Shown here: positions 1-64,000 of the stretch, piece by piece | Layout of the letters: every line of letters begins with the position of its first letter | Numbering within the stretch: the first letter of the stretch is position 1 | Origin: Candidatus Sumerlaea chitinivorans | Lineage (GTDB): Bacteria; Sumerlaeota; Sumerlaeia; Sumerlaeales; Sumerlaeaceae | Length of the DNA: 64,000 nt | Reading direction: 5' to 3' | Assembly: GCA_003290465.1 (NCBI GenBank) | Contig: CP030759.1 | Coordinates: forward strand, 2,430,572-2,494,571 | Notes under the pieces: generated by a model | Database searches by the model: none | Seen by the model: the letters and a program-made list of their open reading frames with translations, nothing else | What the model was told of the DNA's origin: nothing | Position numbers and translations under genes: made by a program

Positions 1-2067
1 GGCCGTCCGCAGCAGCTTTCCGCCTGCTTCGTCATTCCCGTCGAAGATTCGATCGACTCGATTTTCGACGCGGTGAAGCACGCCGCCATCATCCACAAAA
101 CCGGCGGTGGCACGGGCTTCGCCTTCTCACGCCTGCGCCCCAAGAACGACCGCGTCCGCTCCACGAAAGGAGTTTCGAGCGGCCCCGTTTCATTCATGAA
201 GGTCTTTAACGCCGCCACTGAAGCCATCAAGCAAGGTGGCACGCGCCGCGGCGCCAATATGGGTATCCTGCGCGTGGATCACCCCGACATCCTCGAGTTC
301 ATCGAGTGCAAGGCCGACATGGTGTCCGTAACGAACTTCAACATCTCGGTCGGCCTCACCGAGAAATTCATGGAAGCCGTGTTCCGCGGCGAGGACTACG
401 AGCTTGTGAACCCGAAAAACGGCAAAGTGGTCGGCAAGCTCAACGCGGCAATGGTCTTCGACAAAATGGTCGAGAACGCGTGGCGCAATGGCGATCCGGG
501 CATCATTTTCCTCGACCGCATCAACCGCGACAACCCCACACCTCACCTCGGCGAGATGGAGAGCACAAACCCCTGCGGCGAGCAACCGCTTCTGCCCTAC
601 GAGGCGTGCAATCTCGGCTCCATCAATCTCGCCAAAATGGTGAAACGTGTTCCTGCGTCTGTGGGCTCTTCCGGCGTCAGCGAAATCTCCTGTGACGGCT
701 ACATCTCCCGCAACCTGCTCAACGATGGCACCTGCTGGATCGTAGACTGGGACAAGCTGGCAGAGACGGTGCATCTCTGCATTCGGTTCCTCGATGACGT
801 GATCGAAATGTCGGACTTCCCGCTCCCGAGCATCACCAACATCGTCAAGTTCGGCAACCGCAAGATTGGGCTGGGTGTGATGGGATTCGCCGATCTCCTC
901 TATTTGCTCGGCATTCCCTACAACAGCCAGCAAGCGGTCGACCTTGGCGAGCGTTTGATGGCGTTTATCCAGAAGCATGCTGCTCAGGCGTCGGAAGAGC
1001 TCGCACAGGAACGCGGTCCATTCGGCAACTTCCCACAGTCAGTTTTCTGCGACCCATCGCATCCGTGGTACAATGGGGGCAAACCCCGCCGCAATGCCAC
1101 GGTCACGACCATCGCACCCACGGGCACGATTTCCATTATCGCGGGTTGCTCAAGCGGCATCGAGCCATACTTCGCCATTTGCTTCTACCGACGCGTGCTC
1201 GACGGCGCGGAGCTGGTGGAAATTCACCCATTCTTCGAGGAAGTTGCCCGCAAGCGTGGCTTCTTTAGCGAGGCTTTGATGAAAGAAATCGCGCTGCGCG
1301 GGTCGATCCAAGAGATCGCAGAAATCCCCGCCGACGTGCGTGAGGTCTTCGTCACCTCCCACGACGTCTCGCCCAAATGGCACCTCGAACATCAGGCGGC
1401 TTTCCAGCGCCACACGGAAAACGCGGTCTCCAAGACCGTGAACTTCCCGAACTCCGCGACGCGCGAGGACGTGGCCGAGGTCTACAAGCTCGCCTACCTC
1501 AAGGGGTGCAAGGGCGTGACGATTTACCGCGACGGCTCGCGCGACGTGCAGGTGCTCAATATCGGCCTCGGCTCGAAAAAGACCGAAAAGGCAACTGCCA
1601 CGCCCGAGCCAAATGGCAACAAAGCCGCGGGCAATGGCCACAACGGCAAGGAGTCCCCGCAAAGCTCCGGCACCAAGCCCACCCCGTCGGGGATCACGAT
1701 CACCGCTGGCTCCGCACGCATTGCGATTAAGCCGATGACATCCACCGGCTCCAGCGAGCCGAGCGGGCATTTCCTGCGGCGATTCCGGACAGATGCGGAT
1801 CCGGAGCACCTTGCCCGCATCGCTCGCGAATCCACACTTTACCTGACCGACGGTAAAGGCGTCCGGATCCCGCTTCAACTTGTGCACCAAGAAGGAAGTT
1901 TAGGCTCCAAGAACGTGCAGTTGGTCATCGAGGCCACGGATGCCCAACAAGTCGAGGTTTCCACTACCGCGCCAGCCACACCGCGGTGCCCAGAGTGTGG
2001 CAGCGCAATGACTATGGGCGAGGGCTGTCAGACTTGCCACCAATGTGGGTACTCAAAATGCGGATAA
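1..2067 (+). CDS. nrdJ: Vitamin B12-dependent ribonucleotide reductase, 3' part
   Basis: Class II (adenosylcobalamin-dependent) ribonucleoside reductase, which makes deoxyribonucleotides in the cytoplasm without needing oxygen. The frame is open from base 1, so the N-terminus lies outside the window; the visible 688 residues begin GRPQQLSACFV. Conserved family segments include NPCGEQPLLPYEACNLGSIN, RKIGLGVMGFADLL and the phosphate-loop stretch TIAPTGTISIIAG. A low-complexity linker rich in Gly, Asn, Lys and Pro separates the barrel from a C-terminal tail with two CxxC pairs (RCPECG and TCHQCG), the expected redox-active or zinc-binding end of this subfamily. It appears monocistronic; a stem-loop follows the stop. 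Family assignment is secure; only the start is missing. Confidence 0.96.
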   Translation, partial: GRPQQLSACFVIPVEDSIDSIFDAVKHAAIIHKTGGGTGFAFSRLRPKNDRVRSTKGVSSGPVSFMKVFNAATEAIKQGGTRRGANMGILRVDHPDILEFIECKADMVSVTNFNISVGLTEKFMEAVFRGEDYELVNPKNGKVVGKLNAAMVFDKMVENAWRNGDPGIIFLDRINRDNPTPHLGEMESTNPCGEQPLLPYEACNLGSINLAKMVKRVPASVGSSGVSEISCDGYISRNLLNDGTCWIVDWDKLAETVHLCIRFLDDVIEMSDFPLPSITNIVKFGNRKIGLGVMGFADLLYLLGIPYNSQQAVDLGERLMAFIQKHAAQASEELAQERGPFGNFPQSVFCDPSHPWYNGGKPRRNATVTTIAPTGTISIIAGCSSGIEPYFAICFYRRVLDGAELVEIHPFFEEVARKRGFFSEALMKEIALRGSIQEIAEIPADVREVFVTSHDVSPKWHLEHQAAFQRHTENAVSKTVNFPNSATREDVAEVYKLAYLKGCKGVTIYRDGSRDVQVLNIGLGSKKTEKATATPEPNGNKAAGNGHNGKESPQSSGTKPTPSGITITAGSARIAIKPMTSTGSSEPSGHFLRRFRTDADPEHLARIARESTLYLTDGKGVRIPLQLVHQEGSLGSKNVQLVIEATDAQQVEVSTTAPATPRCPECGSAMTMGEGCQTCHQCGYSKCG

Positions 2068-2106
2068 TCGCATGGCAACTTGTGATGCCGAAGGAACGGC
2101 GGGGCG

Positions 2107-2144
2107 CAGAAGCCCGGGAAGTCCCACTTCGCCGTGGGCTTCTG
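2107..2144 (+). terminator. Stem-loop after nrdJ
   Basis: A perfect 9-bp stem (CAGAAGCCC at 2107-2115 with GGGCTTCTG at 2136-2144) encloses an inner GAAGT/ACTTC hairpin, 40 bases after the nrdJ stop. There is no U-tract, so it may be a processed 3' end or a Rho-assisted stop rather than a classic intrinsic terminator. Confidence 0.45.
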
Positions 2145-2221
2145 CTCCCACCGCCCCTCGGCGGATTCAAAATCGCAACGCAACACCATCTTTCTGTGAA
2201 TGAATGTGTCGTGAAGGAGAA

Positions 2222-2731
2222 ATGCTGAAACCGGAATTCATCGAACCTTTCATCGAGCCACGAACACGAATGGAACGCCAAGCCTCGCTAACAACGCGCC
2301 ACATCCTTAGCGGTCTCGCGCTGGCCGCCGTGTTGGCGATACTTGGCATTCTGAGCGTGTATGTTCGCTTCCTGCTCAGTGACCTCCAGTTGGAACGCCA
2401 GAGGCTCCAAGCTCGCGAACGTGAGCTGCGAGTGAGACTGCTGCGGCTCGAGCAACAGGTGGTGGACGTGACGGCACCCGAGGATATGCTCAAACGTGCT
2501 GCCCACGAGTTTCAAATGCGGGAACCATCTGCGGCCAATGTGGCCCACGCCGTCGTGCCTCGCTCGCTCGAAGAGAAATATCTGCATTCGTCCAAGGACG
2601 TGGCCACTGGCAACCGCGGCACCGTGCAGTTCGCATTGCCCACCGAGGACACCCAACCTCCCACTCTTGTGCGCACCGTGGTGGGCATCATCGAGGCCAG
2701 CCGTGCCTACGCCCGTCCGACTCGCGACTGA
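2222..2731 (+). CDS. Small membrane protein with coiled coil, FtsL/DivIC-like
   Basis: A 169-residue protein with a short cytoplasmic N-terminus, one membrane span (about residues 26-48, ILSGLALAAVLAILGILSVY) and then a strongly charged coiled coil (LQLERQRLQARERELRVRL). This bitopic layout resembles FtsL/DivIC septum-formation proteins, but there is no diagnostic motif, so the assignment is structural only. An AAGGAG lies just before the ATG at 2222, but the spacing is only 2 bases. ATGs at 2204 and 2270 are alternatives. It is not next to other division genes: nrdJ is upstream and an amidohydrolase downstream. Confidence 0.6.
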   Translation: MLKPEFIEPFIEPRTRMERQASLTTRHILSGLALAAVLAILGILSVYVRFLLSDLQLERQRLQARERELRVRLLRLEQQVVDVTAPEDMLKRAAHEFQMREPSAANVAHAVVPRSLEEKYLHSSKDVATGNRGTVQFALPTEDTQPPTLVRTVVGIIEASRAYARPTRD

Positions 2732-2938
2732 CTCCCACTGCAGTGACGGGCGTCAAACCGTGGCTACGAGCTGATAAAAGCGCGTGAACGTCCCAACGCG
2801 GGCTTGGGCGATTAGGCAAGCTCCGCCGGGTTCTGTTGCCCACAAACCAGAATTGTGGTTGCCCAGTGTCTGCGGTTGATTTCCTACCGCCCGCGCTGGC
2901 AGCTTGATCCAAGTTCACTGAAAGGACGCGACGACGCC

Positions 2939-4540
2939 ATGGCTGCGGCTGAGAACCTCACGCTAATCACCAACGCCCGGATCTGCGATGGGACGGGGAC
3001 ACCAATATTTGACGGGCAAGTGCTCATCGCCGGCGAACGCATAGCAGAAGTCCTGCCGGCCGATGTCCCAGCACCTCGAGCGGATCAGATATTGGATGCT
3101 GGAAAACGCATTCTCGCGCCCGGCTTCATCGATGTCCATTCGCACAGCGACCTCACCGCTCTGGCCATGCCAGAGAGCGAATCCAAGATCACACAGGGCA
3201 TCACGACCGAAATCGTGGGCAATTGCGGCGAAAGCGCATTTCCGCTGTCGCAGCGCTTGCGTGAGGAGTTCGCGCGCTCCTACGCTGACTTGGGCATCGA
3301 GTTTGCGTGGCGCGACGCCCACGAGTACTTCGACCAACTTGAGAGGGCGCGCCCCACTGTGAATGTGGCATCGTTCGTGGGCCATGGCAACGTGCGCGCC
3401 TCCGTGATGGGTTTTGAGGATCGCCCCCCCACCGCCGACGAGCTCAAAGCCATGAAGCAAGAAGTGGAAAAGGCGATTGACGCCGGTGCATGGGGCCTAT
3501 CCACCGGTCTCATTTACCCTCCCGGAATGTTTGCACCCACCGAGGAACTTGTGGAACTCACGCGGACCGCCGCTCGCCACGGCGGGATGATGGCTTCCCA
3601 TATTCGTGGGGAAGGCGACCGCCTCCTGGAGGCTGCACGCGAGTTTCTCGACATCGCACGCGCCGCGGAAGCCCCCAGCCAGTTCAGTCACCTGAAAGCC
3701 TCTGGCCCGCGCAACTGGGGCAAGGTCGCCCAAGTCATCGAGTGGATCGAGGAGCACAATCGGCTCGGCCCGCTCGTGCGCTTCGACCGTTACCCGTACA
3801 CTGCTTCAAGCACTGATCTCTCGTCGTTGCTCCCCCCGTGGGTTCTTGATGGTGGGCGAGAGCGCGCACTCGAACGCCTCGCCGACGCCGCTACTCGCCA
3901 GCGGATTCGCCACGAAATGGAAACCGACTATGGCCCGGAGGCACCGTGGGATCGCATTCTCATCGCGAGCATCCACGCTGAGGAATACCGACATTTCGGC
4001 GGACACTCGATCGCAGAAATCGCGCAGGCAAAAGGCATGGATCCACTCGATGCCTTCTTCGCCATGCTTACGGCTTCCGAGTTGAACGCCACCATCTGTA
4101 GCTTCACGATGAGCGAAACGGACATGGACCTCGTCCTCACCCATCCGTGGTGCATGGTGTGCACGGACGCGCGAAGCTTGGGAGCAAAGTTTGCAGAAAC
4201 CTACGTCCCACACCCACGCGGTTTCGGTGCCTTTCCCCGATTTCTCCAGCGCTTCGTGCGCGAAAAACACCTGCTAAGTCTCGAGGAAGCCGTGCGCAAG
4301 ATGACCAGCCTCGCAGCGGACACTTTCGGGTTGCACGAGCGCGGCCGCATTGCACCCCATTATTTCGCCGACCTCGTGCTCTTTGATCCCGAAACCGTTT
4401 CCGACAACTCCGAATTCGGCCGTCCCCCCAAGCTCGCTTCGGGCATTTCCCACGTCTTTGTGAATGGGGTCCTCACGGTGGCCGAGGGACGCCTCACCGG
4501 TCAGCGTGCCGGACGAGTCCTGCGCCGCAAAAATAGTTGA
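2939..4540 (+). CDS. N-acyl-D-amino-acid deacylase family amidohydrolase
   Basis: A 533-residue amidohydrolase of the D-aminoacylase / dihydroorotase-like (YtcJ/DAN) group, which hydrolyses the acyl bond of N-acyl-D-amino acids or related amides with bound zinc. Visible landmarks are the metal site HSHSDL after PGFIDV, GNCGESAFPL, GLIYPPGMFAP, ASHIRGEGD, FSHLKASG, the DRYPYTASST segment and CTDARSLG. The start chosen is ATG 2939 (MAAAENLTLITNARICDG), which begins the usual N-terminal beta domain and has AAAGGA 12 bases upstream; a longer reading from 2855 adds unrelated residues. The stop is close to the next gene, an M20 peptidase, so the two probably form a peptide or amino-acid salvage unit. 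The exact substrate is not readable. Confidence 0.9.
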   Translation: MAAAENLTLITNARICDGTGTPIFDGQVLIAGERIAEVLPADVPAPRADQILDAGKRILAPGFIDVHSHSDLTALAMPESESKITQGITTEIVGNCGESAFPLSQRLREEFARSYADLGIEFAWRDAHEYFDQLERARPTVNVASFVGHGNVRASVMGFEDRPPTADELKAMKQEVEKAIDAGAWGLSTGLIYPPGMFAPTEELVELTRTAARHGGMMASHIRGEGDRLLEAAREFLDIARAAEAPSQFSHLKASGPRNWGKVAQVIEWIEEHNRLGPLVRFDRYPYTASSTDLSSLLPPWVLDGGRERALERLADAATRQRIRHEMETDYGPEAPWDRILIASIHAEEYRHFGGHSIAEIAQAKGMDPLDAFFAMLTASELNATICSFTMSETDMDLVLTHPWCMVCTDARSLGAKFAETYVPHPRGFGAFPRFLQRFVREKHLLSLEEAVRKMTSLAADTFGLHERGRIAPHYFADLVLFDPETVSDNSEFGRPPKLASGISHVFVNGVLTVAEGRLTGQRAGRVLRRKNS

Positions 4541-4572
4541 ACTCTTTGTCCACCGCGCAGCAGCGTGGGCTC

Positions 4573-5994
4573 ATGGACAAAGTGCTGCAATTTTTCGAAG
4601 ACCATCGCGAGCAGATCCTCCATGACCTGTTCGATTTTTTGAAGATCCCATCCATCAGCAATCTCAGCGAGCACAAACCCGACATTCGCCGGGCTGCAGA
4701 GTGGCTCTGCGCTCACTTCAAGGCCATCGGGCTCGACGCAGCAATTCACGAGACGGATGGGCATCCCGTCGTTTTCGCGCAGTGGTGTAAAGCTCCGGTC
4801 GGCGCCCCCACCGTGCTCGTCTACGGCCACTACGACGTGCAACCGGTGGAGCCTCTGGAAGAGTGGACCTCGCCACCGTTCGAGCCCACGATTCGCGACG
4901 GCAATATGGTGGGGCGCGGCACCAGCGACGACAAGGGGCAGGTCTTTACCCACGTCAAAGCCGTACACGCGTGGCTTGCCACAACAGGCGCGCTGCCGAT
5001 CAACGTAAAGTTTCTCATCGAGGGCGAAGAAGAAATCGGGAGCCCGAATCTACCCAAATGGCTCGAGGCAAATCGCGAGCTTGTGGCAGCAGACGTCGTC
5101 GTCATTTCGGACACCGCGCAGTTCGGCCCCGACCTGCCCTCCATCTGCACGGGGCTCCGCGGGATCGCTGCCTTCGAAATTGAAATCCAGACGGCCTCGA
5201 GCGACCTGCACTCCGGTTCTTTCGGTGGCGCTGTCCCCAATGCCATCGAGGTACTGACGCGTCTGCTAACGGCCTTACACACCCCCGATGGCCGTGTGGA
5301 TGTGCCCGGCTTCTACGACGATGTCGCGGAGCCCTCCGACGAAGAAAAGGCTTCGTGGAAAGCACTGCCTTTCTGCGAACAGGAGTTCTTGGCGACCGCC
5401 GGTGCAAAGGCCACGTGGGGTGAATCCGATCGCTCGATCCTTGAACGCCTGTGGAGTCGCCCTACCTTGGAATTCGTGGGCATCAGCGGCGGCTATCAAG
5501 GCCAAGGCCACAAGGGCATTGTGCCCGCCCGCGCCCTGGCAAAATGCAGCGCGCGTCTCGTCCCGAACCAAGACCCTGCCAAAGTGATCGAGGCAGTTCG
5601 CCGGCGCGTCCAAGCTCTGTGCCCGCCCTACGCTGAGCTCCACTGGCGGGCGGGCCACGGCACACCGGCTGTCAGCATCCCCACCGACAGCAAGTGGGTA
5701 AAGGCCGCCGTGCAAGCTCTCGAAGCGGGGTTTGGTCGTGCTCCCGTGTTCATCCGCGAAGGCGGCTCAATTTCCATCGTGACGCGCTTCGTGCGCGACC
5801 TTGCCATGCCGTGCCTGCTCCTTGGCTTCGGGCTACCCGACGACCGCATCCACAGCCCGAACGAGAAATTCCGCCTCGAGGATTTTGTACGTGGAATGCG
5901 CACGAGTGCCCACTTGCTGGCAAAACTCGCAGAGGATCGCGCCCCCGCAGTCGTCTTGGGGCAGCAACTCGCGTTGCAGGATGAGATGCACTGA
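4573..5994 (+). CDS. M20 family metallopeptidase (dipeptidase-like)
   Basis: A 473-residue zinc exopeptidase of the M20 (ArgE/DapE/CPG2, carnosinase-like) family, probably a cytoplasmic dipeptidase. Metal and catalytic motifs are in order: YGHYDVQP, GRGTSDDKG, the general base in EGEEEIGSP, SDTAQFGPD, the lid-domain stretch DLHSGSFGG, and the C-terminal REGGSIS and RIHSPNEKF. ATG 4573 matches where relatives begin (MDKVLQFFEDHREQIL), but an in-frame TTG at 4537 overlaps the upstream stop as TTGA and could be used by translational coupling. It follows the D-aminoacylase gene on the same strand with almost no gap, consistent with one transcript. Confidence 0.92.
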   Translation: MDKVLQFFEDHREQILHDLFDFLKIPSISNLSEHKPDIRRAAEWLCAHFKAIGLDAAIHETDGHPVVFAQWCKAPVGAPTVLVYGHYDVQPVEPLEEWTSPPFEPTIRDGNMVGRGTSDDKGQVFTHVKAVHAWLATTGALPINVKFLIEGEEEIGSPNLPKWLEANRELVAADVVVISDTAQFGPDLPSICTGLRGIAAFEIEIQTASSDLHSGSFGGAVPNAIEVLTRLLTALHTPDGRVDVPGFYDDVAEPSDEEKASWKALPFCEQEFLATAGAKATWGESDRSILERLWSRPTLEFVGISGGYQGQGHKGIVPARALAKCSARLVPNQDPAKVIEAVRRRVQALCPPYAELHWRAGHGTPAVSIPTDSKWVKAAVQALEAGFGRAPVFIREGGSISIVTRFVRDLAMPCLLLGFGLPDDRIHSPNEKFRLEDFVRGMRTSAHLLAKLAEDRAPAVVLGQQLALQDEMH

Positions 5995-6130
5995 ACCTTG
6001 AAACGCCCCACGTCAGGGCAACTTCGAGGACAGGGCGTTCCAGCCGATCCGGTGGGATGTGAGTCACGCGCCCCAGCAACACAAGACGTGAGCATTTCGC
6101 TGCGCCACCGATTCTACTGGGAGACTGCCC

Positions 6131-7549
6131 TTATTTGTTGGGGCGTTTCTTCTTTGCGCTTTTTTTCGGGATAGCCTTTGCGGCCGCGGATGCGCGGCGC
6201 GCGGCTTTAGCCTCACGCTGGGCACTCGAAGAGGACTCTTGCGACGAATTGCTCGCAACGTGACCCGTCAGCGTCGCGCTGTGGGCAAACCGTGCGCCTG
6301 CCTCAACCGTCACTGGGGCCACAAGTTGCGTGTTGCTGCCGAGGAATACGTTATCGCCAATCACTGTGCGCCGCTTGGTCTTGCCATCAAAGTTGACCGT
6401 CACGCTTCCCGTACCGATCGAGACGCCATTGCCAATCGTCGCATCCGCAATGTAGCTCAGGTGCAGAATGTCGCAGCCTTCCCCTATGTCACTGCGCGTG
6501 ACTTCCACAAACGTCCCAATGTGCGTGTGATCCGCAATGCGAGACCCCGGGCGGATAAGCGCGTAAGGACCTACAGTCACGTGATTGCCCAGCTCGGCTT
6601 GCGTGATCGAGCAGAACCGTAAATGCGCACTGTGACCAATGCGGCTGTCGGCGACATGCACATGCGGACCGATTTCGCACTGCTCGCCGATCTCCACCTT
6701 GCCGGTGAGCATCGTGAAGGGGTGAATGATCGAATCCTTGCCGATGCGCACCTGCTTATCAATGTACGTGGTCGCAGGATCAATTACCGTGACCCCTTGC
6801 TCCATCACCGCGTAAGCGATGCGCCGCCGCAAGATACTCTCGGCCTTTGCAAGATCCGCGCGCGAGTTGACACCGAGCGTTTCCGTGGGGTCTTCGGCAA
6901 CCATTGCCTCCACTTCTTCCCCCATTTTGCCGAGGATCTCGATTGTGTCGGTCAGGTAATACTCATGCTGCGCGTTGTTGTTGCGCACGCGCGCCAAAGC
7001 TCGGATCAGCTTTTGGCAGTCGAATACGTAGATGCCTGTGTTGATCTCCTTGATGGCCGCTTCGTAGATGTTGGTGTCCTTTTCCTCCACGATTTTGCGC
7101 ACGGTTCCATCGCGGTTGCGCACGATGCGCCCGTAACCTGTGGGATTCTCCAGCTCCGTCGTGAGCACCGTCACGGCCACTTGGTGAGCGCGCCGGCGCT
7201 TCACCAATTCCCGCAGGGTTTCGGTGCGAATCAGCGGAGTATCGCCCACCGTGATGAGAACATCGCCCTTGAAATCCTCAAGATAGGGAACCACCTGCCG
7301 TACGGCGTGCGCAGTTCCGAGACGCCGCGCCTGATTCACGCAGATGGCGCGCTTGCCAACGTGCTCACGCACCATTTCCGCCATGAAACCGGTCACCACA
7401 AAAATCTTGTCTGGCTCGAGCGCCTGAACCGCCTCAAGCACATGATCCAGCATCGGCTGCCCAGCGACATTGTGCAGCACCTTCGGCAATCCCGAGTACA
7501 TGCGAGTGCCTTGCCCGGCAGCCAAGATGATTGCGACCAATCCCTTCAT
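6131..7549 (-). CDS. glmU: Bifunctional UDP-GlcNAc pyrophosphorylase / GlcN-1-P acetyltransferase
   Basis: Makes UDP-N-acetylglucosamine for peptidoglycan and lipopolysaccharide in two steps. The N-terminal uridyltransferase domain shows LAAGQGTRMYSGLPKVLHN, RRLGTAHAV and GDTPLI. The C-terminal half is a left-handed beta-helix of hexapeptide repeats with the acetyltransferase segment LHLSYIADATIG and GSNTQLVAPV. At 472 residues it is slightly longer than usual; the extra part is a basic tail ending KKSAKKKRPNK. ATG 7549 is chosen because a GGGAG lies just upstream and MKGLVAIILAAGQG is the normal start. It lies 14 bases after ptsH, so the two are almost certainly co-transcribed. Confidence 0.97.
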   Translation of the reverse strand: MKGLVAIILAAGQGTRMYSGLPKVLHNVAGQPMLDHVLEAVQALEPDKIFVVTGFMAEMVREHVGKRAICVNQARRLGTAHAVRQVVPYLEDFKGDVLITVGDTPLIRTETLRELVKRRRAHQVAVTVLTTELENPTGYGRIVRNRDGTVRKIVEEKDTNIYEAAIKEINTGIYVFDCQKLIRALARVRNNNAQHEYYLTDTIEILGKMGEEVEAMVAEDPTETLGVNSRADLAKAESILRRRIAYAVMEQGVTVIDPATTYIDKQVRIGKDSIIHPFTMLTGKVEIGEQCEIGPHVHVADSRIGHSAHLRFCSITQAELGNHVTVGPYALIRPGSRIADHTHIGTFVEVTRSDIGEGCDILHLSYIADATIGNGVSIGTGSVTVNFDGKTKRRTVIGDNVFLGSNTQLVAPVTVEAGARFAHSATLTGHVASNSSQESSSSAQREAKAARRASAAAKAIPKKSAKKKRPNK

Positions 7550-7563
7550 CGAATTCGACTCCC

Positions 7564-7845
7564 TCACGTATCCATGCCAAAATGGTTTTCGATGAGCTGC
7601 GCCAGCGTGTCCGCCGCCTCCTCGCTTTGATCGCCCACACACTCAATGGTGAGTTTCGTGCCTTTGCCGGCAGCCAACATCACCAACCCCATGATGCTTT
7701 TGCCGTTCACGCGCTTCTCGTCGCTAATGACATAAACATCTGTGTTTTTGAACTTGTTAGCGGCTTGGACAAATGCAGCTGCTGGCCGAAGGTGAAGCCC
7801 AGCATTATTTAGAATTGTGACTTCTCTGCGTGCAGTTGTGCTCAT
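7564..7845 (-). CDS. ptsH: Phosphocarrier protein HPr
   Basis: A 93-residue HPr-family phosphocarrier. The phosphorylated histidine is in AGLHLRPAA and the regulatory serine site is in KSIMGLVMLAAG, so both the transfer and the HPr-kinase style positions are preserved. The start MSTTARREV at 7845 gives normal HPr length; the upstream extension to 7929 is not HPr-like. It is the first gene of a ptsH-glmU unit, diverging from the Lys/Ala-rich peptide gene. No enzyme I or enzyme II gene is in the window, so whether it serves sugar uptake or only regulation cannot be told here. Confidence 0.95.
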   Translation of the reverse strand: MSTTARREVTILNNAGLHLRPAAAFVQAANKFKNTDVYVISDEKRVNGKSIMGLVMLAAGKGTKLTIECVGDQSEEAADTLAQLIENHFGMDT

Positions 7846-7902
7846 CGCTTCGTCGGTAGCAGTTTCTCTCACATTTCGCGTCGCGGCTTTGTTGCGAAGA
7901 CT

Positions 7903-7930
7903 ATTGTAGCAACCGCTGTCGTCACACAAA
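7903..7930 (-). promoter_or_regulatory. ptsH: Candidate promoter of ptsH-glmU
   Basis: Reading the minus strand, TACAAT (plus-strand 7903-7908) is a good -10 box about 58 bases before the ptsH start. The -35 region is weak (GTTTGT/TTTGTG at 16-17 bases spacing), so this rests mainly on the -10 match. Confidence 0.35.
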
Positions 7931-7951
7931 CACTTTTTTGTATCTTTTCTT

Positions 7952-7981
7952 TTGACACCCAGCAGAAATTATGAAAATTAT
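7952..7981 (+). promoter_or_regulatory. Sigma70-type promoter of the Lys/Ala-rich peptide
   Basis: A perfect TTGACA (-35, 7952-7957), an 18-base spacer and AATTAT (-10, 7976-7981) sit 47 bases before the ATG at 8028. The AT-rich flanks also fit an active promoter. Confidence 0.6.
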
Positions 7982-8027
7982 CGTCGCATCAGAAGTGGTA
8001 AACTCTAAAAGAAAAGAGGTGAGAAGC

Positions 8028-8120
8028 ATGGCAACCGCCAAGAAGCCAGCCGCCAAGAAGGCCACCACCAAAAAGGCCGCAAAGCCGGCTGCAAAGAAGA
8101 CCGCAGCAAAGAAGAAATAA
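8028..8120 (+). CDS. 30-residue Lys/Ala-rich histone H1-like peptide
   Basis: A tiny gene encoding 30 residues composed almost only of Lys, Ala, Thr and Pro. It carries irregular repeats of AAKK, KKPAAKKA and TTKKAAKPAA and ends in KKK. The composition is that of the C-terminal tail of histone H1 and of bacterial H1-like proteins (Chlamydia Hc1/Hc2, AlgP tail), which bind DNA non-specifically; here only the tail exists. It is very likely a real gene: AGAGGTGAG precedes the ATG at good spacing, a TTGACA-18-AATTAT promoter lies upstream and a hairpin follows the stop. Nucleic-acid binding is an inference from charge (13 Lys of 30). Confidence 0.7.
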   Translation: MATAKKPAAKKATTKKAAKPAAKKTAAKKK

Positions 8121-8160
8121 CACCGGGTAAGCCTTGCCCCGGGTGCCAAAATGTTCTTTT
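8121..8160 (+). terminator. Hairpin after the Lys/Ala-rich peptide gene
   Basis: Immediately after the stop, CACCGGGTAAG pairs with CTTGCCC and GGTG (8121-8145, with a two-base bulge and one G-T pair), followed by a mixed T-rich stretch (ATGTTCTTTTG). It is a plausible intrinsic terminator. Confidence 0.45.
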
Positions 8161-8406
8161 GTAGAAGTTATTTGAAATAGCGATCTAACCCTTTTCCAGC
8201 CACAGGCAGGTCAACGAATTCCCTCCTCCTCTCCTGCCGCAAAAAGTTTCGCGTCTCCTGAAACAAATTCCACCATGTACGTCATTCTCGGGCTCATCAC
8301 GAAATGCCCTCGCTGGGTTGCCGCCTTCCCCAACCAACTAAGCCTATTTCCGTTTTTTCACGTACTTTTATGCCACTACACGTGATGTACCCGCAAAAAC
8401 ATTTGA

Positions 8407-8435
8407 ATTCGGATATTTCGGATAGTGTTTATATT
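8407..8435 (+). promoter_or_regulatory. Direct repeat and AT-rich -10 before the Rrf2 gene
   Basis: TTCGGATA occurs twice, at 8408-8415 and 8417-8424 (9-base period), followed by TATATT at 8430-8435, only 7 bases before the ATG at 8442. There is no Shine-Dalgarno sequence, so the transcript may be leaderless. The tandem octamer is a candidate operator, possibly for the Rrf2 protein itself. Confidence 0.4.
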
Positions 8436-8441
8436 TATAGG

Positions 8442-8936
8442 ATGCTAACCCAGACGACAGAAAACGCTCTTCGCGCCCTACTCTACCTTGCAGGGCAATC
8501 GACTACGCAGTTTATTCCCCCGCGGCAAATTGCAACCGTGCTTGGTGCAAGTCCGACCTACATGGCGAAGATCCTCAATCAGCTCGTCAAAGCGGATATC
8601 TTGCGGTCCCAACGCGGGCCACTCGGAGGGGTGCGCCTGGCTCGTTCCCCACGCGCGATCACTCTGCTCGATGTCTTCGAGGCATGCCAAGGTGTACTTC
8701 GCGGTGACTACTGCGATCAAGTTCCTCCAGAAGATCTGCCGAAAACCTGCGCGTTCCACCAAGCCATGGACGAAATTGATCGTGCCATTCGTCGCATCTT
8801 GCGACGCTGGTCACTTGCCGATTTCCTCTCGCAGCCGGGTCCGGCAAAAAACAGCGGCTTGCGCTCGCGCTGCAAGTTTATGCTCCCGACAGACGGTACT
8901 GCACCAACCTTTCAGCATAGGAGAACATCTCGATGA
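8442..8936 (+). CDS. Rrf2 family transcriptional regulator
   Basis: A 164-residue winged-helix regulator of the Rrf2 family (IscR, NsrR, RirA relatives). The start MLTQTTENALRALLYLA is the standard Rrf2 N-terminus; the wing and recognition helix segment reads ILRSQRGPLGGVRLAR. Three cysteines (FEACQG, DYCDQ, KTCAF) sit where Rrf2 sensors ligate an iron-sulphur cluster, so cluster-based sensing of nitric oxide, iron or oxidative stress is likely. It is the first gene of an operon and overlaps the RIC gene by ATGA, which supports a role in nitrosative or Fe-S damage response. Confidence 0.9.
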   Translation: MLTQTTENALRALLYLAGQSTTQFIPPRQIATVLGASPTYMAKILNQLVKADILRSQRGPLGGVRLARSPRAITLLDVFEACQGVLRGDYCDQVPPEDLPKTCAFHQAMDEIDRAIRRILRRWSLADFLSQPGPAKNSGLRSRCKFMLPTDGTAPTFQHRRTSR

Positions 8937-9640
8937 GCGCGCCCGAACTAAACCACCCCTTCTCTGCTTTGCCCGCGGACGCGGCCGATCGCCTTGCGCT
9001 TCTTGCTCTTGGAGTGGACCCGTCGCTCGACGCGAATCGCCCTCTGCGCGAGATTTATGAGGAACTTGCCGTAGACCCCAATCAGTGGGAGAGCGTGCGC
9101 AACGCGCACACAACTCCGTGCGACGTTTGTTGGCAGACCGTTGGCTACAGCGAATTGATCCAACACATCGAGTCGGTTCATCACACCTATCTCCGGCTTG
9201 AGTTGCCGCGGCTTCAGACGCTACTGCATCGCGCCATCAACCGCGAGCCATCACCGATTGCCCTGCCTCTGCGCACCGCACTTGAAGCATTTGTTTCGCT
9301 CAAAGCCGAGATCGAAATGCATCTCATGAAAGAGGAGCAAATTCTCTTTCCCATGATTCGCGAGCTCGAACACGCCACTGGCCCCGTTGCCTTTCATTGT
9401 GGCTCTCTACGCAACCCCGTTGGCGTGATGATGATGGAACACGAGTCCGCCAAGAACGCCTTGCGCACGATCCGTGACTCACTCGACCAACTGCCGCCGC
9501 CCGAAACGCTCTCGCTCCTTGTTCGTGGCACAGCGGCTGCACTCAAGCGCCTTGAGGCGGATCTCTACCAACACATCCGAGAGGAAGATGACATCCTCTT
9601 TCCACGGGCGATTGCTCTGGAGGATGAACGGAATTTCTAA
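8933..9640 (+). CDS. Di-iron iron-sulphur cluster repair protein (RIC / ScdA-YtfE family)
   Basis: A 235-residue hemerythrin-like protein that repairs iron-sulphur clusters damaged by nitric oxide or peroxide. An N-terminal ScdA_N-like region with Cys-x2-Cys (TTPCDVCWQ) is followed by a four-helix bundle whose iron ligands are visible as IESVHHTYLR, EIEMHLMKEEQILFP, MMMEHESA and LYQHIREEDDILFPRA. The ATG overlaps the stop of the Rrf2 gene (ATGA), indicating translational coupling, and a cupin gene follows. The combination is a classic regulated NO-detoxification or repair unit. Confidence 0.93.
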   Translation: MSAPELNHPFSALPADAADRLALLALGVDPSLDANRPLREIYEELAVDPNQWESVRNAHTTPCDVCWQTVGYSELIQHIESVHHTYLRLELPRLQTLLHRAINREPSPIALPLRTALEAFVSLKAEIEMHLMKEEQILFPMIRELEHATGPVAFHCGSLRNPVGVMMMEHESAKNALRTIRDSLDQLPPPETLSLLVRGTAAALKRLEADLYQHIREEDDILFPRAIALEDERNF

Positions 9641-9663
9641 GCTCAGGAAAGGAGCCTTTTCTT

Positions 9664-9999
9664 ATGAGCATGGTTCAGACAACGTCTATCCCTAACATCG
9701 TGAAAGAAGTGGAGGTTCCCAAGGATGGGACTTTGAGCCGCACTCTCGCGCACGATGAGGCCGTGAAGGTCGTGATTTTTGGATTTGCTCCCGGCCAAGA
9801 ACTTTCCGAGCACACCGCTTCGGTTCCGGCTATCATGCACTTTCTCGAGGGCGAGGCAGAGGTGACCATTGGCACCGAAAAATACGACGCCCGGACTGGC
9901 GCGTGGTTCTACATGCCAGCAAACACTCCGCACAGCATTCACGCTAAGACACCTGTCGTGATGTTGCTGACGATGATCAAGGCGGCAGCCGCGCGCTAA
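9664..9999 (+). CDS. Small cupin domain protein
   Basis: A 111-residue single-domain cupin. The metal-site motifs are partly retained: the first motif reads GQELSEHTASVPAIMHFLEG and the second reads YMPANTPHSIHA. The first motif has one His instead of the usual His-x-His, so metal binding may differ. Good ribosome site (GGAAAGGAG) before ATG 9664. It is the last gene of the Rrf2-RIC-cupin unit; similar small cupins accompany NO-responsive genes, but the ligand or reaction is unknown. Confidence 0.85.
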   Translation: MSMVQTTSIPNIVKEVEVPKDGTLSRTLAHDEAVKVVIFGFAPGQELSEHTASVPAIMHFLEGEAEVTIGTEKYDARTGAWFYMPANTPHSIHAKTPVVMLLTMIKAAAAR

Positions 10000-10145
10000 A
10001 TCATGGATGCCTCTTCGGTGGAGTCGTTTGGGAAAATAAGACTTTCGGCCCCTCAAAGGACCCGCAACCACGGGGACCTCTCCCGCGCAGCGACGTGACA
10101 GGCCCTCACCAGTCTGGAAGCCCATCACGGCAGAGCAAACGACAA

Positions 10146-10192
10146 GGGCGAGTTCCGACATAGGATCGAAACTCGCCCAACTTTTCCTTTTC
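10146..10192 (+). terminator. Rho-independent terminator of the Rrf2-RIC-cupin operon
   Basis: A perfect 9-bp stem, GGGCGAGTT (10146-10154) with AACTCGCCC (10170-10178), is followed by the T-rich run AACTTTTCCTTTT. It lies about 150 bases after the cupin stop. Confidence 0.7.
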
Positions 10193-10292
10193 GCCGCTCA
10201 GAATAAGAAGCGACACATTAAGTTGGCTCGAACCGACTTCCTGCGAGGGACGAAAGTCTGCGTACGCTGCGCGCTGCGTCTCCCACCCTGTC

Positions 10293-12479
10293 TCATTCAA
10301 ACAGCATCCAGTCGCCGACACTCGCTGCTGGTTCCAAGTGACCGTAAATTGTCAGTGTCCACGAGCTCAACGTCCCGACGTCGCTGGAGGCGCGATCCGC
10401 CACCTTGAACGACCATGTGCCGTTCGGGTTTTCGCCCCAGTGCGCAAAGCTCGTAAACGTCCAGTTGCTAAGATTGTCGCCGCTGTCGCTGCTGCGGCGC
10501 GCGATCTGCGACACCATCCCCGAAGGCGCCGTCAGGAAGAACTCCAGATCCCCGCGCCAAGTGTGGGTGATGTTCACTTTGAGCTCAACAGATTCGACCT
10601 TGAAGTTCGCCGGCCCAGAGATCGTCGTCGTGCGGGTAATTCCTGTCGCGTTGTTGTCCGGAATCGTGAGTGGCGTCGTCAGGGTTTCCCCGCCGGTGAG
10701 CGGGGTCGCTTCAGCCGGAAACATTGTCGTGCGGCTAAGCGCAGACGTCACCGCCGCGCCAGCATCTACCCGCCCAAAGCCGAACTTGTGGTTGAAGCTC
10801 AAACCCGCCCCATTGGTGGCCCATCCACTGTCCGAGGGTTGGTTTTTCGTCGCGGTGCGGATGAGAATATCCATCACGTCACGCCAACCAAGATTCGGGT
10901 TGGCTTGCAGCATGAGGGCGATGCATCCCGCCGCCAGCGGCGTCGCGGACGAAGTCCCACCGAACGTATACGTGTAGTCCCCCGGCGGGTCCTCGTACCC
11001 AGCGCTTCCCGAGCGATCCACCGTTGTGATTCCGCCGCCTGAGTAACTCGATGGCGCATTCACCACAAGGCAGGCGCCCGACTCGCTGTAGCTGGATTGC
11101 TCACCACTTCCGCCACTTGCCCCCACGGCGATCGTGTAGCGACTGTTCGCATACCCATCGTAGTTGGCGTTGTCCGAGCTACCGCCGTTCCCGCCAGCCC
11201 ACGTATAGAGTGCCCCCTTACCGCCGCGGCCGTTCGTCACGCCGTTCTGCAAGGCCGCACGTGCCAGCGAGCCCGGTCCCTCAAGTGTTGCCCCGTCATC
11301 CGATGGCCCCCACGAATTCGAGTAGATGCTCACGCGGTCCGCCGGATTCGATGCCGTAAGCTGATGCGTCAGCCCCTGAGCTTCCTGAGCGTCTGTGGCA
11401 GCTGCCGAAATCAGGCGCACGCCCACGAGTCCCACCTGTGGCGCAGCCCCACTCACGCCGACGGAATTGTTGCCCCGCGCGCCGGCCACTCCTGCGCACG
11501 CCGTGCCGTGGTCATCGCCTGCGATGTCCGGGCTTGGGTCGTTGTCACTGTAGTTGATATCAATGTCGATGTCCGTCCGGGCGTTGGCCGACAGATCGGG
11601 GTGACCCACCTGCAACCCATCGTCCACGATCGCAAGATTGATCCCAGAGCCTTGATACGTGTCCCAAACCCCGACCACATTTACGTCATTGCCGGCCGTC
11701 AGCCCCGTCACGCCGGGGTTGCTTCCCGTGTTGCGAAGGTGCCACTGCCGGCCGAACAAAGGGTCGTTAGGAATGAGCTTCTTCGTCTGTTTCTTTAGCA
11801 CAAGCGGCGTCGCAAACTCAGCGATGCCCCACGAATGAATCGTGTTGGCCGCGTCCAGTGCCTCGAACAATCCCTCGCCTTGTGCCTCAAGAATGTATGT
11901 GTTCGGGCTATAGGAAACCTTCTCGACAGCGCGTAGTCCCAACGCCGCCGCCACCTGCTTGATGTCGCCCCCTTCACGCAGGCGTACCGCCAAGCGGTTC
12001 GTCAGTTGAATTGCTTGCTCAGGCTTACGCTCCACCGCTGTCGGCGGGTAGAGCACGGCACGCACTTGTGCGCCCGCCATTGCCCCGCGCAACTCGCGCG
12101 CACGCGCCTCCAGTGCTGCCCGATCCGGTTGCTGCGCCTCCAGCTTCACGCGCGCACTGCGGGGGCCGCCGAGCGAGTCCACCGCTCGGACGCCTCGCGC
12201 TTTGCCCAAATCGGAGGGCGCAACACCTGCTGGCAATTCCACCGCCAACTCATCGAGCGCCACAACCAAATCCACTCGCCGATCCTCGTCGTAGTAACTC
12301 ACAGGCGCTCCCACAACCACCTGTTTCGCGCCCTTGGCCGGAGCTTGCGCATGTGCCGCACCCCCAACCATCCCAAAGCCCAACCCAACGGCAAAAATCG
12401 AAGGAATTAGGGCTTGACGCACAAGCGCCTTCGACATTGCCCAACCTCTTCGTTTCAAAAAACGCCATCCTCGTTTCAT
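10293..12479 (-). CDS. Secreted kexin-like subtilisin protease with P-domain
   Basis: A 728-residue S8 serine protease. After a signal peptide (cleavage near AAHAQA, residue 45) and a pro-region with an inhibitor-like fold, the catalytic triad is visible as Asp286 (AIVDDGLQ), His324 (DDHGTACAG) and Ser510 (GGTSSATPLAAG), with the oxyanion Asn in YSNSWGPSDDG. The VDDG and GTSSATP forms are typical of kexin/furin-type enzymes. That fits the C-terminal beta-sandwich P-domain (about residues 605-715; ITHTWRGDLEFFLTAPSG). ATG 12479 is preceded by GAAAGGA. Kexin-type enzymes usually cut after basic residues, but specificity here is inferred. The chain ends GDWMLFE, resembling the end of the large glycosidase in this window. 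Confidence 0.93.
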   Translation of the reverse strand: MKRGWRFLKRRGWAMSKALVRQALIPSIFAVGLGFGMVGGAAHAQAPAKGAKQVVVGAPVSYYDEDRRVDLVVALDELAVELPAGVAPSDLGKARGVRAVDSLGGPRSARVKLEAQQPDRAALEARARELRGAMAGAQVRAVLYPPTAVERKPEQAIQLTNRLAVRLREGGDIKQVAAALGLRAVEKVSYSPNTYILEAQGEGLFEALDAANTIHSWGIAEFATPLVLKKQTKKLIPNDPLFGRQWHLRNTGSNPGVTGLTAGNDVNVVGVWDTYQGSGINLAIVDDGLQVGHPDLSANARTDIDIDINYSDNDPSPDIAGDDHGTACAGVAGARGNNSVGVSGAAPQVGLVGVRLISAAATDAQEAQGLTHQLTASNPADRVSIYSNSWGPSDDGATLEGPGSLARAALQNGVTNGRGGKGALYTWAGGNGGSSDNANYDGYANSRYTIAVGASGGSGEQSSYSESGACLVVNAPSSYSGGGITTVDRSGSAGYEDPPGDYTYTFGGTSSATPLAAGCIALMLQANPNLGWRDVMDILIRTATKNQPSDSGWATNGAGLSFNHKFGFGRVDAGAAVTSALSRTTMFPAEATPLTGGETLTTPLTIPDNNATGITRTTTISGPANFKVESVELKVNITHTWRGDLEFFLTAPSGMVSQIARRSSDSGDNLSNWTFTSFAHWGENPNGTWSFKVADRASSDVGTLSSWTLTIYGHLEPAASVGDWMLFE

Positions 12480-12604
12480 GGGAACGATCCTTTCGTTTGG
12501 AAAAGAAGTTGAATACATCTCTGGCTACTCGCGGATTCTCTCGGCGTAGCTCAGCACTTCAACCTGTGAGCTAACTTGCGTAGTATATTTCACGTACTCG
12601 GAAA

Positions 12605-13078
12605 CTAAAACCGGACCCGATACCCCCCTTCAAATACAAGCTGACCCTGACGGTCCACAAACTGACGGTACGTTTGCTGTTTGAGGTCGAGGTCGCGCAT
12701 CCCCGCACGCCTAAGCTCATCCAAAAAATCCGAAACGACCGAGTTGTGGCTACGCCCCTGCACTACGACGCGGAGCCATCCGCCTTCGCGCGAAAAGTGA
12801 ACGAGAGTGACACCCGCACGCTGCGCACACATCTGGATCACAGGACGGGCAGAATCCACTTGATAGGGAGTCGGAATCGGCGTCATCGCGGACGGTGGAA
12901 CGCTTGGCGAAACCGCAACGGTGGGCAGGGGGGTAGGAGACTCCGGCACCGACGTGGCCACCGCACCCGATTCCGCACCGGGGCCACTCGACGACGGCGC
13001 TGGGGCATTTTCGTGCAAATACCACAGCACCAACGCCACGATCGCCACTACGGACAAAAGGCGAAAATAAAACTTCAC
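12605..13078 (-). CDS. Membrane-anchored hypothetical protein with Pro-rich linker
   Basis: A 157-residue protein. An N-terminal hydrophobic helix (RLLSVVAIVALVLWYLH) is followed by a Pro/Ser/Thr-rich linker of about 50 residues and a compact C-terminal domain of about 80 residues (GVTLVHFSREGGWLRVVVQG). The tether-linker-domain layout recalls small secretion or pilus assembly components, but no family is recognised. GTG 13078 has a strong GGAGGT six bases upstream. It diverges from mbfA and lies upstream of the protease gene on the same strand (about 125 bases apart). Confidence 0.65.
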   Translation of the reverse strand: MKFYFRLLSVVAIVALVLWYLHENAPAPSSSGPGAESGAVATSVPESPTPLPTVAVSPSVPPSAMTPIPTPYQVDSARPVIQMCAQRAGVTLVHFSREGGWLRVVVQGRSHNSVVSDFLDELRRAGMRDLDLKQQTYRQFVDRQGQLVFEGGYRVRF

Positions 13079-13264
13079 GCGCGTGACCTCCGCAAGTTGC
13101 CGAAACTCATTAATTGTCCAAGTTCCATGACAAAAAGCAATGAGAAGTTATGGACCGCTGTAGAAAATTTGACATGCGTTTTTAGTAATTGCGCCCATAG
13201 GCTCGAGACGGCCTCCTCAGCAGAGGCACTTGCAACGCATGTCCTACGAAAAGGATTTTACCCT

Positions 13265-14215
13265 ATGAAACGATCGTTTGCCTCACTCAGTACCCCAGAA
13301 GTTTTAGCTCTTGCCATTGCCCTCGAAGAAGAAGACGCCCGCATCATTCAAGAGTTTGCGCGCCAAGTGCGCGCCACGCACCCCGACTTCGCTCGCCAGC
13401 TCGACGAATTGCGGGCGGAGGAGGAGCAACACCGACGTTCGCTCCTCGAGCTCTTCCGCAAAAAATTCGGCGACGAGATCCCACTTATCCGCCGTGAGGA
13501 CGTCATCGGCTTTGTGGATCGTCCACCACTCCCCCCCGAGGGGCTTACCCCCGAGGAAATCGCCGAGAAGATCGCGCTCATGGAGCTGGAGACCCAACGC
13601 TTCTACGAGCGCGCAGCCGAGCGCACGACCGACGCCGAGATGCGTGCCCTCTTCGCCGACCTCGCCGAGGTGGAGCGCGCGCACGAGGCCAAGGCCATCG
13701 AGGTGACCGCCGCCGTCAAGCACGTCGCCGTGTCGCCCCGCCACACGGAGCGTCAGCTCTTTGTCCTGCAGGTCATTCAACCCGCGCTCGTCGGGCTCAT
13801 GGATGGGAGCGTCTCCACCCTCGCCCCTCTCTTTGCGGCGGCCATCGCTACGAAAAGCCCGTGGGAGACGTTCCTTGTCGGCACCGCGGCAAGTGTCGGA
13901 GCGGGCATCAGCATGGGGTTCGCGGAAGGACTTAGCGACGACGGCGCGCTGACCGGACGCGGCCGGCCGTTGATGCGCGGCCTCATCACCGGCTTCATGA
14001 CGTTCCTTGGGGGCATCGGCCACGCCCTGCCCTTCCTGCTCAAGAACCTGACGATCGCCATGTGGTTAGCGGTCATTGTGGTCATCGTCGAGCTCTTCGC
14101 CATCGCCTATATCCGTTATCGCTGGATGGCGACCCCCTTCAGCCGCTCGCTCGTGCAGGTGGTCTTCGGCGGCCTCCTCGTCGTCGCCGCCGGCTTCCTC
14201 ATCGGCGAAGGCTGA
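13265..14215 (+). CDS. mbfA: MbfA-type membrane ferritin / iron exporter (Er-VIT1)
   Basis: A 316-residue protein joining an N-terminal ferritin-like (erythrin) domain to a C-terminal VIT1/CCC1-type membrane domain. The ferritin half shows iron ligands in LEEEDARI, AEEEQHRR, ELETQRFYERAAE and EVERAHEAK. The membrane half begins near GLMDGSVSTLAPLFAAA and has about four to five spans. In rhizobia this fusion exports iron and protects against iron and peroxide stress. ATG 13265 has AAAAGGA eight bases before it; the long upstream reading from 12674 is antisense to the neighbouring gene and is ignored. No clear Irr or Fur box was recognised upstream. Confidence 0.93.
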   Translation: MKRSFASLSTPEVLALAIALEEEDARIIQEFARQVRATHPDFARQLDELRAEEEQHRRSLLELFRKKFGDEIPLIRREDVIGFVDRPPLPPEGLTPEEIAEKIALMELETQRFYERAAERTTDAEMRALFADLAEVERAHEAKAIEVTAAVKHVAVSPRHTERQLFVLQVIQPALVGLMDGSVSTLAPLFAAAIATKSPWETFLVGTAASVGAGISMGFAEGLSDDGALTGRGRPLMRGLITGFMTFLGGIGHALPFLLKNLTIAMWLAVIVVIVELFAIAYIRYRWMATPFSRSLVQVVFGGLLVVAAGFLIGEG

Positions 14216-14244
14216 GCGCAGCCCACCTTCGCTCATGCAAAAGA

Positions 14245-14425
14245 GGTTATTGTTATCGCGCGAAGACGCGAAGAACGCGAAGAGAAAAACTTAGGAAGCA
14301 AGAAATAGTAGGAGAGGTTCTCGGGATGCCCTTCTCCTAAACATAAGCGCTCTGCTCCAAACGTCGCTCGAAAATACGATTGTATTTATCTTCCTTCTTC
14401 GCGGCTTCGCGGCCTTCGCGTGAGA
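14245..14425. repeat. GCGAAG/CTTCGC inverted-repeat element, copy 1
   Basis: A left arm of the type CGCGAAGACGCGAAGAACGC (about 14257-14285) and, about 110 bases later, a right arm CTTCTTCGCGGCTTCGCGGC (about 14394-14420) are near-complementary. The unit therefore looks like a palindromic, MITE-like insertion just after mbfA. It contains no gene. Two further copies lie in this window. Confidence 0.7.
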
Positions 14426-14449
14426 AAATGAAGTTACTGGAAGACACTG

Positions 14450-14675
14450 CCTCGCGCGAAGACGCGAAGAACACGAAGGGAAGGCTATTAAGAAAACACT
14501 GAGAAAAGCAAGTGAAGGCGGAGAGAGGCCTCCGTTGCCCACCCGATACATCCGTTCCGCTGTAGAGGCGGCGCCTTAAGCAACTTTTGCCACGACCTTT
14601 ATCTTTATCTTCGCGGCTTCGCGTCCTTCGCGTGAGGCCTTCTTCGCGGCTTCGCGGCCTTCGTGCGGGGCATCC
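14450..14675. repeat. GCGAAG/CTTCGC inverted-repeat element, copy 2
   Basis: Left arm with CGCGAAGACGCGAAGAACAC (about 14456-14478) and a doubled right arm (CTTCGCGGCTTCGCGTCCTT, about 14607-14665). It is adjacent to copy 1 and has the same outward order of arms. The interior has no open frame of note. Confidence 0.7.
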
Positions 14676-14720
14676 GCGGTGCTTGCAGGAATTTCGAGCA
14701 GACCTTGTCACCAAACACAA

Positions 14721-14752
14721 ACGGCTGGAAGGGGTGAACCCCATCCAGCCGT
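14721..14752 (-). terminator. rpsU: Rho-independent terminator of rpsU
   Basis: A 13-bp stem with one A-A mismatch (ACGGCTGGA and GGGG at 14721-14734; CCCC and TCCAGCCGT at 14739-14752) and a TGAA tetraloop. On the minus strand it is followed by TTTGTGTTTGG, the expected U-rich tail, 57 bases after the rpsU stop. Confidence 0.85.
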
Positions 14753-14808
14753 GGGAATTGCGTTTCAGTCGTTGATCCAGTTTCCAGCTCTGGAAAGAAA
14801 TGGAGGGA

Positions 14809-15021
14809 TCAATAGCTTTCCAGTTTCTTGCGCAGTTTCAATTCGCGCCGACGCGCCTTGCGCCGCGCTGCCTCGATTTTGCGCCGACGTCGCACGCTGG
14901 GCTTCTCGTAATGCTCGCGCCGACGAAGCTCTGAAAGAATGCCAGCTTTCTGGCACTCCTTTTTGAAGCGCTTCAGAGCCTTATCGATCGGCTCGTTTTG
15001 TTCCACAACTACGACACTCAT
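14809..15021 (-). CDS. rpsU: 30S ribosomal protein bS21
   Basis: A 70-residue basic protein of the small ribosomal subunit, needed for translation initiation. The family pattern is clear: [20 protein letters not shown], then [19 protein letters not shown] and a long Arg/Lys helix. ATG 15021 has GGAGGG nine bases upstream; the longer reading to 15147 is not bS21. It stands alone with its own terminator. Confidence 0.97.
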
Positions 15022-15662
15022 CCGCAAAATCCCTCCTTTCCATCCAGAGGATCGCTCCCACACCCGTGCAGGCCACCAACGCCCGTCGCTGGGCGCCGCG
15101 CACCCCGGCCCCGCACGACTTGGGATTGCCACAGAGCAACTTGGCACGCTTCACCTTGGCTCATCCTGCACCAGCCTCCTGAAGCGTCCGCCGTTCATCC
15201 CCTACAAAACCCCTGGGCGAATCTTCACCCACTCCCCCAGATCCCACCACTGCCACCGCCGCCCGATCTCCGTTTCTCCCTTCACCGCTGGGGCGACCGG
15301 TACCGCGCATCAAGGGGCTCGGTCAATCTCACACCCCACTTCCGTGCATGACGTCGCCGATTATGTGTCGAAGCTCGGTCCCCAAGAAAAGCCTCAATCC
15401 CCCGAACGCCAAGGACTCCCCCACGTCGCGCATGCTTTCGGCTTGCGTCCGCATCTTCGTTGGCAAGAATATACTCACAGAACGGAAAAAGGTGTCGTGG
15501 TCAGGGATCGCCTTTCCCCAGCCGAGTTGCCGGAGACCCCACTAAAGCGCGATGGGTCTATTGGGGTCACTCCCGCCCCGCACCGGAGAAGCGACGAGGT
15601 TCGGAAAGCACGATCTTATCGCTCGGCACCGCGAGAACACGAACGCCATCGGAGAGAGACCC
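15022..15662. other. 640-base intergenic stretch without a recognised gene
   Basis: Between rpsU and the TerB-like gene. Several C-rich open frames exist on the plus strand (one spans 14939-15874), but they overlap rpsU or the TerB-like gene in other frames and have no ribosome site or family signature. No tRNA, tmRNA or SRP RNA signature was seen. The rpsU promoter presumably lies in the left part. Confidence 0.5.
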
Positions 15663-16049
15663 GTGGACAACACCACCCGCAAATTAGTGAAACTCCTGCA
15701 GTTTACCCCCGACCAAATTTACCATTTGTTTTGCCTCGCTCTGTGCCTGACGTGGGCCGACGGCGCGGTGAGCCAGAAAGAGGGCGAAACCTTGACCCGC
15801 CTTGGGTTCGGCTTGGGACTCTCGCCGGAGGACATCCAAGCCCTCACCGAAAACGCCGAAAGTGCCATCCGTGAAACCAGTCTGGCTGACGTCATCGCGT
15901 TCTCGCTTGCGAGTCTCAAGAAGTCGCTCACGCCGGAGCAAATGTCCGGCGCCAAGGAAATCCTACGCTTCGTCGCAAAATCCGACCGCGAAGTTCCCCC
16001 GAATGAAAAAGCCCTCCTCGAGCTCATCGAGGAACTCTGGAAAGACTAA
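15663..16049 (+). CDS. TerB-like (tellurite resistance B fold) protein
   Basis: A 128-residue all-helical protein resembling the TerB / DnaJ-associated TerB fold. The characteristic stretch CLALCLTWADGAVSQKEGE (the WADG..S..E pattern) has acidic residues that in relatives bind metal. GTG 15663 is chosen because GGAGAGAG lies just before it; longer readings add unrelated C-rich sequence. The role is unknown. The stop overlaps by four bases the stop of the convergent hsdR remnant, so the restriction island ends exactly here. Confidence 0.7.
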   Translation: MDNTTRKLVKLLQFTPDQIYHLFCLALCLTWADGAVSQKEGETLTRLGFGLGLSPEDIQALTENAESAIRETSLADVIAFSLASLKKSLTPEQMSGAKEILRFVAKSDREVPPNEKALLELIEELWKD

Positions 16050-18274
16050 CGCCCCCCACGCACCGGCACGCAGATGGGAGAATTGGGGCTCACGCAACTC
16101 CCCCTTCCCCCTTGCCCTGGAGAAATGAATTCGTTCGAGACCGGTGGCGCATAGTACGTCAGTTGAAACACTGCATCACTCAACCAACGACGAAATGACT
16201 CGTTGTCGCTGAACTGCTTGAATAGCTCGGTGTCATCCTTGAGCAACGCAGTCATTACCCGCAGTAACGCCTTGTCGTGCTCGACGCGAGCGTTTTGCTT
16301 ATCAGAATTCTTGCGGGCGTTTTCGTAGGCCGTGTCAGCCGCGACGCGTGAGGGAATCTCTTCGGTGATCAACTTGCGCACCCGATCGGCATCGGTCCAA
16401 GGAATGTTGCCAAATAAGTCATTAAACGTCCTAATGATATTCGAAAGGCGGTCGAGCTCGGGCTCGGCCTTGTGTGCGCCTCCCACGGTAGGTACCGGTT
16501 CGATCTCGGCATCGGCATCGGAAAGCGCGATCCTCATAGTCGCCTGCTTTTCGACCCGGTAGCTATCCATATCGATCGCCTCGAGGATGCCCTTTGAGAG
16601 GTCTTCCTCTTTCGGCGCCGGCAGCTTGGGCACCAGAAACTCGAGGAAGATCGACAGCGTCTCCCACTCGGCGTTGGTATAGGGGAGGACCGAAGAGAGA
16701 AAGTTATAGGTTCGCAGGAACGCCTTGGCTTTGCCCTTGAAGTCGACCTGACCGTCCTCGTCGAGATGCTCCATGTAGGTGGCGACGCAGGCGTCGAGGA
16801 TCGGGTCGAGCTGGTCGCGGTCGGCCCCGCTCAGGTAGAGCCGCACCAGTTCATCAACTTGCTCAGGCGCGTACACCTGGTAGCCGTCAAGGTCGGCCTT
16901 AAGGTCGTGCAGCTTATTCGGGTCGGTCTCGTCGGCGAGGATGGTCGTCCGGTAGTAGGGCTCGAAGGCCTTTCGGATCGTCTCCGGGTCGTTGACGAAA
17001 TCGAGGACGAAGGTGTCGTGCTTCTGGGGGTGAGCGCGATTGAGGCGCGAAAGTGTCTGCACCGCCTTGACCCCGGAGAGCACCTTGTCCACGTACATTG
17101 TGTGCAGGAGCGGCTCGTCATAGCCGGTCTGGAACTTGTCGGCGCAGATCAAAAACCGATACGGGTCCTCCCGGATCTTGTCGGCGATCTGGTTCGAGGG
17201 AAAGCCGTTAAGGCTGGCCTCGGTGACCTGTTGACCGCCATACTCGTGCTCACCCGAGAAGGCCACAATCGCCCGATAGGGGCTTTTGCGCTCGGCAAGG
17301 TACGCCTTAAAGGCATGGAAGTACTGAATAGCTCGCTCGATGCTGCCGGTCACCACCATGGCCCGCGCCTGGCCGCCGATCTTGCCTTTCGCGATCACCT
17401 GCTCATGAAAGTGGTCCACCATGATCTCGGCCTTGAGCCGGATGGCGTACTCGTGCCCCTCGACGAAGCGGCGCAGCTTCTTCTGCGCCTTTTTGACGTC
17501 GAATTCGGGGTCGTCCTCGATGGTCTTGATGAGCTTATAGTAGCTCTTCACCGGCGTGTAGTTGGCCAGCACATCCAGGATGAACCCTTCCTGAATGGCC
17601 TGTTTCATGGTGTAAGTATGAAATGGACGATGCTTTACCGTCCCGTCGGGCTGCGGGTCGGGTTCACCAAACATCTCCAACGTTTTGTTCTTAGGGGTGG
17701 CGGTGAAGGCGAAGTAGCTGGCGTTCGGCAAAAGCTTCCGGGCCTCCATGAGCCGGTTGATCCGGTCTTCGAAGGTCTCGTCTTCGTCCTCAGCACCGGC
17801 TTCCGACAAGGCCATGCTCATCTTGGCCGAGGTGCGGCCACCCTGACTCGAATGCGCCTCGTCGATGATGATCGCGAAACGGCGTCCGCGATGCTCGTTG
17901 CCGATTTCGTCGAGGATGAACGGGAACTTCTGAAGCGTCGTGATGATGATCTTCTTGCCGCTCTCGATGAATCGCCGCAGGTCGCCGGAATGCTCGGCGT
18001 GCCCCACCGTGGCGCTCACCTGGGCAAACTGCTTGACCGTGTCCCGGATCTGCTGGTCCAGGATGCGCCGGTCGGTCACCACGATAATGGAATCGAAAAC
18101 GGGTCTTCCGTCCTTCGCGAGACCGATCAGCCGGTGGGCCAGCCAGGCGATGGAGTTGGACTTGCCGCTGCCGGCGGAATGGAAGAATGACGGCCATTTG
18201 CCCGTTCTTCCGTTCACTGTTTGGGCAGGGGCCTGCTTGCCCTCGTCGGCCATGCAGAGACCGCAGCAACTCAC
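16046..18274 (-). CDS. hsdR1: Type I restriction HsdR, N-terminally truncated remnant (motor part)
   Basis: A 742-residue fragment of a type I restriction motor subunit. Superfamily 2 helicase motifs are present: Walker A in HSAGSGKSNSIAWL at residues 32-39, then VTDRRILDQQI, the DEAH box in IIDEAHSSQ, FTATPKNKT, and the second RecA domain (CADKFQTGYDEP, LSRLNRAHP). Recognisable HsdR sequence starts exactly at the Walker A His. The first 31 residues are unrelated, and the N-terminal PD-(D/E)xK nuclease domain plus linker is absent. The GTG start overlaps the DUF3644 stop (GTGA), so it may still be translated by coupling. The C-terminus ends in a Gly/Pro/Cys tail unlike relatives, suggesting truncation there too. 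DNA cleavage by this product is not expected. Confidence 0.85.
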   Translation of the reverse strand: MSCCGLCMADEGKQAPAQTVNGRTGKWPSFFHSAGSGKSNSIAWLAHRLIGLAKDGRPVFDSIIVVTDRRILDQQIRDTVKQFAQVSATVGHAEHSGDLRRFIESGKKIIITTLQKFPFILDEIGNEHRGRRFAIIIDEAHSSQGGRTSAKMSMALSEAGAEDEDETFEDRINRLMEARKLLPNASYFAFTATPKNKTLEMFGEPDPQPDGTVKHRPFHTYTMKQAIQEGFILDVLANYTPVKSYYKLIKTIEDDPEFDVKKAQKKLRRFVEGHEYAIRLKAEIMVDHFHEQVIAKGKIGGQARAMVVTGSIERAIQYFHAFKAYLAERKSPYRAIVAFSGEHEYGGQQVTEASLNGFPSNQIADKIREDPYRFLICADKFQTGYDEPLLHTMYVDKVLSGVKAVQTLSRLNRAHPQKHDTFVLDFVNDPETIRKAFEPYYRTTILADETDPNKLHDLKADLDGYQVYAPEQVDELVRLYLSGADRDQLDPILDACVATYMEHLDEDGQVDFKGKAKAFLRTYNFLSSVLPYTNAEWETLSIFLEFLVPKLPAPKEEDLSKGILEAIDMDSYRVEKQATMRIALSDADAEIEPVPTVGGAHKAEPELDRLSNIIRTFNDLFGNIPWTDADRVRKLITEEIPSRVAADTAYENARKNSDKQNARVEHDKALLRVMTALLKDDTELFKQFSDNESFRRWLSDAVFQLTYYAPPVSNEFISPGQGGRGSCVSPNSPICVPVRGGR

Positions 18275-19233
18275 TGTCTCCGGTGATAGTGCTTGTCGAA
18301 CTGCTCCAGGATCGCAGGGGCGTAGAATATTTTCTTGGGCCGCGGCTTCTCAGGATCAAGCCGGCGCTCATGAGCAAAGCGTCTGTCGGACTCGAGACTC
18401 TTTCGTAGTTGGTGATACTTCTGGTCGACCTTAAAGTCAGAATAACGCTGGCGGCACCGGTTTGTCAGTTCTTTGTAGTCCCATGGATAGCGCTCGCGGA
18501 TCTGCTCTTCGGACAAGCGTACTGCCGGCGCATTGGGATCATTCGTGACCCGAACGGAGGGGGCGGATGCTGCCTTGGAGCGGACGAATCGCACTTCCAC
18601 GTTCACAGCCACCGAATAGCGCGCTGCTGGGTCTTCCTGCTCAGGTGTAAGGCGGTCGAGAAACGCCAGAAAGCTTTTCTCTTGGCGGTTTAGCTGAATG
18701 GCTTCAAGGCTTGGCGGGGGCGCCACAAACGACAATGGCATGAGGTAGAAATTGAACCGCGAAAGGTCTTCTTGAAACCAGTCCTGTACCGCGGCAACAA
18801 AGTTCTTTAAACAAGCCATGCCTATTTCCTGGACGCGCTCGTTCAGCTCGGGGCTACGATGGTAGAAATGAACCGCGGTATCCCGAAGCTCGCATAGGGC
18901 TTCGAGGTTGCGCCGGGCGTTTTCGTCAAGCTGTCTCTGTTCGGTAAGTTTTTTGGCCAGGTAATCGAGGCTGTGGGTCATGGGATTCCCGGAGCGAGCC
19001 CGCTTGTAGCGTGGAAGGCTTGTATCGGCCTTTCCTTGCCGAACATACAAACTGCTTAGGCGATTGCGATGCAGGGCAAGCCACCGCGCTTTGAGCAGGA
19101 GCTCCCAGGCGTTGAGCGCCAGGATGGTGAACGACTCGGCGCGATAGGCAAAGTCGGGTTTGTTGTACACGTCAATCGCCGCCACCATGGCAGCAATAGC
19201 GCGATCGAGCAGTTCGCGGGAGCGTGCTTTCAT
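18271..19233 (-). CDS. DUF3644 protein with HEPN-like R-x4-H motif
   Basis: A 320-residue protein of the DUF3644 family. Family hallmarks are YNKPDFAYRAESFTILALN and NAWELLLKARWLALH at residues 23-54. The helical core contains ELRDTAVH, with Arg117 and His122 in the R-x4-H arrangement that defines the catalytic site of HEPN ribonucleases. It is the last gene of the inner restriction operon, starting with an ATGA overlap with hsdS, so its dose is coupled to HsdS. DUF3644 genes are known companions of defence loci. RNase or toxin activity is inferred from the motif and has not been shown. Confidence 0.8.
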   Translation of the reverse strand: MKARSRELLDRAIAAMVAAIDVYNKPDFAYRAESFTILALNAWELLLKARWLALHRNRLSSLYVRQGKADTSLPRYKRARSGNPMTHSLDYLAKKLTEQRQLDENARRNLEALCELRDTAVHFYHRSPELNERVQEIGMACLKNFVAAVQDWFQEDLSRFNFYLMPLSFVAPPPSLEAIQLNRQEKSFLAFLDRLTPEQEDPAARYSVAVNVEVRFVRSKAASAPSVRVTNDPNAPAVRLSEEQIRERYPWDYKELTNRCRQRYSDFKVDQKYHQLRKSLESDRRFAHERRLDPEKPRPKKIFYAPAILEQFDKHYHRRQ

Positions 19234-20957
19234 TTGGAACTTCGCCCCTTTTGCTTCAGCCGGCTCTTGCGGGCATAAGTGGGATACTTCTCATAGACCG
19301 CGTTTAACAAGGCGTTGTGGTCGAGATCGCCGTAGGTTTCGATGATGGTCGCGACATCTTGCTTGAGCTCGTCCGGCAGCACGGCAAGCGCCGCGTCAAT
19401 CCTGGCCGGGTCGGTCAATGTGATCTTTGTCTTCTCCTCCTCGGCATCGTTGTCCACGCGCACCAGTCCCTCTTCTTGCAGTTTTTCGAGATCGCTGTAG
19501 AGCTCCTTGGCAAAGGGGCCGTAGTGGTAGGGAACGAAGTGATAGAGTCGGCGACGGCTGGCGCTCCCTTCCATCTGGAGAAGGAAGACATATTTCATCA
19601 GCGCGGTCACCAGCACCACCGCAGCGGTCCGGCTTGCGCGTTTGGCCTTCTCCGCCAGCAGGGCGAGGATAAGCAACTGCGGCAGGCGTTCATGGAGTTC
19701 TTGTTGCTGGGCAATCCATTCCGCGTTGGCCTCCTCCCACTCAGCCGTGAGCTCGCCGGTGAAGGCGCGGGAGAGGAGGCTTGCGAAAGTTCGCTCGGCG
19801 ACTAGAAGACTTGTTCTTAGCTCGGTGGCAGTGCTATCGAGTTGATTCGCAACCGAACCAAAGTGAGTACGAAGAGGAGCCGGCGGATGAATCACCTGAA
19901 AATGCCGAATTGTTGGTTCATCCACTGCTGGATAAAGAGATTTTGATGCTGCAAGTTGGCTCATCGCCTGTGTGAAATAGTCGCTCTTGACGATTTCAAA
20001 TATGAAAGGGCCATCTTGTGGCATCCTGGGCCGAAGCACAGCAAACCCCGTTGTACAAATCGCACCGTCAAGCTCCTCTGGAACCGCCGCAATATTTCGG
20101 AGATTGGGGCGAGTCATTGAATACAGAATATCCCCAGCTCGAACGACCTGCCGCGCCCGAGAAGGAGCATCTCTTCCCAAAAGCCGATTTGTTTCGGCAA
20201 TCCGAAAGTCGCGAATGCCAGCGATTTCGATATATGTGAATTCCTGGTTTGGAAATGCTTTTGCCGGATTGACCCGCTCGATTTCTGGATTCAGAAGGTC
20301 GTTTAAAGGACCTGTAGGCCAGCGGCCCGAATTTGGATTCACATCCCCGAACATATCGTAGAAGACCGTTCTCCGGATGGCCTCCGCCAGCTCCAGCGCC
20401 TGCTTGCGCTTCTGGCGGATCTCGTCCGCCTTCTGCAGGATCTGCACGATCCGCTCCTGCACGGGGAGCGGCGGAAGAGGAATTTCAAGACGATCCCAAA
20501 AAGTTCTTGGAACCCTTTGGCGTCCAGACGTACCGATGAAGCTTTCCACGGCGGCGTGGATAACCGGATCTTGCCGGATGAAGTAGAACAGGTACTCGGG
20601 CATGACACGCTTGCCAGGCCGCAAAACATAAAACTCCGATGAACCGCATGCAAAGTTTCCAGGAAGGCCATTGACCAGGGCAGATTTGCGATTCTGTACG
20701 CAGGGCGTGATCTTCGCAAAGAGAACATCACCATTCTGGAATTTTGTCTTGCCCGTGCGGCAGTCTCTCAGAGGCACGATAGCGGCGTCTCGAAGCTTGC
20801 CACTGTACTCATCAATTGCTGCCATCTCATAAAACGGTACGGCCAGATTATCGAGCTCTGTGGGAGGGAGCACAGTAACAGGGTTGACTTCAGCAACCTT
20901 AGAGATTGCCTCGCGAACCCATCCCTTGATTGCGGTCACCATTCTTCTTGTGCTCAT
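19230..20957 (-). CDS. hsdS: Type I specificity subunit HsdS fused to a YwgA/SocA (Panacea)-like domain
   Basis: A 575-residue DNA-recognition subunit. Two target-recognition domains (about 10-165 and 212-360) each end in a conserved helix (LPPLPVQERIVQILQKADEI; PAPLRTHFGSVANQLDS), with the usual FTGELTAEWEEAN end of HsdS near 399-411. Ordinary HsdS proteins stop there. This one continues for about 150 residues with a winged-helix-like domain (426-570) containing LYHFVPYHYGPFAKELYSDL at 471-490, then a late ALLNAVYEKYPTYA. That pattern resembles YwgA and SocA/Panacea antitoxin domains. ATG 20957 overlaps the PIN stop as ATGA and has GGGAGG upstream. The N-terminal assignment is secure; the C-terminal domain name is tentative. 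Confidence 0.85.
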   Translation of the reverse strand: MSTRRMVTAIKGWVREAISKVAEVNPVTVLPPTELDNLAVPFYEMAAIDEYSGKLRDAAIVPLRDCRTGKTKFQNGDVLFAKITPCVQNRKSALVNGLPGNFACGSSEFYVLRPGKRVMPEYLFYFIRQDPVIHAAVESFIGTSGRQRVPRTFWDRLEIPLPPLPVQERIVQILQKADEIRQKRKQALELAEAIRRTVFYDMFGDVNPNSGRWPTGPLNDLLNPEIERVNPAKAFPNQEFTYIEIAGIRDFRIAETNRLLGRDAPSRARQVVRAGDILYSMTRPNLRNIAAVPEELDGAICTTGFAVLRPRMPQDGPFIFEIVKSDYFTQAMSQLAASKSLYPAVDEPTIRHFQVIHPPAPLRTHFGSVANQLDSTATELRTSLLVAERTFASLLSRAFTGELTAEWEEANAEWIAQQQELHERLPQLLILALLAEKAKRASRTAAVVLVTALMKYVFLLQMEGSASRRRLYHFVPYHYGPFAKELYSDLEKLQEEGLVRVDNDAEEEKTKITLTDPARIDAALAVLPDELKQDVATIIETYGDLDHNALLNAVYEKYPTYARKSRLKQKGRSSK

Positions 20958-22102
20958 CGCCGACCCTCCCATCCGAGAACGTTGTTGGCCTTGTCGAGAA
21001 ATTGCTGCGTTTCTGCCGGCTTGAGGTATCTGGCTTCACCGTCCTCACAGAGCAGCCAGGCAGTTCCCGGCAACGTGAGCGCCGAACGAAAGCGCCAGAG
21101 GGGAGTGAGGTAGTCCTTCCAGGCGTCAGTTTCGCGCTGGTGGTCGCTCTTGGACGCAAAGCACGGCTGGGACTGGCGAGCCCTCTCACGGTTGAGCGAG
21201 ATGAATACGAAGCCATAGGCATGCTTGCCGAGTGCTGCGAGGTACCTGTTATTGTCTCGGTCGTATTGGACTTCGAGATACTCACGAAGGTATTTGACAA
21301 TGCGCTGCGCGGGGCGTTGCTGCTCAAGGCCCTCATGCCAGAAGAGGACTTCCGCAGTCTCCTCTTTTCGGCTGTTGCGCCGCGTGAGAACGAAGAAGAC
21401 GCAAGGCTCGCTGATCGCTGATGCAGTGGTCCACGCGTCGGCAAGGATCCGCTTCCAAGTCACGGAAGGGTTCAGCTTGACTGCACCAAGCTCGGAGGCA
21501 TCTGCGCAAAGATAGCCCAGCAACCCCGGACCGCTCCGAACTGGCCTTACTGTTCGGTTGGTATTCACGCAAGTAGCCGGAAAGCGCTTAGCCAGCCATT
21601 CGAAGGCGAGCTCCTTCAGGTAAATGCGGGTACCAGTAGGAAGCGCTTGCGCCAGTTGAGCATCGTTCGTAATGAATAGGGTATGTCCGTTGGCGATGCT
21701 TGTAGCGCCGATGAGGGCGTCAGGTGTCTTGAGCGACATCTTTTCGCCAGGAACGAAAGTGCCACGCAGTCGGCCGGCAGCCCGCGCGACATCGCCGTTG
21801 ACATCGAGCATCTGGAAATGACGGTTCAAGATCGCGAGGAGATCACGCTCAGGGTCGTATCCCTTATTGCGGTGGGCAAAATGGACGTGGGCGAGGAGTT
21901 CGGAGACGACGACGGTGCTGACATAAAGCTCGATGCGTCCGTCGAGTGCAGCTCGAAAAATGGGGTCGAGACAGTCGGCCCAAGGTTGCACGGGCGGGTT
22001 ACTGATGTAGTACTGGACGCAACAGGTATCGAGTGCTACCTTAGGCTTCTGCACCGCTTGCCCATTTAAAATTTCCTGTAGTTGCTCAACCGCCGCAGCC
22101 AT
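20954..22102 (-). CDS. PIN domain protein inside the type I R-M operon
   Basis: A 382-residue protein. The N-terminal 160 residues form a PIN (VapC-like) nuclease domain with a complete acidic set: Asp25 (KVALDTCCVQ), Glu68 (VVVSELLAH), Asp128 (KTPDALIGATS) and Asp147 (LFITNDAQL). The remaining 220 residues form an unrecognised domain with several aromatic and Cys residues. ATG 22102 is preferred because GGAG lies eight bases upstream; GTG 22111 would overlap the hsdM2 stop. It is positioned between hsdM2 and hsdS, and no separate VapB-like antitoxin gene lies next to it. A role as an RNA-cutting effector is an inference. Confidence 0.82.
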   Translation of the reverse strand: MAAAVEQLQEILNGQAVQKPKVALDTCCVQYYISNPPVQPWADCLDPIFRAALDGRIELYVSTVVVSELLAHVHFAHRNKGYDPERDLLAILNRHFQMLDVNGDVARAAGRLRGTFVPGEKMSLKTPDALIGATSIANGHTLFITNDAQLAQALPTGTRIYLKELAFEWLAKRFPATCVNTNRTVRPVRSGPGLLGYLCADASELGAVKLNPSVTWKRILADAWTTASAISEPCVFFVLTRRNSRKEETAEVLFWHEGLEQQRPAQRIVKYLREYLEVQYDRDNNRYLAALGKHAYGFVFISLNRERARQSQPCFASKSDHQRETDAWKDYLTPLWRFRSALTLPGTAWLLCEDGEARYLKPAETQQFLDKANNVLGWEGRR

Positions 22103-22107
22103 ACCCA

Positions 22108-23766
22108 TCACTCCGTAGGTTCTGAGCTAAAACGAACGGCACCTTTGAGACCTTCGGGCGTTGTCGGGACGGTGACAAGCGTCAAAAGGTCTTGGAGGTC
22201 CTTGGTGATTTCCTCCTCCAGCTCCAGCAGGCGATTGATGAGCACCTCCGGCTTTTCGTGCTCGACGGCCTCCGCTTGGTGCGGGCAGTAGCGGCCTGCG
22301 GTAAGATTGTAATCTGTCTTCCGTATCTGCTCTATCGTCGCCCACCAGGATTTTGCGCTTTCAAACTGCTTGAGGTCGTCTGCCTTGAGGATGGCGCGCA
22401 CCCCGCTGCCCTTCTCATGGCGCCAAGTATAAGGCCAGAGGGCAACCATGTGCTCCAGGTCGCCGTCAGTCGCAAAATCGGGCAATGGTCTCCGCGTAGC
22501 CCCCAAGTCGCGGCCGTCGCTCTCCACCCGATAGAACCAGACCTTGGAAGTGCGCACGTCGTCCCTGCCGAGGGGCTTGCGGAAGACCACGATGCTGGTC
22601 TTCGCTCCACTGTAAGGGTTGAAGACGCCATTGGGCAGGCTGATGACGGCCAGGACCTCGAATTGCTCCACAAGCTTGCGGCTGATGTTGCGCAGCATCT
22701 TCTTGGAGTCGAAAAGCAGGCCTTCCTTCAGCACCACCGCAGCGCGCCCGCCGGGGCGAAGAGCGTTCATCATGTGCTGGAGAAAGAGCGCCTCGTAGAG
22801 CTTGATGTGGTATTCAAACTGCGCCAGCCGCTCCTGCTTGGTGGGACCAAACGGGGGATTGGCCAGGATCACATCGTACTTGTTCTTGTGGATGTCCTGC
22901 GCCTTGTTTGAAAGGCTGTCGTCGTTCTGAAGCTGGCTCGAGCCGTCCTTGTGCAGGATCATGTTCATCAGCGCCAGCTTGAAAACCAGCGGGACATGCT
23001 CCACGCCGATGAGGTGCTTTTCCTTCAAGGCGCGTAGGAGCCGCTCCTTTTCCGTAGCGGAGATGTTCTTGCGGTTGATTTTGCGTTTGACCCACTCGAA
23101 AGCTCGGACGATGAAGCCGCCGGTGCCGCAGGCAGGGTCGTAGATCGTTTCGCCAATCTCGGGGTCAATGATCTGGACCATGCGGTCCACGATGTGGCGG
23201 GGCGTGAAGTACTCGGCAAACTCTTTGTTTTGCCCGAACTGCTGAAGGAGGTACTCGTAGGCGCGGCCGAAGATATCGAACCTTTCTCCAGACTCGCCTA
23301 CACCGCGCATCATGATCTCGCGCAGGTTCAACTCGTTGAGCTTGGAGACGAGGGCCCGGATGGTGGTGGTATACCGCAACCGAAACACGGTCCCACCAAA
23401 GAGCCGGCGAACATCAAAGGTAATATCCTTGCCATACTGGTCCACAACCTTACGGGTGGCAAGGTCATCGAACATGCGCCGACAGAAGTCCACGCTGTCC
23501 TCGTAGCCGCTCTGTTTGGCATAGCCATCTGGGTCGTTTGCCCACTTATGGAAGCGATATTTGTTCGGGATAGCCAGTTCCTCATCCTTGAGCGGCCGGC
23601 CGAGGGCTTCTTCCTGTTCCAAGGCCATCTCGTCCCACAGCTTGAGAAAGAGAAACAGGCTGAAGGTTTCTAATCGCTCCGTGGCGTGGAGCGCATCGTC
23701 CCGAAAGACATTGGCGATTTCCCAAAGCTCTTCACCAAACTGGTTGAAGTCAGGTGCGATTGCCAT
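22108..23766 (-). CDS. hsdM2: Type I modification subunit HsdM (inner system)
   Basis: A 552-residue N6-adenine DNA methyltransferase of the EcoEI-like type I group. The SAM-binding motif DPACGTGGF is at residues 210-218 and the catalytic NPPFG at 303-307; the N-terminal helical HsdM_N domain includes LETFSLFLFLKLWDEMALEQ. ATG 23766 has GAGGAGG upstream. It overlaps the end of hsdR2 by 17 bases and is followed closely by the PIN gene. It looks intact and should protect the host DNA together with HsdS. Confidence 0.95.
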   Translation of the reverse strand: MAIAPDFNQFGEELWEIANVFRDDALHATERLETFSLFLFLKLWDEMALEQEEALGRPLKDEELAIPNKYRFHKWANDPDGYAKQSGYEDSVDFCRRMFDDLATRKVVDQYGKDITFDVRRLFGGTVFRLRYTTTIRALVSKLNELNLREIMMRGVGESGERFDIFGRAYEYLLQQFGQNKEFAEYFTPRHIVDRMVQIIDPEIGETIYDPACGTGGFIVRAFEWVKRKINRKNISATEKERLLRALKEKHLIGVEHVPLVFKLALMNMILHKDGSSQLQNDDSLSNKAQDIHKNKYDVILANPPFGPTKQERLAQFEYHIKLYEALFLQHMMNALRPGGRAAVVLKEGLLFDSKKMLRNISRKLVEQFEVLAVISLPNGVFNPYSGAKTSIVVFRKPLGRDDVRTSKVWFYRVESDGRDLGATRRPLPDFATDGDLEHMVALWPYTWRHEKGSGVRAILKADDLKQFESAKSWWATIEQIRKTDYNLTAGRYCPHQAEAVEHEKPEVLINRLLELEEEITKDLQDLLTLVTVPTTPEGLKGAVRFSSEPTE

Positions 23767-26086
23767 AGTTTTCCTCCTCAATGAGTGTTCCACTTTCTAA
23801 GGAGAGGGCTTCATCGGCCAGCGCGAGCAGCTTGTCTAATCCACCGAAGAGCACCTTGATGCGTGGGAGTCCGCCGGCCTGATCGAGCAGGTGGCTCCTG
23901 AGGAGCTGCTCCGGTGTGATATCCGGATTTGCCCGCTTGAAGTCCAGGACCATGAGCACCATCTCCCGCTGAGCAGCTTTGAGGTTCTTGCCAAGCGCCC
24001 ATTTTTCGAACTCGCGGCGACGCCGGAGAGTCTCGAAGTCCGCCTCGCCCATAGCCACCGCGATGAAGTCTTCAAGGGTAGCCTCGGGCTCGCCGTAGAG
24101 ATCCCGGAGGGTGGATAGGTCAAAACCCATGGTCGCAAGAAAGGAGTGGTCCGGGGGTGTTGCCCCTTTGAAGTAATGCCAGCAGAGGAGCGTTTGCACG
24201 AAACGGTGCTTCAGTCCCTCCCGCTCCATGCCTCCCTTAAGCTGGGCCTCGACCTGGCGCCGGAGCTCTTCCAAGACGGCTGGCGAGATGGTCTCGGAGA
24301 AAACCAGATGGACAGGTACATCCGCAATGACCATCTGCTGCTCGGTATGCGACCTTTCTTCAAAAGGCTCCTTTTCAATAGTTCCAGTTCGCTCTCGCTC
24401 GCGCTGGACGAGGGTCTCTTCATCTTGCTCAACCGGCTCATCCACGATGCCCGGCGTGTCGTTGGTGACTACCGGCTCGAGGCGGGCGAGGTCCACGAAG
24501 TCCACCAGTTTGTAAAACTCCTTGCCCGTATCCCGGCATTTGCGGGTGCCACGTCCCTTCATCTGGACATAGAGCACCTTAGATTTCGTAGGACGTGCCA
24601 TGAGGAGGACTTCCACATCCGGGGCGTCTATGCCGGTGTCCAGCATGCCGACTCCCACAAGAACGATGGGCCGGGGCGCCATGTTCGGATCCTTGTGTGC
24701 CTGTTCGATAATGGCTTTGCGTTCCTCGGGGGTTGTGATTTTCTGGAACTCCTCGATCAGCTCTCTCGCCCCCGGCATTTCGTTGTGCACCGCCACAATG
24801 AACTTCTCTGCGGCGGCATCGTTGGGCGGCAGGTTGTTACGGCGGTTGTACTCTTCGATGAGGGCGTAGCGCAGGTTCTTGGCGTGAGCGATGGATGCTG
24901 CAAAGACGATCGTTTTGACGGGCTGCCGCGTGCCGAGGATGTCTTCAAAGTATTTCTCGGCAATTAGCCGGTTGCGTTGGGGCACATCCACTGCACGACC
25001 CAACTGTTCGGGCTCGAAGTCAAAGCCCATGTCGTGCACGCCTTCCAGATCAACATTGGTGTGGAACTTGAAGTGAATGCACTGGGCAAGTCGCTCCCAC
25101 TCCGGCACCTCGGGATTGGTCTCAGCCTGGCGGATCGTGTAGCGGTAGATGGGTCCAGGGTACTGACCTGGATCGGTAAAAAATCGGTCTGTGTTGACAG
25201 TTTCCTTGTCAGCAGGCGTAGCGGTAAGACCGAGAAGAATGGCACCCCCTTTTGCAAAATGGTCGAGCACTCCGAACCATTCGCCAAAGTAGGACCGGTG
25301 ACACTCATCCAAAATGACCAGGCTGAAGTGGGCTGGGTCGTATTCTTGGTACCTATTTCGCACGGCCATGTGCTGGATGGTAGTCACGAGGACATCGCGG
25401 TGCTTATCTTCTTTGCCGCCTGTCGCCCGTTCAATGTTGAAGTTGTCGCCCAGATGCGTTTTAAATTTCTTGACGGTTTGAACCGCCAGCGCATCCCGGT
25501 CCACCAGAAACAGCGTCCTCCTGATAAGCCCCACAGACCAGAGCTTGGCAATAACACCCGCTGCTGTGATGGTCTTTCCAGTGCCTGTCGCCATCTGAAG
25601 GTACATGCGACGGCGACCCGCTTGGACTGCTGCCAGGACTTGGGAGACTGCCACACGCTGGTAGTCACGCAGGGTGCCGTGAAGTTCTACCGCCTGGGGG
25701 CGGAAGAACTCGCCAAACTCGGCTGGTGTGGGAAAGCGGGTGATTCGCTCAGGTAGGGTGTTCGCCTTAAGGTTCTGACGGAGGAAGATTTGGCCATCGC
25801 TTGCGAAGATCAGCGGCACGTTGTGCCCGGTGTTTTCCTTGTAGGTTCGTGCGTACCGCTTGGCCTGCTCCAACGCGGCCCACAGGTCTTTACCGGGCTT
25901 CTTTGCCTCCAAGATCGCCGCGAGGCGACCTTCATGGAAAAAGACGCGATCCGCCTCTTCCCCATCCAGGTGTTCACGCCAGCGTTTACGGGTCACCGTG
26001 AAGTCAGTAAGATTCCACCCGCGCTCGCGCAGGTGCTCTTCGATCAGAAGTTCGGCTTCGTCTTCGTTGATTGGTCTATTCGCCAT
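23750..26086 (-). CDS. hsdR2: Type I restriction subunit HsdR (inner system, EcoEI-like)
   Basis: A 778-residue intact restriction and translocation subunit. The N-terminal nuclease domain has the Asp...Glu-x-Lys core (EADRVFFHEG, ILEAKKPG at about 60-62). The motor has Walker A MATGTGKT at 165-172 and DECH at 260-263 (LVILDECHRSYFG), then GLTATPADK, a second RecA domain (VGMLDTGIDAPD, GRGTRKC) and an EcoEI_R_C-type helical end. The ribosome site AGGAGGTG precedes ATG 26086. Gene order R-M-(PIN)-S is complete for a working type I system. The start overlaps the truncated hsdM1 stop by 11 bases, marking the left junction of the insert. Confidence 0.95.
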   Translation of the reverse strand: MANRPINEDEAELLIEEHLRERGWNLTDFTVTRKRWREHLDGEEADRVFFHEGRLAAILEAKKPGKDLWAALEQAKRYARTYKENTGHNVPLIFASDGQIFLRQNLKANTLPERITRFPTPAEFGEFFRPQAVELHGTLRDYQRVAVSQVLAAVQAGRRRMYLQMATGTGKTITAAGVIAKLWSVGLIRRTLFLVDRDALAVQTVKKFKTHLGDNFNIERATGGKEDKHRDVLVTTIQHMAVRNRYQEYDPAHFSLVILDECHRSYFGEWFGVLDHFAKGGAILLGLTATPADKETVNTDRFFTDPGQYPGPIYRYTIRQAETNPEVPEWERLAQCIHFKFHTNVDLEGVHDMGFDFEPEQLGRAVDVPQRNRLIAEKYFEDILGTRQPVKTIVFAASIAHAKNLRYALIEEYNRRNNLPPNDAAAEKFIVAVHNEMPGARELIEEFQKITTPEERKAIIEQAHKDPNMAPRPIVLVGVGMLDTGIDAPDVEVLLMARPTKSKVLYVQMKGRGTRKCRDTGKEFYKLVDFVDLARLEPVVTNDTPGIVDEPVEQDEETLVQRERERTGTIEKEPFEERSHTEQQMVIADVPVHLVFSETISPAVLEELRRQVEAQLKGGMEREGLKHRFVQTLLCWHYFKGATPPDHSFLATMGFDLSTLRDLYGEPEATLEDFIAVAMGEADFETLRRRREFEKWALGKNLKAAQREMVLMVLDFKRANPDITPEQLLRSHLLDQAGGLPRIKVLFGGLDKLLALADEALSLESGTLIEEENYGNRT

Positions 26087-27311
26087 GAATAGACACCTCC
26101 TGTGATGCTTGACAAATATACGGTATCTCGCCCTGGCCGGCGTCCCCCGTAAACAGCGACGAGCCGTTGTGCACCTCGGCGAGGCGACTGCCGAGCGGGG
26201 TGTCGTGCTTCATCTTGGAGAGCATGTTCACCAGGAACAGCATCTGCCCGTCGCTGGTGCGGGTGATCAGCGAAAGCTCCTCGCCCCGGTGCCGGACGAC
26301 AAAGCGCGGGTCCTTGATGCCAGCCTTGCCGCCCATGCGTTCCAGGTCGCTCTTCCAACTCTTCCCGTAGGGCGGATTGGAGAGCATGAAGTCGAAGGTG
26401 CGGCCGGGGAAGGCGTCGTTGGATAGGGTCGAATGCTCCGGTCCGCCAACGATGTTGTCGGCGGCATCGCCCTCGCCCTTGAGCAAAAGGTCGGCTTTGC
26501 AGATAGCGTAGGTCTCGGCATTGATCTCCTGGCCGAAAAGATGCACTGAGACCTGTTTGCCACGTTCTTTCGCCAGTTGCAACAGGGTTTCCTCGGCCAC
26601 CGTGAGCATCCCGCCGGTGCCGCAGGCGCCGTCGTAGAGCAGGTAGGTGCCGGATTCGATCTGGTCGGCGATCGGCTCGAAGATCAGGCGGGCCATCAGC
26701 CTCACGGCGTCGCGCGGGGTCCAGTGCTCGCCGGCTTCTTCGTTGTTTTCCTCGTTGAAGCGGTGCACCAGCTCCTCGAAGATGGTGCCCATGGCGTGAT
26801 TGTCGAGGCCGGGCAGCCGGACGGTGCCGTCGCTGTTCAGGACGGGGTTCGGGCTCAGGTTGATGGACGGGTCGAGGAACTTCTCGATGAGCGTGCCCAG
26901 GGCGTCGGCTTTGGCCAGACGCGGGATCTGGTGGCGGAACTCGAAGTTGTCGATGATCTCCTGGACGTTGGGCGAGAAGCCGTCCAGGTAGGCACGGAAA
27001 TCCGCCTCCAGCTGCTGGCGGCTGGCGCGGGCCTTGAGGTCGCGCAGGGTAAACTTCGAGGTGTTGTAAAACGCCTGTCCGGCGGCCTGTCGTAGAGCAG
27101 CGTCTTGGTGTACGATCCCCGCTTTGTCGAGCGAAGCTTTCATGTCGAGCACCGCCTGCTTGGTGGGCTCCAGCACCGCATCCAGCCGGCGGATCACGGT
27201 CATCGGGAGAATGACGTCTCGGTACTTGCCACGCACGTAGAGGTCGCGCAACACGTCGTCGGCGATGCTCCAAATGAAATTGGTGATCCAGGTCAGTTGA
27301 CCGTTTTCCAT
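26076..27311 (-). CDS. hsdM1: Type I modification subunit HsdM, C-terminally truncated remnant (outer system)
   Basis: A 411-residue fragment of a different HsdM, closer to the IC/EcoR124-like group. The N-terminal domain (WITNFIWSIADDVLRDLYVR), SAM motif DGACGTGGM at 227-235 and NPPYG at 312-316 are all present. Relatives continue for another 100 residues or more after GSSLFTGDAGQGE. Here that segment is followed by only 16 unrelated residues (IPYICQASQEVSIHGE) and a stop inside the hsdR2 start. ATG 27311 has GGAAGG upstream. Its missing 3' end, its hsdS and the 5' half of hsdR1 have been replaced by the inner operon. Methylation activity without the C-terminal part and a partner HsdS is doubtful. 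Confidence 0.88.
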   Translation of the reverse strand: MENGQLTWITNFIWSIADDVLRDLYVRGKYRDVILPMTVIRRLDAVLEPTKQAVLDMKASLDKAGIVHQDAALRQAAGQAFYNTSKFTLRDLKARASRQQLEADFRAYLDGFSPNVQEIIDNFEFRHQIPRLAKADALGTLIEKFLDPSINLSPNPVLNSDGTVRLPGLDNHAMGTIFEELVHRFNEENNEEAGEHWTPRDAVRLMARLIFEPIADQIESGTYLLYDGACGTGGMLTVAEETLLQLAKERGKQVSVHLFGQEINAETYAICKADLLLKGEGDAADNIVGGPEHSTLSNDAFPGRTFDFMLSNPPYGKSWKSDLERMGGKAGIKDPRFVVRHRGEELSLITRTSDGQMLFLVNMLSKMKHDTPLGSRLAEVHNGSSLFTGDAGQGEIPYICQASQEVSIHGE

Positions 27312-27576
27312 GATGGCACCTTCCTGCTTTGTCGCATGAAACCCTACACGCATCCACACTCTCAAGTGTTTCGTGTGCCAGTGGCTTCGCGTATGGTGAC
27401 ACTTAGGTGCTCCCCAGCCGGAACTTCAATGGCTATAAGCCAACGACGCGACGCAAACACGTCAAGAGGAAGACGTTGGCGAGTCCGCCTTGCGCGCTGC
27501 GCAAACGAAGAAATTCACACGAGCGCCTTCACTGATTCTTTCACCCTCGCGCGAGACAAAAAGCGCGGCGCATAAA

Positions 27577-27825
27577 TGACCTCACGCGAAGCCGCGAAGA
27601 ACGCGAAGAGAAGCAACATTAAGAAGAAAGGCTAATCGGAGCACTCGAGAAGGAACGCAGCCTAACCTGCCCACACCGCGCGCTCCCACCATCCCTGCAA
27701 TAACACCTTCAGAAATTTGCATGATTAGTGTTATTCTTTTGTTCGCGGCTTCGCGTCCTTCGCGCGAATTCTTATCCTTTCATTTCTTCGCGTTCTTCGC
27801 GCCTTCGCGCGAGATTTTCTTCCGT
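27577..27825. repeat. GCGAAG/CTTCGC inverted-repeat element, copy 3
   Basis: Left arm CTCACGCGAAGCCGCGAAGA (about 27581-27612) and doubled right arm (GTTCGCGGCTTCGCGTCCTT near 27741-27772; CTTCGCGTTCTTCGCGCCTT near 27786-27815). It is the same family as the two copies at 14.2-14.7 kb, and it lies on the other side of the restriction island. The rest of 27312-27904 holds no gene. Confidence 0.7.
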
Positions 27826-27904
27826 TTCCCCGCGGCGCGGGACCCCGCGTTGCGATTATCCTATAGACAACCGCATCCACCGCCCATAGCTAATTTGCTC
27901 TGTT

Positions 27905-30334
27905 GTGAAACCGAATCGTTACATCTGCATCCATGGGCATTTTTACCAGCCGCCGCGCGAGAACCCGTGGCTCGAAGCAATCGAGCAGCAGGACAGCGCG
28001 CAGCCTTACCACGATTGGAACGAGCGCATCACCGCGGAATGCTATGCGCCGAACACCTCTTCGCGCATTCTCGATTCGCAGGGCAAGATCGAGCGGATCA
28101 TCAATAACTACGAGCGGATCAGTTTCAACTTCGGGCCCACGCTCCTGTCGTGGCTTGAGACGCATGCTCGCGAGACCTATCTCGCGATTCTCGAGGGCGA
28201 CCGACTAAGCGCCGCCCGTTTCTCGGGTCACGGCTCAGCCATGGCGCAGGTCTACAATCACCTCATCATGCCACTTGCCTCACGCCGCGACAAGATCACC
28301 CAAGTGCGCTGGGGCATAGCGGATTTTGTGCATCGCTTTGGTCGCCGCCCAGAGGGCATGTGGTTGGCCGAGACAGCGGTGGACCTCGAGACTTTGGACA
28401 TCATGGCCAGCCATGGCATTCGGTTCACGATCCTCTCGCCCCATCAAGCCGCTCGCGTTCGTCCCCTCGCCCGCGGTTCGTGGACCGACGTCCGCGGCGG
28501 CCGCATTGATCCCTCCCGCCCTTATCTCTGCCGCCTCCCGAGCGGAGCCTCTATTTCGATTTTCTTCTACGATGCCCCCATTAGCCACGCCGTAGCTTTC
28601 GAAGGCCTGCTCTTCGATGGACACGCCTTCGCGAATCGTCTCATGTCCGGGTTTGCACCAGATCGCGACGGCGCCCAGCTCGTGCACATCGCCACCGATG
28701 GCGAAAGCTACGGTCACCACCACAAGTTCGGGGAGATGGCGCTCAGCCGCTGCCTTTGCGACATCGAACATTCCAACCGCGTCGCTCTCACCAACTATGG
28801 CGAGTTCCTCGAGCACTTCCCCCCACGCTACGAGGTCGAGATTTTCGAAGCAACGTCGTGGAGCTGCGCGCACGGCGTCGGGCGCTGGAGCTACGACTGC
28901 GGCTGCAACACCGGTGGCCACCCGGGATGGAATCAGACGTGGCGCGCCCCCCTGCGCGCGGCAATGAACTGGCTGCGCGACGAGGCTGTTCGGATTTACG
29001 AAGAGCGCGGGGCCACCCTTTTCCCCGATCTCTGGCTTGCCCGCGATAACTACATTGACGTGATCCTCAACCGCAGCCGCGACGCACTCGACCGCTTCTT
29101 CTTGCGTTATGCGCGTGCCGAGCTCACGGCGGAGGAGCGGGTCAAGGCCCTTCAGCTTCTCGAGATGCAGCGAAACGCTCTTCTCATGTTCACCAGCTGT
29201 GGGTGGTTCTTTGACGACATCTCCGGCATCGAAACCGTCCAGAATCTGCTCTATGCTGCCCGCGTCATTCAGCTGGCCCGTGAGCTCAGCGGCGTGAATC
29301 TCGAACCACGCTTTTTAGCGCAGCTTGAGCAGGCCCGCAGCAACATCCCAGCGTTTGTAAATGGTGCGATTGTCTACGAGCGCCTCGTGCGCCCGCATAT
29401 TGTGGATTTGCGCAAGGTGGCGGCCAACCACGCCATTCTCATGGTAGCCGAAGACGCCCCCGCCACGGGTCATCTCTACGCGTATGAAGTCGAAGCCACC
29501 GACACCTGCAAGCGCACTCTTGGCGAACGCTCGGTGCTTGCCGGCATCGTGAAGGTCCGGAGCACCGTCACGCTCCAAGAGGAAACGTTTATGTTCGCCT
29601 CGGCCAATCTCGGCGAACACAAATTGGAGGCGCGCTTGGCGCCCTACGAACCGGAGGCGTATCGCCAGTTGCAGGCACACCTCACGGCAGAAGCATGCGA
29701 TCTGACCCTCGAGGAGGGGCTCGACTTCCTCGCCACAATACTGCCCGAACCCACCTACGCCCTGCCTTCGCTTTTCCGCGACGAGATGCGGCGGATTGTA
29801 TACCGCCTCTTGGGCGACCCCATCCAAACAGCGATCGAGGTCATGGAGAAACTTTACGAGGAGAATGCGCCCCTCATGCGGTTCCTGCGCACCCTCGACG
29901 TGCCACTGCCCAAGGTCCTCGCCACTATGAGCCAGTTCGTGCTCAACCATTTGCTCCAGCGAGCCATCGAAACCGAAAACGACTCCCCCGAGACGGTTCG
30001 TGCCCGCTACCAAGAAGCCCTGTCTTGGAATGTCGAGCTCGACGCTGGCAATCTAAGTTACGCGCTTGAACGAGTTCTAAACCAGCTTGCGGATGAGTTA
30101 CGGCTTCGCCCCAACGACGTCGCGCTCATGCAGCGCCTTGTCGGCATTACGGAGGTGGCAATCAGCATGCCATTCCCTGTAAATTTGTGGCGTCCGCAAA
30201 ACATTTTCTACCATATTGCATCCGCAAACTACCGAATTACAAAAACCCGTGCAGATAGCGGGGATCGGGAGGCTAAGAAATGGACCGAGTTATGCCAACA
30301 ACTTGCGACCATGCTTCACGTCCGGCTCTCATGA
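27905..30334 (+). CDS. Glycoside hydrolase family 57-type enzyme with DUF3536
   Basis: An 809-residue protein of the DUF3536 branch of GH57-like enzymes. The N-terminal polysaccharide-deacetylase-like barrel has the diagnostic CIHGHFYQPPRENPWLEA start and the putative catalytic Glu in GMWLAETAVD; ATDGESYGHHHKFGEMAL is a further conserved block. The long helical C-terminal half is DUF3536. Family members act on alpha-glucans and are cytoplasmic; no signal peptide is seen here. The start is GTG 27905, directly at HGHFYQPP length, with no obvious Shine-Dalgarno. The stop overlaps the next gene start (ATGA). Confidence 0.93.
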   Translation: MKPNRYICIHGHFYQPPRENPWLEAIEQQDSAQPYHDWNERITAECYAPNTSSRILDSQGKIERIINNYERISFNFGPTLLSWLETHARETYLAILEGDRLSAARFSGHGSAMAQVYNHLIMPLASRRDKITQVRWGIADFVHRFGRRPEGMWLAETAVDLETLDIMASHGIRFTILSPHQAARVRPLARGSWTDVRGGRIDPSRPYLCRLPSGASISIFFYDAPISHAVAFEGLLFDGHAFANRLMSGFAPDRDGAQLVHIATDGESYGHHHKFGEMALSRCLCDIEHSNRVALTNYGEFLEHFPPRYEVEIFEATSWSCAHGVGRWSYDCGCNTGGHPGWNQTWRAPLRAAMNWLRDEAVRIYEERGATLFPDLWLARDNYIDVILNRSRDALDRFFLRYARAELTAEERVKALQLLEMQRNALLMFTSCGWFFDDISGIETVQNLLYAARVIQLARELSGVNLEPRFLAQLEQARSNIPAFVNGAIVYERLVRPHIVDLRKVAANHAILMVAEDAPATGHLYAYEVEATDTCKRTLGERSVLAGIVKVRSTVTLQEETFMFASANLGEHKLEARLAPYEPEAYRQLQAHLTAEACDLTLEEGLDFLATILPEPTYALPSLFRDEMRRIVYRLLGDPIQTAIEVMEKLYEENAPLMRFLRTLDVPLPKVLATMSQFVLNHLLQRAIETENDSPETVRARYQEALSWNVELDAGNLSYALERVLNQLADELRLRPNDVALMQRLVGITEVAISMPFPVNLWRPQNIFYHIASANYRITKTRADSGDREAKKWTELCQQLATMLHVRLS

Positions 30335-32253
30335 GCCGGCCCCGAAACGCTTGGGGACGGTTCCTCATGGTGCTACCCTTGCTTGGCTGGATCGGACTTT
30401 CGTCCAACGGCTACGCAGCGCCACTTCGACAAGAGTTGCGCAAACCCTTTGAGGCCACATCTCAAACCCTGCGCGGCTTCGTCATCGTCGTGGATCCTGC
30501 CGGCGGAGGGGAGGCCGCAGGACGCCGCCACCCCACCCACACAACCGCCCGAGCCTCCCAATACAACCTGATGGTTGCGACGCATCTGAGCCACCACCTC
30601 AAAGGTGCTGGCGCATCCGTGTACCTCACGCGCATGGACGATCGGGCGACAACCCTTGGGGCAGAGGATCGCTCGGAACGCGAAGCCATCGTGCGTGGTG
30701 CCGCGCCCCACATCGTGCTCACCCTCGCGCATGCGGATGATCCGAAAGCACCCAAGAACTCCGTGCGCGCATTCATTGCAGCCGACAACAAAATTGCCTC
30801 CGATCCGCTGACCGCACGGGCGGCCACTCTCTTGGTGAAGGAGCTTGCTTCGGCTGTCCCCGGCGCCAACACCCGTTCTGTGATTGCCATGCCCTCCCTG
30901 CCGGAAGTGCCGCGCTCTCTCGCGCCGACCGTCATGCTCGAACCGGGGAATTTCTCCGACGCGGCATTTGCTTCTTGGGCGGCCAAGGCCCCGCTTGAAT
31001 CCGTGTCCCGCGCCATCTACGAAGCTCTTGCGCGACTCTGGCAGCAGGACGCCGAGGCATTGGCGTTTCGCCGCGAGCAGGCGTTCGGCGTGCAGACCGT
31101 CGAAACCCCCGCAAAATCGCCCACAGCGCGCCCACCTGAAAGCGCCTCCACCAACGTTGAGAAACTTGCGCGTTCGCTTTGGCCCATTGATCGCGCCCCC
31201 GCCACCCCGGCGGAACTCCGCTTCGTCCTCGACCATTATCGCCGGCGCGCGCTTAGCGATTGGACCCTATTTCTGCTCGAAACAACGATCGAGGAGACCT
31301 CTCAAGGACTCAACCTCACGGTCCGCACCAACGCTCAGGAAATCGGGGACACCGCCGTGGGAATTGCTCGTGCCCTCGGCACCCCCCTTAGCGACGCTCG
31401 CGTCGAACTCCTCCCCTCGCCGCGTCTGGGCGAGCGCCGCTTCGGCGTCACGTGCGTACCTATGGCGTTTGTCTGGGGGCAGCCGCGGGAGCTCGACGAC
31501 GTCCAAACCCAGCTCCTTCTTGGCGACTGCGTCTGGCTTTTGGATGAAACACCCGACGGCAGTTACCTCCTCGTGCATGGTACGGATAGCTACCTTGGGT
31601 GGGTACGGTCGGATGCGATCCAGCGGTTGGACGCCTCGCGTTTTGATGAGTGGCTAAACGCACCGGCGGCAACTTTCGTACGCGAACACGAAGTCCGCGG
31701 CGTTCGCTTTTCTCCAGCGGTTCGCCTCCCCCTTGCTTCTCCCGCGGCCGCTGATGCGAAGGTGGTCCGCCTACGCCTCCCCGCCCCTATTCCCGCACTT
31801 GGCGAAAAGTCGACGATTGAGGTTCCACGCGACGCCGTGCGCCTGAGCTCGGAAATCAGGGTGGGTCAGAAGGCGATCGAAATCGCGCAGACACTTCTGG
31901 GGCGACCCTACGTCTTCGGCGGCCGTTCGTCACTTGGCACGGATTGTTCCGGCTTAGTAAGCGACGCCTACGCTGCGCTGGGTCACACGCTCCCACGCGA
32001 CGCACGCCAGCAGGTGCTGGTGGGAAAGCTTGTGGCCACGCGCTGGCATCGCACGGCCCTTCGCCCCGGCGACACCCTCTTTTTCATTGATACCACTGGG
32101 CGCGTGATCCACACCGGCCTCTCGCTGGGCGGATCGCGTTTCATCCACCAGTGCCCGCCAGAGGTTCAGGTCAGCAGTTTCGATCCCGCCGATCCACTCT
32201 ACAGCAAGACGTGGGACCGCGCGTTCATCTTTGGCCGGCGCCCCTTGGATTAG
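30331..32253 (+). CDS. Exported degenerate amidase_3 / SH3 / NlpC-P60 peptidoglycan hydrolase
   Basis: A 640-residue exported protein; a signal peptide (FLMVLPLLGWIGLSSNGYAA) ends near residue 30. Residues 48-220 resemble N-acetylmuramoyl-L-alanine amidase (Amidase_3). However, the first zinc His is missing (VVDPAGGGE instead of DPGHGG) and the Glu ligand before NL is Ser/Gln; only the late His (TLAHADDP) remains. A central SH3-like domain (VWLLDETPDGSYLLVHGTD) leads to a C-terminal NlpC/P60 cysteine peptidase with Cys539 (TDCSGL), His594 (VIHTGL) and a third polar residue in FIHQC. So the working activity is probably cutting peptide stems. ATG 30331 overlaps the GH57 stop. Confidence 0.88.
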   Translation: MSRPRNAWGRFLMVLPLLGWIGLSSNGYAAPLRQELRKPFEATSQTLRGFVIVVDPAGGGEAAGRRHPTHTTARASQYNLMVATHLSHHLKGAGASVYLTRMDDRATTLGAEDRSEREAIVRGAAPHIVLTLAHADDPKAPKNSVRAFIAADNKIASDPLTARAATLLVKELASAVPGANTRSVIAMPSLPEVPRSLAPTVMLEPGNFSDAAFASWAAKAPLESVSRAIYEALARLWQQDAEALAFRREQAFGVQTVETPAKSPTARPPESASTNVEKLARSLWPIDRAPATPAELRFVLDHYRRRALSDWTLFLLETTIEETSQGLNLTVRTNAQEIGDTAVGIARALGTPLSDARVELLPSPRLGERRFGVTCVPMAFVWGQPRELDDVQTQLLLGDCVWLLDETPDGSYLLVHGTDSYLGWVRSDAIQRLDASRFDEWLNAPAATFVREHEVRGVRFSPAVRLPLASPAAADAKVVRLRLPAPIPALGEKSTIEVPRDAVRLSSEIRVGQKAIEIAQTLLGRPYVFGGRSSLGTDCSGLVSDAYAALGHTLPRDARQQVLVGKLVATRWHRTALRPGDTLFFIDTTGRVIHTGLSLGGSRFIHQCPPEVQVSSFDPADPLYSKTWDRAFIFGRRPLD

Positions 32254-32364
32254 CGGAAATCGAGCAGCACCTCTCTTACTTTCAGAAAGGGGGTTCAGTT
32301 CGCACATAGGCAGCTCTTAGAGCGCCCGAGCATTCGCGCGCCGAGGCGCCGGCGGCCGCTTCGA

Positions 32365-33081
32365 TTACGAGAACGCGGTTTGATCCGCCACGAGGTGGCT
32401 CAGGCCTAAGAGCCGCAGCGCCTCGCGCGTTTTCGTGGGAAGGCCATTCCAAATATTCGCCGGGACGCGCTCCAAGTCCTGAGCGTTATCCACCACGACC
32501 GCATCCGGCAGCATTTCAAACTCAAGGCTTCGCTGGTCGAGCTCTTTGCAAAATGCTTCGCACATATTTGGCGAATCCCACGGCAACTGCGTCAGAAGAT
32601 CGGGTGGGATCGTCGAGCGCAAACCAATGAGATAGAAACCACCATTTTGCGCTGGACCAAGAATCGCATCATTTTCGTCCAACGCAGCAAATACCTGATC
32701 GAGCAGCGAGCGGCGAATCTCGAGGCAATACGTCTCGAGCAAAACCACCTTCTCGCAGCCGTCCTCAAGCGCATAGCGCAACGCATGGGCCGCACGCTCT
32801 CCGTGGGTCTGCCCCTCATTCCACTCAAGCTGCGCCCGGCCACGTGTCCAGCGCAGCCACTCCTGAACCTCCGACGTTCGCTCCTTCGGCGTAAACAAAA
32901 TGTAGCCCCGATATGAATCGTCCACCGGCAGGCTTTGCCTGAGCACCTGTTCGGCCAGCAGGCGCATTAAGCTCACTGCATTGGCGCTCCCTAAGTCCTC
33001 CACCAGCCCCCGCTTTGCCAACACCACCTCCGGAAACTGAAGTGAAACAACAACTGCATTTCGAGGTTTCTGTGTGATCAT
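32365..33081 (-). CDS. DUF2064 (TIGR04282-type) nucleotidyl/glycosyl transferase-like protein
   Basis: A 238-residue GT-A-like protein of the DUF2064 family. The conserved blocks are EGQTHGERAAHALRYALEDG, VVLLETYCLEI (relatives have IGSDCP, so this is divergent) and AILGPAQNGGFYLIGLR. Family members are predicted transferases often found near radical-SAM or polyketide genes; no such partners are here. The start is uncertain: ATG 33081 keeps the domain intact, while GTG 33135 would add 18 residues and overlap the divergent gene. Confidence 0.75.
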   Translation of the reverse strand: MITQKPRNAVVVSLQFPEVVLAKRGLVEDLGSANAVSLMRLLAEQVLRQSLPVDDSYRGYILFTPKERTSEVQEWLRWTRGRAQLEWNEGQTHGERAAHALRYALEDGCEKVVLLETYCLEIRRSLLDQVFAALDENDAILGPAQNGGFYLIGLRSTIPPDLLTQLPWDSPNMCEAFCKELDQRSLEFEMLPDAVVVDNAQDLERVPANIWNGLPTKTREALRLLGLSHLVADQTAFS

Positions 33082-33171
33082 CTTCGGTGCGCAAGTACTC
33101 CGCTTTTTCTCAGCTTGTTCACAGGAAGTCTTCACTTGCCTGTGCGGCGCATCCTTGTTACGCCGCGTTTA

Positions 33172-34248
33172 ATGTGTTACTATTGCTTGAAGTATAGTCC
33201 ATCGCTTGTCCGCCGACACCTACGGCGGGTTGCCATCTCACTCCTTTTGTCGCTTGGGGGCACCTTGCTGCATGCAGCCGCGAACGCCACTCTGTCCCCT
33301 TCTGCCATCGATGCTGTCGTGTCGGACCCGACGTTCTCCGAGCTCTTGACGACGTTCACGTTGCCGACAGGGATCACCGTCCACCTGAATCTTCCCTCGA
33401 CAGCAACGGCTGCGCCAGACCGCCCATCTCGCCTGATTCTATACGCGTTGCCGAACGGAAACTCGATCGCGTGGACGGTGGGTAAACGCCTTGCGCCAGG
33501 CGACGACTGGCACTACGCGATCCAGCACATTGGCGCCCAAACGCGCCTCGTGCGCGAGTTGCTCCCCGACGAGCACATTGTCGTGGCCTATCTCGAAGCC
33601 CCCGGCCGCAGTTGGCCCACGTGGCGCCGCACAACTCCAGACGCCCCCGCCCGCAGCAAGCAAATCATCCACGAAATAGCCACCACCGTCACCCGTCTGT
33701 GCACCCGCACGGCCACTCAGCCTCCGCCGATTGAACTCTTCGCTCATAGTGGCGGTGGAAGCTTTATTTTTGCCTTCATGGACAGTGCAGATCAGATTTC
33801 GAGCGAGGTCCGCCGGATCGTGTTTCTGGACGCGAACTACGGCTACTCGGACGAGCTCCGCCATGGCGACAAACTCATTGCGTGGCTCCGCGCTGACCCG
33901 CAACGAACCCTCATGGTTGCCGCTTACGACGATCGCGAGGTGACCCTCAACGGCAAGCCGATCGTCGGCCCCACCGGCGGCACGTGGCGCGCGACTCATC
34001 GCATGATACAACGCTTCGCAAAGGAGGACCCTCTCACGAGCTCCACCGAAGGGGAGATCCTCCACGTGCGGGCGCTCGGCGATCAGGCCCACTTCTATCT
34101 TCACACGAACCCCAAGCGCGCGATTCTGCACACCGTGCTGGTCGAGCGCAACGGGTTTGCCTTCGGAGCGCTGCTCCGCACCAAGGCCCAACCACGTGCC
34201 CCAGCCTTTTTTGGCGAGCCGGCTTACACCCGCTGGATCAGCGAGTAG
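33172..34248 (+). CDS. Exported alpha/beta-hydrolase-like protein
   Basis: A 358-residue protein with an N-terminal export signal (RVAISLLLSLGGTLLHAAANA). The nucleophile elbow IELFAHSGGGSFIFAFM has the G/A-x-S-x-G-G form of serine hydrolases, preceded by a strand and followed by RIVFLDANYGYSD where the acid often lies. A His for the triad could be in DQAHFYLH near the C-terminus. The substrate is unknown; the aromatic-rich N-terminal domain and export suggest an esterase acting outside the cytoplasm. The start is taken at ATG 33172; ATG 33115 would add an unlikely segment ahead of the signal. Confidence 0.72.
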   Translation: MCYYCLKYSPSLVRRHLRRVAISLLLSLGGTLLHAAANATLSPSAIDAVVSDPTFSELLTTFTLPTGITVHLNLPSTATAAPDRPSRLILYALPNGNSIAWTVGKRLAPGDDWHYAIQHIGAQTRLVRELLPDEHIVVAYLEAPGRSWPTWRRTTPDAPARSKQIIHEIATTVTRLCTRTATQPPPIELFAHSGGGSFIFAFMDSADQISSEVRRIVFLDANYGYSDELRHGDKLIAWLRADPQRTLMVAAYDDREVTLNGKPIVGPTGGTWRATHRMIQRFAKEDPLTSSTEGEILHVRALGDQAHFYLHTNPKRAILHTVLVERNGFAFGALLRTKAQPRAPAFFGEPAYTRWISE

Positions 34249-34476
34249 GATGCGCGTCCGGCAGGCCGACAGAGACTTCGCGAGCTGGTCCTAACCACTC
34301 CCTGATGGGCGACTGCGCCCTCGCGCGCCACCTCGCTCCCCGCAGGAGTCGCACGGATCATCGTCGCTCCTAATTTGCGCCCCGGAGAGTCGCGGCGCGT
34401 CTCCCCGGCTGACCCTCCCACCGCACGCGCCTCACTGCCACAGCTGGTGACTGGCTGGGCATCTTACCCTCCGGAT

Positions 34477-35520
34477 TCACTGCACCGCGCCACGCACCAC
34501 GCGCACGGCCAGCACATGGTCGGGCACCGTCGCGCCCCAGCGCAAGTCGCGAGCGACGCGGTACGCTTCCCTTTCACGTTTGGGAATAAGAATCCGCTCC
34601 GCTCGCCCGTCGGCCAAGCACCCCTCGAACTTAACCCCGGCATTCGTGAGGCGGGGGAAACTTATCACTCTTGCGCGGGCGTTCGAAGGGCTCGGCGGGG
34701 CGAAACGCGCCGCCACCACGTATGAGAATCGCTCATCCTCATAGGTCAGCGTCCCACCCTTGAGCATTCGGTGAAGGCGCGACCGCGCCAAACGCACCGA
34801 GAAATGACACCACCGCCGCTCCGAAGTCTCCAGTGGGCAACTGGCCGCGTGCGGGCATGGCCCCCACAGATGGGCTCCGAGCTCGAGCAGCATGCGTCGT
34901 CCCTCGAAGATCGTACGCGCCCCTTGCGGAGTTCCCGGCTCGACCACCACCAGCACCCCTTTCGTACGCTCCCAAGCCGCTCGGAGAAGCTCTGCCCGCG
35001 CCTCCGCTGAGGATTGCTCGCCCAACCCATAGGCGCACACCACCAGATCCGCGGGCATGCCGATGCTTTCAAGCCCCTCCGCCGCCTCCGCTCGGCAATA
35101 CTCCGTGCCGTCGGCTGTCCCGCCGACGTGCTCGGCAAGGCGGCGTGCAATGGCGAGAAAATTGGAGTCGCGCTCGAGGAGCCACGCACGCTTCGGCCGC
35201 AAACCCAACGCGGCCAACGCCAAGAGAGCCGTCCCGGGCCCAGCGCACACATCGATCACTGTCTCCCAACCGGTCGCTCCACCACCCCCGAGTTTCAAGA
35301 TCTCGTCCAAAACCACATACGTTGCGGCGAATGTGGCCGGAAACCGCGCCACAAGGTAGGCACGGTAATGCTCGTCGCGCCAAGGTGTCGGGCAGATTCC
35401 CCCCGCGGCCGTTCGATAGCAAGCGCTGAGCTCTGCCTGTGCTTTTTCGAGACGAGCCGCAGGCTCCTGCCCGACCTCAGCCTCAATCGCTTCCACCAGC
35501 GTTTCTGGCAACTGCACCAT
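34477..35520 (-). CDS. Rsm22-type small ribosomal subunit methyltransferase-like protein
   Basis: A 347-residue SAM-dependent methyltransferase of the Rsm22 family, linked in mitochondria to small-subunit assembly. The SAM site is TVIDVCAGPGTALLA; the family-specific Cys-rich part reads VEPGTPQGARTIFEGRRMLL, WGPCPHAASCPL, RRWCHFSVRLARSRLHR and YEDERFSYVV. These cysteines probably hold an iron-sulphur cluster or zinc. ATG 35520 has GGAGA upstream; ATG 35556 is possible. It is monocistronic and convergent with the hydrolase gene. Confidence 0.88.
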   Translation of the reverse strand: MVQLPETLVEAIEAEVGQEPAARLEKAQAELSACYRTAAGGICPTPWRDEHYRAYLVARFPATFAATYVVLDEILKLGGGGATGWETVIDVCAGPGTALLALAALGLRPKRAWLLERDSNFLAIARRLAEHVGGTADGTEYCRAEAAEGLESIGMPADLVVCAYGLGEQSSAEARAELLRAAWERTKGVLVVVEPGTPQGARTIFEGRRMLLELGAHLWGPCPHAASCPLETSERRWCHFSVRLARSRLHRMLKGGTLTYEDERFSYVVAARFAPPSPSNARARVISFPRLTNAGVKFEGCLADGRAERILIPKREREAYRVARDLRWGATVPDHVLAVRVVRGAVQ

Positions 35521-35833
35521 CCTGCTCTCCGCGTACCGTGGGTCGCCCGAGCCCATTCCTCATTTTGCTCGCGCGCCTACGTGCACCGTGCGCCCCTCTG
35601 CAAAATTTTTCTCGTAAGTGTCAACGATGCAGCCATTCACGACGTCTAACGTATCAAACCAAAGCAAGAGGAGCCACTTCTTCGACTGGAAATGACAGAA
35701 ACGTGTTTTGCGAGCGAAGAGCAATATCTTCCAAAGCGACTCCCGTGGAGGTGGCCGTCGCAAATCACGGGAGATTAGGCGGCGTGCCTTTCCGTCGCTA
35801 TGCGAACGTAAGCGGAACGGGGAGCAGAACGAA

Positions 35834-36988
35834 TTGAGACAACCACGGCAAAGATCGGATTCCCGACTGAAGAACACGGATAGGAGCACCGTCCTGTTTC
35901 GGCGGGTGCAGTGGGCAAGCTTGGTTCTTGCGCTAACGATCGCGCCCCACCTTCACGCCTCAGACATTGTGAAGCAAATCCGCTCCAACCTCGTCCTTCC
36001 CCCATTTCACGCAAGTGGGTACGCCGAAATTCGGGTGGCTCCGGAGTTTCTGGGCGATCCCTCGTTCTGTGCCTGTGACCCCGACTTTATGAAATCTTTC
36101 CGAGCCGACATAGACTATTACCACACGCCACGCGAAGAACTACTCGAACTCACGACCTCCCACGGCGTTGCTCTCACCTACGCTCGGCGCACTTCGGAAG
36201 ATCCACACTCTGCTCAACTCACCAAACATTGGGTCCGCGGTTCGGATTGCGTGGGAATCCCGTCATCCCCGCCAACAACGCAAACAGATCCACGGCACAG
36301 TCCCTTCCGCGTAGGATTCGCCCTTGGCAGAAAAGACGCTGAAATCCTGACCGAAAAGCAGATTGAGGCGGGGACACTGGTGCTTGCCAGAACGCGCGCC
36401 ACCACAAACACTTTAGGCGAACAACACGCCTTCACCGAGCAGCTCAGAGAATGCCTCTTTGACAGCGAAAGGCGCTGTTACCAACAGCGAGATCTTCTGC
36501 GGACCACGATCCAAGGAATCGGCGAAATCACGGAACAACTATCCGAGCTACGCGTCCAACGCTTTTCCCCCCAAATCACCTCTTTGCCAGTTGAGTTCGA
36601 TGTGACCATCAGCGCTGTGCCCCCTTCACTTAAAATGCAACTTCAGGCTCCAACCGAGAAATCGAAGCAGCTGGCCGTGAGCGTGGGCACGCGGCTTTGG
36701 AAACCGGCGGTGTACTATCGCGTCGTCTATGATAAAGCTGAGCCTCTCCCCCCCGACTTTTCGCTCGAACGACTCGCTGAGCAGCGCTCGAGGGGGATGC
36801 GGCTGCGCACGGATCAATCGCTCGCACAACTGAAGCTGCCCGAAGAAGCTGCAGCGAAGTCGCCCTACCGCGCGCCCAAGTCCGCGGTCCGATCGTTCCT
36901 TGAGCGCTGGGGGCTTGCCCTCGGCGTCGCGTGCCTCGCCGCAGCTGCCACCACCGCAACCATACTCTTCGTGCGGAGAAAGGAGTAG
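35834..36988 (+). CDS. Exported membrane-anchored protein, paralog A of a three-gene array
   Basis: About 384 residues, no recognised family. An N-terminal signal (WASLVLALTIAPHLHA) is followed by a domain shared with the next two large genes: PPFHASGYAEIRVAPEF, a Cys-containing FCACDPDF, DYYHTPREELLELTTSHGVA. A variable middle follows, then LPPDFSLERLAEQRSRGMRL. The last 45 residues contain one membrane span ending in a basic RRKE, so the protein is probably anchored by its C-terminus with the body outside. The start is uncertain; TTG 35834 has GGGGAG at normal spacing, whereas the long reading from 35708 has no ribosome site. It is the first gene of a tandem duplication. Confidence 0.75.
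   Translation: MRQPRQRSDSRLKNTDRSTVLFRRVQWASLVLALTIAPHLHASDIVKQIRSNLVLPPFHASGYAEIRVAPEFLGDPSFCACDPDFMKSFRADIDYYHTPREELLELTTSHGVALTYARRTSEDPHSAQLTKHWVRGSDCVGIPSSPPTTQTDPRHSPFRVGFALGRKDAEILTEKQIEAGTLVLARTRATTNTLGEQHAFTEQLRECLFDSERRCYQQRDLLRTTIQGIGEITEQLSELRVQRFSPQITSLPVEFDVTISAVPPSLKMQLQAPTEKSKQLAVSVGTRLWKPAVYYRVVYDKAEPLPPDFSLERLAEQRSRGMRLRTDQSLAQLKLPEEAAAKSPYRAPKSAVRSFLERWGLALGVACLAAAATTATILFVRRKE
36837..36988 (+). repeat. Near-identical C-terminal anchor module, copy A
   Basis: About 150 bases encoding the tail from LPEEAAAKSPYRAPKSA to the final RRKE. It is almost identical in DNA to 38415-38566 (about six differences) and close to 40016-40167, although the gene bodies between them have diverged. 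Confidence 0.85.
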
Positions 36989-37165
36989 CCGGCGATGAGC
37001 CTCCGTTGGATCGCGCCCGAAACCATTCCAGCCCTCGCCTCAATCATGCGGGCAAGCTCACGCGGTGAGGATCGCTCCGGTGCGAGGAGGAATTTCCAGG
37101 GGAATTTGAGATCAAGCCGAATATCGTTTTTTTTTTGTACCCTATCAGGCAAACCAAAAGAGAGA
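36989..37165 (+). repeat. Direct-repeat spacer 1 of the paralog array
   Basis: About 170 bases between paralog A and the first Cys-rich peptide, closely matching 38567-38745. Shared blocks include CTCACGCGGTGAGGATCGCT, GAATTTGAGATCAAGCCGAA, a run of 10 T followed by GTACCCT, and the AATGGAGG ribosome site. An ATG (36995) opens a short frame starting MSLRW that is matched by MSFRW in the second copy and resembles the start of the gene at 40174. It is probably a relic. Confidence 0.75.
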
Positions 37166-37193
37166 ACAAACCACGAATGGAGGAGACAAAACT

Positions 37194-37421
37194 ATGTTAC
37201 GAGTTGCTGTCTTCGCGTTCCTTTTCGCGATTCTGATAACCCTGTACGAGAAGGCCCAAGCAGCGGATGGTGTTTGTCGCGTTGGGCATTGGTGGTATCC
37301 TGTAGATGTCCACTGGTGCATTGACGATACGTGCAGCCAGAATGGTGGGAGCTGCCACGGTCCCTACCGAGAGCGAAAGCCCGGCGAAGAAATCGACACA
37401 TGGTATTGCTTATGTCTGTAG
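37194..37421 (+). CDS. Small secreted six-cysteine peptide 1
   Basis: A 75-residue precursor. A clear signal peptide (VAVFAFLFAILITLYEKAQA, cleavage near AQA-AD) releases about 50 residues with six cysteines spaced C-x13-C-x4-C-x6-C-x17-C-x-C and several Trp residues (GHWWYPVDVHWC). Such a density of Cys in an exported peptide suggests disulphide bonds. GGAGGAG lies eight bases before ATG 37194. It lies between paralogs A and B and has a second, diverged copy between B and C. Function unknown; toxin, pheromone or a small partner of the anchored proteins are all possible. Confidence 0.75.
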   Translation: MLRVAVFAFLFAILITLYEKAQAADGVCRVGHWWYPVDVHWCIDDTCSQNGGSCHGPYRERKPGEEIDTWYCLCL

Positions 37422-37474
37422 TGCCCACCGACCAAGCGTTCGGCGGAATCTGGGGATGGAATGGAACTCGACTA

Positions 37475-38566
37475 ATGAGCCGACTGCTCCTGTGGGTCGG
37501 ATGGATCCTTGTTGTCGGCGCGATCTTACTCCAGCATGCACAAGCGGCCAGCCCCCGCGAGGTCATCGCCAACGGTTGGATTGCTCCACCGTTTCATGCC
37601 CGAGGCTACGCCGAGGTTCAGGTCACACCTGAGTTCCGCGAAGATCCCGGTTTCATCGCGTGCCCGCCGGATTTTCTGAAAGGTTTTCGAGTGGAAGTGG
37701 ACTACTACCACACACCCACGGCGGAGCTTCTGGAACTCACGACTTCGCATGGAGTTGCGCTCAGCTACGGTCGCCAGTCAAAATCGGGTGTACAAGCGCC
37801 TTTTCTCACGACGCATTGGGCACGCGGAAGAGTCTGCGTTGGTGTGGCCGGTCCCCCCCCTATCACTACTTTTGACCCCCTGCAGGACGCTTTCATCGTC
37901 GGCTTTATGGGGAAGCGGAAGCATTTCGAAGTCCTGAGCGAACTTCGATCTTCAACATGTACGATGCTGGTCGTCCGAAACAAATTCAGCTCCGGCACAC
38001 AAAACGGAATTACTGGATCTTCCGAAGACCTCGAAGAATTCCATTTCGACAATCAGTCCCGTTTACTCCTACAAAGAGTTCTTATGCGCATCACCATCCA
38101 AGGAGTGGGTACACTTACTGAACTTTACTCGGAACAACGAATTCGACGGTATCACCCGACGCTCGAGTTCGTCCCGACAGAATTTTTAGCGGTTTTAGCA
38201 CAGATCCCGAGTTCCACAAAGCGCGCCTTGGGGGGTCCCCCAAGCTTAGAGGCCATTTGTTCAGCCATCAAGAATCAAACGCCCTTTTGGAAACCGGCCA
38301 TCTTCTACCACGTCATCTACGACCATGTGGAGCCGCTTCCCCCCGACTTTTCGCTCGAACGACTTGCCGAGCAACGCTCAAAGGGGATGCAACTGCGCTC
38401 AAAGCCGCTAAAGTTGCCCGAAGAAGCTGCAGCGAAGTCGCCCTACCGCGCGCCCAAGTCCGCCGCCCGATCATTCCTTGAGCGCTGGGGGCTTGCCCTC
38501 GGCGTCGCGTGCCTCGCCGCAGCTGCCACCACCGCCACCATACTCTTCGTGCGGAGAAAGGGGTAG
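37475..38566 (+). CDS. Exported membrane-anchored protein, paralog B
   Basis: 363 residues, with a signal peptide (SRLLLWVGWILVVGAILLQH) and the same architecture as paralog A: PPFHARGYAEVQVTPEF, FIACPPDFLKGFRVEVDYYH, LELTTSHGVALSYGR. A diverged middle is followed by EPLPPDFSLERLAEQRSKGM and the nearly identical C-terminal span ending RRKG. The start at ATG 37475 puts the signal at the N-terminus; ATGs upstream would overlap the Cys-rich peptide. Paralogs A and B are closer to each other than either is to C. Confidence 0.78.
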   Translation: MSRLLLWVGWILVVGAILLQHAQAASPREVIANGWIAPPFHARGYAEVQVTPEFREDPGFIACPPDFLKGFRVEVDYYHTPTAELLELTTSHGVALSYGRQSKSGVQAPFLTTHWARGRVCVGVAGPPPITTFDPLQDAFIVGFMGKRKHFEVLSELRSSTCTMLVVRNKFSSGTQNGITGSSEDLEEFHFDNQSRLLLQRVLMRITIQGVGTLTELYSEQRIRRYHPTLEFVPTEFLAVLAQIPSSTKRALGGPPSLEAICSAIKNQTPFWKPAIFYHVIYDHVEPLPPDFSLERLAEQRSKGMQLRSKPLKLPEEAAAKSPYRAPKSAARSFLERWGLALGVACLAAAATTATILFVRRKG

Positions 38567-38745
38567 CCGACGATGAGCTTCCGTTGGCCCGCGCCAGAAC
38601 TCATCTCAGCACTCGTCTCAACCATGCTGCAGGCGATCTCACGCGGTGAAGATCGCTCCGGTGCGAGGACGCGTTTCCGGGAGAATTTGAGATCAAGTCG
38701 AACATCGGTTTTTTTTGTACCCTCGTGGCGTAAACCCACAATGGA
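38567..38745 (+). repeat. Direct-repeat spacer 2 of the paralog array
   Basis: The counterpart of 36989-37165, with the same order of blocks: a relic MSFRW frame, CTCACGCGGTGAAGATCGCT, GAATTTGAGATCAAGTCGAA, a run of 8 T, GTACCCT and AATGGAGG. It shows that the duplicated unit was anchored gene plus spacer plus peptide. Confidence 0.75.
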
Positions 38746-38768
38746 GGTAAAACCATGAATACTGCTCG

Positions 38769-38957
38769 ATGATTACAGTTACCTACTTCGCCAGCCAAGA
38801 GTTACGCGCTGCCGATCCTGAAACGGGTATCTGCCAACCTGTTTTCATTGGGATTTGGCCTATAGGCAAGTGGGCATGCAAAAACGTAAGCTGTCCAGCC
38901 CCATGTCCGCCCACACCCCTAGATGTTGCTGGCATTATGTCCTGCCCATGCAAGTGA
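38769..38957 (+). CDS. Small six-cysteine peptide 2, probably frameshifted in its signal
   Basis: 62 residues. The mature part keeps the cysteine order of peptide 1 (C-x14-C-x4-C-x3-C-x12-C-x-C, ending SCPCK, with Trp before the second Cys). The best ribosome site (GGAGG at 38743) points to ATG 38755, which stops after five codons (MNTAR). The Cys-rich frame restarts at ATG 38769 and has only a short, poorly hydrophobic leader (ITVTYFASQELRAAD). Compared with peptide 1 the signal appears shortened and out of frame. It is either a decaying copy or made by re-initiation at the overlapping ATGs. Confidence 0.55.
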   Translation: MITVTYFASQELRAADPETGICQPVFIGIWPIGKWACKNVSCPAPCPPTPLDVAGIMSCPCK

Positions 38958-38979
38958 TGATAAGGAGCAAAGTTTCGGC

Positions 38980-40167
38980 ATGAACATAAAAAATAGGCAG
39001 AGCAGGCGGAAAGTGGCAGTGGGAATGCTTGGGATGTTGACTGTTTTCGGGATTGAAGTGACAGCCACCGCTGCTGCTCCCGATCTGGCTCACCCTTTCA
39101 ACATTCACCCGATGCATGCACGCGGCCACGCTGTCGTCCAGATCGCACCAGCATTCCAAAAGGAAGAGGGCTACAACGTTTGTCCGCCAGAGGTCATCGC
39201 GAACCTGCCCGTGCAGGTCGAGTGGTTCCACACCCTCGGCGAGGATCTCTTAGAACTCACGACCTCCCATGGGGCTGTCCTGATTTACGCTCGCAGGGCC
39301 AAGACCTCACCTTCCACTCCAGAACTCGTTACTCTGTGGGAAAAGGGGAGTCCCTATCTTCGTTCTATCTACCCGTCGGTTGTTTCCGGCGTGGATACAT
39401 TCTATGCATTATTCATGCCTTCCTGCCTTGCGTTTACTCGGCGTGACGAACACGGAAAACCCTCCCCACCCGAAGTGATTGATGTAATAAACACTACGAC
39501 CGGGACGACTTACCGGGGGCTCCTTCGCCAAGGGATCGACCCAGGGATCCCCGGCGCGGAACCACAAAAAACCGTCCTCGAACTAACCATGAATCGGCAA
39601 GGGCAAATCGTCTACCTCGCCGTGCTGGACGAAAGTAAGTACACCGGCAGCAATATCCAACGCACGTGGCGGACGCCCCACTATCAGCTCTTCATCGAGA
39701 GCTACGTTCCAACGATTGCGAACCTGCCGGCCACGTATCGGTGCGTGATTTGGGATGTTCCACCGAGTTATGCCCCCAAACTCATCGAACGTCTTAGCAA
39801 ACAGACCACCGTTCCACTTACGCAAGCAGTGCCACTCAATGACCTCATTGCATTGGGGGATGACATGGTACAACACACGCTGCCTGCCCTGCTCTACGAG
39901 GTCCGATACGAGCAGGTGGAACCTTTACCACTGCAACGATCCCTCAAAGATCTCGCTGAGCAGCGCTCGAAGGGCATGCGCTTGCGCACCAAGCCGGCGC
40001 TTGCGCAACTAAAGTTGCCCGAAGAAGCTGCGGCGAAGTCGCCCTACCGCGCGCCCAAGTCCGCCTCCCGATCGTTCCTTGAGCGCTGGGGGCTTGCCCT
40101 AGGCATCGCTTGCCTCGCTGCAGCCGCCACAACCGCCGCTGTTCTCTTCATCCGGAGAAAGGAGTAG
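38980..40167 (+). CDS. Exported membrane-anchored protein, paralog C
   Basis: 395 residues, the most diverged of the three. Shared landmarks are NIHPMHARGHAVVQIAPAFQ, NVCPPEVIANLPVQVEWFHT, LELTTSHGAVLIYARR and the tail from LPEEAAAKSPYRAPKSA through the last span to RRKE. ATG 38980 has AAGGAG upstream and starts a twin-basic, hydrophobic signal (RKVAVGMLGMLTVFGIEVTA). It is followed six bases later by the NlpC/P60-like gene, so those two are co-transcribed. Confidence 0.75.
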   Translation: MNIKNRQSRRKVAVGMLGMLTVFGIEVTATAAAPDLAHPFNIHPMHARGHAVVQIAPAFQKEEGYNVCPPEVIANLPVQVEWFHTLGEDLLELTTSHGAVLIYARRAKTSPSTPELVTLWEKGSPYLRSIYPSVVSGVDTFYALFMPSCLAFTRRDEHGKPSPPEVIDVINTTTGTTYRGLLRQGIDPGIPGAEPQKTVLELTMNRQGQIVYLAVLDESKYTGSNIQRTWRTPHYQLFIESYVPTIANLPATYRCVIWDVPPSYAPKLIERLSKQTTVPLTQAVPLNDLIALGDDMVQHTLPALLYEVRYEQVEPLPLQRSLKDLAEQRSKGMRLRTKPALAQLKLPEEAAAKSPYRAPKSASRSFLERWGLALGIACLAAAATTAAVLFIRRKE

Positions 40168-40173
40168 GACACC

Positions 40174-40905
40174 GTGAGCCGCTCCACCGCCGAGCGCATC
40201 AATACCGTCCTCGCGACCTCCACGGTCATTTTTGCAGTCGCCGGCCTCGCTTTCCTTGGCTACGCCCTGAGCCGGAACCCCCAGCTTTTTAGTGGTAGGC
40301 CGGAGACCCACCGCGAGCTCAACCCCTACATCCTGCAAGTCGTGGAGGAATATGCGAAAAATGCGCAGGACATTAAGCCTATCCCTGGCAAAGATCCCGA
40401 ATTCAACGGTGCGGGCGTCACCAAGGACATCTATTACCGCGGCCAGCGCGTGATCAAAGGTACCACGGGACAGCGATGCCATTGCATCGGTTTGGTATTC
40501 GAGATTTTCATGACTGCATGGGAGCGGGCCGCACGCGCCACTGGCCGCGAGCTCATCGTCGGCGACGGCTCCATCGAAACCTTCCGGAAATTCCAGAAGC
40601 GGTTCTATGGCGCCGAGGGCGACGTCGCCACCATGGTGAGTGGGCTCACCGAGTATGGTCTGGGCATTCCGATCACAGATTGGGACAAGGTAAAGCCGGG
40701 TGACTTCGTGCAACTCTGGCGCATCTGCTGTGGCGGACACGCTTCCATTTTTATCGACTGGCTCCGCGATTCCCAAGGCAAAATCACAGGCTTCCGGCTC
40801 TTTCAGTGCGGATACGAATCCAAGCTCGGCTACGTGGATGTGGATTTCCAGAGCTACAGCGTGGACACACGCGCAGTTTTCTTCGTCCGCCCGATCCTCC
40901 CTTGA
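40174..40905 (+). CDS. Membrane-anchored NlpC/P60-like cysteine peptidase-fold protein
   Basis: 243 residues with an N-terminal membrane anchor (TVLATSTVIFAVAGLAFLGY) and an outside domain that fits the papain-like NlpC/P60 layout. A Cys lies at the start of a helix (QRCHCIGLVFEIFMTAW), and a strand pair PGDFVQLWRICCGGHASIFI carries the His. The Asp-Cys-Ser-Gly signature of true P60 enzymes is absent, so the assignment is by pattern only. GTG 40174 follows paralog C by six bases with AAGGAG upstream. Its start resembles relic frames after paralogs A and B, so each unit may once have carried such a gene. Confidence 0.6.
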   Translation: MSRSTAERINTVLATSTVIFAVAGLAFLGYALSRNPQLFSGRPETHRELNPYILQVVEEYAKNAQDIKPIPGKDPEFNGAGVTKDIYYRGQRVIKGTTGQRCHCIGLVFEIFMTAWERAARATGRELIVGDGSIETFRKFQKRFYGAEGDVATMVSGLTEYGLGIPITDWDKVKPGDFVQLWRICCGGHASIFIDWLRDSQGKITGFRLFQCGYESKLGYVDVDFQSYSVDTRAVFFVRPILP

Positions 40906-41163
40906 AGCAAGGAGATCCGCTTAGACAGCTTCTCCCACTCCCTGCCCCCTACGGTCCAAACCCGACGATCGACGAGCTTCCCCAGCCGGTTGCCCCGTTT
41001 CCAGCGTGGGGACTGCACTCAGCCCTAGCATCCGTAGATACCGACGCACGCCCCTCCCGGTTCACTCCTGCGGCAAAGCCGAACCATTGGATCGGCACCT
41101 TCCAAAATAAGCGAGGGGCCTATTGTTCTTAAGGCTTTTCGCCCCCGTGCTTTAATCTCGGCA

Positions 41164-41598
41164 TCACGGCGTGCGGATATAGTTCTCGAGGTGGCGGATC
41201 GTTTCCTGATGCTCGCGCACCTCGTGGGCCAGAAGATCGCCGCTCGTGATGAGGCCCGCAAGCTTCCCCTCCTCAAGGACCGGCAGATGGCGAATCCGCT
41301 TGCTCGTAAAAATCACGCGGCACTCTTCGAGTGAGGTCGTCGGCGAGCAGTGCACGATGGGCGCCGTCATGACCTCCGCGAGCAGTGTCGTTGCCGGATC
41401 CCGCCCCGCGGCCACCACCCGCGTCAGCACGTCCCGTTCGGTGAATATCCCGCAAATGTTCTCACCCTCCACCACCACAACCGCGCCGATGCGCTTGTCG
41501 TTCATTAGCCGCGTCGCCTCCAGCACGCTCATTGTGGCGGGGGCCGTCACCACGTCGCGCCCTTTGATACTCAAAATGTCCTGTACTGTCGTCGGCAT
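41164..41598 (-). CDS. CBS domain pair protein
   Basis: 144 residues made of two CBS motifs (about 5-70 and 75-135), for example TMSVLEATRLMNDKRIGAVV and TSLEECRVIFTSKRIRHLPV. CBS pairs bind adenosine nucleotides and act as energy or redox sensors. The loop GIFTERDVLTRVVAAGRDP is typical of the stand-alone YrpB/Hrp1-like group. ATG 41598 has AAGGAGG eight bases upstream. It is convergent with the preceding gene and has no operon partner. Confidence 0.92.
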   Translation of the reverse strand: MPTTVQDILSIKGRDVVTAPATMSVLEATRLMNDKRIGAVVVVEGENICGIFTERDVLTRVVAAGRDPATTLLAEVMTAPIVHCSPTTSLEECRVIFTSKRIRHLPVLEEGKLAGLITSGDLLAHEVREHQETIRHLENYIRTP

Positions 41599-41781
41599 TG
41601 CCGCCACCTCCTTGATGCAGGCAGATTTAGGCCGCCGCCTTGGGTCTGCCCCATTCCGCTTTTAGGATTCATACGGCAACACATCTCCCACAGGCAACGA
41701 GAAAATAGTACCAATTCAGTATTGCGCCTATGAGCTTCGCACTTTTTTGCCCGTCTCCACCGTAGACGCCCTGTTTTCTGG

Positions 41782-41811
41782 TTGCAAACCAGCCCTCGTT
41801 TTTGATACATT
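41782..41811 (+). promoter_or_regulatory. Candidate promoter of the CARDB protein gene
   Basis: TTGCAA (41782-41787), 18 bases, TACATT (41806-41811); four to five of six matches in each box, 45 bases before the start codon. Confidence 0.4.
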
Positions 41812-41855
41812 ACGGGCAGGTGTGGGAGTGCAACCTTTCCGAGAGGAGAAAAACC

Positions 41856-43484
41856 ATGAGCCTGCAAAGAGCGGTGTTTGCAGCATTTTTCGCGGCAAGC
41901 ACGTTAACCATCTCAGCCCAGCAAGCCGTAGATCCAGAGAAACTTGCCGTAGTTTCTCACCCGCGAGCTGCTCCGTCCGTCGAACTCGGTTCTGACTACG
42001 TCGAAGTGGCTGTAGAATCCAATAACGGCAACTACACGATGGGCACGCGGCAAGGAGATCCTGCGAATCCAAACGACGACAATGCTCGTCTGATGTTTGG
42101 CCATCCGGCTCCCGTGACGGGAGCAACCACTTTGCTCGTGGATGGCAACCCATATTGGAACTATGGTAATGTTACACCGATCGGGACCCTCGTGTCCCCA
42201 CCGCAAACCTCCGGAGGCGTTAACACGATGGTTTGCGAGGCCAACGGGATCCGCATGACTCAGCGCTTGCAATTAGCCCAGAGCAGTTCCACCGGACGGG
42301 AGGACACGTTGCGAGTCGAAATTGTACTCGAAAACGTGGACAGCATCCCGCATGATGCCGGACTCCGCATCATGTGGGACACCCAGTTAGGGGACAACGA
42401 CGGGGCACCATTCCGAGTTCCGGGGATTGGCGAGGTGACTCAGGAGCGGGAAGCCCTTGGCCAAGATGTGCCACCATTCTACCAAGTCTTTGATAGCCTC
42501 GCCGACCCGCAAATCATTGCCCAAGGCACTCTCAGCGGCGGAGATGCTGTTCGACCCGATCGTGTGGTGTGGTGCCAATGGTCACGCGTTAATGATACTC
42601 CATGGGACTTTACTGTGGATCCCATGCAAAACATCAGTGATAGCGCTGTCGCAACGTACTGGAACCCCACCACCCTCCAGCCCGGCCAGTCCCGGAGAAT
42701 TGTGACTTATTACGGGTTGGGGGCGATTGATATGGACATGCGTTGCCCCGTCGCTGTCGGCCTGACGGGCCCCAAAGAAATCCCGTGCGAGAACATGACG
42801 CCACAGGGAGGTGAATTCACCTTGGTCGCGTACCTGGCCAACGTGTTAGGATGCCCGGAGGAAGAGCCCATATTTGAGAATTTGACGGAAGTCTACGCAC
42901 AAATTCTCCCCGGCCCCGTGACAATTGCGCCCTTCGAAGATGATACGAAGATGGTAGACGAGCTCGCGGTCGGTGCTTCGGCACTTTTGTCGTGGCAGCT
43001 GATTGCCCCGCCCACGCCCGGCACCTACACGATCGAGATTGAGGTGGGCTGCGCCGAACGTCCTCCCAAGATCGTTCAGTACACGATCACGGTGCCCGAC
43101 TGCGGTCTCATGCTGTGCGATTTAACCGGCCAATGGACGAATGTTCAAATCCACCGCGCCCGCAATGGAGCTCCCAAGGCCATTTACGGTCGTTTCCTCG
43201 CCATCAATAACTGCGACCAAAGCTTCCGCAACCTTACTCTGACGATCTACCTTACGGATGATGTCGTCGCCTTCCGAGCCGGGCTACGCCCGCCGATCGT
43301 CGCAATCCGCCAACGCGTGGGATCGCTGGCGGCGCACTCCTCCCGGCTGGTCCACGGCAAAGTGAACCTGCCACGGGGAACCGTGCTCACCGGTCGCTAC
43401 TTGATTGGATTCATTGATTCGGACAATAAGGTTTCTGAAGGCAACGAATCCAATAACTGGGTGGAATACGGTCCTCTTCCGTAG
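41856..43484 (+). CDS. Secreted protein with C-terminal CARDB-like domain
   Basis: 542 residues beginning with a signal peptide (AVFAAFFAASTLTISAQQA). The middle is beta-rich with conserved-looking blocks (YVEVAVESNNGNYTMGTRQG, LRVEIVLENVDSIPHDAG, LRIMWDTQLGDNDGAPF). The last 120 residues look like an adhesive CARDB module (GSLAAHSSRLVHGKVNLPRG, IGFIDSDNKVSEGNESNNWV). No enzymatic motif is evident. ATG 41856 has GAGAGGAG upstream, and a strong terminator follows at 43651, so it is monocistronic. Likely a cell-surface or released scaffold. Confidence 0.75.
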   Translation: MSLQRAVFAAFFAASTLTISAQQAVDPEKLAVVSHPRAAPSVELGSDYVEVAVESNNGNYTMGTRQGDPANPNDDNARLMFGHPAPVTGATTLLVDGNPYWNYGNVTPIGTLVSPPQTSGGVNTMVCEANGIRMTQRLQLAQSSSTGREDTLRVEIVLENVDSIPHDAGLRIMWDTQLGDNDGAPFRVPGIGEVTQEREALGQDVPPFYQVFDSLADPQIIAQGTLSGGDAVRPDRVVWCQWSRVNDTPWDFTVDPMQNISDSAVATYWNPTTLQPGQSRRIVTYYGLGAIDMDMRCPVAVGLTGPKEIPCENMTPQGGEFTLVAYLANVLGCPEEEPIFENLTEVYAQILPGPVTIAPFEDDTKMVDELAVGASALLSWQLIAPPTPGTYTIEIEVGCAERPPKIVQYTITVPDCGLMLCDLTGQWTNVQIHRARNGAPKAIYGRFLAINNCDQSFRNLTLTIYLTDDVVAFRAGLRPPIVAIRQRVGSLAAHSSRLVHGKVNLPRGTVLTGRYLIGFIDSDNKVSEGNESNNWVEYGPLP

Positions 43485-43650
43485 CTCGGGCAACGTCCGC
43501 TCCCCGTGCCTTCGCTCCACCGCCCACACCAACGCGAAGGCAAGGGAAGTGGGGCAAGCCCATCCACCCCACAAGCGCCGAGTGCGATGGCGAAGTCACT
43601 CGCCGAAGAACAGGCGCTTAGCAGGGGCGACCACCTTGGCGCACTTTCTC

Positions 43651-43689
43651 GGAGCGAGGGGGCACCTCCCCCTCGCTCCCTTTGTTTTT
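43651..43689 (+). terminator. Strong Rho-independent terminator
   Basis: A perfect 12-bp stem, GGAGCGAGGGGG (43651-43662) with CCCCCTCGCTCC (43668-43679), a 5-base loop, then CTTTGTTTTT. It ends the transcript of the CARDB protein gene. Confidence 0.9.
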
Positions 43690-44016
43690 CGTGAACCTCT
43701 CTACTGCCACCAACGCCCAATTTTACGCTCTCTTCTTCGCTGCGACACTCTGATTGCGGATACTTGCCGTGGGGTAGGACTACGGCGCCTTACCGCTTTG
43801 CCACATGCATAAGTCGGCCAACACAGCAAGCAGCGCCCTACAACGTGAAACAGCCCCGGTGTGAAATGTGTGAAAGCGGATTTCGCTGTTATCGGTTGTT
43901 GGCTCCAAAACTACTATCCTATCATTGTTTCCGTGAGCGCTCGCCCCGCCTCATGAGCAGTTTCCTTATTCCGAAGCAATGACGCCAATTTCACCCACTC
44001 TTCGATGCGATTTCAC
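43690..44016. other. Gene-free stretch before the carbohydrate-active operon
   Basis: A 72-codon frame with several Cys (43764-43982) exists but has no ribosome site or family match, so it is not called. Nothing else was recognised apart from the promoter at the right end. Confidence 0.5.
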
Positions 44017-44045
44017 TTGACAAGCAGGTCAACAATGTCTATAAG
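44017..44045 (+). promoter_or_regulatory. Sigma70-type promoter of the 44-50 kb secreted-protein operon
   Basis: TTGACA (44017-44022), a 17-base spacer and TATAAG (44040-44045) give near-consensus boxes. Transcription would start near 44052, which places the upstream GTG 44051 outside the message and supports ATG 44087 as the first start. Confidence 0.75.
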
Positions 44046-44086
44046 ATGAGGTGGGGTTGGCGCATTGCGTTGAGCGAGTTTGTGAG

Positions 44087-45589
44087 ATGCGCTTTCTTGC
44101 TGCGCTGCTGTGTTTACTGAACTTCACAAGCATTTGGGCGACGGACTGGCCCCAGCTTCAGCGGGACGCAGCTCGGACTGGTCGCACGCCCGACACCGTC
44201 TCCCCACCATTTCGGGCTCGATGGATTTGGCTTGGGCCCGCATTAACCCTCCGAAATCGCGAGAGCGTCACGGGGGGGCCAGATGATCTGACAACACGCG
44301 ACGGGTATTCATACCCCATTCCCCCGACCGTTCCTTTGACTCTTGCCGAGAGCGTTCAACCTGTCGTGTCCGGGGGACGTCTCTTTGTTGGAACTCAGGA
44401 AGGTGATGTGTACGCAATTTCCACCCACGACGGCTCCACTTTGTGGTCCGGGCAGCTCCCCGGCGGAACCATTGTCGCCGCCGCGGTGGAAAGCGGCGTA
44501 GTGGCCTTTGCGTCGGTCACAGGAATTGTCCGCGCATGGCAGGCCGATACCGGCATTCTCCTTTGGTCCTACGATTCACGTAAAAGCATTACAGGGGCCC
44601 CGCTGGCCAAGGACGGAAACTTCTTCGTCGCCGACCATGGCGGTTACGTCACAGCACTTCGAGCCACCAACGGCCAAGTGATCTGGCGCACTCGCGTTTC
44701 CGCTCCCGTGCACGGTGGTTTAGCGGCCGACGACGCCACGCTCTACGTGGGGTCCGAGGACATGCGCGTCCATGCACTCAGGCTGAACGACGGTGCGCTC
44801 AGGGCTCAAAATCGCGTACGGGGACAAAGCTTTCGAATGTTATGGCCGGTGGTTCATGGGAATTTCGTGTGGGTGTCGAGCGTACAAACCCCAGTCATCG
44901 GCAGCGAGTACATCATGGAATCCCTCATGGCGGACTCCCCGTCGGTGGCAGTCGAAGAGACCAACATCGCTCGATGGCTCGCCGGAGACACCAACAATGG
45001 ACGCTGGCCAGACGCAGGGGAGGACTGGCGCCACCTGTTTGCCCTTCGCAGAAGTGATTTAGGCGAGTCGTTCACCGTCCTCGCTGGGCCGGCGGATGGT
45101 TGCGGGATTCCCGCAATGCCTCCCGCCGTCACAAATGATGGGCGTCTACTCACCTACTTCAAAACCCGTCATCCGACCTTCACTACCGTGGGAGCTTTTG
45201 GCACCAATTACTCCATTGATATTTGCGCAGTAAACCCTACGAACGGCCGCCGCCAACAAATCAACAATGGCCAGCTGGCTGGAATGTGGATGTGGGAAAC
45301 TGACAATCTATACGCCCTCACAGTAGCCGGCCCATGGCTCTGGCTGAGGCAGAATTTCCGCGGGACACAAGTCGTCAACCTCCTCACTTCATCTCATCGC
45401 TACGTCCAAGCCCAGATACGCTACTATGATGGGGGGATGTTTTTCTGTGACGTGGTCTATCGCAATGTTCCGCCTCCCATCGAAACGGCAGAAGTACCCA
45501 TTCGGGGTCGCGCGGGGGTGGTCGTAGTCGATCAACTTGCATTTTTTACTGAAACCTTTGGCGTCACAGCGCTGGAGCACGAACCATGA
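44087..45589 (+). CDS. Exported PQQ-like beta-propeller protein
   Basis: 500 residues; signal peptide (FLAALLCLLNFTSIWA) then TDWPQLQRDAARTGRTPDT, the standard opening of outer-membrane-assembly or PQQ-repeat propellers. Repeated blades follow: GDVYAISTHDGSTLWSGQL, GIVRAWQADTGILLWSYDS, GYVTALRATNGQVIWRTRV, MRVHALRLNDGALRAQNRV. No cofactor ligands can be assigned, so a binding or scaffold role is more likely than a dehydrogenase. It is first in an operon of overlapping genes (ATGA with the next) encoding exported carbohydrate-related proteins. Confidence 0.85.
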   Translation: MRFLAALLCLLNFTSIWATDWPQLQRDAARTGRTPDTVSPPFRARWIWLGPALTLRNRESVTGGPDDLTTRDGYSYPIPPTVPLTLAESVQPVVSGGRLFVGTQEGDVYAISTHDGSTLWSGQLPGGTIVAAAVESGVVAFASVTGIVRAWQADTGILLWSYDSRKSITGAPLAKDGNFFVADHGGYVTALRATNGQVIWRTRVSAPVHGGLAADDATLYVGSEDMRVHALRLNDGALRAQNRVRGQSFRMLWPVVHGNFVWVSSVQTPVIGSEYIMESLMADSPSVAVEETNIARWLAGDTNNGRWPDAGEDWRHLFALRRSDLGESFTVLAGPADGCGIPAMPPAVTNDGRLLTYFKTRHPTFTTVGAFGTNYSIDICAVNPTNGRRQQINNGQLAGMWMWETDNLYALTVAGPWLWLRQNFRGTQVVNLLTSSHRYVQAQIRYYDGGMFFCDVVYRNVPPPIETAEVPIRGRAGVVVVDQLAFFTETFGVTALEHEP

Positions 45590-46806
45590 ATTTCACCGCG
45601 CATCCTAACCGACTTCCAAAATTTCCTCTTAGGCAGCTCATCCATTTAATTTGCTTCCTTGCTTCGGTACAGAATAGTTATTCCATTGATGTGACTCCTT
45701 ATGCATGGGAGTTCCCAAAAAGTACCAACATTTCCACTGCTGCCACTCCACTCAAGTTCGAGCTCGAAGAGGAAATTCAAAAAGTAGTAAACTCTGGGCT
45801 GCTCGCACCACTGTACATCAGTTATGCTGACCAAGCCAGCGTAGGGTATACTGTCTATCAAGAACCGGGTCGAATCCTTACAACTTTAGCTTGGGCATAC
45901 CCCCACTTAAGCCCAACTTTACAAGCTAATGTACTTTCTTACGTCCAAACTCTATTATCGGATCCGAACCATGCCCCTTGGGCCTCTTACCCACTCCCCA
46001 AGAATGCAGGTACTCCCCGCGAACTGCATCCCAAGACGAAGTGGTGGTACGAGAATCCCTCGTTTGGCTTGGCAAGGCCAAGTGTCCACACTCTCTACGG
46101 GGTTTGGCTTTGGGCTTATCGGGCAAATGATTGGGATAACATTCAACCATACTGGGATGCAATCAAGACAACTTATCTAAATAAACTCAATGAGGCAGAC
46201 CTTTACGGGACCATGTGCGCACACATAGCGATGGCAAGATTGGCTTATAAGTTCAATGATAGTATGATGCTTTCCGCCGCAATGAATGCTCTAACGACGT
46301 CGCTAAACAATAGTCTCGATTTCAACTTGGTGGAAGAGCGGGCGTGGAATAAGACCCCCTATTGGATTTCCCCATATCGGGAAATGTACGATCCTGCGAT
46401 GGACGGAACCACTTACCGAGGTTGGGTCTTCTTGAACTTATCCCCAGAGATGGGACGATACCTTCGAGACCATGTCTTAACTGCTACCCTAACCCGACAT
46501 TCGCAAGGCAAGGTTGTGTTTCCAAAATGGTGGCTTGGAAAAGCCAATTATTTCTGCCGAAGCTGGACCGGCGACGAAGGCACTGGGTTAGTACCAGAGG
46601 TATTTGGAATGATGGCTCCCATCGAGCGGTGGGTAGTAAACGCGAGCGCTGAGACTCTTGCCGAATTCATGCGCAGTAGCCCGACAGGAATCGGTGACTG
46701 TTATTGGTTGGAAGGATTGGTTCAGGCCATTGAAGCCCATGGGACAACTCAATGGGTGGACGTCCGGACTTCTACGTTTATTTCAAACTGGCGCGAATAC
46801 GAATGA
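45586..46806 (+). CDS. Exported helical hypothetical protein
   Basis: 406 residues with a signal (LIHLICFLASVQNSYS). The body is rich in Trp, Tyr and helical repeats (PSVHTLYGVWLWAYRANDW, EADLYGTMCAHIAMARLAYK), as in alpha/alpha toroid glycan-active enzymes, though no family signature or catalytic residue could be assigned. Its G+C is visibly lower than that of the neighbours. The start overlaps the propeller gene and the stop overlaps the glycosidase gene (ATGA on both sides), so it is tightly coupled to both. Confidence 0.65.
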   Translation: MNFTAHPNRLPKFPLRQLIHLICFLASVQNSYSIDVTPYAWEFPKSTNISTAATPLKFELEEEIQKVVNSGLLAPLYISYADQASVGYTVYQEPGRILTTLAWAYPHLSPTLQANVLSYVQTLLSDPNHAPWASYPLPKNAGTPRELHPKTKWWYENPSFGLARPSVHTLYGVWLWAYRANDWDNIQPYWDAIKTTYLNKLNEADLYGTMCAHIAMARLAYKFNDSMMLSAAMNALTTSLNNSLDFNLVEERAWNKTPYWISPYREMYDPAMDGTTYRGWVFLNLSPEMGRYLRDHVLTATLTRHSQGKVVFPKWWLGKANYFCRSWTGDEGTGLVPEVFGMMAPIERWVVNASAETLAEFMRSSPTGIGDCYWLEGLVQAIEAHGTTQWVDVRTSTFISNWREYE

Positions 46807-49800
46807 AATTGCAATACGTCATAGCCTTAGCCGGTTGGTTGCTCACTCAACAAGCAACTGGCCAAAATCTTTTACAGAATGGCTCCTTTGAGGGAGGATC
46901 ATTGGCCGGTTGGGACCCCAATGGCGCCACCGTGGTCAACACAGATTCTCATCATGGCTCATGGAGTGCGCGCCTCTCAAACACCGTGATGTATTCTACC
47001 TTCGACACTACCCCTGGGCTAAGCTATAAGGTCACAGCTTGGATCCGGATTCTGTCCGAGGTCGGAGCCGATTGGGGGGGCTTTCACGTCCAAGCAAGTG
47101 ATGCCTCATGGAATACTCTCGCACAAACCCCGTGGATCACGCAAACTCGCTACGGCTCAGCGTGGTTCAAAGTCGCCATCCGTTTTACAGCTGTTTCGAG
47201 CGTCACTCGTGTCCACGTGGGCTACTTCGGCGGCCCAAATCGGTCCATGACCTGTCTCGTAGACGACGTTCGAGCCATTCCGCACACCACGAACCAGCCC
47301 CCTGCAGTTATCCCTGCTCTTACTCCAACATACCTTGCAAGCGTCCCTGCGATGCAGAACTTCGCTTACACAGGCGAGGATCCCGATGGCGCAATTGAGC
47401 GGGTCCACTGGGTATTCGGGGATGGGGCGTGCTCGACCCAGCATGCGGGCAGCCGCCGTGTCGCCATTCCGGGGAACTACACGGCGCGGCTGCGCGTGGG
47501 CGACGACGACGGAAGTTTCACAGAGGTCCTCATCCCTTGGAGCTGCGCAGGCACGGGCTTTCCCCAGCTCGCGATCACTAATCCGATCGCATATGAGCTT
47601 ACCACATCCTCCCCCCTTTTCTCCATATCAGGCGTAACTACCGGCACTGGAATGAACATTGTTCTGACCAGCGATCGGCATGGACAAACCACCGTCAGCG
47701 GCAGCAACGTGTGGCATGGCGTGGTCGAGCTCCTTCCCGGTTGGAATCGTGTGCTTGTCCAGGGACGAGACGCAAACGCTCGGGTCGTAACTTCTGAAAA
47801 GAGAATCCGTTACATACCTCCCGATCCAGTGCAAGTGGTCGTTGTAAGCGAAACCTCCCATCCCGTTGAACGGTGGGATCTTTTTGAGGCAGCATTTGTC
47901 GTCAAGAATTCCGCCGCAACCCACCCACACTTTGCCTTCTCTGCACCACTTATCGCTGGCCTTGAAGCATTGGATGGGATTCGTGTGGACGTCCTGTTTA
48001 CCCCCGACAATTGGGCCACAGTCTACCGTCGGCCAGCGTACTATCACATCCCACATTCGCGCGAGCTTAAGTCCAACAGGGAATGGTTATACCCTTCGGG
48101 CGCTGGCTATTGGTGTGTTCGGTTTGCCCCACCATCGGACGGCATCTGGAAATGGAAAGTCGAGGTGGAGGAAGCCAAAGGGACCACCACCTCACAAGTA
48201 AGGTCCTTTTTGGTAGTTGCCCCAACTCTGAGCACGAATCATGGTCCTGTGCAGGTGAGTCCATCCGACTCCCGGTACTTTATCCACGCGGACGGCAAGG
48301 TTTTCCTTGGCGCTGGGCACAATATTGGAGTCAGCCCGGAGCGCTTTTCCTACGACATGGAAGATCAGTTTGCTGCAATAGGAGAGGCAAATCAGGATTT
48401 CTTTCGTTGGTGGATTGCGGGGGCAATCTGGGGCAGCGCTTGGACGCCTTGGGCCTCACGGTCCCTCTCCTACGATGGTTATTTGCCCCCAACCAGCCTT
48501 TCCTTCGAGGCCGCTTACGGCCATGGAATCACAGCTTGGAAATTAGACAGCACCAACCCCATCCTTTTCCACGGCTTTCAGTCCGGTCTCCCCCCCATTG
48601 TACCGGGTAAAACTTATCGACTTGCGCTGAGGTGGAAAACGGACAACGTGACCGGACCACAAAACGCATCACGTCCGTACGGTGTGTGTGTGCGCTGGGG
48701 AGGATGGCCAGAAGTGGGCCAGACACATCTTCTACCCCTCGCGATTCCACACACTGCTGGCGATACTCCTTGGCACGTAGTTTCAACCACTTTCACTGCA
48801 TCTGGTCCTTCGATTCAGGACTCTCATTATCTCGCCAACATTGTCATCGCGCTGGAAAACACGACAGGGGGTGCCGCGTACATTGACGAATGCTCTCTGC
48901 GAGAGGTCCTAAGCAACGGAAGCGTTGGACCTGAATTACTTAGGCGCCCCCGGGCCAACATGCACCTCGACTTCGACGAGCGACGTGCGGCAGGAATCGA
49001 CGCCGCCCTTCGCTTAGCTCACGTCTCTGGCAAGCACTTCAAGCTCGTGATTTCCGAGAAAAACGACCATCTGTTAAACCGCATTGGGCCAGATGGTTTA
49101 CCTGACCCAAACGGCGGGCGCTTTAATCAGCTCTCCGGCCCATTGAATGTCCTTCATAGAAACTACTGGCGATATCTCTTCGCACGCTATGGTGCCTATC
49201 GTTCCGTCCACTCTTGGGAATTAGTGAACGAAGAGGCCCCCGGTCCTACCGATCATTTCCGATTCGCCGCTCAATTTGCTCTCGCTGCGGCTAACGACGG
49301 AAATCCTCACTTAGCTTCAACTTCAACTTGGGCAACACTTGCGGAGGATGCCTGGAAGTGGCCTCCCTCAGCTCCTCTTTCGTATGTTGATTTTCACTGT
49401 TACGTGAATAACACGGGGTGGATCGAGCCCAAGCTGCAACTCACACGCGACAGCGCACGCTTCTTCTCCGAGTATGATCAAGCCGCTTTTGCAGCCGCCT
49501 TTGGTAAGCCAGTTGTGTGGGGAGAAATGGGAATTGATGGCCCTTCCACCTCCGATGAGGAAGAACCTCTCCTCGCGAACGACACTTCGGGAGTGTGGCT
49601 CCACAAAATACTCTGGGCCCGTTGCGGCAAAGGTGGCGTATATCCTTTATATTGGTACACCGACAACATATTTTCCTTAAATCTTCACTATCGTTTCGGC
49701 GCATGGAAACGCTTCATGGAGTCCATACCCCTCGCAAATGGTTTCTATGTAGATGCACAAGCTACCGCGACTTCATCAAACCTGCGGGTCTTCGGGCAGA

Positions 49801-50111
49801 AAGATTTAATTCACAAGCGGGCACACCTATGGATCGATAACGTCAATCATACTTGGTATATAGCCGCTACCGGTCACAGTGTCTCCCATGTTTCCGGTGA
49901 GATCACGCTCTCGATGTCCCATCCATATCAAGCTTATGCGTTGGAGTGGTGGAACACGGAAGTCGGCACGCCCATTTCAACTGAATTTATCAATGCAGAT
50001 AGTGCAGGCGATGTAACCATCACCATCCAAAACTTACTTACGGATATCGCCCTCAAGTTATCGCCCTTGCCCTCTGCGAACGTCTCAGATTGGGAGGTGA
50101 TATGCAATTGA
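46803..50111 (+). CDS. Large secreted multidomain glycoside hydrolase (clan GH-A-like)
   Basis: 1102 residues. Order: signal peptide (to about 20); a CBM4/9-like beta-sandwich (NLLQNGSFEGGSLAGWDPNG); a PKD-like domain (about 170-260; AYTGEDPDGAIERVHWVFGD); a beta domain; then a DUF5060-like domain (FTPDNWATVYRRPAYYHIPH) and an (alpha/beta)8 catalytic barrel. The barrel is interrupted by a second CBM-like insert (about 560-720; TYRLALRWKTDNVTGPQNAS). Probable catalytic pair: Glu810 (WELVNEEAPGP, acid/base) and Glu908 (PVVWGEMGIDGP, nucleophile). A beta-glycanase acting on plant or microbial polysaccharide is likely; the exact GH family is uncertain. The chain ends NVSDWEVICN. Confidence 0.82.
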   Translation: MKLQYVIALAGWLLTQQATGQNLLQNGSFEGGSLAGWDPNGATVVNTDSHHGSWSARLSNTVMYSTFDTTPGLSYKVTAWIRILSEVGADWGGFHVQASDASWNTLAQTPWITQTRYGSAWFKVAIRFTAVSSVTRVHVGYFGGPNRSMTCLVDDVRAIPHTTNQPPAVIPALTPTYLASVPAMQNFAYTGEDPDGAIERVHWVFGDGACSTQHAGSRRVAIPGNYTARLRVGDDDGSFTEVLIPWSCAGTGFPQLAITNPIAYELTTSSPLFSISGVTTGTGMNIVLTSDRHGQTTVSGSNVWHGVVELLPGWNRVLVQGRDANARVVTSEKRIRYIPPDPVQVVVVSETSHPVERWDLFEAAFVVKNSAATHPHFAFSAPLIAGLEALDGIRVDVLFTPDNWATVYRRPAYYHIPHSRELKSNREWLYPSGAGYWCVRFAPPSDGIWKWKVEVEEAKGTTTSQVRSFLVVAPTLSTNHGPVQVSPSDSRYFIHADGKVFLGAGHNIGVSPERFSYDMEDQFAAIGEANQDFFRWWIAGAIWGSAWTPWASRSLSYDGYLPPTSLSFEAAYGHGITAWKLDSTNPILFHGFQSGLPPIVPGKTYRLALRWKTDNVTGPQNASRPYGVCVRWGGWPEVGQTHLLPLAIPHTAGDTPWHVVSTTFTASGPSIQDSHYLANIVIALENTTGGAAYIDECSLREVLSNGSVGPELLRRPRANMHLDFDERRAAGIDAALRLAHVSGKHFKLVISEKNDHLLNRIGPDGLPDPNGGRFNQLSGPLNVLHRNYWRYLFARYGAYRSVHSWELVNEEAPGPTDHFRFAAQFALAAANDGNPHLASTSTWATLAEDAWKWPPSAPLSYVDFHCYVNNTGWIEPKLQLTRDSARFFSEYDQAAFAAAFGKPVVWGEMGIDGPSTSDEEEPLLANDTSGVWLHKILWARCGKGGVYPLYWYTDNIFSLNLHYRFGAWKRFMESIPLANGFYVDAQATATSSNLRVFGQKDLIHKRAHLWIDNVNHTWYIAATGHSVSHVSGEITLSMSHPYQAYALEWWNTEVGTPISTEFINADSAGDVTITIQNLLTDIALKLSPLPSANVSDWEVICN

Positions 50112-50244
50112 AAGCACGCCGGGATAACTAAAACTCGGCACTCATCATCTGTACTGAATCAATAAAGCAAAGCGAGGAACCACAAGGTTCCAGTAAAGCG
50201 TGTGCCGACAATACTTATCATCATTTAGAAAGGATAGCAACACG

Positions 50245-51195
50245 ATGTTAGCACGTCATTGCTTGACGTTTTTGGTGATACTTACCTCCCTGTCATCTGT
50301 TTCAGAGGTGTTTGCTGGTGCAAGTCAATATTCGCTGCGTTTCTACGGGACCGGCAGCGGTCAGCAGGATAGGGTGCGTATCAAAATCGACTCTCCCCAA
50401 GTACCGGCCGACATCGGCGCTGGCTCCTTTTCCATAGATTTTTGGATGAAAGGTACCCACGCTAGTAATACCACTCCTAACTTAGGCTATCGAGCTCCTA
50501 ACCAAACGGAAAATTACGATACCGACTGGACCACGGGGAATATCATCATTGACCGAGATATTTTCGGTCCCGGACCCGATTGGGGAATCTCTGTTCACCG
50601 CAATGGAGTCGGCTCTACTGTGGGCGTCTTGCGGTTTGGGACCGAAGGCGCATCGGGCGGCGATGGCCCCCACACCCTTCAGACAACTGGGGCGGTGAAC
50701 CTTCTCGATGGCGCTTGGCATCACGTTTGCGTCGTCCGCGATGCAACGACTGGCCGAAAACACATCTATATCGATGGAGTCCACAACGTGTCAAGTTCCG
50801 CTGGCGTCTCGGATGATAACCTGAGCTATCCAAACGGTTATACGGATCCAAGTTGGCCATGGAATCCTTATATTGTCTTTGGAGCTGAAAAACACGACTA
50901 TGATCCCAACGATTATCCATCTTTCAACGGTTGGCTTGACGAGGTTCGGCTTTGGAACATTGCCCTCACACCAGCCCAAGTAGCCGCCTACTACAATACA
51001 ACGATTTCACCGTCTACTCCCGGTTTAGCGGCATACTATCGTTTTGAGGAGGGAAGCGGGACCGTGATCAACGATTTGTGTGGCGGAGCTTCCAACGGCA
51101 CACTCATAGCTGGAACTGTGGGCAACGGTGAGTGGTCCACTGATACACCGGCTGCTCTCGTGCCAGTCCACCTAAGTCTTTTCAGCTTAGAGTAG
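50245..51195 (+). CDS. Secreted LamG / concanavalin A-like lectin domain protein
   Basis: 316 residues; signal peptide (HCLTFLVILTSLSSVSEVFA) and one LamG-type jelly-roll (Laminin_G_3). Typical blocks are SFSIDFWMKGT, LDGAWHHVCVVRDATTG, HIYIDGV, FNGWLDEVRLWNIALTPAQV and the second half LAAYYRFEEGSGTVINDLCG. It probably binds glycans. ATG 50245 has AGAAAGGATAG upstream. It lies 133 bases after the glycosidase gene and may share its transcript. It ends VPVHLSLFSLE without a separate anchor. Confidence 0.85.
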   Translation: MLARHCLTFLVILTSLSSVSEVFAGASQYSLRFYGTGSGQQDRVRIKIDSPQVPADIGAGSFSIDFWMKGTHASNTTPNLGYRAPNQTENYDTDWTTGNIIIDRDIFGPGPDWGISVHRNGVGSTVGVLRFGTEGASGGDGPHTLQTTGAVNLLDGAWHHVCVVRDATTGRKHIYIDGVHNVSSSAGVSDDNLSYPNGYTDPSWPWNPYIVFGAEKHDYDPNDYPSFNGWLDEVRLWNIALTPAQVAAYYNTTISPSTPGLAAYYRFEEGSGTVINDLCGGASNGTLIAGTVGNGEWSTDTPAALVPVHLSLFSLE

Positions 51196-51752
51196 CGTGA
51201 ATTATCTCACCACAAAGCTAAACGCGATCTTCGAAAAATAGCGGCAAAATACTTACACGTCATGCCCGCAAACGACCCTTCTGTTGCATTTGTGAATTGG
51301 AGGGAAAAGGGCACGCTGAGGATAGACTTTCTCAGGCGCGGTGAGTTACCTTTTTGTGCTTTAGCGGCATTTCGCGCACCCACCTCAACACCAAACTTAG
51401 GGTAATTGATGAAAGGCTATGCAGGCTGCGGCGAAAGCCCCGGAGTGGGGCGCCCGGTGTGACCCACAAGTGGGGATGGTAGTGCGATTCTGCTTTGCGC
51501 TTGCATTGTTGATAGCCTGAAATGCGTTTAGCGATGAGGCTGAGGCAACGTTCGCCGTCAGAATCTATCTGCTGACCTTTCATGCGCTCGCCACAGCGTG
51601 GCCCTCAGCCGCGTTAGGCGCGAGTGCATGCATGCATGGAAGGCCGCTCGATGGGGCAACGCCTTGTCGAGGGCTCTCGGACTTTTCATCAGGGCCACCC
51701 CAGAAACTGTCGAAAGAATATCCTTGGGTGGAATCAGTACCTATCTGGTACT
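51196..51752. other. 557-base intergenic stretch
   Basis: No convincing gene. A minus-strand frame at 51332-51583 (83 codons) has no ribosome site. A GCCCCGGAGTGGGGC hairpin lies near 51446. The promoter of the dienelactone hydrolase gene is presumably in the right part, but no consensus boxes were recognised. Confidence 0.45.
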
Positions 51753-52583
51753 ATGCTCTCTGCGCTCCGCTTGCGGTTGATTCGCGCTGTTTATCTGGGA
51801 ATGGTTTGTTCGTTTGGGCTTCGGGCGTTGGCAGCTCCACCCATTGCAGAAGACTACGAATACAGCTGTGGCGAGCTTCGGCTCAAGGGGCTTATGATTC
51901 GCCCCACAGAAACGACCGGGCCACTCCCCGCGGTCCTTGTCTTCCCCGAGTGGTGGGGCCTAAATGATTATGCCACGAGTCGCGCTCGGCAACTCGCGGA
52001 GCTCGGGTACATCGCGGTTGCTGCGGACATGTACGGCGACCGCAAGGTGACGACGGATCCTCAGGTTGCTGCGCGCCTCGCTGGCGCGTTGAAATCGGAC
52101 CGGTCGGAAATGCGCCGGCGCGCCGAAGCTGCCGTTGAGCGTGTCCGCACGGATCCCAGAGTCGACCCCAACAGAGTCGCAGCCATTGGCTACTGTTTCG
52201 GCGGAACGGTGGTACTCGAGCTGGCTCGCTCCGGAGCCCCGGTACGTGGAGTTGTGAGCTTCCACGGCGGATTGGATCGCAAAGCGGACCTCCCCACAAC
52301 GTCCCCCATCCGCCCCCGAATTCTCGTGCTTCATGGTGCCGATGATCCGCTCGTCCCGCCGGATCAAGTGGCTGCTTTCGAAGAGGAGATGCGGACCCAC
52401 CGCGCCGATTACCGCATCGTCCGTTACCCCGGCGCTGTCCATAGCTTCACCAACCCCGCTGCCGGCAGCGATCCCTCGCGCGGCGTCGCGTACAACCCTC
52501 AAGCCGATCGCGACTCATGGCGCGAGATGGCCGCGTTCCTTGCCGAGCTTTTCCAAAAGCCTTTGCCGAAAGGCCACAATTAG
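51753..52583 (+). CDS. Exported dienelactone hydrolase family protein
   Basis: 276 residues of the dienelactone hydrolase alpha/beta-hydrolase family. The nucleophile is Cys (AIGYCFGGTVVLE), the acid is in LVLHGADDPLVPP and the His in YPGAVHSFTNP. FPEWWGLNDYATSRARQLAE is the usual early block. An N-terminal hydrophobic stretch (LIRAVYLGMVCSFGLRALA) suggests export. Start ATG 51753 begins this signal; longer frames upstream lack support. The substrate is unknown. Confidence 0.9.
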   Translation: MLSALRLRLIRAVYLGMVCSFGLRALAAPPIAEDYEYSCGELRLKGLMIRPTETTGPLPAVLVFPEWWGLNDYATSRARQLAELGYIAVAADMYGDRKVTTDPQVAARLAGALKSDRSEMRRRAEAAVERVRTDPRVDPNRVAAIGYCFGGTVVLELARSGAPVRGVVSFHGGLDRKADLPTTSPIRPRILVLHGADDPLVPPDQVAAFEEEMRTHRADYRIVRYPGAVHSFTNPAAGSDPSRGVAYNPQADRDSWREMAAFLAELFQKPLPKGHN

Positions 52584-53161
52584 CTGCGGTGCGACACGCC
52601 TGCGGATCAGCCAACAGAGTCCTCCTTGCCTCGCCGACGGCTGACTCAGAGGAGTACGCCCCGAAAAACGATGCTGCAATGATCTACATTTCCCCTCTCT
52701 TGTAGGGATAAGCAGGCGAGCCTCGCCTCTCGCGGTACAACTCTTCGGCCTAAGAGCGGGGGCTTAAGGTGGGAATCTTCGCCTCAATCGCCTGGATGAG
52801 AAACGCACACACCCTTTCTGAAAGCGCCTCGTCGAACTATGACAAAATCTAAGTTGTTACCACCTAAAAACTAAGTAAGTTTCGCCTCCCCTTCTGGCGA
52901 ATCCATCTCTCGAGCAATTGCCCCCATGACCAAAAGTCAGCCCCCGCCTTTCCTTTGATTGCGAAATCCGCGGCCCACCCCTGCGAGTCCGGTATTTCGC
53001 CCCAGCCCTCGAGTTCACTCGTCGTCAAAGATGATCCGCGAACAGCCACAGATTACGTAGCTCGGCAGGCAAACCTCACTCGGGGCTGGTTGTAACGAAG
53101 GTTCTGCTGCCGATACGATACTTCCGTGCGCAGGGTCTTGCGATCCACACGAGAGGCTCCC
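52584..53161. other. 578-base intergenic stretch
   Basis: Nothing recognised: no tRNA, no family-matching frame, no clear terminator. Local G+C is mixed. Confidence 0.45.
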
Positions 53162-53263
53162 ATGGCCGTAACTATTTCTGAAAAATCACGCGTTTTTCGG
53201 GCGAAACGCGAGCTGCGTCCGAACGCGATGCTCTGCAAAGAGTGTCGTTTCGCCGCGACTTAA
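53162..53263 (+). CDS. Possible 33-residue basic peptide with CKEC
   Basis: A very short frame (MAVTISEKSRVFRAKRELRP, then a CKEC motif) with GAGAGG five bases before the ATG. Its composition (nine Lys or Arg, one Cys-x2-Cys) is like fragments of small ribosomal or zinc-ribbon proteins, but there is no family match. It is convergent with the zinc-ribbon gene next to it. Low confidence. Confidence 0.22.
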   Translation: MAVTISEKSRVFRAKRELRPNAMLCKECRFAAT

Positions 53264-53270
53264 ATCGAAC

Positions 53271-53891
53271 TCAGTCAGCATCCGGAGATTCCGGAACGGC
53301 AGCAGGTCCACTCCCGCTCCCACCTGCATCCTCAAGCGGTGAAGTAGTAGGACTTAGGACCCCCGCAAGCAGATCATCCACCTCTTGCTTAATTGCAGCC
53401 AGCTCCTCGTCTGCCAATTGGACCATTTCCACACAGACTTCCTCATCCGTGATCGTGTTGCGGCAGATGATGCGCTCGCCTCGGCCGGGCCCTTCAGGTG
53501 GCTCCGTTCGTAACCACCGCAAAACCTGATATCGGATCAGCAAATGCGCGAGAAAACACAGCCTTGCCGCATGGGCTGCGCGGTCCTCGTGGTAAAAATA
53601 GTCGAAGTAAGCCGCAAGGCGAGCATTTCGTTCTTTGCGATTTTGAACTTTACGCGGCTTCGGTGGATCGCGCCGAGCCAGCCAGAATCCCACATAATTG
53701 CGCGAATCCAGTCGATCCCAACAGGTTGGGCAATAGTCGCGCCGCTGGGGGATTTCCTCCTCCCCCTCGCTTCCCTCCTCCGAGGGCAGCACCAAGACGG
53801 ACGGGTGCTTGCCCTGTTCGGCCAAAGGCGCTCCGCAAAGGACACACGTATTTTGCGGACGTGTGATCTTAAGATAAGATTCTCGATCCAT
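53271..53891 (-). CDS. Zinc-ribbon hypothetical protein
   Basis: 206 residues. The N-terminus has two Cys-x2-Cys knuckles (TCVLCGAP and YCPTCWDR, about 30 residues apart), a likely structural zinc site. A basic linker (PPKPRKVQNRKERNARLAAY), a helical middle and an acidic, Pro/Ser-rich tail follow. No family is recognised. The start at ATG 53891 is chosen because MDRESYLKITRPQN leads straight into the first knuckle. Monocistronic. Confidence 0.65.
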   Translation of the reverse strand: MDRESYLKITRPQNTCVLCGAPLAEQGKHPSVLVLPSEEGSEGEEEIPQRRDYCPTCWDRLDSRNYVGFWLARRDPPKPRKVQNRKERNARLAAYFDYFYHEDRAAHAARLCFLAHLLIRYQVLRWLRTEPPEGPGRGERIICRNTITDEEVCVEMVQLADEELAAIKQEVDDLLAGVLSPTTSPLEDAGGSGSGPAAVPESPDAD

Positions 53892-54277
53892 GTTACCCAA
53901 ACTCTTCCCTCTCGCCTTTGCAAAGTGCAAGCATTGGATCGTTACTTCCTATTGCCTCTGAGCGAAATGGGCAAGATGGGTCCCCAGTCGCCATCCGATT
54001 GGACCCATCCTTCATGGGCGGGCAGTTTTCATCGGATCGCCGACAATCGCCCAGGACCAATTCCGGATTGTTTCTATGAGATACGCTCAGATTCCCAAAA
54101 TACCCACATGAGGCATTTGGATACGCATACAATATATGGTCGCTTCCCGCCGTCTTCCGCGCTTTCGTGTTGGCACAAAGCAAAAACCAGACCGAAAACG
54201 ACAAAAAAATGAATTCCATGTATTTTTTTCTTTGACATGGCACAAAATGTGGTGATTTTCTCGGTCTCAGAGTTTTA
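53892..54277. other. AT-richer gene-free stretch
   Basis: Open frames exist on both strands but lack ribosome sites and family patterns. A TTGACA at 54232 has no good partner -10 box. The region leads into the candidate RNA at 54288-54440. Confidence 0.45.
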
Positions 54278-54283
54278 TATATT
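54278..54283 (+). promoter_or_regulatory. -10 box of the candidate structured RNA
   Basis: TATATT in the AT-rich run GTTTTATATATTGTG, five to six bases before a 6-bp hairpin. No good -35 was found at 16-18 bases spacing; TTGACA at 54232 is too far away. Weak support on its own. Confidence 0.3.
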
Positions 54284-54287
54284 GTGT

Positions 54288-54440
54288 GCAGGCGAAGCCT
54301 GCCCACCGGCAATTTTAGTTCTTTAGAAAAGTTTTTGGCACCCGGGGCGGCACCCATCGCGGGAAGTTATCCACAGCAGCTTCCCATGGTGGTTCCTTTT
54401 GACCATGTACAAGGGATTGTACTGTCCGCCCCCTTTTTTT
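54288..54440 (+). ncRNA. Candidate structured RNA with four-way junction and U-tract
   Basis: A 5' hairpin (GCAGGC 54288-54293 with GCCTGC 54297-54302) is followed by a closed junction. A 7-bp all-GC closing stem (GGGGCGG 54344-54350 with CCGCCCC 54426-54432) encloses three helices with no base between them: GGGAAG/CTTCCC (54361-54366, 54380-54385), ATGGT/ACCAT (54386-54390, 54402-54406) and GTACAA/TTGTAC (54407-54412, 54417-54422; loop GGGA). The closing stem is followed by C and seven T. This order fits either a small RNA ending in its own terminator or a leader element 315 bases before wecA. It matches no riboswitch known to me. The minus strand could fold likewise, but only the plus strand has the T run. 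Confidence 0.5.
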
Positions 54441-54754
54441 ATGTCGGACCCTAAGGTTCTCAAAACTGTTGTGGCCTTGCCCGTAACTCCTATGTCCCGC
54501 CCCTGCGTCACCGCCGTGCGGCCCCGGAGTCATCTGGAAACTCAGTTTTGCGACACAGCAAACCGAGCGCTTCCGCATAGCCCCTTCCTCGGGAGAAACC
54601 TGCCATTCGTACCCGTCGCCACCAGCCCACTCAAGTCCCCACTGGCCTGAAAACCGTATCCGGTACGTGTCCACCTGTTGCCCCGCGATTTACCGTTGCA
54701 CCTTGCTTTTTGCTTTGCGTAGGGCATAAGATCGCTGTTTTCTGAGGACTGCCG
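54441..54754. other. Stretch between the candidate RNA and the wecA-like gene
   Basis: No convincing gene. It could be the leader or promoter region of the downstream transferase gene. Confidence 0.4.
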
Positions 54755-55855
54755 ATGCTCGACTTATTTTATGGCGCGATTGCTGCAACGAGCTTTCTTT
54801 TTGCTCTGGCGTTGGTCCCTGTTGCCGAGCGCATTGGGCACCGGCTCGGTATCCTCGATCACCCCGACCCGAGGAAGGTTCACGCCACGCCGCGAGTGCG
54901 CTGCGGGGGAATCGGGATTTATGGCGCCTTCGTGCTTGGGTTAGTCTTGGCCCTCGTGGCCGCCACGCTCCTGCGCTCCTCGCCCTTCATTCCCGAAGCC
55001 TTGCGCCCCTATTTGGGAAACATCCATTTTGTCAGCGACCGGCTTGTGGCCATCCTCGCCGGGGCGACGCTTATGTTCCTCGTGGGTTTGGCAGATGACC
55101 GTTACAACCTGCGCCCGGGCATAAAACTGGGGGCGCAAATTCTCTCCGCTCTCCCCCTGATCCTCACCGGCGTGACCATTCGCATGTTTTTGCCGAGTCC
55201 ACTCCTGGGCGTGCTCTTCACCATCGCGTGGGTGGTGCTCCTCACCAACGCCTTCAACTTTCTGGACAACATGAACGGGCTGAGCGCTGGGGTGGCAGCC
55301 ATCTGCGCTTTCAATTTCTACCTGATCTCGCGGGCTGGGGGCGAGTACTTCATGATGGCCATTTTCGCCCTCTTTTTTGGCGCGCTTGTGGGGTTTTTAC
55401 GGTATAATTTCCCATCCGGCCGTGTTTTCATGGGGGATAGCGGTTCGCTTTTCATCGGATATACGCTCGCCGCCCTTAGCACTTTGGTCACCTACTATCA
55501 GGAAGGCGTGCCGACGCAAGTGCCCGTGGTGGCGCCCATTTTTGTTCTCGGGGTTCCGATCTTTGACACACTCAGCGTACTCTACATCCGGTGGCGCACT
55601 CGAGCCCCGCTGATGAAGGGCGATCGCAATCACTTCAGTCATCGGCTCGTCGCACTTGGCTTTACGCCCGTGCGAGCCGTCCTGTTTATCTATCTCGTCA
55701 CGTTTGCTTTGGGATTGTCAGCGGTGAACCTGCGGTGGCTCAATTGGACTGGAGCAATTTTAGCACTTGTCCAGTGCATCCTCTTTTTCCTCATAATTTT
55801 CGTTCTCGAGCAGACCGCCCGCAACGGCGCCTGCGAGCGAAGCAAGAAAGGATAA
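54755..55855 (+). CDS. wecA: Undecaprenyl-phosphate sugar-1-phosphate transferase (WecA/TagO/MraY family)
   Basis: 366 residues with about ten membrane spans. It transfers a sugar-1-phosphate (usually GlcNAc) from a UDP-sugar to undecaprenyl phosphate, starting O-antigen, capsule or teichoic-type polymers. Signature blocks: DHPDPRKVHATPRVRCGGIG, the Asp pair in GLADDRYNLRPG, NAFNFLDNMNGLSAG, FMGDSGSLFIGY and the loop KGDRNHFSHRL, all on the cytoplasmic face. ATG 54755 has TGAGGA upstream. It is four bases before cdd and probably co-transcribed with it. WecA rather than MraY is inferred from the HFSHR loop. Confidence 0.93.
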   Translation: MLDLFYGAIAATSFLFALALVPVAERIGHRLGILDHPDPRKVHATPRVRCGGIGIYGAFVLGLVLALVAATLLRSSPFIPEALRPYLGNIHFVSDRLVAILAGATLMFLVGLADDRYNLRPGIKLGAQILSALPLILTGVTIRMFLPSPLLGVLFTIAWVVLLTNAFNFLDNMNGLSAGVAAICAFNFYLISRAGGEYFMMAIFALFFGALVGFLRYNFPSGRVFMGDSGSLFIGYTLAALSTLVTYYQEGVPTQVPVVAPIFVLGVPIFDTLSVLYIRWRTRAPLMKGDRNHFSHRLVALGFTPVRAVLFIYLVTFALGLSAVNLRWLNWTGAILALVQCILFFLIIFVLEQTARNGACERSKKG

Positions 55856-55859
55856 GCTT

Positions 55860-56285
55860 ATGGCACCACTTCCGCCGCTAAGCGAAAAAGAGGCTTTCGA
55901 ACTGGTACGTGCGGCCGCCGCTGTGCGCGCAAACGCCCACGCCCCCTACTCACAATTTCAGGTCGGTGCTGCGCTACTCACGTCCTCCGGCCGCGTGTTT
56001 GTGGGATGCAACGTAGAAAACGCAAGTTACGGGCTCTCGCTGTGCGCCGAGCGCAGCGCCATCGTGAGCGCGGTGGCTGCCGGCGAACGCGCCTTCCGGG
56101 CCATCGCGGTTGTTGGCGGCAGTGGGCAAATCGCCACCCCGTGCGGTGCCTGCCGTCAATTCATGGTGGAGTTCACTCCAGAAATGGAAGTCTTACTCGC
56201 GGCACCTGAAGCATTGGACGCCATCACGAGGTCCACGGCTGCCCAGCTCTTGCCGGACTACTTTGTGTTCAGGAAAGGCGCTTGA
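55860..56285 (+). CDS. cdd: Cytidine deaminase
   Basis: 141 residues; a tetramer-type zinc enzyme converting cytidine to uridine (and deoxycytidine to deoxyuridine). Zinc ligands and the catalytic Glu are in CAERSAI and TPCGACRQF; the N-terminal PYSQFQVGAAL and GCNVENASYG are the standard substrate segments. It directly follows the wecA-like gene and lies 162 bases before psuG, so it belongs to a small pyrimidine-salvage group. Confidence 0.97.
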   Translation: MAPLPPLSEKEAFELVRAAAAVRANAHAPYSQFQVGAALLTSSGRVFVGCNVENASYGLSLCAERSAIVSAVAAGERAFRAIAVVGGSGQIATPCGACRQFMVEFTPEMEVLLAAPEALDAITRSTAAQLLPDYFVFRKGA

Positions 56286-56447
56286 CTTGAGCGTACAGCC
56301 TGTCAGCAGAAAAATGCCCGCTCGCCAGCTTACGCCTTCCCCTTCAATTGTGGTGTGCGAACGGATCCAAACATTTGACGCGGTCGCACCATTAGGCATG
56401 CAAGATCCTCCGCAGCCGATTCTGACCGATGGGAATGGAGCTTGGTT

Positions 56448-57407
56448 ATGACTCAGTTTCCCGCACCCTCTGGCCATTCCAAATATCCACTCGAGGCGTC
56501 CCCTGAGGTCGCTTATGCCCTCGGACGCGGCGCGCCAATCGTTGCCTTTGAAACCACGATCCTGAGTTTTGGGCTTCCCGCACCTCTCAACGAGGAGGTG
56601 GGAAAGTTGTGCGAGGCCACAGCGCGCAAGCACGGTGCCACTCCCGCCACGGTCGCAATTGTGGATGGTCGTGTGCGCGTCGGGCTGGACGCCGCAACTC
56701 TCCAGTTTTTTTGCTCGCGCGATCCGTCGATCGTGAAGGTCAATCTGCAGAATTTTGCGGCGGTCCTCGCCAGCGGTCAGGCCGGGGCCCTCACCGTAGC
56801 GGCTTCCATGCGTGCATGTTCCATGGCTGGGATACGCGTGTTTGCCACTGGCGGGATCGGCGGTGTTCATCGCGGTTTCGAGCAAACGCTTGATATCTCC
56901 AGCGATCTCACCGCACTGGCCACCTATCCGGTGGCAGTGGTGTGCGCAGGGGCCAAAAGCATTCTGCACATCGGCGCCACACTTGAGGTTCTCGAGACCC
57001 TCGGCGTACCCGTCGTGGGCTACCAGACGCAGCGCTTCCCTCTATTCTTCTCGCGCGAGAGTGAGTACAAACTCGAAATCGCGTTCGATTCGATCGACGA
57101 CATCGCGCGTTTCGTCCAGACCCATTTTGCCTGCGACGGACGAGGAGTGCTTGTGGTGACGCCGGTGCCTGAAGCCTTCGCGGTCGAGCGGGAAGCGCTC
57201 GATTCTTGGATTGAGTCTGCCCTCGCGGATGCCGCTCAAGCTGGCATCACCGGCAAACAAGTCACCCCCTTTCTGCTCGAGCGCCTTGAGCACCTGAGCA
57301 ACGGGCGCACGCTTGCCGCCAACCGAGCTCTCATCGAAAACAACGCGAGCGTTGCAGCTCAACTTGCTGTGGCACTTGCAAGCCGACGCGGGAGTTTTCA
57401 CCCGTGA
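56448..57407 (+). CDS. psuG: Pseudouridine-5'-phosphate glycosidase
   Basis: 319 residues. It reversibly splits pseudouridine 5'-phosphate into uracil and ribose 5-phosphate, recycling RNA breakdown products. Family blocks: VAFETTILSFGLPAPLNEEV, ATPATVAIVDGRVRVGLD, GALTVAASMRACSMAGIRVF, ATGGIGGVHRG and ISSDLTALATYPVAVVCAGA (with the catalytic Lys just after). ATG 56448 has GGAG nine bases upstream. No pseudouridine kinase (psuK) gene is adjacent, which is unusual. metF begins 64 bases after. Confidence 0.95.
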   Translation: MTQFPAPSGHSKYPLEASPEVAYALGRGAPIVAFETTILSFGLPAPLNEEVGKLCEATARKHGATPATVAIVDGRVRVGLDAATLQFFCSRDPSIVKVNLQNFAAVLASGQAGALTVAASMRACSMAGIRVFATGGIGGVHRGFEQTLDISSDLTALATYPVAVVCAGAKSILHIGATLEVLETLGVPVVGYQTQRFPLFFSRESEYKLEIAFDSIDDIARFVQTHFACDGRGVLVVTPVPEAFAVEREALDSWIESALADAAQAGITGKQVTPFLLERLEHLSNGRTLAANRALIENNASVAAQLAVALASRRGSFHP

Positions 57408-57471
57408 AAACAGCCGCGGGATTGTATTTCACTCGTTACACATTGACCACGACGATAGCGAGGACCGTTTC

Positions 57472-58365
57472 GTGAGGTTACCAGAAATCTATGCACACCG
57501 ACGCCCCGCCATCTCGGTGGAATTTTTTCCGCCGAAGACGCCTGCAGGCGAGGCACTCCTTGCTCAGCGTCTCGAGCGCTTCCGCGCACTCGATCCAGCC
57601 TTTTGCTCGATCACTTATGGTGCCGGTGGAAGCACGCGCGAAAAGACACTCGAATGGGCTCGTCGTCTTCGCAACGAATACGGCTTTGAAACGATGTGCC
57701 ACCTGACATGTGTCGGTCATTCGCGCGAAGAACTCCGTAGCCTCCTCGAGGGCTTGTGGGCCGACGCCATTGAGAATATCATCGCGCTGCGCGGTGACCC
57801 GCCACGAGGGCAGGAGAACTGGCAACCCCATCCCGAAGGTTTGCGCCACGCTGTCGAACTCGTTCGCCTTGCGCGGAGCGTCGCACCTTTCGGCATTGCT
57901 GTCGCTGGGTTTCCTGAAGGGCATCCTGAATCCCCCACCGAGCAAGAGGACCTACGCTACCTCAAAGAGAAAGTCGACGCCGGTGCGGACGTTGTGATCA
58001 CGCAGCTCTTTTTCGATAACACGGACTTCTTTCACTATGTGAATGCGGCGCGTGCAGTCGGCGTCAGCGTCCCGATTGTTCCCGGCATCATGCCTTTCCG
58101 CACCGTGGCGCAGCTCGAGAAATTCACCACTGTCTACGCACGCACACGCAACGGCCCGGCCCGCATTCCCGAAAAACTGCGGAAACGACTTCAGGGAATT
58201 GCATCGGATGAAGATGCGGCGCGCTTAGGCATTGCCTATGCGATTGAACAATGCGAAGAGTTGCTCGATCGCGGAGTTCCCGGGATTCACTTCTATTGCC
58301 TGAACGAGTCCGACGCCGTGGACGCGATCCTACAATCTCTTCGCTCGAGCCATCGCCTTGCGTGA
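57472..58365 (+). CDS. metF: Methylenetetrahydrofolate reductase
   Basis: 297 residues; a flavin-dependent (beta/alpha)8 enzyme making 5-methyl-tetrahydrofolate for methionine synthesis. Conserved: ISVEFFPPKT with the catalytic Glu, ITYGAGGST, HLTCVGHSREEL, IIALRGDPP, GADVVITQLFFDN, PIVPGIMPF and GVPGIHFYCLN. The start is GTG 57472, with GAGGA about eight bases upstream and MRLPEIYAHRRPAISVEFFP at normal length; the longer reading from 57313 overlaps psuG and is not MetF-like. Probably co-transcribed with psuG. Confidence 0.96.
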   Translation: MRLPEIYAHRRPAISVEFFPPKTPAGEALLAQRLERFRALDPAFCSITYGAGGSTREKTLEWARRLRNEYGFETMCHLTCVGHSREELRSLLEGLWADAIENIIALRGDPPRGQENWQPHPEGLRHAVELVRLARSVAPFGIAVAGFPEGHPESPTEQEDLRYLKEKVDAGADVVITQLFFDNTDFFHYVNAARAVGVSVPIVPGIMPFRTVAQLEKFTTVYARTRNGPARIPEKLRKRLQGIASDEDAARLGIAYAIEQCEELLDRGVPGIHFYCLNESDAVDAILQSLRSSHRLA

Positions 58366-58535
58366 CCCATCGCGGCTGACAAAGAAGCGATTCGCGCTAC
58401 GCTTCCCCCAGACCGAGGGCTGGCTTCGTAGGTGAACCTCGCTGAGCCGCTCGGGACGCAACCTCCGCCCGGGTAACGCAACGAAACCCCTAACATCAGT
58501 TCGCGAGCAGCTCGCTAGCGTCGTAGCGCAGTGCT

Positions 58536-60083
58536 TTACTTCGCCGTCGGATTGATTTTCACGAGCACAGCTCGCGCTTCCCCGATGGTCTCTTCTCTCA
58601 GGGGCACAAACCGTTCGGGTTGCGACAACACAACCTGCTTGAGGCGTTTGCCTTTATCGCGATACTCGATCACCCACATGCGCGCAGCCCCTTCACAACA
58701 CTCAGCCAATCGCGCGCGGAGTTGCTCATCACTCAGTCGCTCAGGAATGGCGCACAATCGCAGCGGACGCTTGCTGTAGTGCTCAATCATGCGTATCAAG
58801 GTCGGCGTTGCCCGGCACACCACCACATCGTCGGCATTCGCGTTGGCATTCACAAACTGAACGACTTCCCGTCCGCCCAGACCGCGATCGAGCCAATGAC
58901 GGACCAGCCCGGAAACGACCAGCAATGCGAGAACAAGCGCCAACACCTGTCGCCGCGTCCCATGGAACGCATACGCTCCCATCACACACAGTACCCAAAG
59001 TGGTGCAGCCAAAGGAATGTGGTAACGTTCAATTCCGATGAGATGGGCCACGGCGTACGAAGCAACAAATAGCACGGCGGGGGGCACCACGACGGTCACC
59101 ACACAGAAGCGGATAAAATCCGATAGCGGCGAATCTAAAAAATCGGGAGCAACCTGACGCACCCGACGCAAACCCAACCACACCCCAACAAAACACACAG
59201 TTAGGCCGATTGCTGTCAGTGCTCGCCACAATCCATCATCGGCTGAGCACCCAAAAGCCACCAATCCCAGCCGCTTCCACAGAATCCCCACGTTGCGGAG
59301 AGTGGTGCGGAGAAAGTCCGAGACAGAGTGAATGTCCCAGTCCAAGGTGCGTGTGCGCTGAAAAAGGGCAAACGCCACGGCCGGTACAAGGACCACAGCA
59401 ATCACACTTGCCCAAATGCGCAACGCAATCCGCGCGTGCTGGGGGTGGCGACGGCGAATTACCCAACTGAAGAAACCATGTGAAAGCGCCGCGAGCAGCA
59501 TCACCGGTTGAAGCGCCACGCCGCCAATAAGCACGCCAAAGTATTTCACCCAAGCGCGCCACGACGGATGAATCACCGTGCGCAAGTACGCCGCATGGGC
59601 GAAGGTGGCAACCACCAGCAGCATTCCATACATCCGGGCTTCCTGCGAAGCCCAAACGGCGGTGCCGTTGAGTGTGGCTATCGCTAAAAGAGTGTAGAAT
59701 TTACGTCTGTCGAGATAAGGCCGAGCAAACCACGCGACGGCAGGAACGATGAAGGCACCCGCGATCGCTGAGGGCAGCCGCAAAGCCCAATCACTGGTCC
59801 CCGCCCACTGGCTCCAGAGCTTCATGAGAATGAAATAGGTCGGCAGGTGACCCGCCCGCATGCGCTCGAAGATAAGCTCACGCCAAGGCAACAAAATCGC
59901 ATGAAGCGTGTGGAACTCATCCGTCCACATCCCCCGGTAATCCAGCCGAAAGAGCCGCACGCCCAATGCAGCGAGAGTCGCGGCAAGAAGCCACCACGTG
60001 TCACGCCTCCCCCATTCCCAGTTCTCATGAACAAATACTGGAGAAGCCGAAGCCTCGGTCGGTCTCTTGTTTTCTTCTTGCAC
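58536..60083 (-). CDS. Glycosyltransferase family 39 (ArnT/PMT-like) membrane protein
   Basis: 515 residues with about ten to twelve membrane spans and the first-loop acidic motif TDEFHTLHAI typical of GT39/GT-C enzymes, which use polyprenyl-phosphate sugars to modify lipids or proteins on the outer side of the membrane. YFILMKLWSQWAGTSDWALR and LRLPSAIAGAF are further GT39 features. The C-terminal soluble part (VVCRATPTLIRMIEHYSKRP) follows the last span. GTG 60083 has GGAG upstream. The acceptor is unknown. Monocistronic. Confidence 0.88.
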   Translation of the reverse strand: MQEENKRPTEASASPVFVHENWEWGRRDTWWLLAATLAALGVRLFRLDYRGMWTDEFHTLHAILLPWRELIFERMRAGHLPTYFILMKLWSQWAGTSDWALRLPSAIAGAFIVPAVAWFARPYLDRRKFYTLLAIATLNGTAVWASQEARMYGMLLVVATFAHAAYLRTVIHPSWRAWVKYFGVLIGGVALQPVMLLAALSHGFFSWVIRRRHPQHARIALRIWASVIAVVLVPAVAFALFQRTRTLDWDIHSVSDFLRTTLRNVGILWKRLGLVAFGCSADDGLWRALTAIGLTVCFVGVWLGLRRVRQVAPDFLDSPLSDFIRFCVVTVVVPPAVLFVASYAVAHLIGIERYHIPLAAPLWVLCVMGAYAFHGTRRQVLALVLALLVVSGLVRHWLDRGLGGREVVQFVNANANADDVVVCRATPTLIRMIEHYSKRPLRLCAIPERLSDEQLRARLAECCEGAARMWVIEYRDKGKRLKQVVLSQPERFVPLREETIGEARAVLVKINPTAK

Positions 60084-60176
60084 GCGCTCCGTTCCGCTAA
60101 TCAGAATTTTTCTTTGTGTTGAGTATGTACGATGTAAAGTTTGTAGTCACACACAGCAAAAACTCAGGAGGTTTTT

Positions 60177-60266
60177 GTGGGTAGCGTAATCAAATGGCGC
60201 CGTAAGAAGATTCGCAAGCACAAGTATAAGAAGCTTCGCAAGCGCATGCGTCACCAGCGCAAGTAG
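60177..60266 (+). CDS. AURKAIP1/COX24 (bS22-like) 29-residue basic protein
   Basis: A 29-residue, almost wholly basic peptide (GSVIKWRRKKIRKHKYKKLR, then KRMRHQRK). It matches the AURKAIP1/COX24 domain, a tiny ribosome-associated module that in bacteria (bS22-like) and mitochondria (mS38) lies on the small subunit. AGGAGG is five bases before GTG 60177, and a hairpin follows. It is a full-length example of the bacterial form. Confidence 0.88.
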   Translation: MGSVIKWRRKKIRKHKYKKLRKRMRHQRK

Positions 60267-60327
60267 GCGCGCAGTTCGAACGCATCAAATTTTCGCATGA
60301 TTCTGGTCACAGAATCTGCCCCACTTT

Positions 60328-60365
60328 GGGCGGATCGCCTCGACGGTCCGCCCATATTGCTGTTT
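60328..60365 (+). terminator. Hairpin after the COX24-like gene
   Basis: GGGCGGA (60328-60334) pairs perfectly with TCCGCCC (60347-60353), followed by ATATTGCTGTTTTACG. The U-tract is weak but T-rich; likely end of the short transcript. Confidence 0.45.
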
Positions 60366-60489
60366 TACGTCTCCCCTCTCGCAATACACTTGCAAGTTGC
60401 GTACGCGCGAGCTCATAGCCTGACAACTGAAGGTGCGCGCCGCCCTTACGCCTCCCCGGCGTGGGACGGCTAACGAGGAGCTCACGACG

Positions 60490-61386
60490 ATGCGTTTAGA
60501 AACTCGGCGGAAATGGTGGGGATTGTTCTTTGCCGCCCCGAACCTACTTTTGTTTTTCGCCTTTGTTCTCATCCCTGTCATTGGCGCAGTCCTCCTTGCG
60601 TTCAAAGATTTCCAGCCGGGGCGCGGAATCGTGCTCAGTCCCTGGGTAGGTCTCGATAATTTTCGGGATCTGCTTACGAATCCGGTCTTCTCGGAGGACT
60701 TTTACGTTGCGCTCGAGAACACCGCCATCATCACCATCGCCCTCGTGCCCATTAACATCGCGGTCGCCCTCGTCGTCGCCGGAATGATTCATCCCATGGG
60801 GCCACGCACCCAGAATTTCTTCAAAGCGGCCTTCTATCTTCCCGGAATCATTAGCGCGGTGATCATTGCTATTGTGTGGCAGTGGATGTTCACCGAGCAC
60901 AACGGTTTGATCAACGTCACACTCCGAGCCCTCGGTTTTGAGCCCATTCCATGGTTCAGTGAGCGCCGATGGGCAGTTGCCACGATCATCCTGAGCAGCA
61001 TTCCCTACGCGCCGGGAGCGGGCATCATCCTTTACGTGGCGGCTTTGAATCGCATCCCGCCGGAGCTACTGGAAAGTGCGGCGATCGACGGCGCAAACCT
61101 TTGGCAACGGTGGCGAGCCGTCATTCTCCCACTCCTCAAACCTACCACCCTTTACCTTGTCGTCATTAGCACGATCGAAAGTTTTAAGATCTTCACACCC
61201 GTCTACGTGATGACACGTGGTCGCCCGGCGAACCAATCCACCTCGCTGGTCTTCGAGATTTATCAAAACGCATTCGACTCGAGCGAATTTGGCATCGCCA
61301 GTGCGGAAGCAATGATCCTCTTCGCCATCGTCATGTTCTTCGCAGTCCTGCAGTTCCGTTATCTGCGTAGCGAAGAGGAGTTCTGA
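60490..61386 (+). CDS. ABC sugar transporter permease (MalF/UgpA family)
   Basis: 298 residues with six membrane spans and the binding-protein-dependent permease loop ESAAIDGANLWQRWRAVILP, which docks to the ATPase. Other family parts: NLLLFFAFVLIPVIGAVLLA, FYLPGIISAVIIAIVWQWMF, STSLVFEIYQNAFDSSEFGI. ATG 60490 follows GAGGAG. Usually a MalG-type partner permease and a binding protein follow at once; here the next gene (ruvA) is on the other strand 19 bases after the stop, so the partners must be elsewhere or lost. Confidence 0.9.
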   Translation: MRLETRRKWWGLFFAAPNLLLFFAFVLIPVIGAVLLAFKDFQPGRGIVLSPWVGLDNFRDLLTNPVFSEDFYVALENTAIITIALVPINIAVALVVAGMIHPMGPRTQNFFKAAFYLPGIISAVIIAIVWQWMFTEHNGLINVTLRALGFEPIPWFSERRWAVATIILSSIPYAPGAGIILYVAALNRIPPELLESAAIDGANLWQRWRAVILPLLKPTTLYLVVISTIESFKIFTPVYVMTRGRPANQSTSLVFEIYQNAFDSSEFGIASAEAMILFAIVMFFAVLQFRYLRSEEEF

Positions 61387-61405
61387 AGCGGCGCGTCTAC
61401 CTACC

Positions 61406-62020
61406 TCAGTATCGATGACGAAGCGCCTCACGCACTAAGGCTTCGAGTGCGGCATCCTCCCCAAGTTTCTCCATGGCCCGCTCAGCGGCACGATCTGCGA
61501 TCGCAGCTTTGCATCCCAACGCCTGCAGGGCCGCCGACACATCACGCAGGACAGCCTCCCGCCGAGGCACAGTTGCTGAGGAGTCGCGAGGCGCCGTCAC
61601 TGCCGCAGACACGCCCCAATGCTTCACCTTGTCACGCAACTCCACAATAAGGCGCTCCGCTGTCTTTTTCCCCACCCCCGGAATCTTCGTGAGCTGCGAG
61701 ACGTCCGACTCGAGCACCGCATTCACAAAATCGCTGATGCGCACCGCCGACAAAATGCCTAATGCGGTCTTCGGACCAATCCCCGACACCCCAATGAAGA
61801 TTTCGAAAATATCGCGCTCTTGCCGCGTGCGGAAGGCGTACAGGCGGACAATATTCTCCTGAACATAGAAATACGTAAAGAGCTGCACTTCCTCGCCAAT
61901 CGCCGGCAGCTCATTCGCAGTGGATGCCGGCACATCCGCCCCAAATCCGATCCCATGCACATCCACCACCACATGGGCACCATCATTTTCAGCAAGAATT
62001 CCACGGAGCATTTCTATCAT
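61406..62020 (-). CDS. ruvA: Holliday junction branch migration protein RuvA
   Basis: 204 residues. RuvA binds four-way DNA junctions and loads the RuvB motor. The N-terminal OB domain (MLRGILAENDGAHVVVDVHG) is followed by two helix-hairpin-helix motifs (GVSGIGPKTALGIL and IPGVGKKTAERLIVEL) and a three-helix C-terminal RuvB-binding domain (EAVLRDVSAALQALGCK). The start is taken at ATG 62020 (MIEMLRG). No ruvB or ruvC is adjacent. Confidence 0.96.
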   Translation of the reverse strand: MIEMLRGILAENDGAHVVVDVHGIGFGADVPASTANELPAIGEEVQLFTYFYVQENIVRLYAFRTRQERDIFEIFIGVSGIGPKTALGILSAVRISDFVNAVLESDVSQLTKIPGVGKKTAERLIVELRDKVKHWGVSAAVTAPRDSSATVPRREAVLRDVSAALQALGCKAAIADRAAERAMEKLGEDAALEALVREALRHRY

Positions 62021-62078
62021 AGTCGGCGAGGCTGCCACGAAAGCGTGCCCCATTGCAAGCCTGAGGCACGCCCGTGGC

Positions 62079-62819
62079 TTATCGTTGCATGCGCAAGGTC
62101 ACCGGTGGCCGCCCAGATCGCTGGACAACGACGCTGTTTGGCGTAATGCGAAGCACGCGGAAATCGTCGTAGACCATTCCTTCGCGAACCGTCATCCCAT
62201 TCACCACCGCCATGGGCACTTTGGGGTCGTAGAGAATCGCTCCGAGCGTAAACCCGTCCAACGACGGTTCTTTTTCGGCCTTTCCTTGGGCTGCCGTCAG
62301 AGCGGGCGCTGGCGCATCGACGACTGGTTGACTCTCAACGTCTTTTCTCGAAGCTAACACGTCGGGCAAAGTCGCAACTCTTGCCTCCGGCGTCGCCCGC
62401 GCCGCCTGATCACGCTGCGCCGCAAGAACTTCCTGAATGGGAACCGGCGGTGGTAACTCCGCTTCACGCACGGGGCTGACGGGAGAAACCGCCACTGTTG
62501 GCGCACTCCCTCCACTCTGCACCATGCCCCCACCTGCCACGTAGGTCCGCATTGGGGGATGAGCTGAGGGCGGGTTTGCCGCCATCTGATGTGCGAGCGT
62601 GCCAAGGCGTTGGTAAAAGAATACGAGTGCTCCTGCAACAAGGAGAATCAACACAAGCGAGGTCACGCCGGTGAACAAGACCACAGTCGCGATGCGTGTG
62701 CGCCGGCGCGATTGCTGACTCGGTAGGGGCGGTGCCGCGTCCAAAATGCTGTGACCCGTATATTGTGCCTCCGCACGCTCGCGCCGCGCCTTTTCCAAAG
62801 CTTCGAGGATCGTACTCAT
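62079..62819 (-). CDS. GspB/ExeB-like general secretion pathway protein
   Basis: 246 residues with the GspB-type N-terminus MSTILEALEKARRERAEAQY, one membrane span (TVVLFTGVTSLVLILLVAGA), a Pro/Ala-rich linker and a C-terminal domain LGAILYDPKVPMAVVNGMTV and VLRITPNSVVVQR. GspB works with GspA to place the type II secretion secretin through peptidoglycan. It lies three bases after the exeA-like gene, confirming the pairing. No other gsp gene is in the window. Confidence 0.85.
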   Translation of the reverse strand: MSTILEALEKARRERAEAQYTGHSILDAAPPLPSQQSRRRTRIATVVLFTGVTSLVLILLVAGALVFFYQRLGTLAHQMAANPPSAHPPMRTYVAGGGMVQSGGSAPTVAVSPVSPVREAELPPPVPIQEVLAAQRDQAARATPEARVATLPDVLASRKDVESQPVVDAPAPALTAAQGKAEKEPSLDGFTLGAILYDPKVPMAVVNGMTVREGMVYDDFRVLRITPNSVVVQRSGRPPVTLRMQR

Positions 62820-62822
62820 CGC

Positions 62823-64000
62823 TCAGTCTCCCGTCGAACTCAGTCGTGGACCCTCGGGTCGCATGCAAGCATTGAGCAGCATCACTGTCAAATCGTCAAG
62901 TTGCCCTGATTCGCGCAGCTTGTAATACGCCTGAAACTTCTTAATCGCCTCTACCGTGTCCACATCAAACTTTCCGCTCACCGTCTCTAAGTAGCCACGC
63001 GATTTGAGGTATTGCTGCAGCATCCGTACGCGCTCGCTCGCTTCGCCTCGTTGGATCTCCGAGAGCTCGTAGACATCCACAAAGACCGCCAAAGCGCTTT
63101 CCCATCGCTTGGTGAAATCCTGGGTCTTGTACGTGCGCACCCCCCAAACTGGGTCACCCACCGTCACAGCTTCGCCTTCGGCACGCAAAAGAACCACGTA
63201 TTCGGACTGATCCTTCGGTGGGTCTTTGAGCCGCACGATCACTGGCACGTTGAGTTTCACCACGTCCGAGAATGTGCCGGGAATCCGCACTTCACGCACC
63301 TTGAGCGCATCCGAGCTGAGCACTCCTTCAATGACCGCTTCGTCACCCAACTTGGCGAGCTCCGAAAGTTGCACCTCATAGCCCCACATCTTTAGCAAGC
63401 TGAACTGAGCAGCCCGAAGCGCAGCCCGCGGGTTGTTCACCCGCACCAATGGCACATTGCGTTCCCATTTCCAATGCGGGTTTCGCTTTCGCAGCGCGTC
63501 CCAATCGGGGGTCGGCGTGGGTTCTGCCTTAACTGCGACATCTTGGCTATTGCTTGCGGAGGTTGCATCATCGCCGGAATTTTCTTCCTCTGAGGCAGCA
63601 TTCTTCGCAGCTACCACTGCCGCAGGGGTAGGCAGCGGTCGGCTTGCCTCCGCCACTGCTTTCGGATGAGGATCTTCGACTGCTTTCACGTTGGCCAAGC
63701 GAATCCCAAGATAAATAGCGAATGCGAAAAGCCCCACGCCAGCAGCAGCCGCAATGCCATAGAGTGCGATTTTTTTTGCAATCCGCTTGAGAACATCGCG
63801 ATCAATCAAATCTCCTACCGATTCACGGAAGCTCCGGCGCTTCGCTTTCGGCGACTTTGTCCGCTCGGAACCAGCCACTTCCTTGATCGCGCGTTCCATA
63901 ATTTTCTCGTCCACCGTGTACGTGCCGTCCACGTAGCACGCCAACAGCGCGCGATCGCACACCACGTTGATCCGGCGAGGCACACCACCCGTTGCCGAGT
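62823..64000 (-). CDS. exeA: ExeA/GspA-like AAA ATPase, C-terminal part
   Basis: The frame is open through base 64000, so the start of the gene lies outside the window. The visible part begins SATGGVPRRINVVCDRALLA, the sensor-2 end of the ExeA-type AAA+ ATPase. A basic cytoplasmic stretch, one membrane span (ALYGIAAAAGVGLFAFAIYL), a linker and a periplasmic region follow, finishing in a peptidoglycan-binding domain (RMLQQYLKSRGYLETVSGKF, VDTVEAIKKFQAYYKL). GspA pairs with GspB to open the cell wall for the secretin. This supports a type II secretion system in this organism, consistent with the many exported enzymes here. Confidence 0.88.
   Translation of the reverse strand, partial: SATGGVPRRINVVCDRALLACYVDGTYTVDEKIMERAIKEVAGSERTKSPKAKRRSFRESVGDLIDRDVLKRIAKKIALYGIAAAAGVGLFAFAIYLGIRLANVKAVEDPHPKAVAEASRPLPTPAAVVAAKNAASEEENSGDDATSASNSQDVAVKAEPTPTPDWDALRKRNPHWKWERNVPLVRVNNPRAALRAAQFSLLKMWGYEVQLSELAKLGDEAVIEGVLSSDALKVREVRIPGTFSDVVKLNVPVIVRLKDPPKDQSEYVVLLRAEGEAVTVGDPVWGVRTYKTQDFTKRWESALAVFVDVYELSEIQRGEASERVRMLQQYLKSRGYLETVSGKFDVDTVEAIKKFQAYYKLRESGQLDDLTVMLLNACMRPEGPRLSSTGD

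Follow-up and report, generated by a model that had tools for sequence, protein, structure and literature searches.

A conserved small RNA of the Sumerlaeaceae and its probable pairing with the 3' region of a histone-H1-like mRNA

Here, we describe an RNA locus in Candidatus Sumerlaea chitinivorans, probably strain BY40, whose genome was the first of its phylum to be completed (PMC8092238). The window, i.e., the whole stretch of 64,000 nucleotides that was analysed, lies on a complete chromosome of 3.29 Mb. The locus (54278-54440, + strand) is intergenic, flanked on one side by a Cys-rich reading frame of the opposite strand and on the other by wecA, which is followed by cdd. Its features are as follows.

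53271-53930, − strand: Cys-rich frame
54232-54253, + strand: upstream block TTGAC-N7-8-AAATRTGGT from the alignment, probably part of the promoter of the small RNA (sRNA), with a −35-like TTGACA
54278-54284, + strand: TATATTG box from the alignment, candidate −10 box or early transcribed element
54333-54348, + strand: invariant core UUUUGGCACCCGGGGC, the proposed seed, with perfect antisense complementarity to 8136-8151
54344-54352, + strand: 5' strand of P1 (GGGGCGGCA); helix 1, 98.5% of cells paired, two pairs with double changes
54354-54392, + strand: P2 arm, a long two-tier hairpin; in helices 2 and 3, all cells are paired (100%) and double changes occur in 15 of 16 pairs
54393-54406, + strand: single-stranded linker, conserved UUUUGACC(C)A in the alignment
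54407-54422, + strand: P3 hairpin UACAA-GGGM-UUGUA; 82% of cells paired, weak in genome G002
54423-54432, + strand: 3' strand of P1 (UGUCCGCCCC) with U54425 bulged, from the fold and the structural alignment
54434-54440, + strand: U7 tail after P1, an intrinsic-terminator-like 3' end (U6-8 in homologues)
54755, + strand: wecA, then cdd

The Cys-rich frame (CVLCGAPL...CPTCW) lies on the strand opposite to the sRNA in four genomes, has no Pfam match, and reads as an uncharacterised zinc-ribbon-like protein.

The initial annotation had called the region a candidate new structured RNA and had suggested a covariance search. A DNA search of 61 relatives returned four homologues, all from the same family (E values of 1e-9 to 4.5e-4), and a fifth, in G002, was found with a pattern of the RNA core. 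A covariance model was then built from six sequences with G003 left out, and this model picked up the G003 homologue as the seventh sequence (E 1.5e-16). Altogether, seven of the eight Sumerlaeaceae genomes contain one strong covariance-model match each. The RNA is present in all six family genomes with a completeness of at least 90%, and the eighth genome, which lacks a match, is 66% complete. Neither of two covariance models gave a convincing match in other families of the phylum Sumerlaeota. A pattern scan of 84,980 species (GTDB contigs) matched 17 contigs, of which only four, all from Sumerlaeota, had a strong model match; one Deltaproteobacterial contig (E 2e-4 to the model) was judged a chance match, and most of the others were read as coding sequence. 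At the gathering threshold, Rfam 15 matched nothing in the whole window, and at 54278-54440 there was no Rfam match even at E values up to 10; a plasmid search with the RNA was also negative. Bacterial SRP RNA (RF00169) was rejected as an identity, SRP RNA sitting at another genome position. The family-wide homologues, together with the compensatory changes, the conserved upstream block and the U6-8 end described below, support the initial call well. On this comparative evidence, we conclude that the small RNA encoded here is real, has not been described before, and is conserved throughout a single family, the Sumerlaeaceae. The same evidence argues well for the further proposal of a transcript of its own of ∼150 nt that would end near 54440.

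In the window, 54278-54440 folds better than its dinucleotide shuffles (z −2.77; 0 of 200 shuffles). The initial annotation had drawn this fold as a four-way junction, in which a closing stem GGGGCGG/CCGCCCC (54344-54350 with 54426-54432) encloses three helices (GGGAAG/CUUCCC, AUGGU/ACCAU, and GUACAA/UUGUAC) with zero bases between successive helices, preceded by a 5' hairpin (GCAGGC-GAA-GCCUGC) and a TATATT box. All of these pairings can be drawn where they were proposed, and the box is present at 54278. The seven T after the stem are also there; however, they do not follow it at once, since one C (54433) intervenes. The core in this arrangement has an energy of −32.1 kcal/mol compared with −40.1 kcal/mol for a fold with one long arm. 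The middle helix AUGGU/ACCAU has a pairing probability of ∼0.004 in the window, and across the homologues 57% of its cells are paired, a level reached by 127 of 500 shuffles; its bases overlap the base of P2. We rejected this helix as not conserved and no better than shuffles, and we also rejected a shifted version of it. Because the middle helix is unsupported, the four-way junction has to be replaced by a junction of three helices with a conserved single-stranded linker. The 5' hairpin of the window is likewise not conserved, and the z-scores of the leader scatter around zero across genomes.

The fold that the comparative data do support consists of the GC-rich P1 ending in U6-8, the long arm P2, and the small hairpin P3. 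In the structural alignment of seven sequences, 96% of the cells that make up P1, the arm, and P3 are paired. The initial annotation had also pointed to compensatory changes in relatives, and these were found: 20 of 32 pairs have double changes versus 9 in shuffles, and 0 of 500 shuffles reach the native value. When the partner was slid by one column as a control, pairing dropped to ∼50%. The double-change count leans towards the fold because P2 was aligned manually in view of the structure. The separate foldings of single genomes are free of that bias, and P2 alone folds into the same two-tier hairpin in each genome (z −1.6 to −6.4). The sequence of P2 differs in every genome, with almost nothing conserved, while the pairing is kept. 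P1 has the consensus GGGGCGGYA with URCCGCCC in the seven sequences, the linker common to them is UUUUGACCCA, and the loop of P3 is GGGC or GGGA with the GGG invariant.

The 5' core of the RNA is single-stranded and invariant (UUGGCACCCGGGGC), and no invariant stretch is longer than UUUGGCA[C/U]CCGGGGCGG. Apart from the sRNA locus itself, the window genome contains the complement of this stretch, CCGGGTGCCAAA, at a single place, just downstream of a short Lys/Ala-rich gene.

8028-8120, + strand: histone-H1-like (H1-like) Lys/Ala-rich gene (MATAKKPAAKKATTKKAAKPAAKKTAAKKK), proposed target mRNA, with the antisense site after its stop codon
8136-8151, + strand: antisense site GCCCCGGGTGCCAAAA, 15 nt downstream of the H1-like stop codon

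The H1-like protein has 30 aa in the window and 26-31 aa across five genomes (the window and loci L141, L144, L145, and L146). It has the form MATAKK...AKKK; its gene is preceded by AGAGGTGA or AGGTGA, and this start region is well conserved. The label "histone-H1-like" refers to amino-acid composition; Pfam HC2 scores far below its cut-off against the protein and gives a weak hint. In the window, ptsH (HPr) adjoins the gene on the other strand, and in G001 a longer K/A-rich frame directly precedes it.

In G000 (the window genome), G001, G003, G004, and G007, the orthologous H1-like gene is followed by the motif GCCCCGG[G/A]TGCCAA, 14-19 nt downstream of its stop codon. The target-site count covers these five genomes; no site was seen at an H1-like gene in G002 or G005, which lie outside the orthologue search. 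Three of the five loci (L144-L146) surfaced as weak matches to the sRNA model, by which the motif was selected for and the adjacent gene was not. Core and site are perfectly complementary over 14-16 nt in the five genomes, the site being 14 nt long in G001, G003, G004, and G007, and the 3' sequence around it has diverged among genomes. In G003, the sRNA reads GGCAUCC and the site CGGAUGCC, so that a C-G pair has become U-A; this matched double change counts as a single event. If the G003 site met the sRNAs of the other genomes, the 14-nt duplex would weaken from about −30 to −25.1 kcal/mol. Based on base composition, a given 16-mer is expected 0.003 times in the window genome, and given the ∼100 possible 16-mers of the RNA, the lone 16-nt match is only mildly surprising. 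A terminator coincidence as the source of this match was dropped once the orthologous gene of four further genomes had turned out to have the same site. The real evidence is that five genomes retain the site at this gene, together with one matched change. The mRNA site is also part of a local CCGGG/CCCGG hairpin, which could be conserved for its own sake. In G005, the one K/A-rich gene seen lacks the antisense site. Locus L055 of that genome (1501-1555) contains a longer K/A-rich HC2-like gene with a terminator, CCGGGGCGGAC-GAAAT-GTCCGCCCC, that resembles P1 of the sRNA in sense orientation and is probably only a strong terminator.

Altogether, these observations support that the sRNA probably regulates, or is regulated by, the H1-like mRNA. 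The main rival to regulation of this mRNA reverses the roles: the 3' region of the H1-like mRNA would be a sponge that titrates the sRNA, whose real targets would be other mRNAs. The site lies just past the stop codon of an mRNA that is very short and probably abundant, which fits this idea. Two further antisense sites also follow stop codons, that of superoxide dismutase in G005 and that of a gene for a 367-aa protein in G002; these sites could be additional sponges or targets specific to a lineage. However, no other conserved target was found, and UUUUGACCCAA, the only other segment searched for targets, had no excess of sites over the control. We consider this alternative unlikely.

A second alternative places the effect downstream of the site. 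Small lipoprotein-like frames (MRKRSKIARATGVLIAALLLGSCS... and similar) follow the H1-like gene and its site at L141 (after 5047), L144, L145, and L146, and the sRNA might act on such a gene by pairing ∼20 nt upstream of its start codon. The spacing would suit this, the frame starting ∼20-25 nt after the site in G001, G003, and G007 and somewhat further away in G004. However, the window genome lacks the frame after the site and yet retains the site intact and two bases longer, which makes an effect on the lipoprotein less probable still than a sponge.

In a third alternative, the shared 14-bp motif would be a DNA site for a protein that occurs in both loci by coincidence, and the RNA would function in some other way, e.g., as a structural or protein-binding RNA. 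Such a site looks alike whichever way it is oriented, and co-evolution with the protein could then account for the change in G003. On the other hand, the motif lies inside the transcribed part of the sRNA, where it overlaps P1, and past the end of the other gene. Moreover, it has the orientation that permits pairing in five of five genomes, these being orthologous sites and, thus, not independent. We regard a protein site as quite improbable.

Least of all do we favour a cis-acting leader or attenuator of wecA-cdd, the second of the two options (small RNA or leader) that the initial annotation had left side by side: wecA (Glycos_transf_4) does follow on the same strand in five of the seven genomes (G000, G001, G002, G003, and G007), but G004 and G005 keep the RNA without wecA, and elsewhere 130-315 nt without conservation separate the two, so that this reading, already contradicted by G004, is hardly tenable. 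In G004, a 2-oxoacid dehydrogenase acyltransferase gene lies beyond the 3' end of the RNA on the opposite strand, i.e., convergently, and in G005 the neighbours are a MutS2-like gene and an unknown gene. A fixed position upstream of wecA on the same strand, as for a riboswitch or leader, is thus lacking in both genomes. Because wecA is missing in two genomes, one of which has a convergent gene at the 3' end, we conclude that the RNA is not a leader, and "small RNA" is the better of the two options. The different neighbours in G004 and G005, the conserved upstream block, and the U6-8 end are those of a stand-alone intergenic gene.

The upstream block is present in exactly one copy per genome in five of the eight family genomes, always upstream of the RNA, compared with none in the control; a regulon sought through this block did not emerge, the block occurring only at the sRNA locus. 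The TATATTG box follows TTGAC by 44-46 nt in all seven genomes, as counted on the aligned sequences. No sigma-70 promoter with the normal spacing of 16-18 nt was found on the + strand. TTGACA may be a −35 box, or the promoter may depend on an activator and have TATATT as its −10 box. Upstream of both the sRNA (54220-54260) and the H1-like gene (8028), and likewise at L145 and L146, a T-rich tract precedes TTTGACA; this may reflect the same promoter type or co-regulation of the sRNA and the H1-like gene.

An Hfq gene is present in seven of the eight family genomes, and these are the same seven that carry the RNA. A tail of at least seven U is typical of Hfq-dependent sRNAs (PMC6582626); P1 is followed by U7 in the window and by unbroken runs of six to eight U in the homologues. 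We suggest that the RNA is probably a trans-acting, Hfq-assisted sRNA.

In the reading that we prefer, and to which we assign a probability of about 0.68, the locus encodes a family-specific trans-acting sRNA of ∼110-150 nt with its own promoter that is probably assisted by Hfq and pairs with the 3' region of the H1-like mRNA, thereby changing the fate of this mRNA. According to this model, the sRNA would be transcribed from its own promoter, and P1 together with the U tract would set its end. P1, the long P2 arm, and P3 would form a scaffold that exposes the invariant 5' segment UUUGGCACCC. Together with the first bases of P1 (GGGGC), this segment would form a duplex of 14-16 nt with the 3' untranslated region of the H1-like mRNA, probably with the aid of Hfq. 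The duplex would extend into the GGGGC of P1 and take the place of the local CCGGG/CCCGG hairpin in the mRNA. For the h1 message, the pairing may lead to decay or protection, or the mRNA may act as a sponge for the sRNA. More tentatively, and with the odds somewhat against it, we speculate that the new RNA family and the tiny histone-like mRNA form a lineage-wide two-part regulatory circuit for nucleoid proteins in a phylum with hardly any cultured members. In this circuit, each base change in the mRNA 3' end would be matched in the sRNA core through co-evolution, and the closing helix would serve both as terminator and as part of the pairing segment, so that pairing must open P1.

The papers found under the name of the phylum deal with metabolism and community surveys. 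If our interpretation is correct, this would be the first family-wide sRNA of Sumerlaeota with evolutionary evidence for its fold, its independence, and its target. The sRNA and the H1-like site would provide a concrete, mutually testable RNA-RNA pair for laboratory hosts. More generally, a weak folding signal in a single genome can become a defined RNA family with a target.

The closest parallels are the Hfq-dependent trans-encoded sRNAs of Gram-negative bacteria, such as SgrS, RyhB, and DsrA, with which the RNA shares a stand-alone intergenic gene, a length of ∼110-150 nt, the presence of Hfq in the genome, a conserved single-stranded segment complementary to an mRNA, and an intrinsic-terminator-like end with U6-8. 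In contrast to these sRNAs, it has no short hairpin as its terminator stem but uses the long-range helix that closes the whole core; the proposed site lies in a 3' region rather than at a ribosome-binding site, and Hfq binding is predicted. A long closing helix and the format of a small stable RNA recall 6S RNA (RF00013); however, the 6S model does not match the locus, and the true 6S RNA is located elsewhere in the same seven genomes, for which reason this identity was rejected. Pairing with an mRNA 3' region is shared with sponge and 3'UTR-binding pairs such as GadY-gadX and SroC. GadY is a cis-antisense RNA and SroC is cut from an mRNA; unlike both, the sRNA described here and the H1-like gene are encoded by loci that are 46 kb apart in the window.
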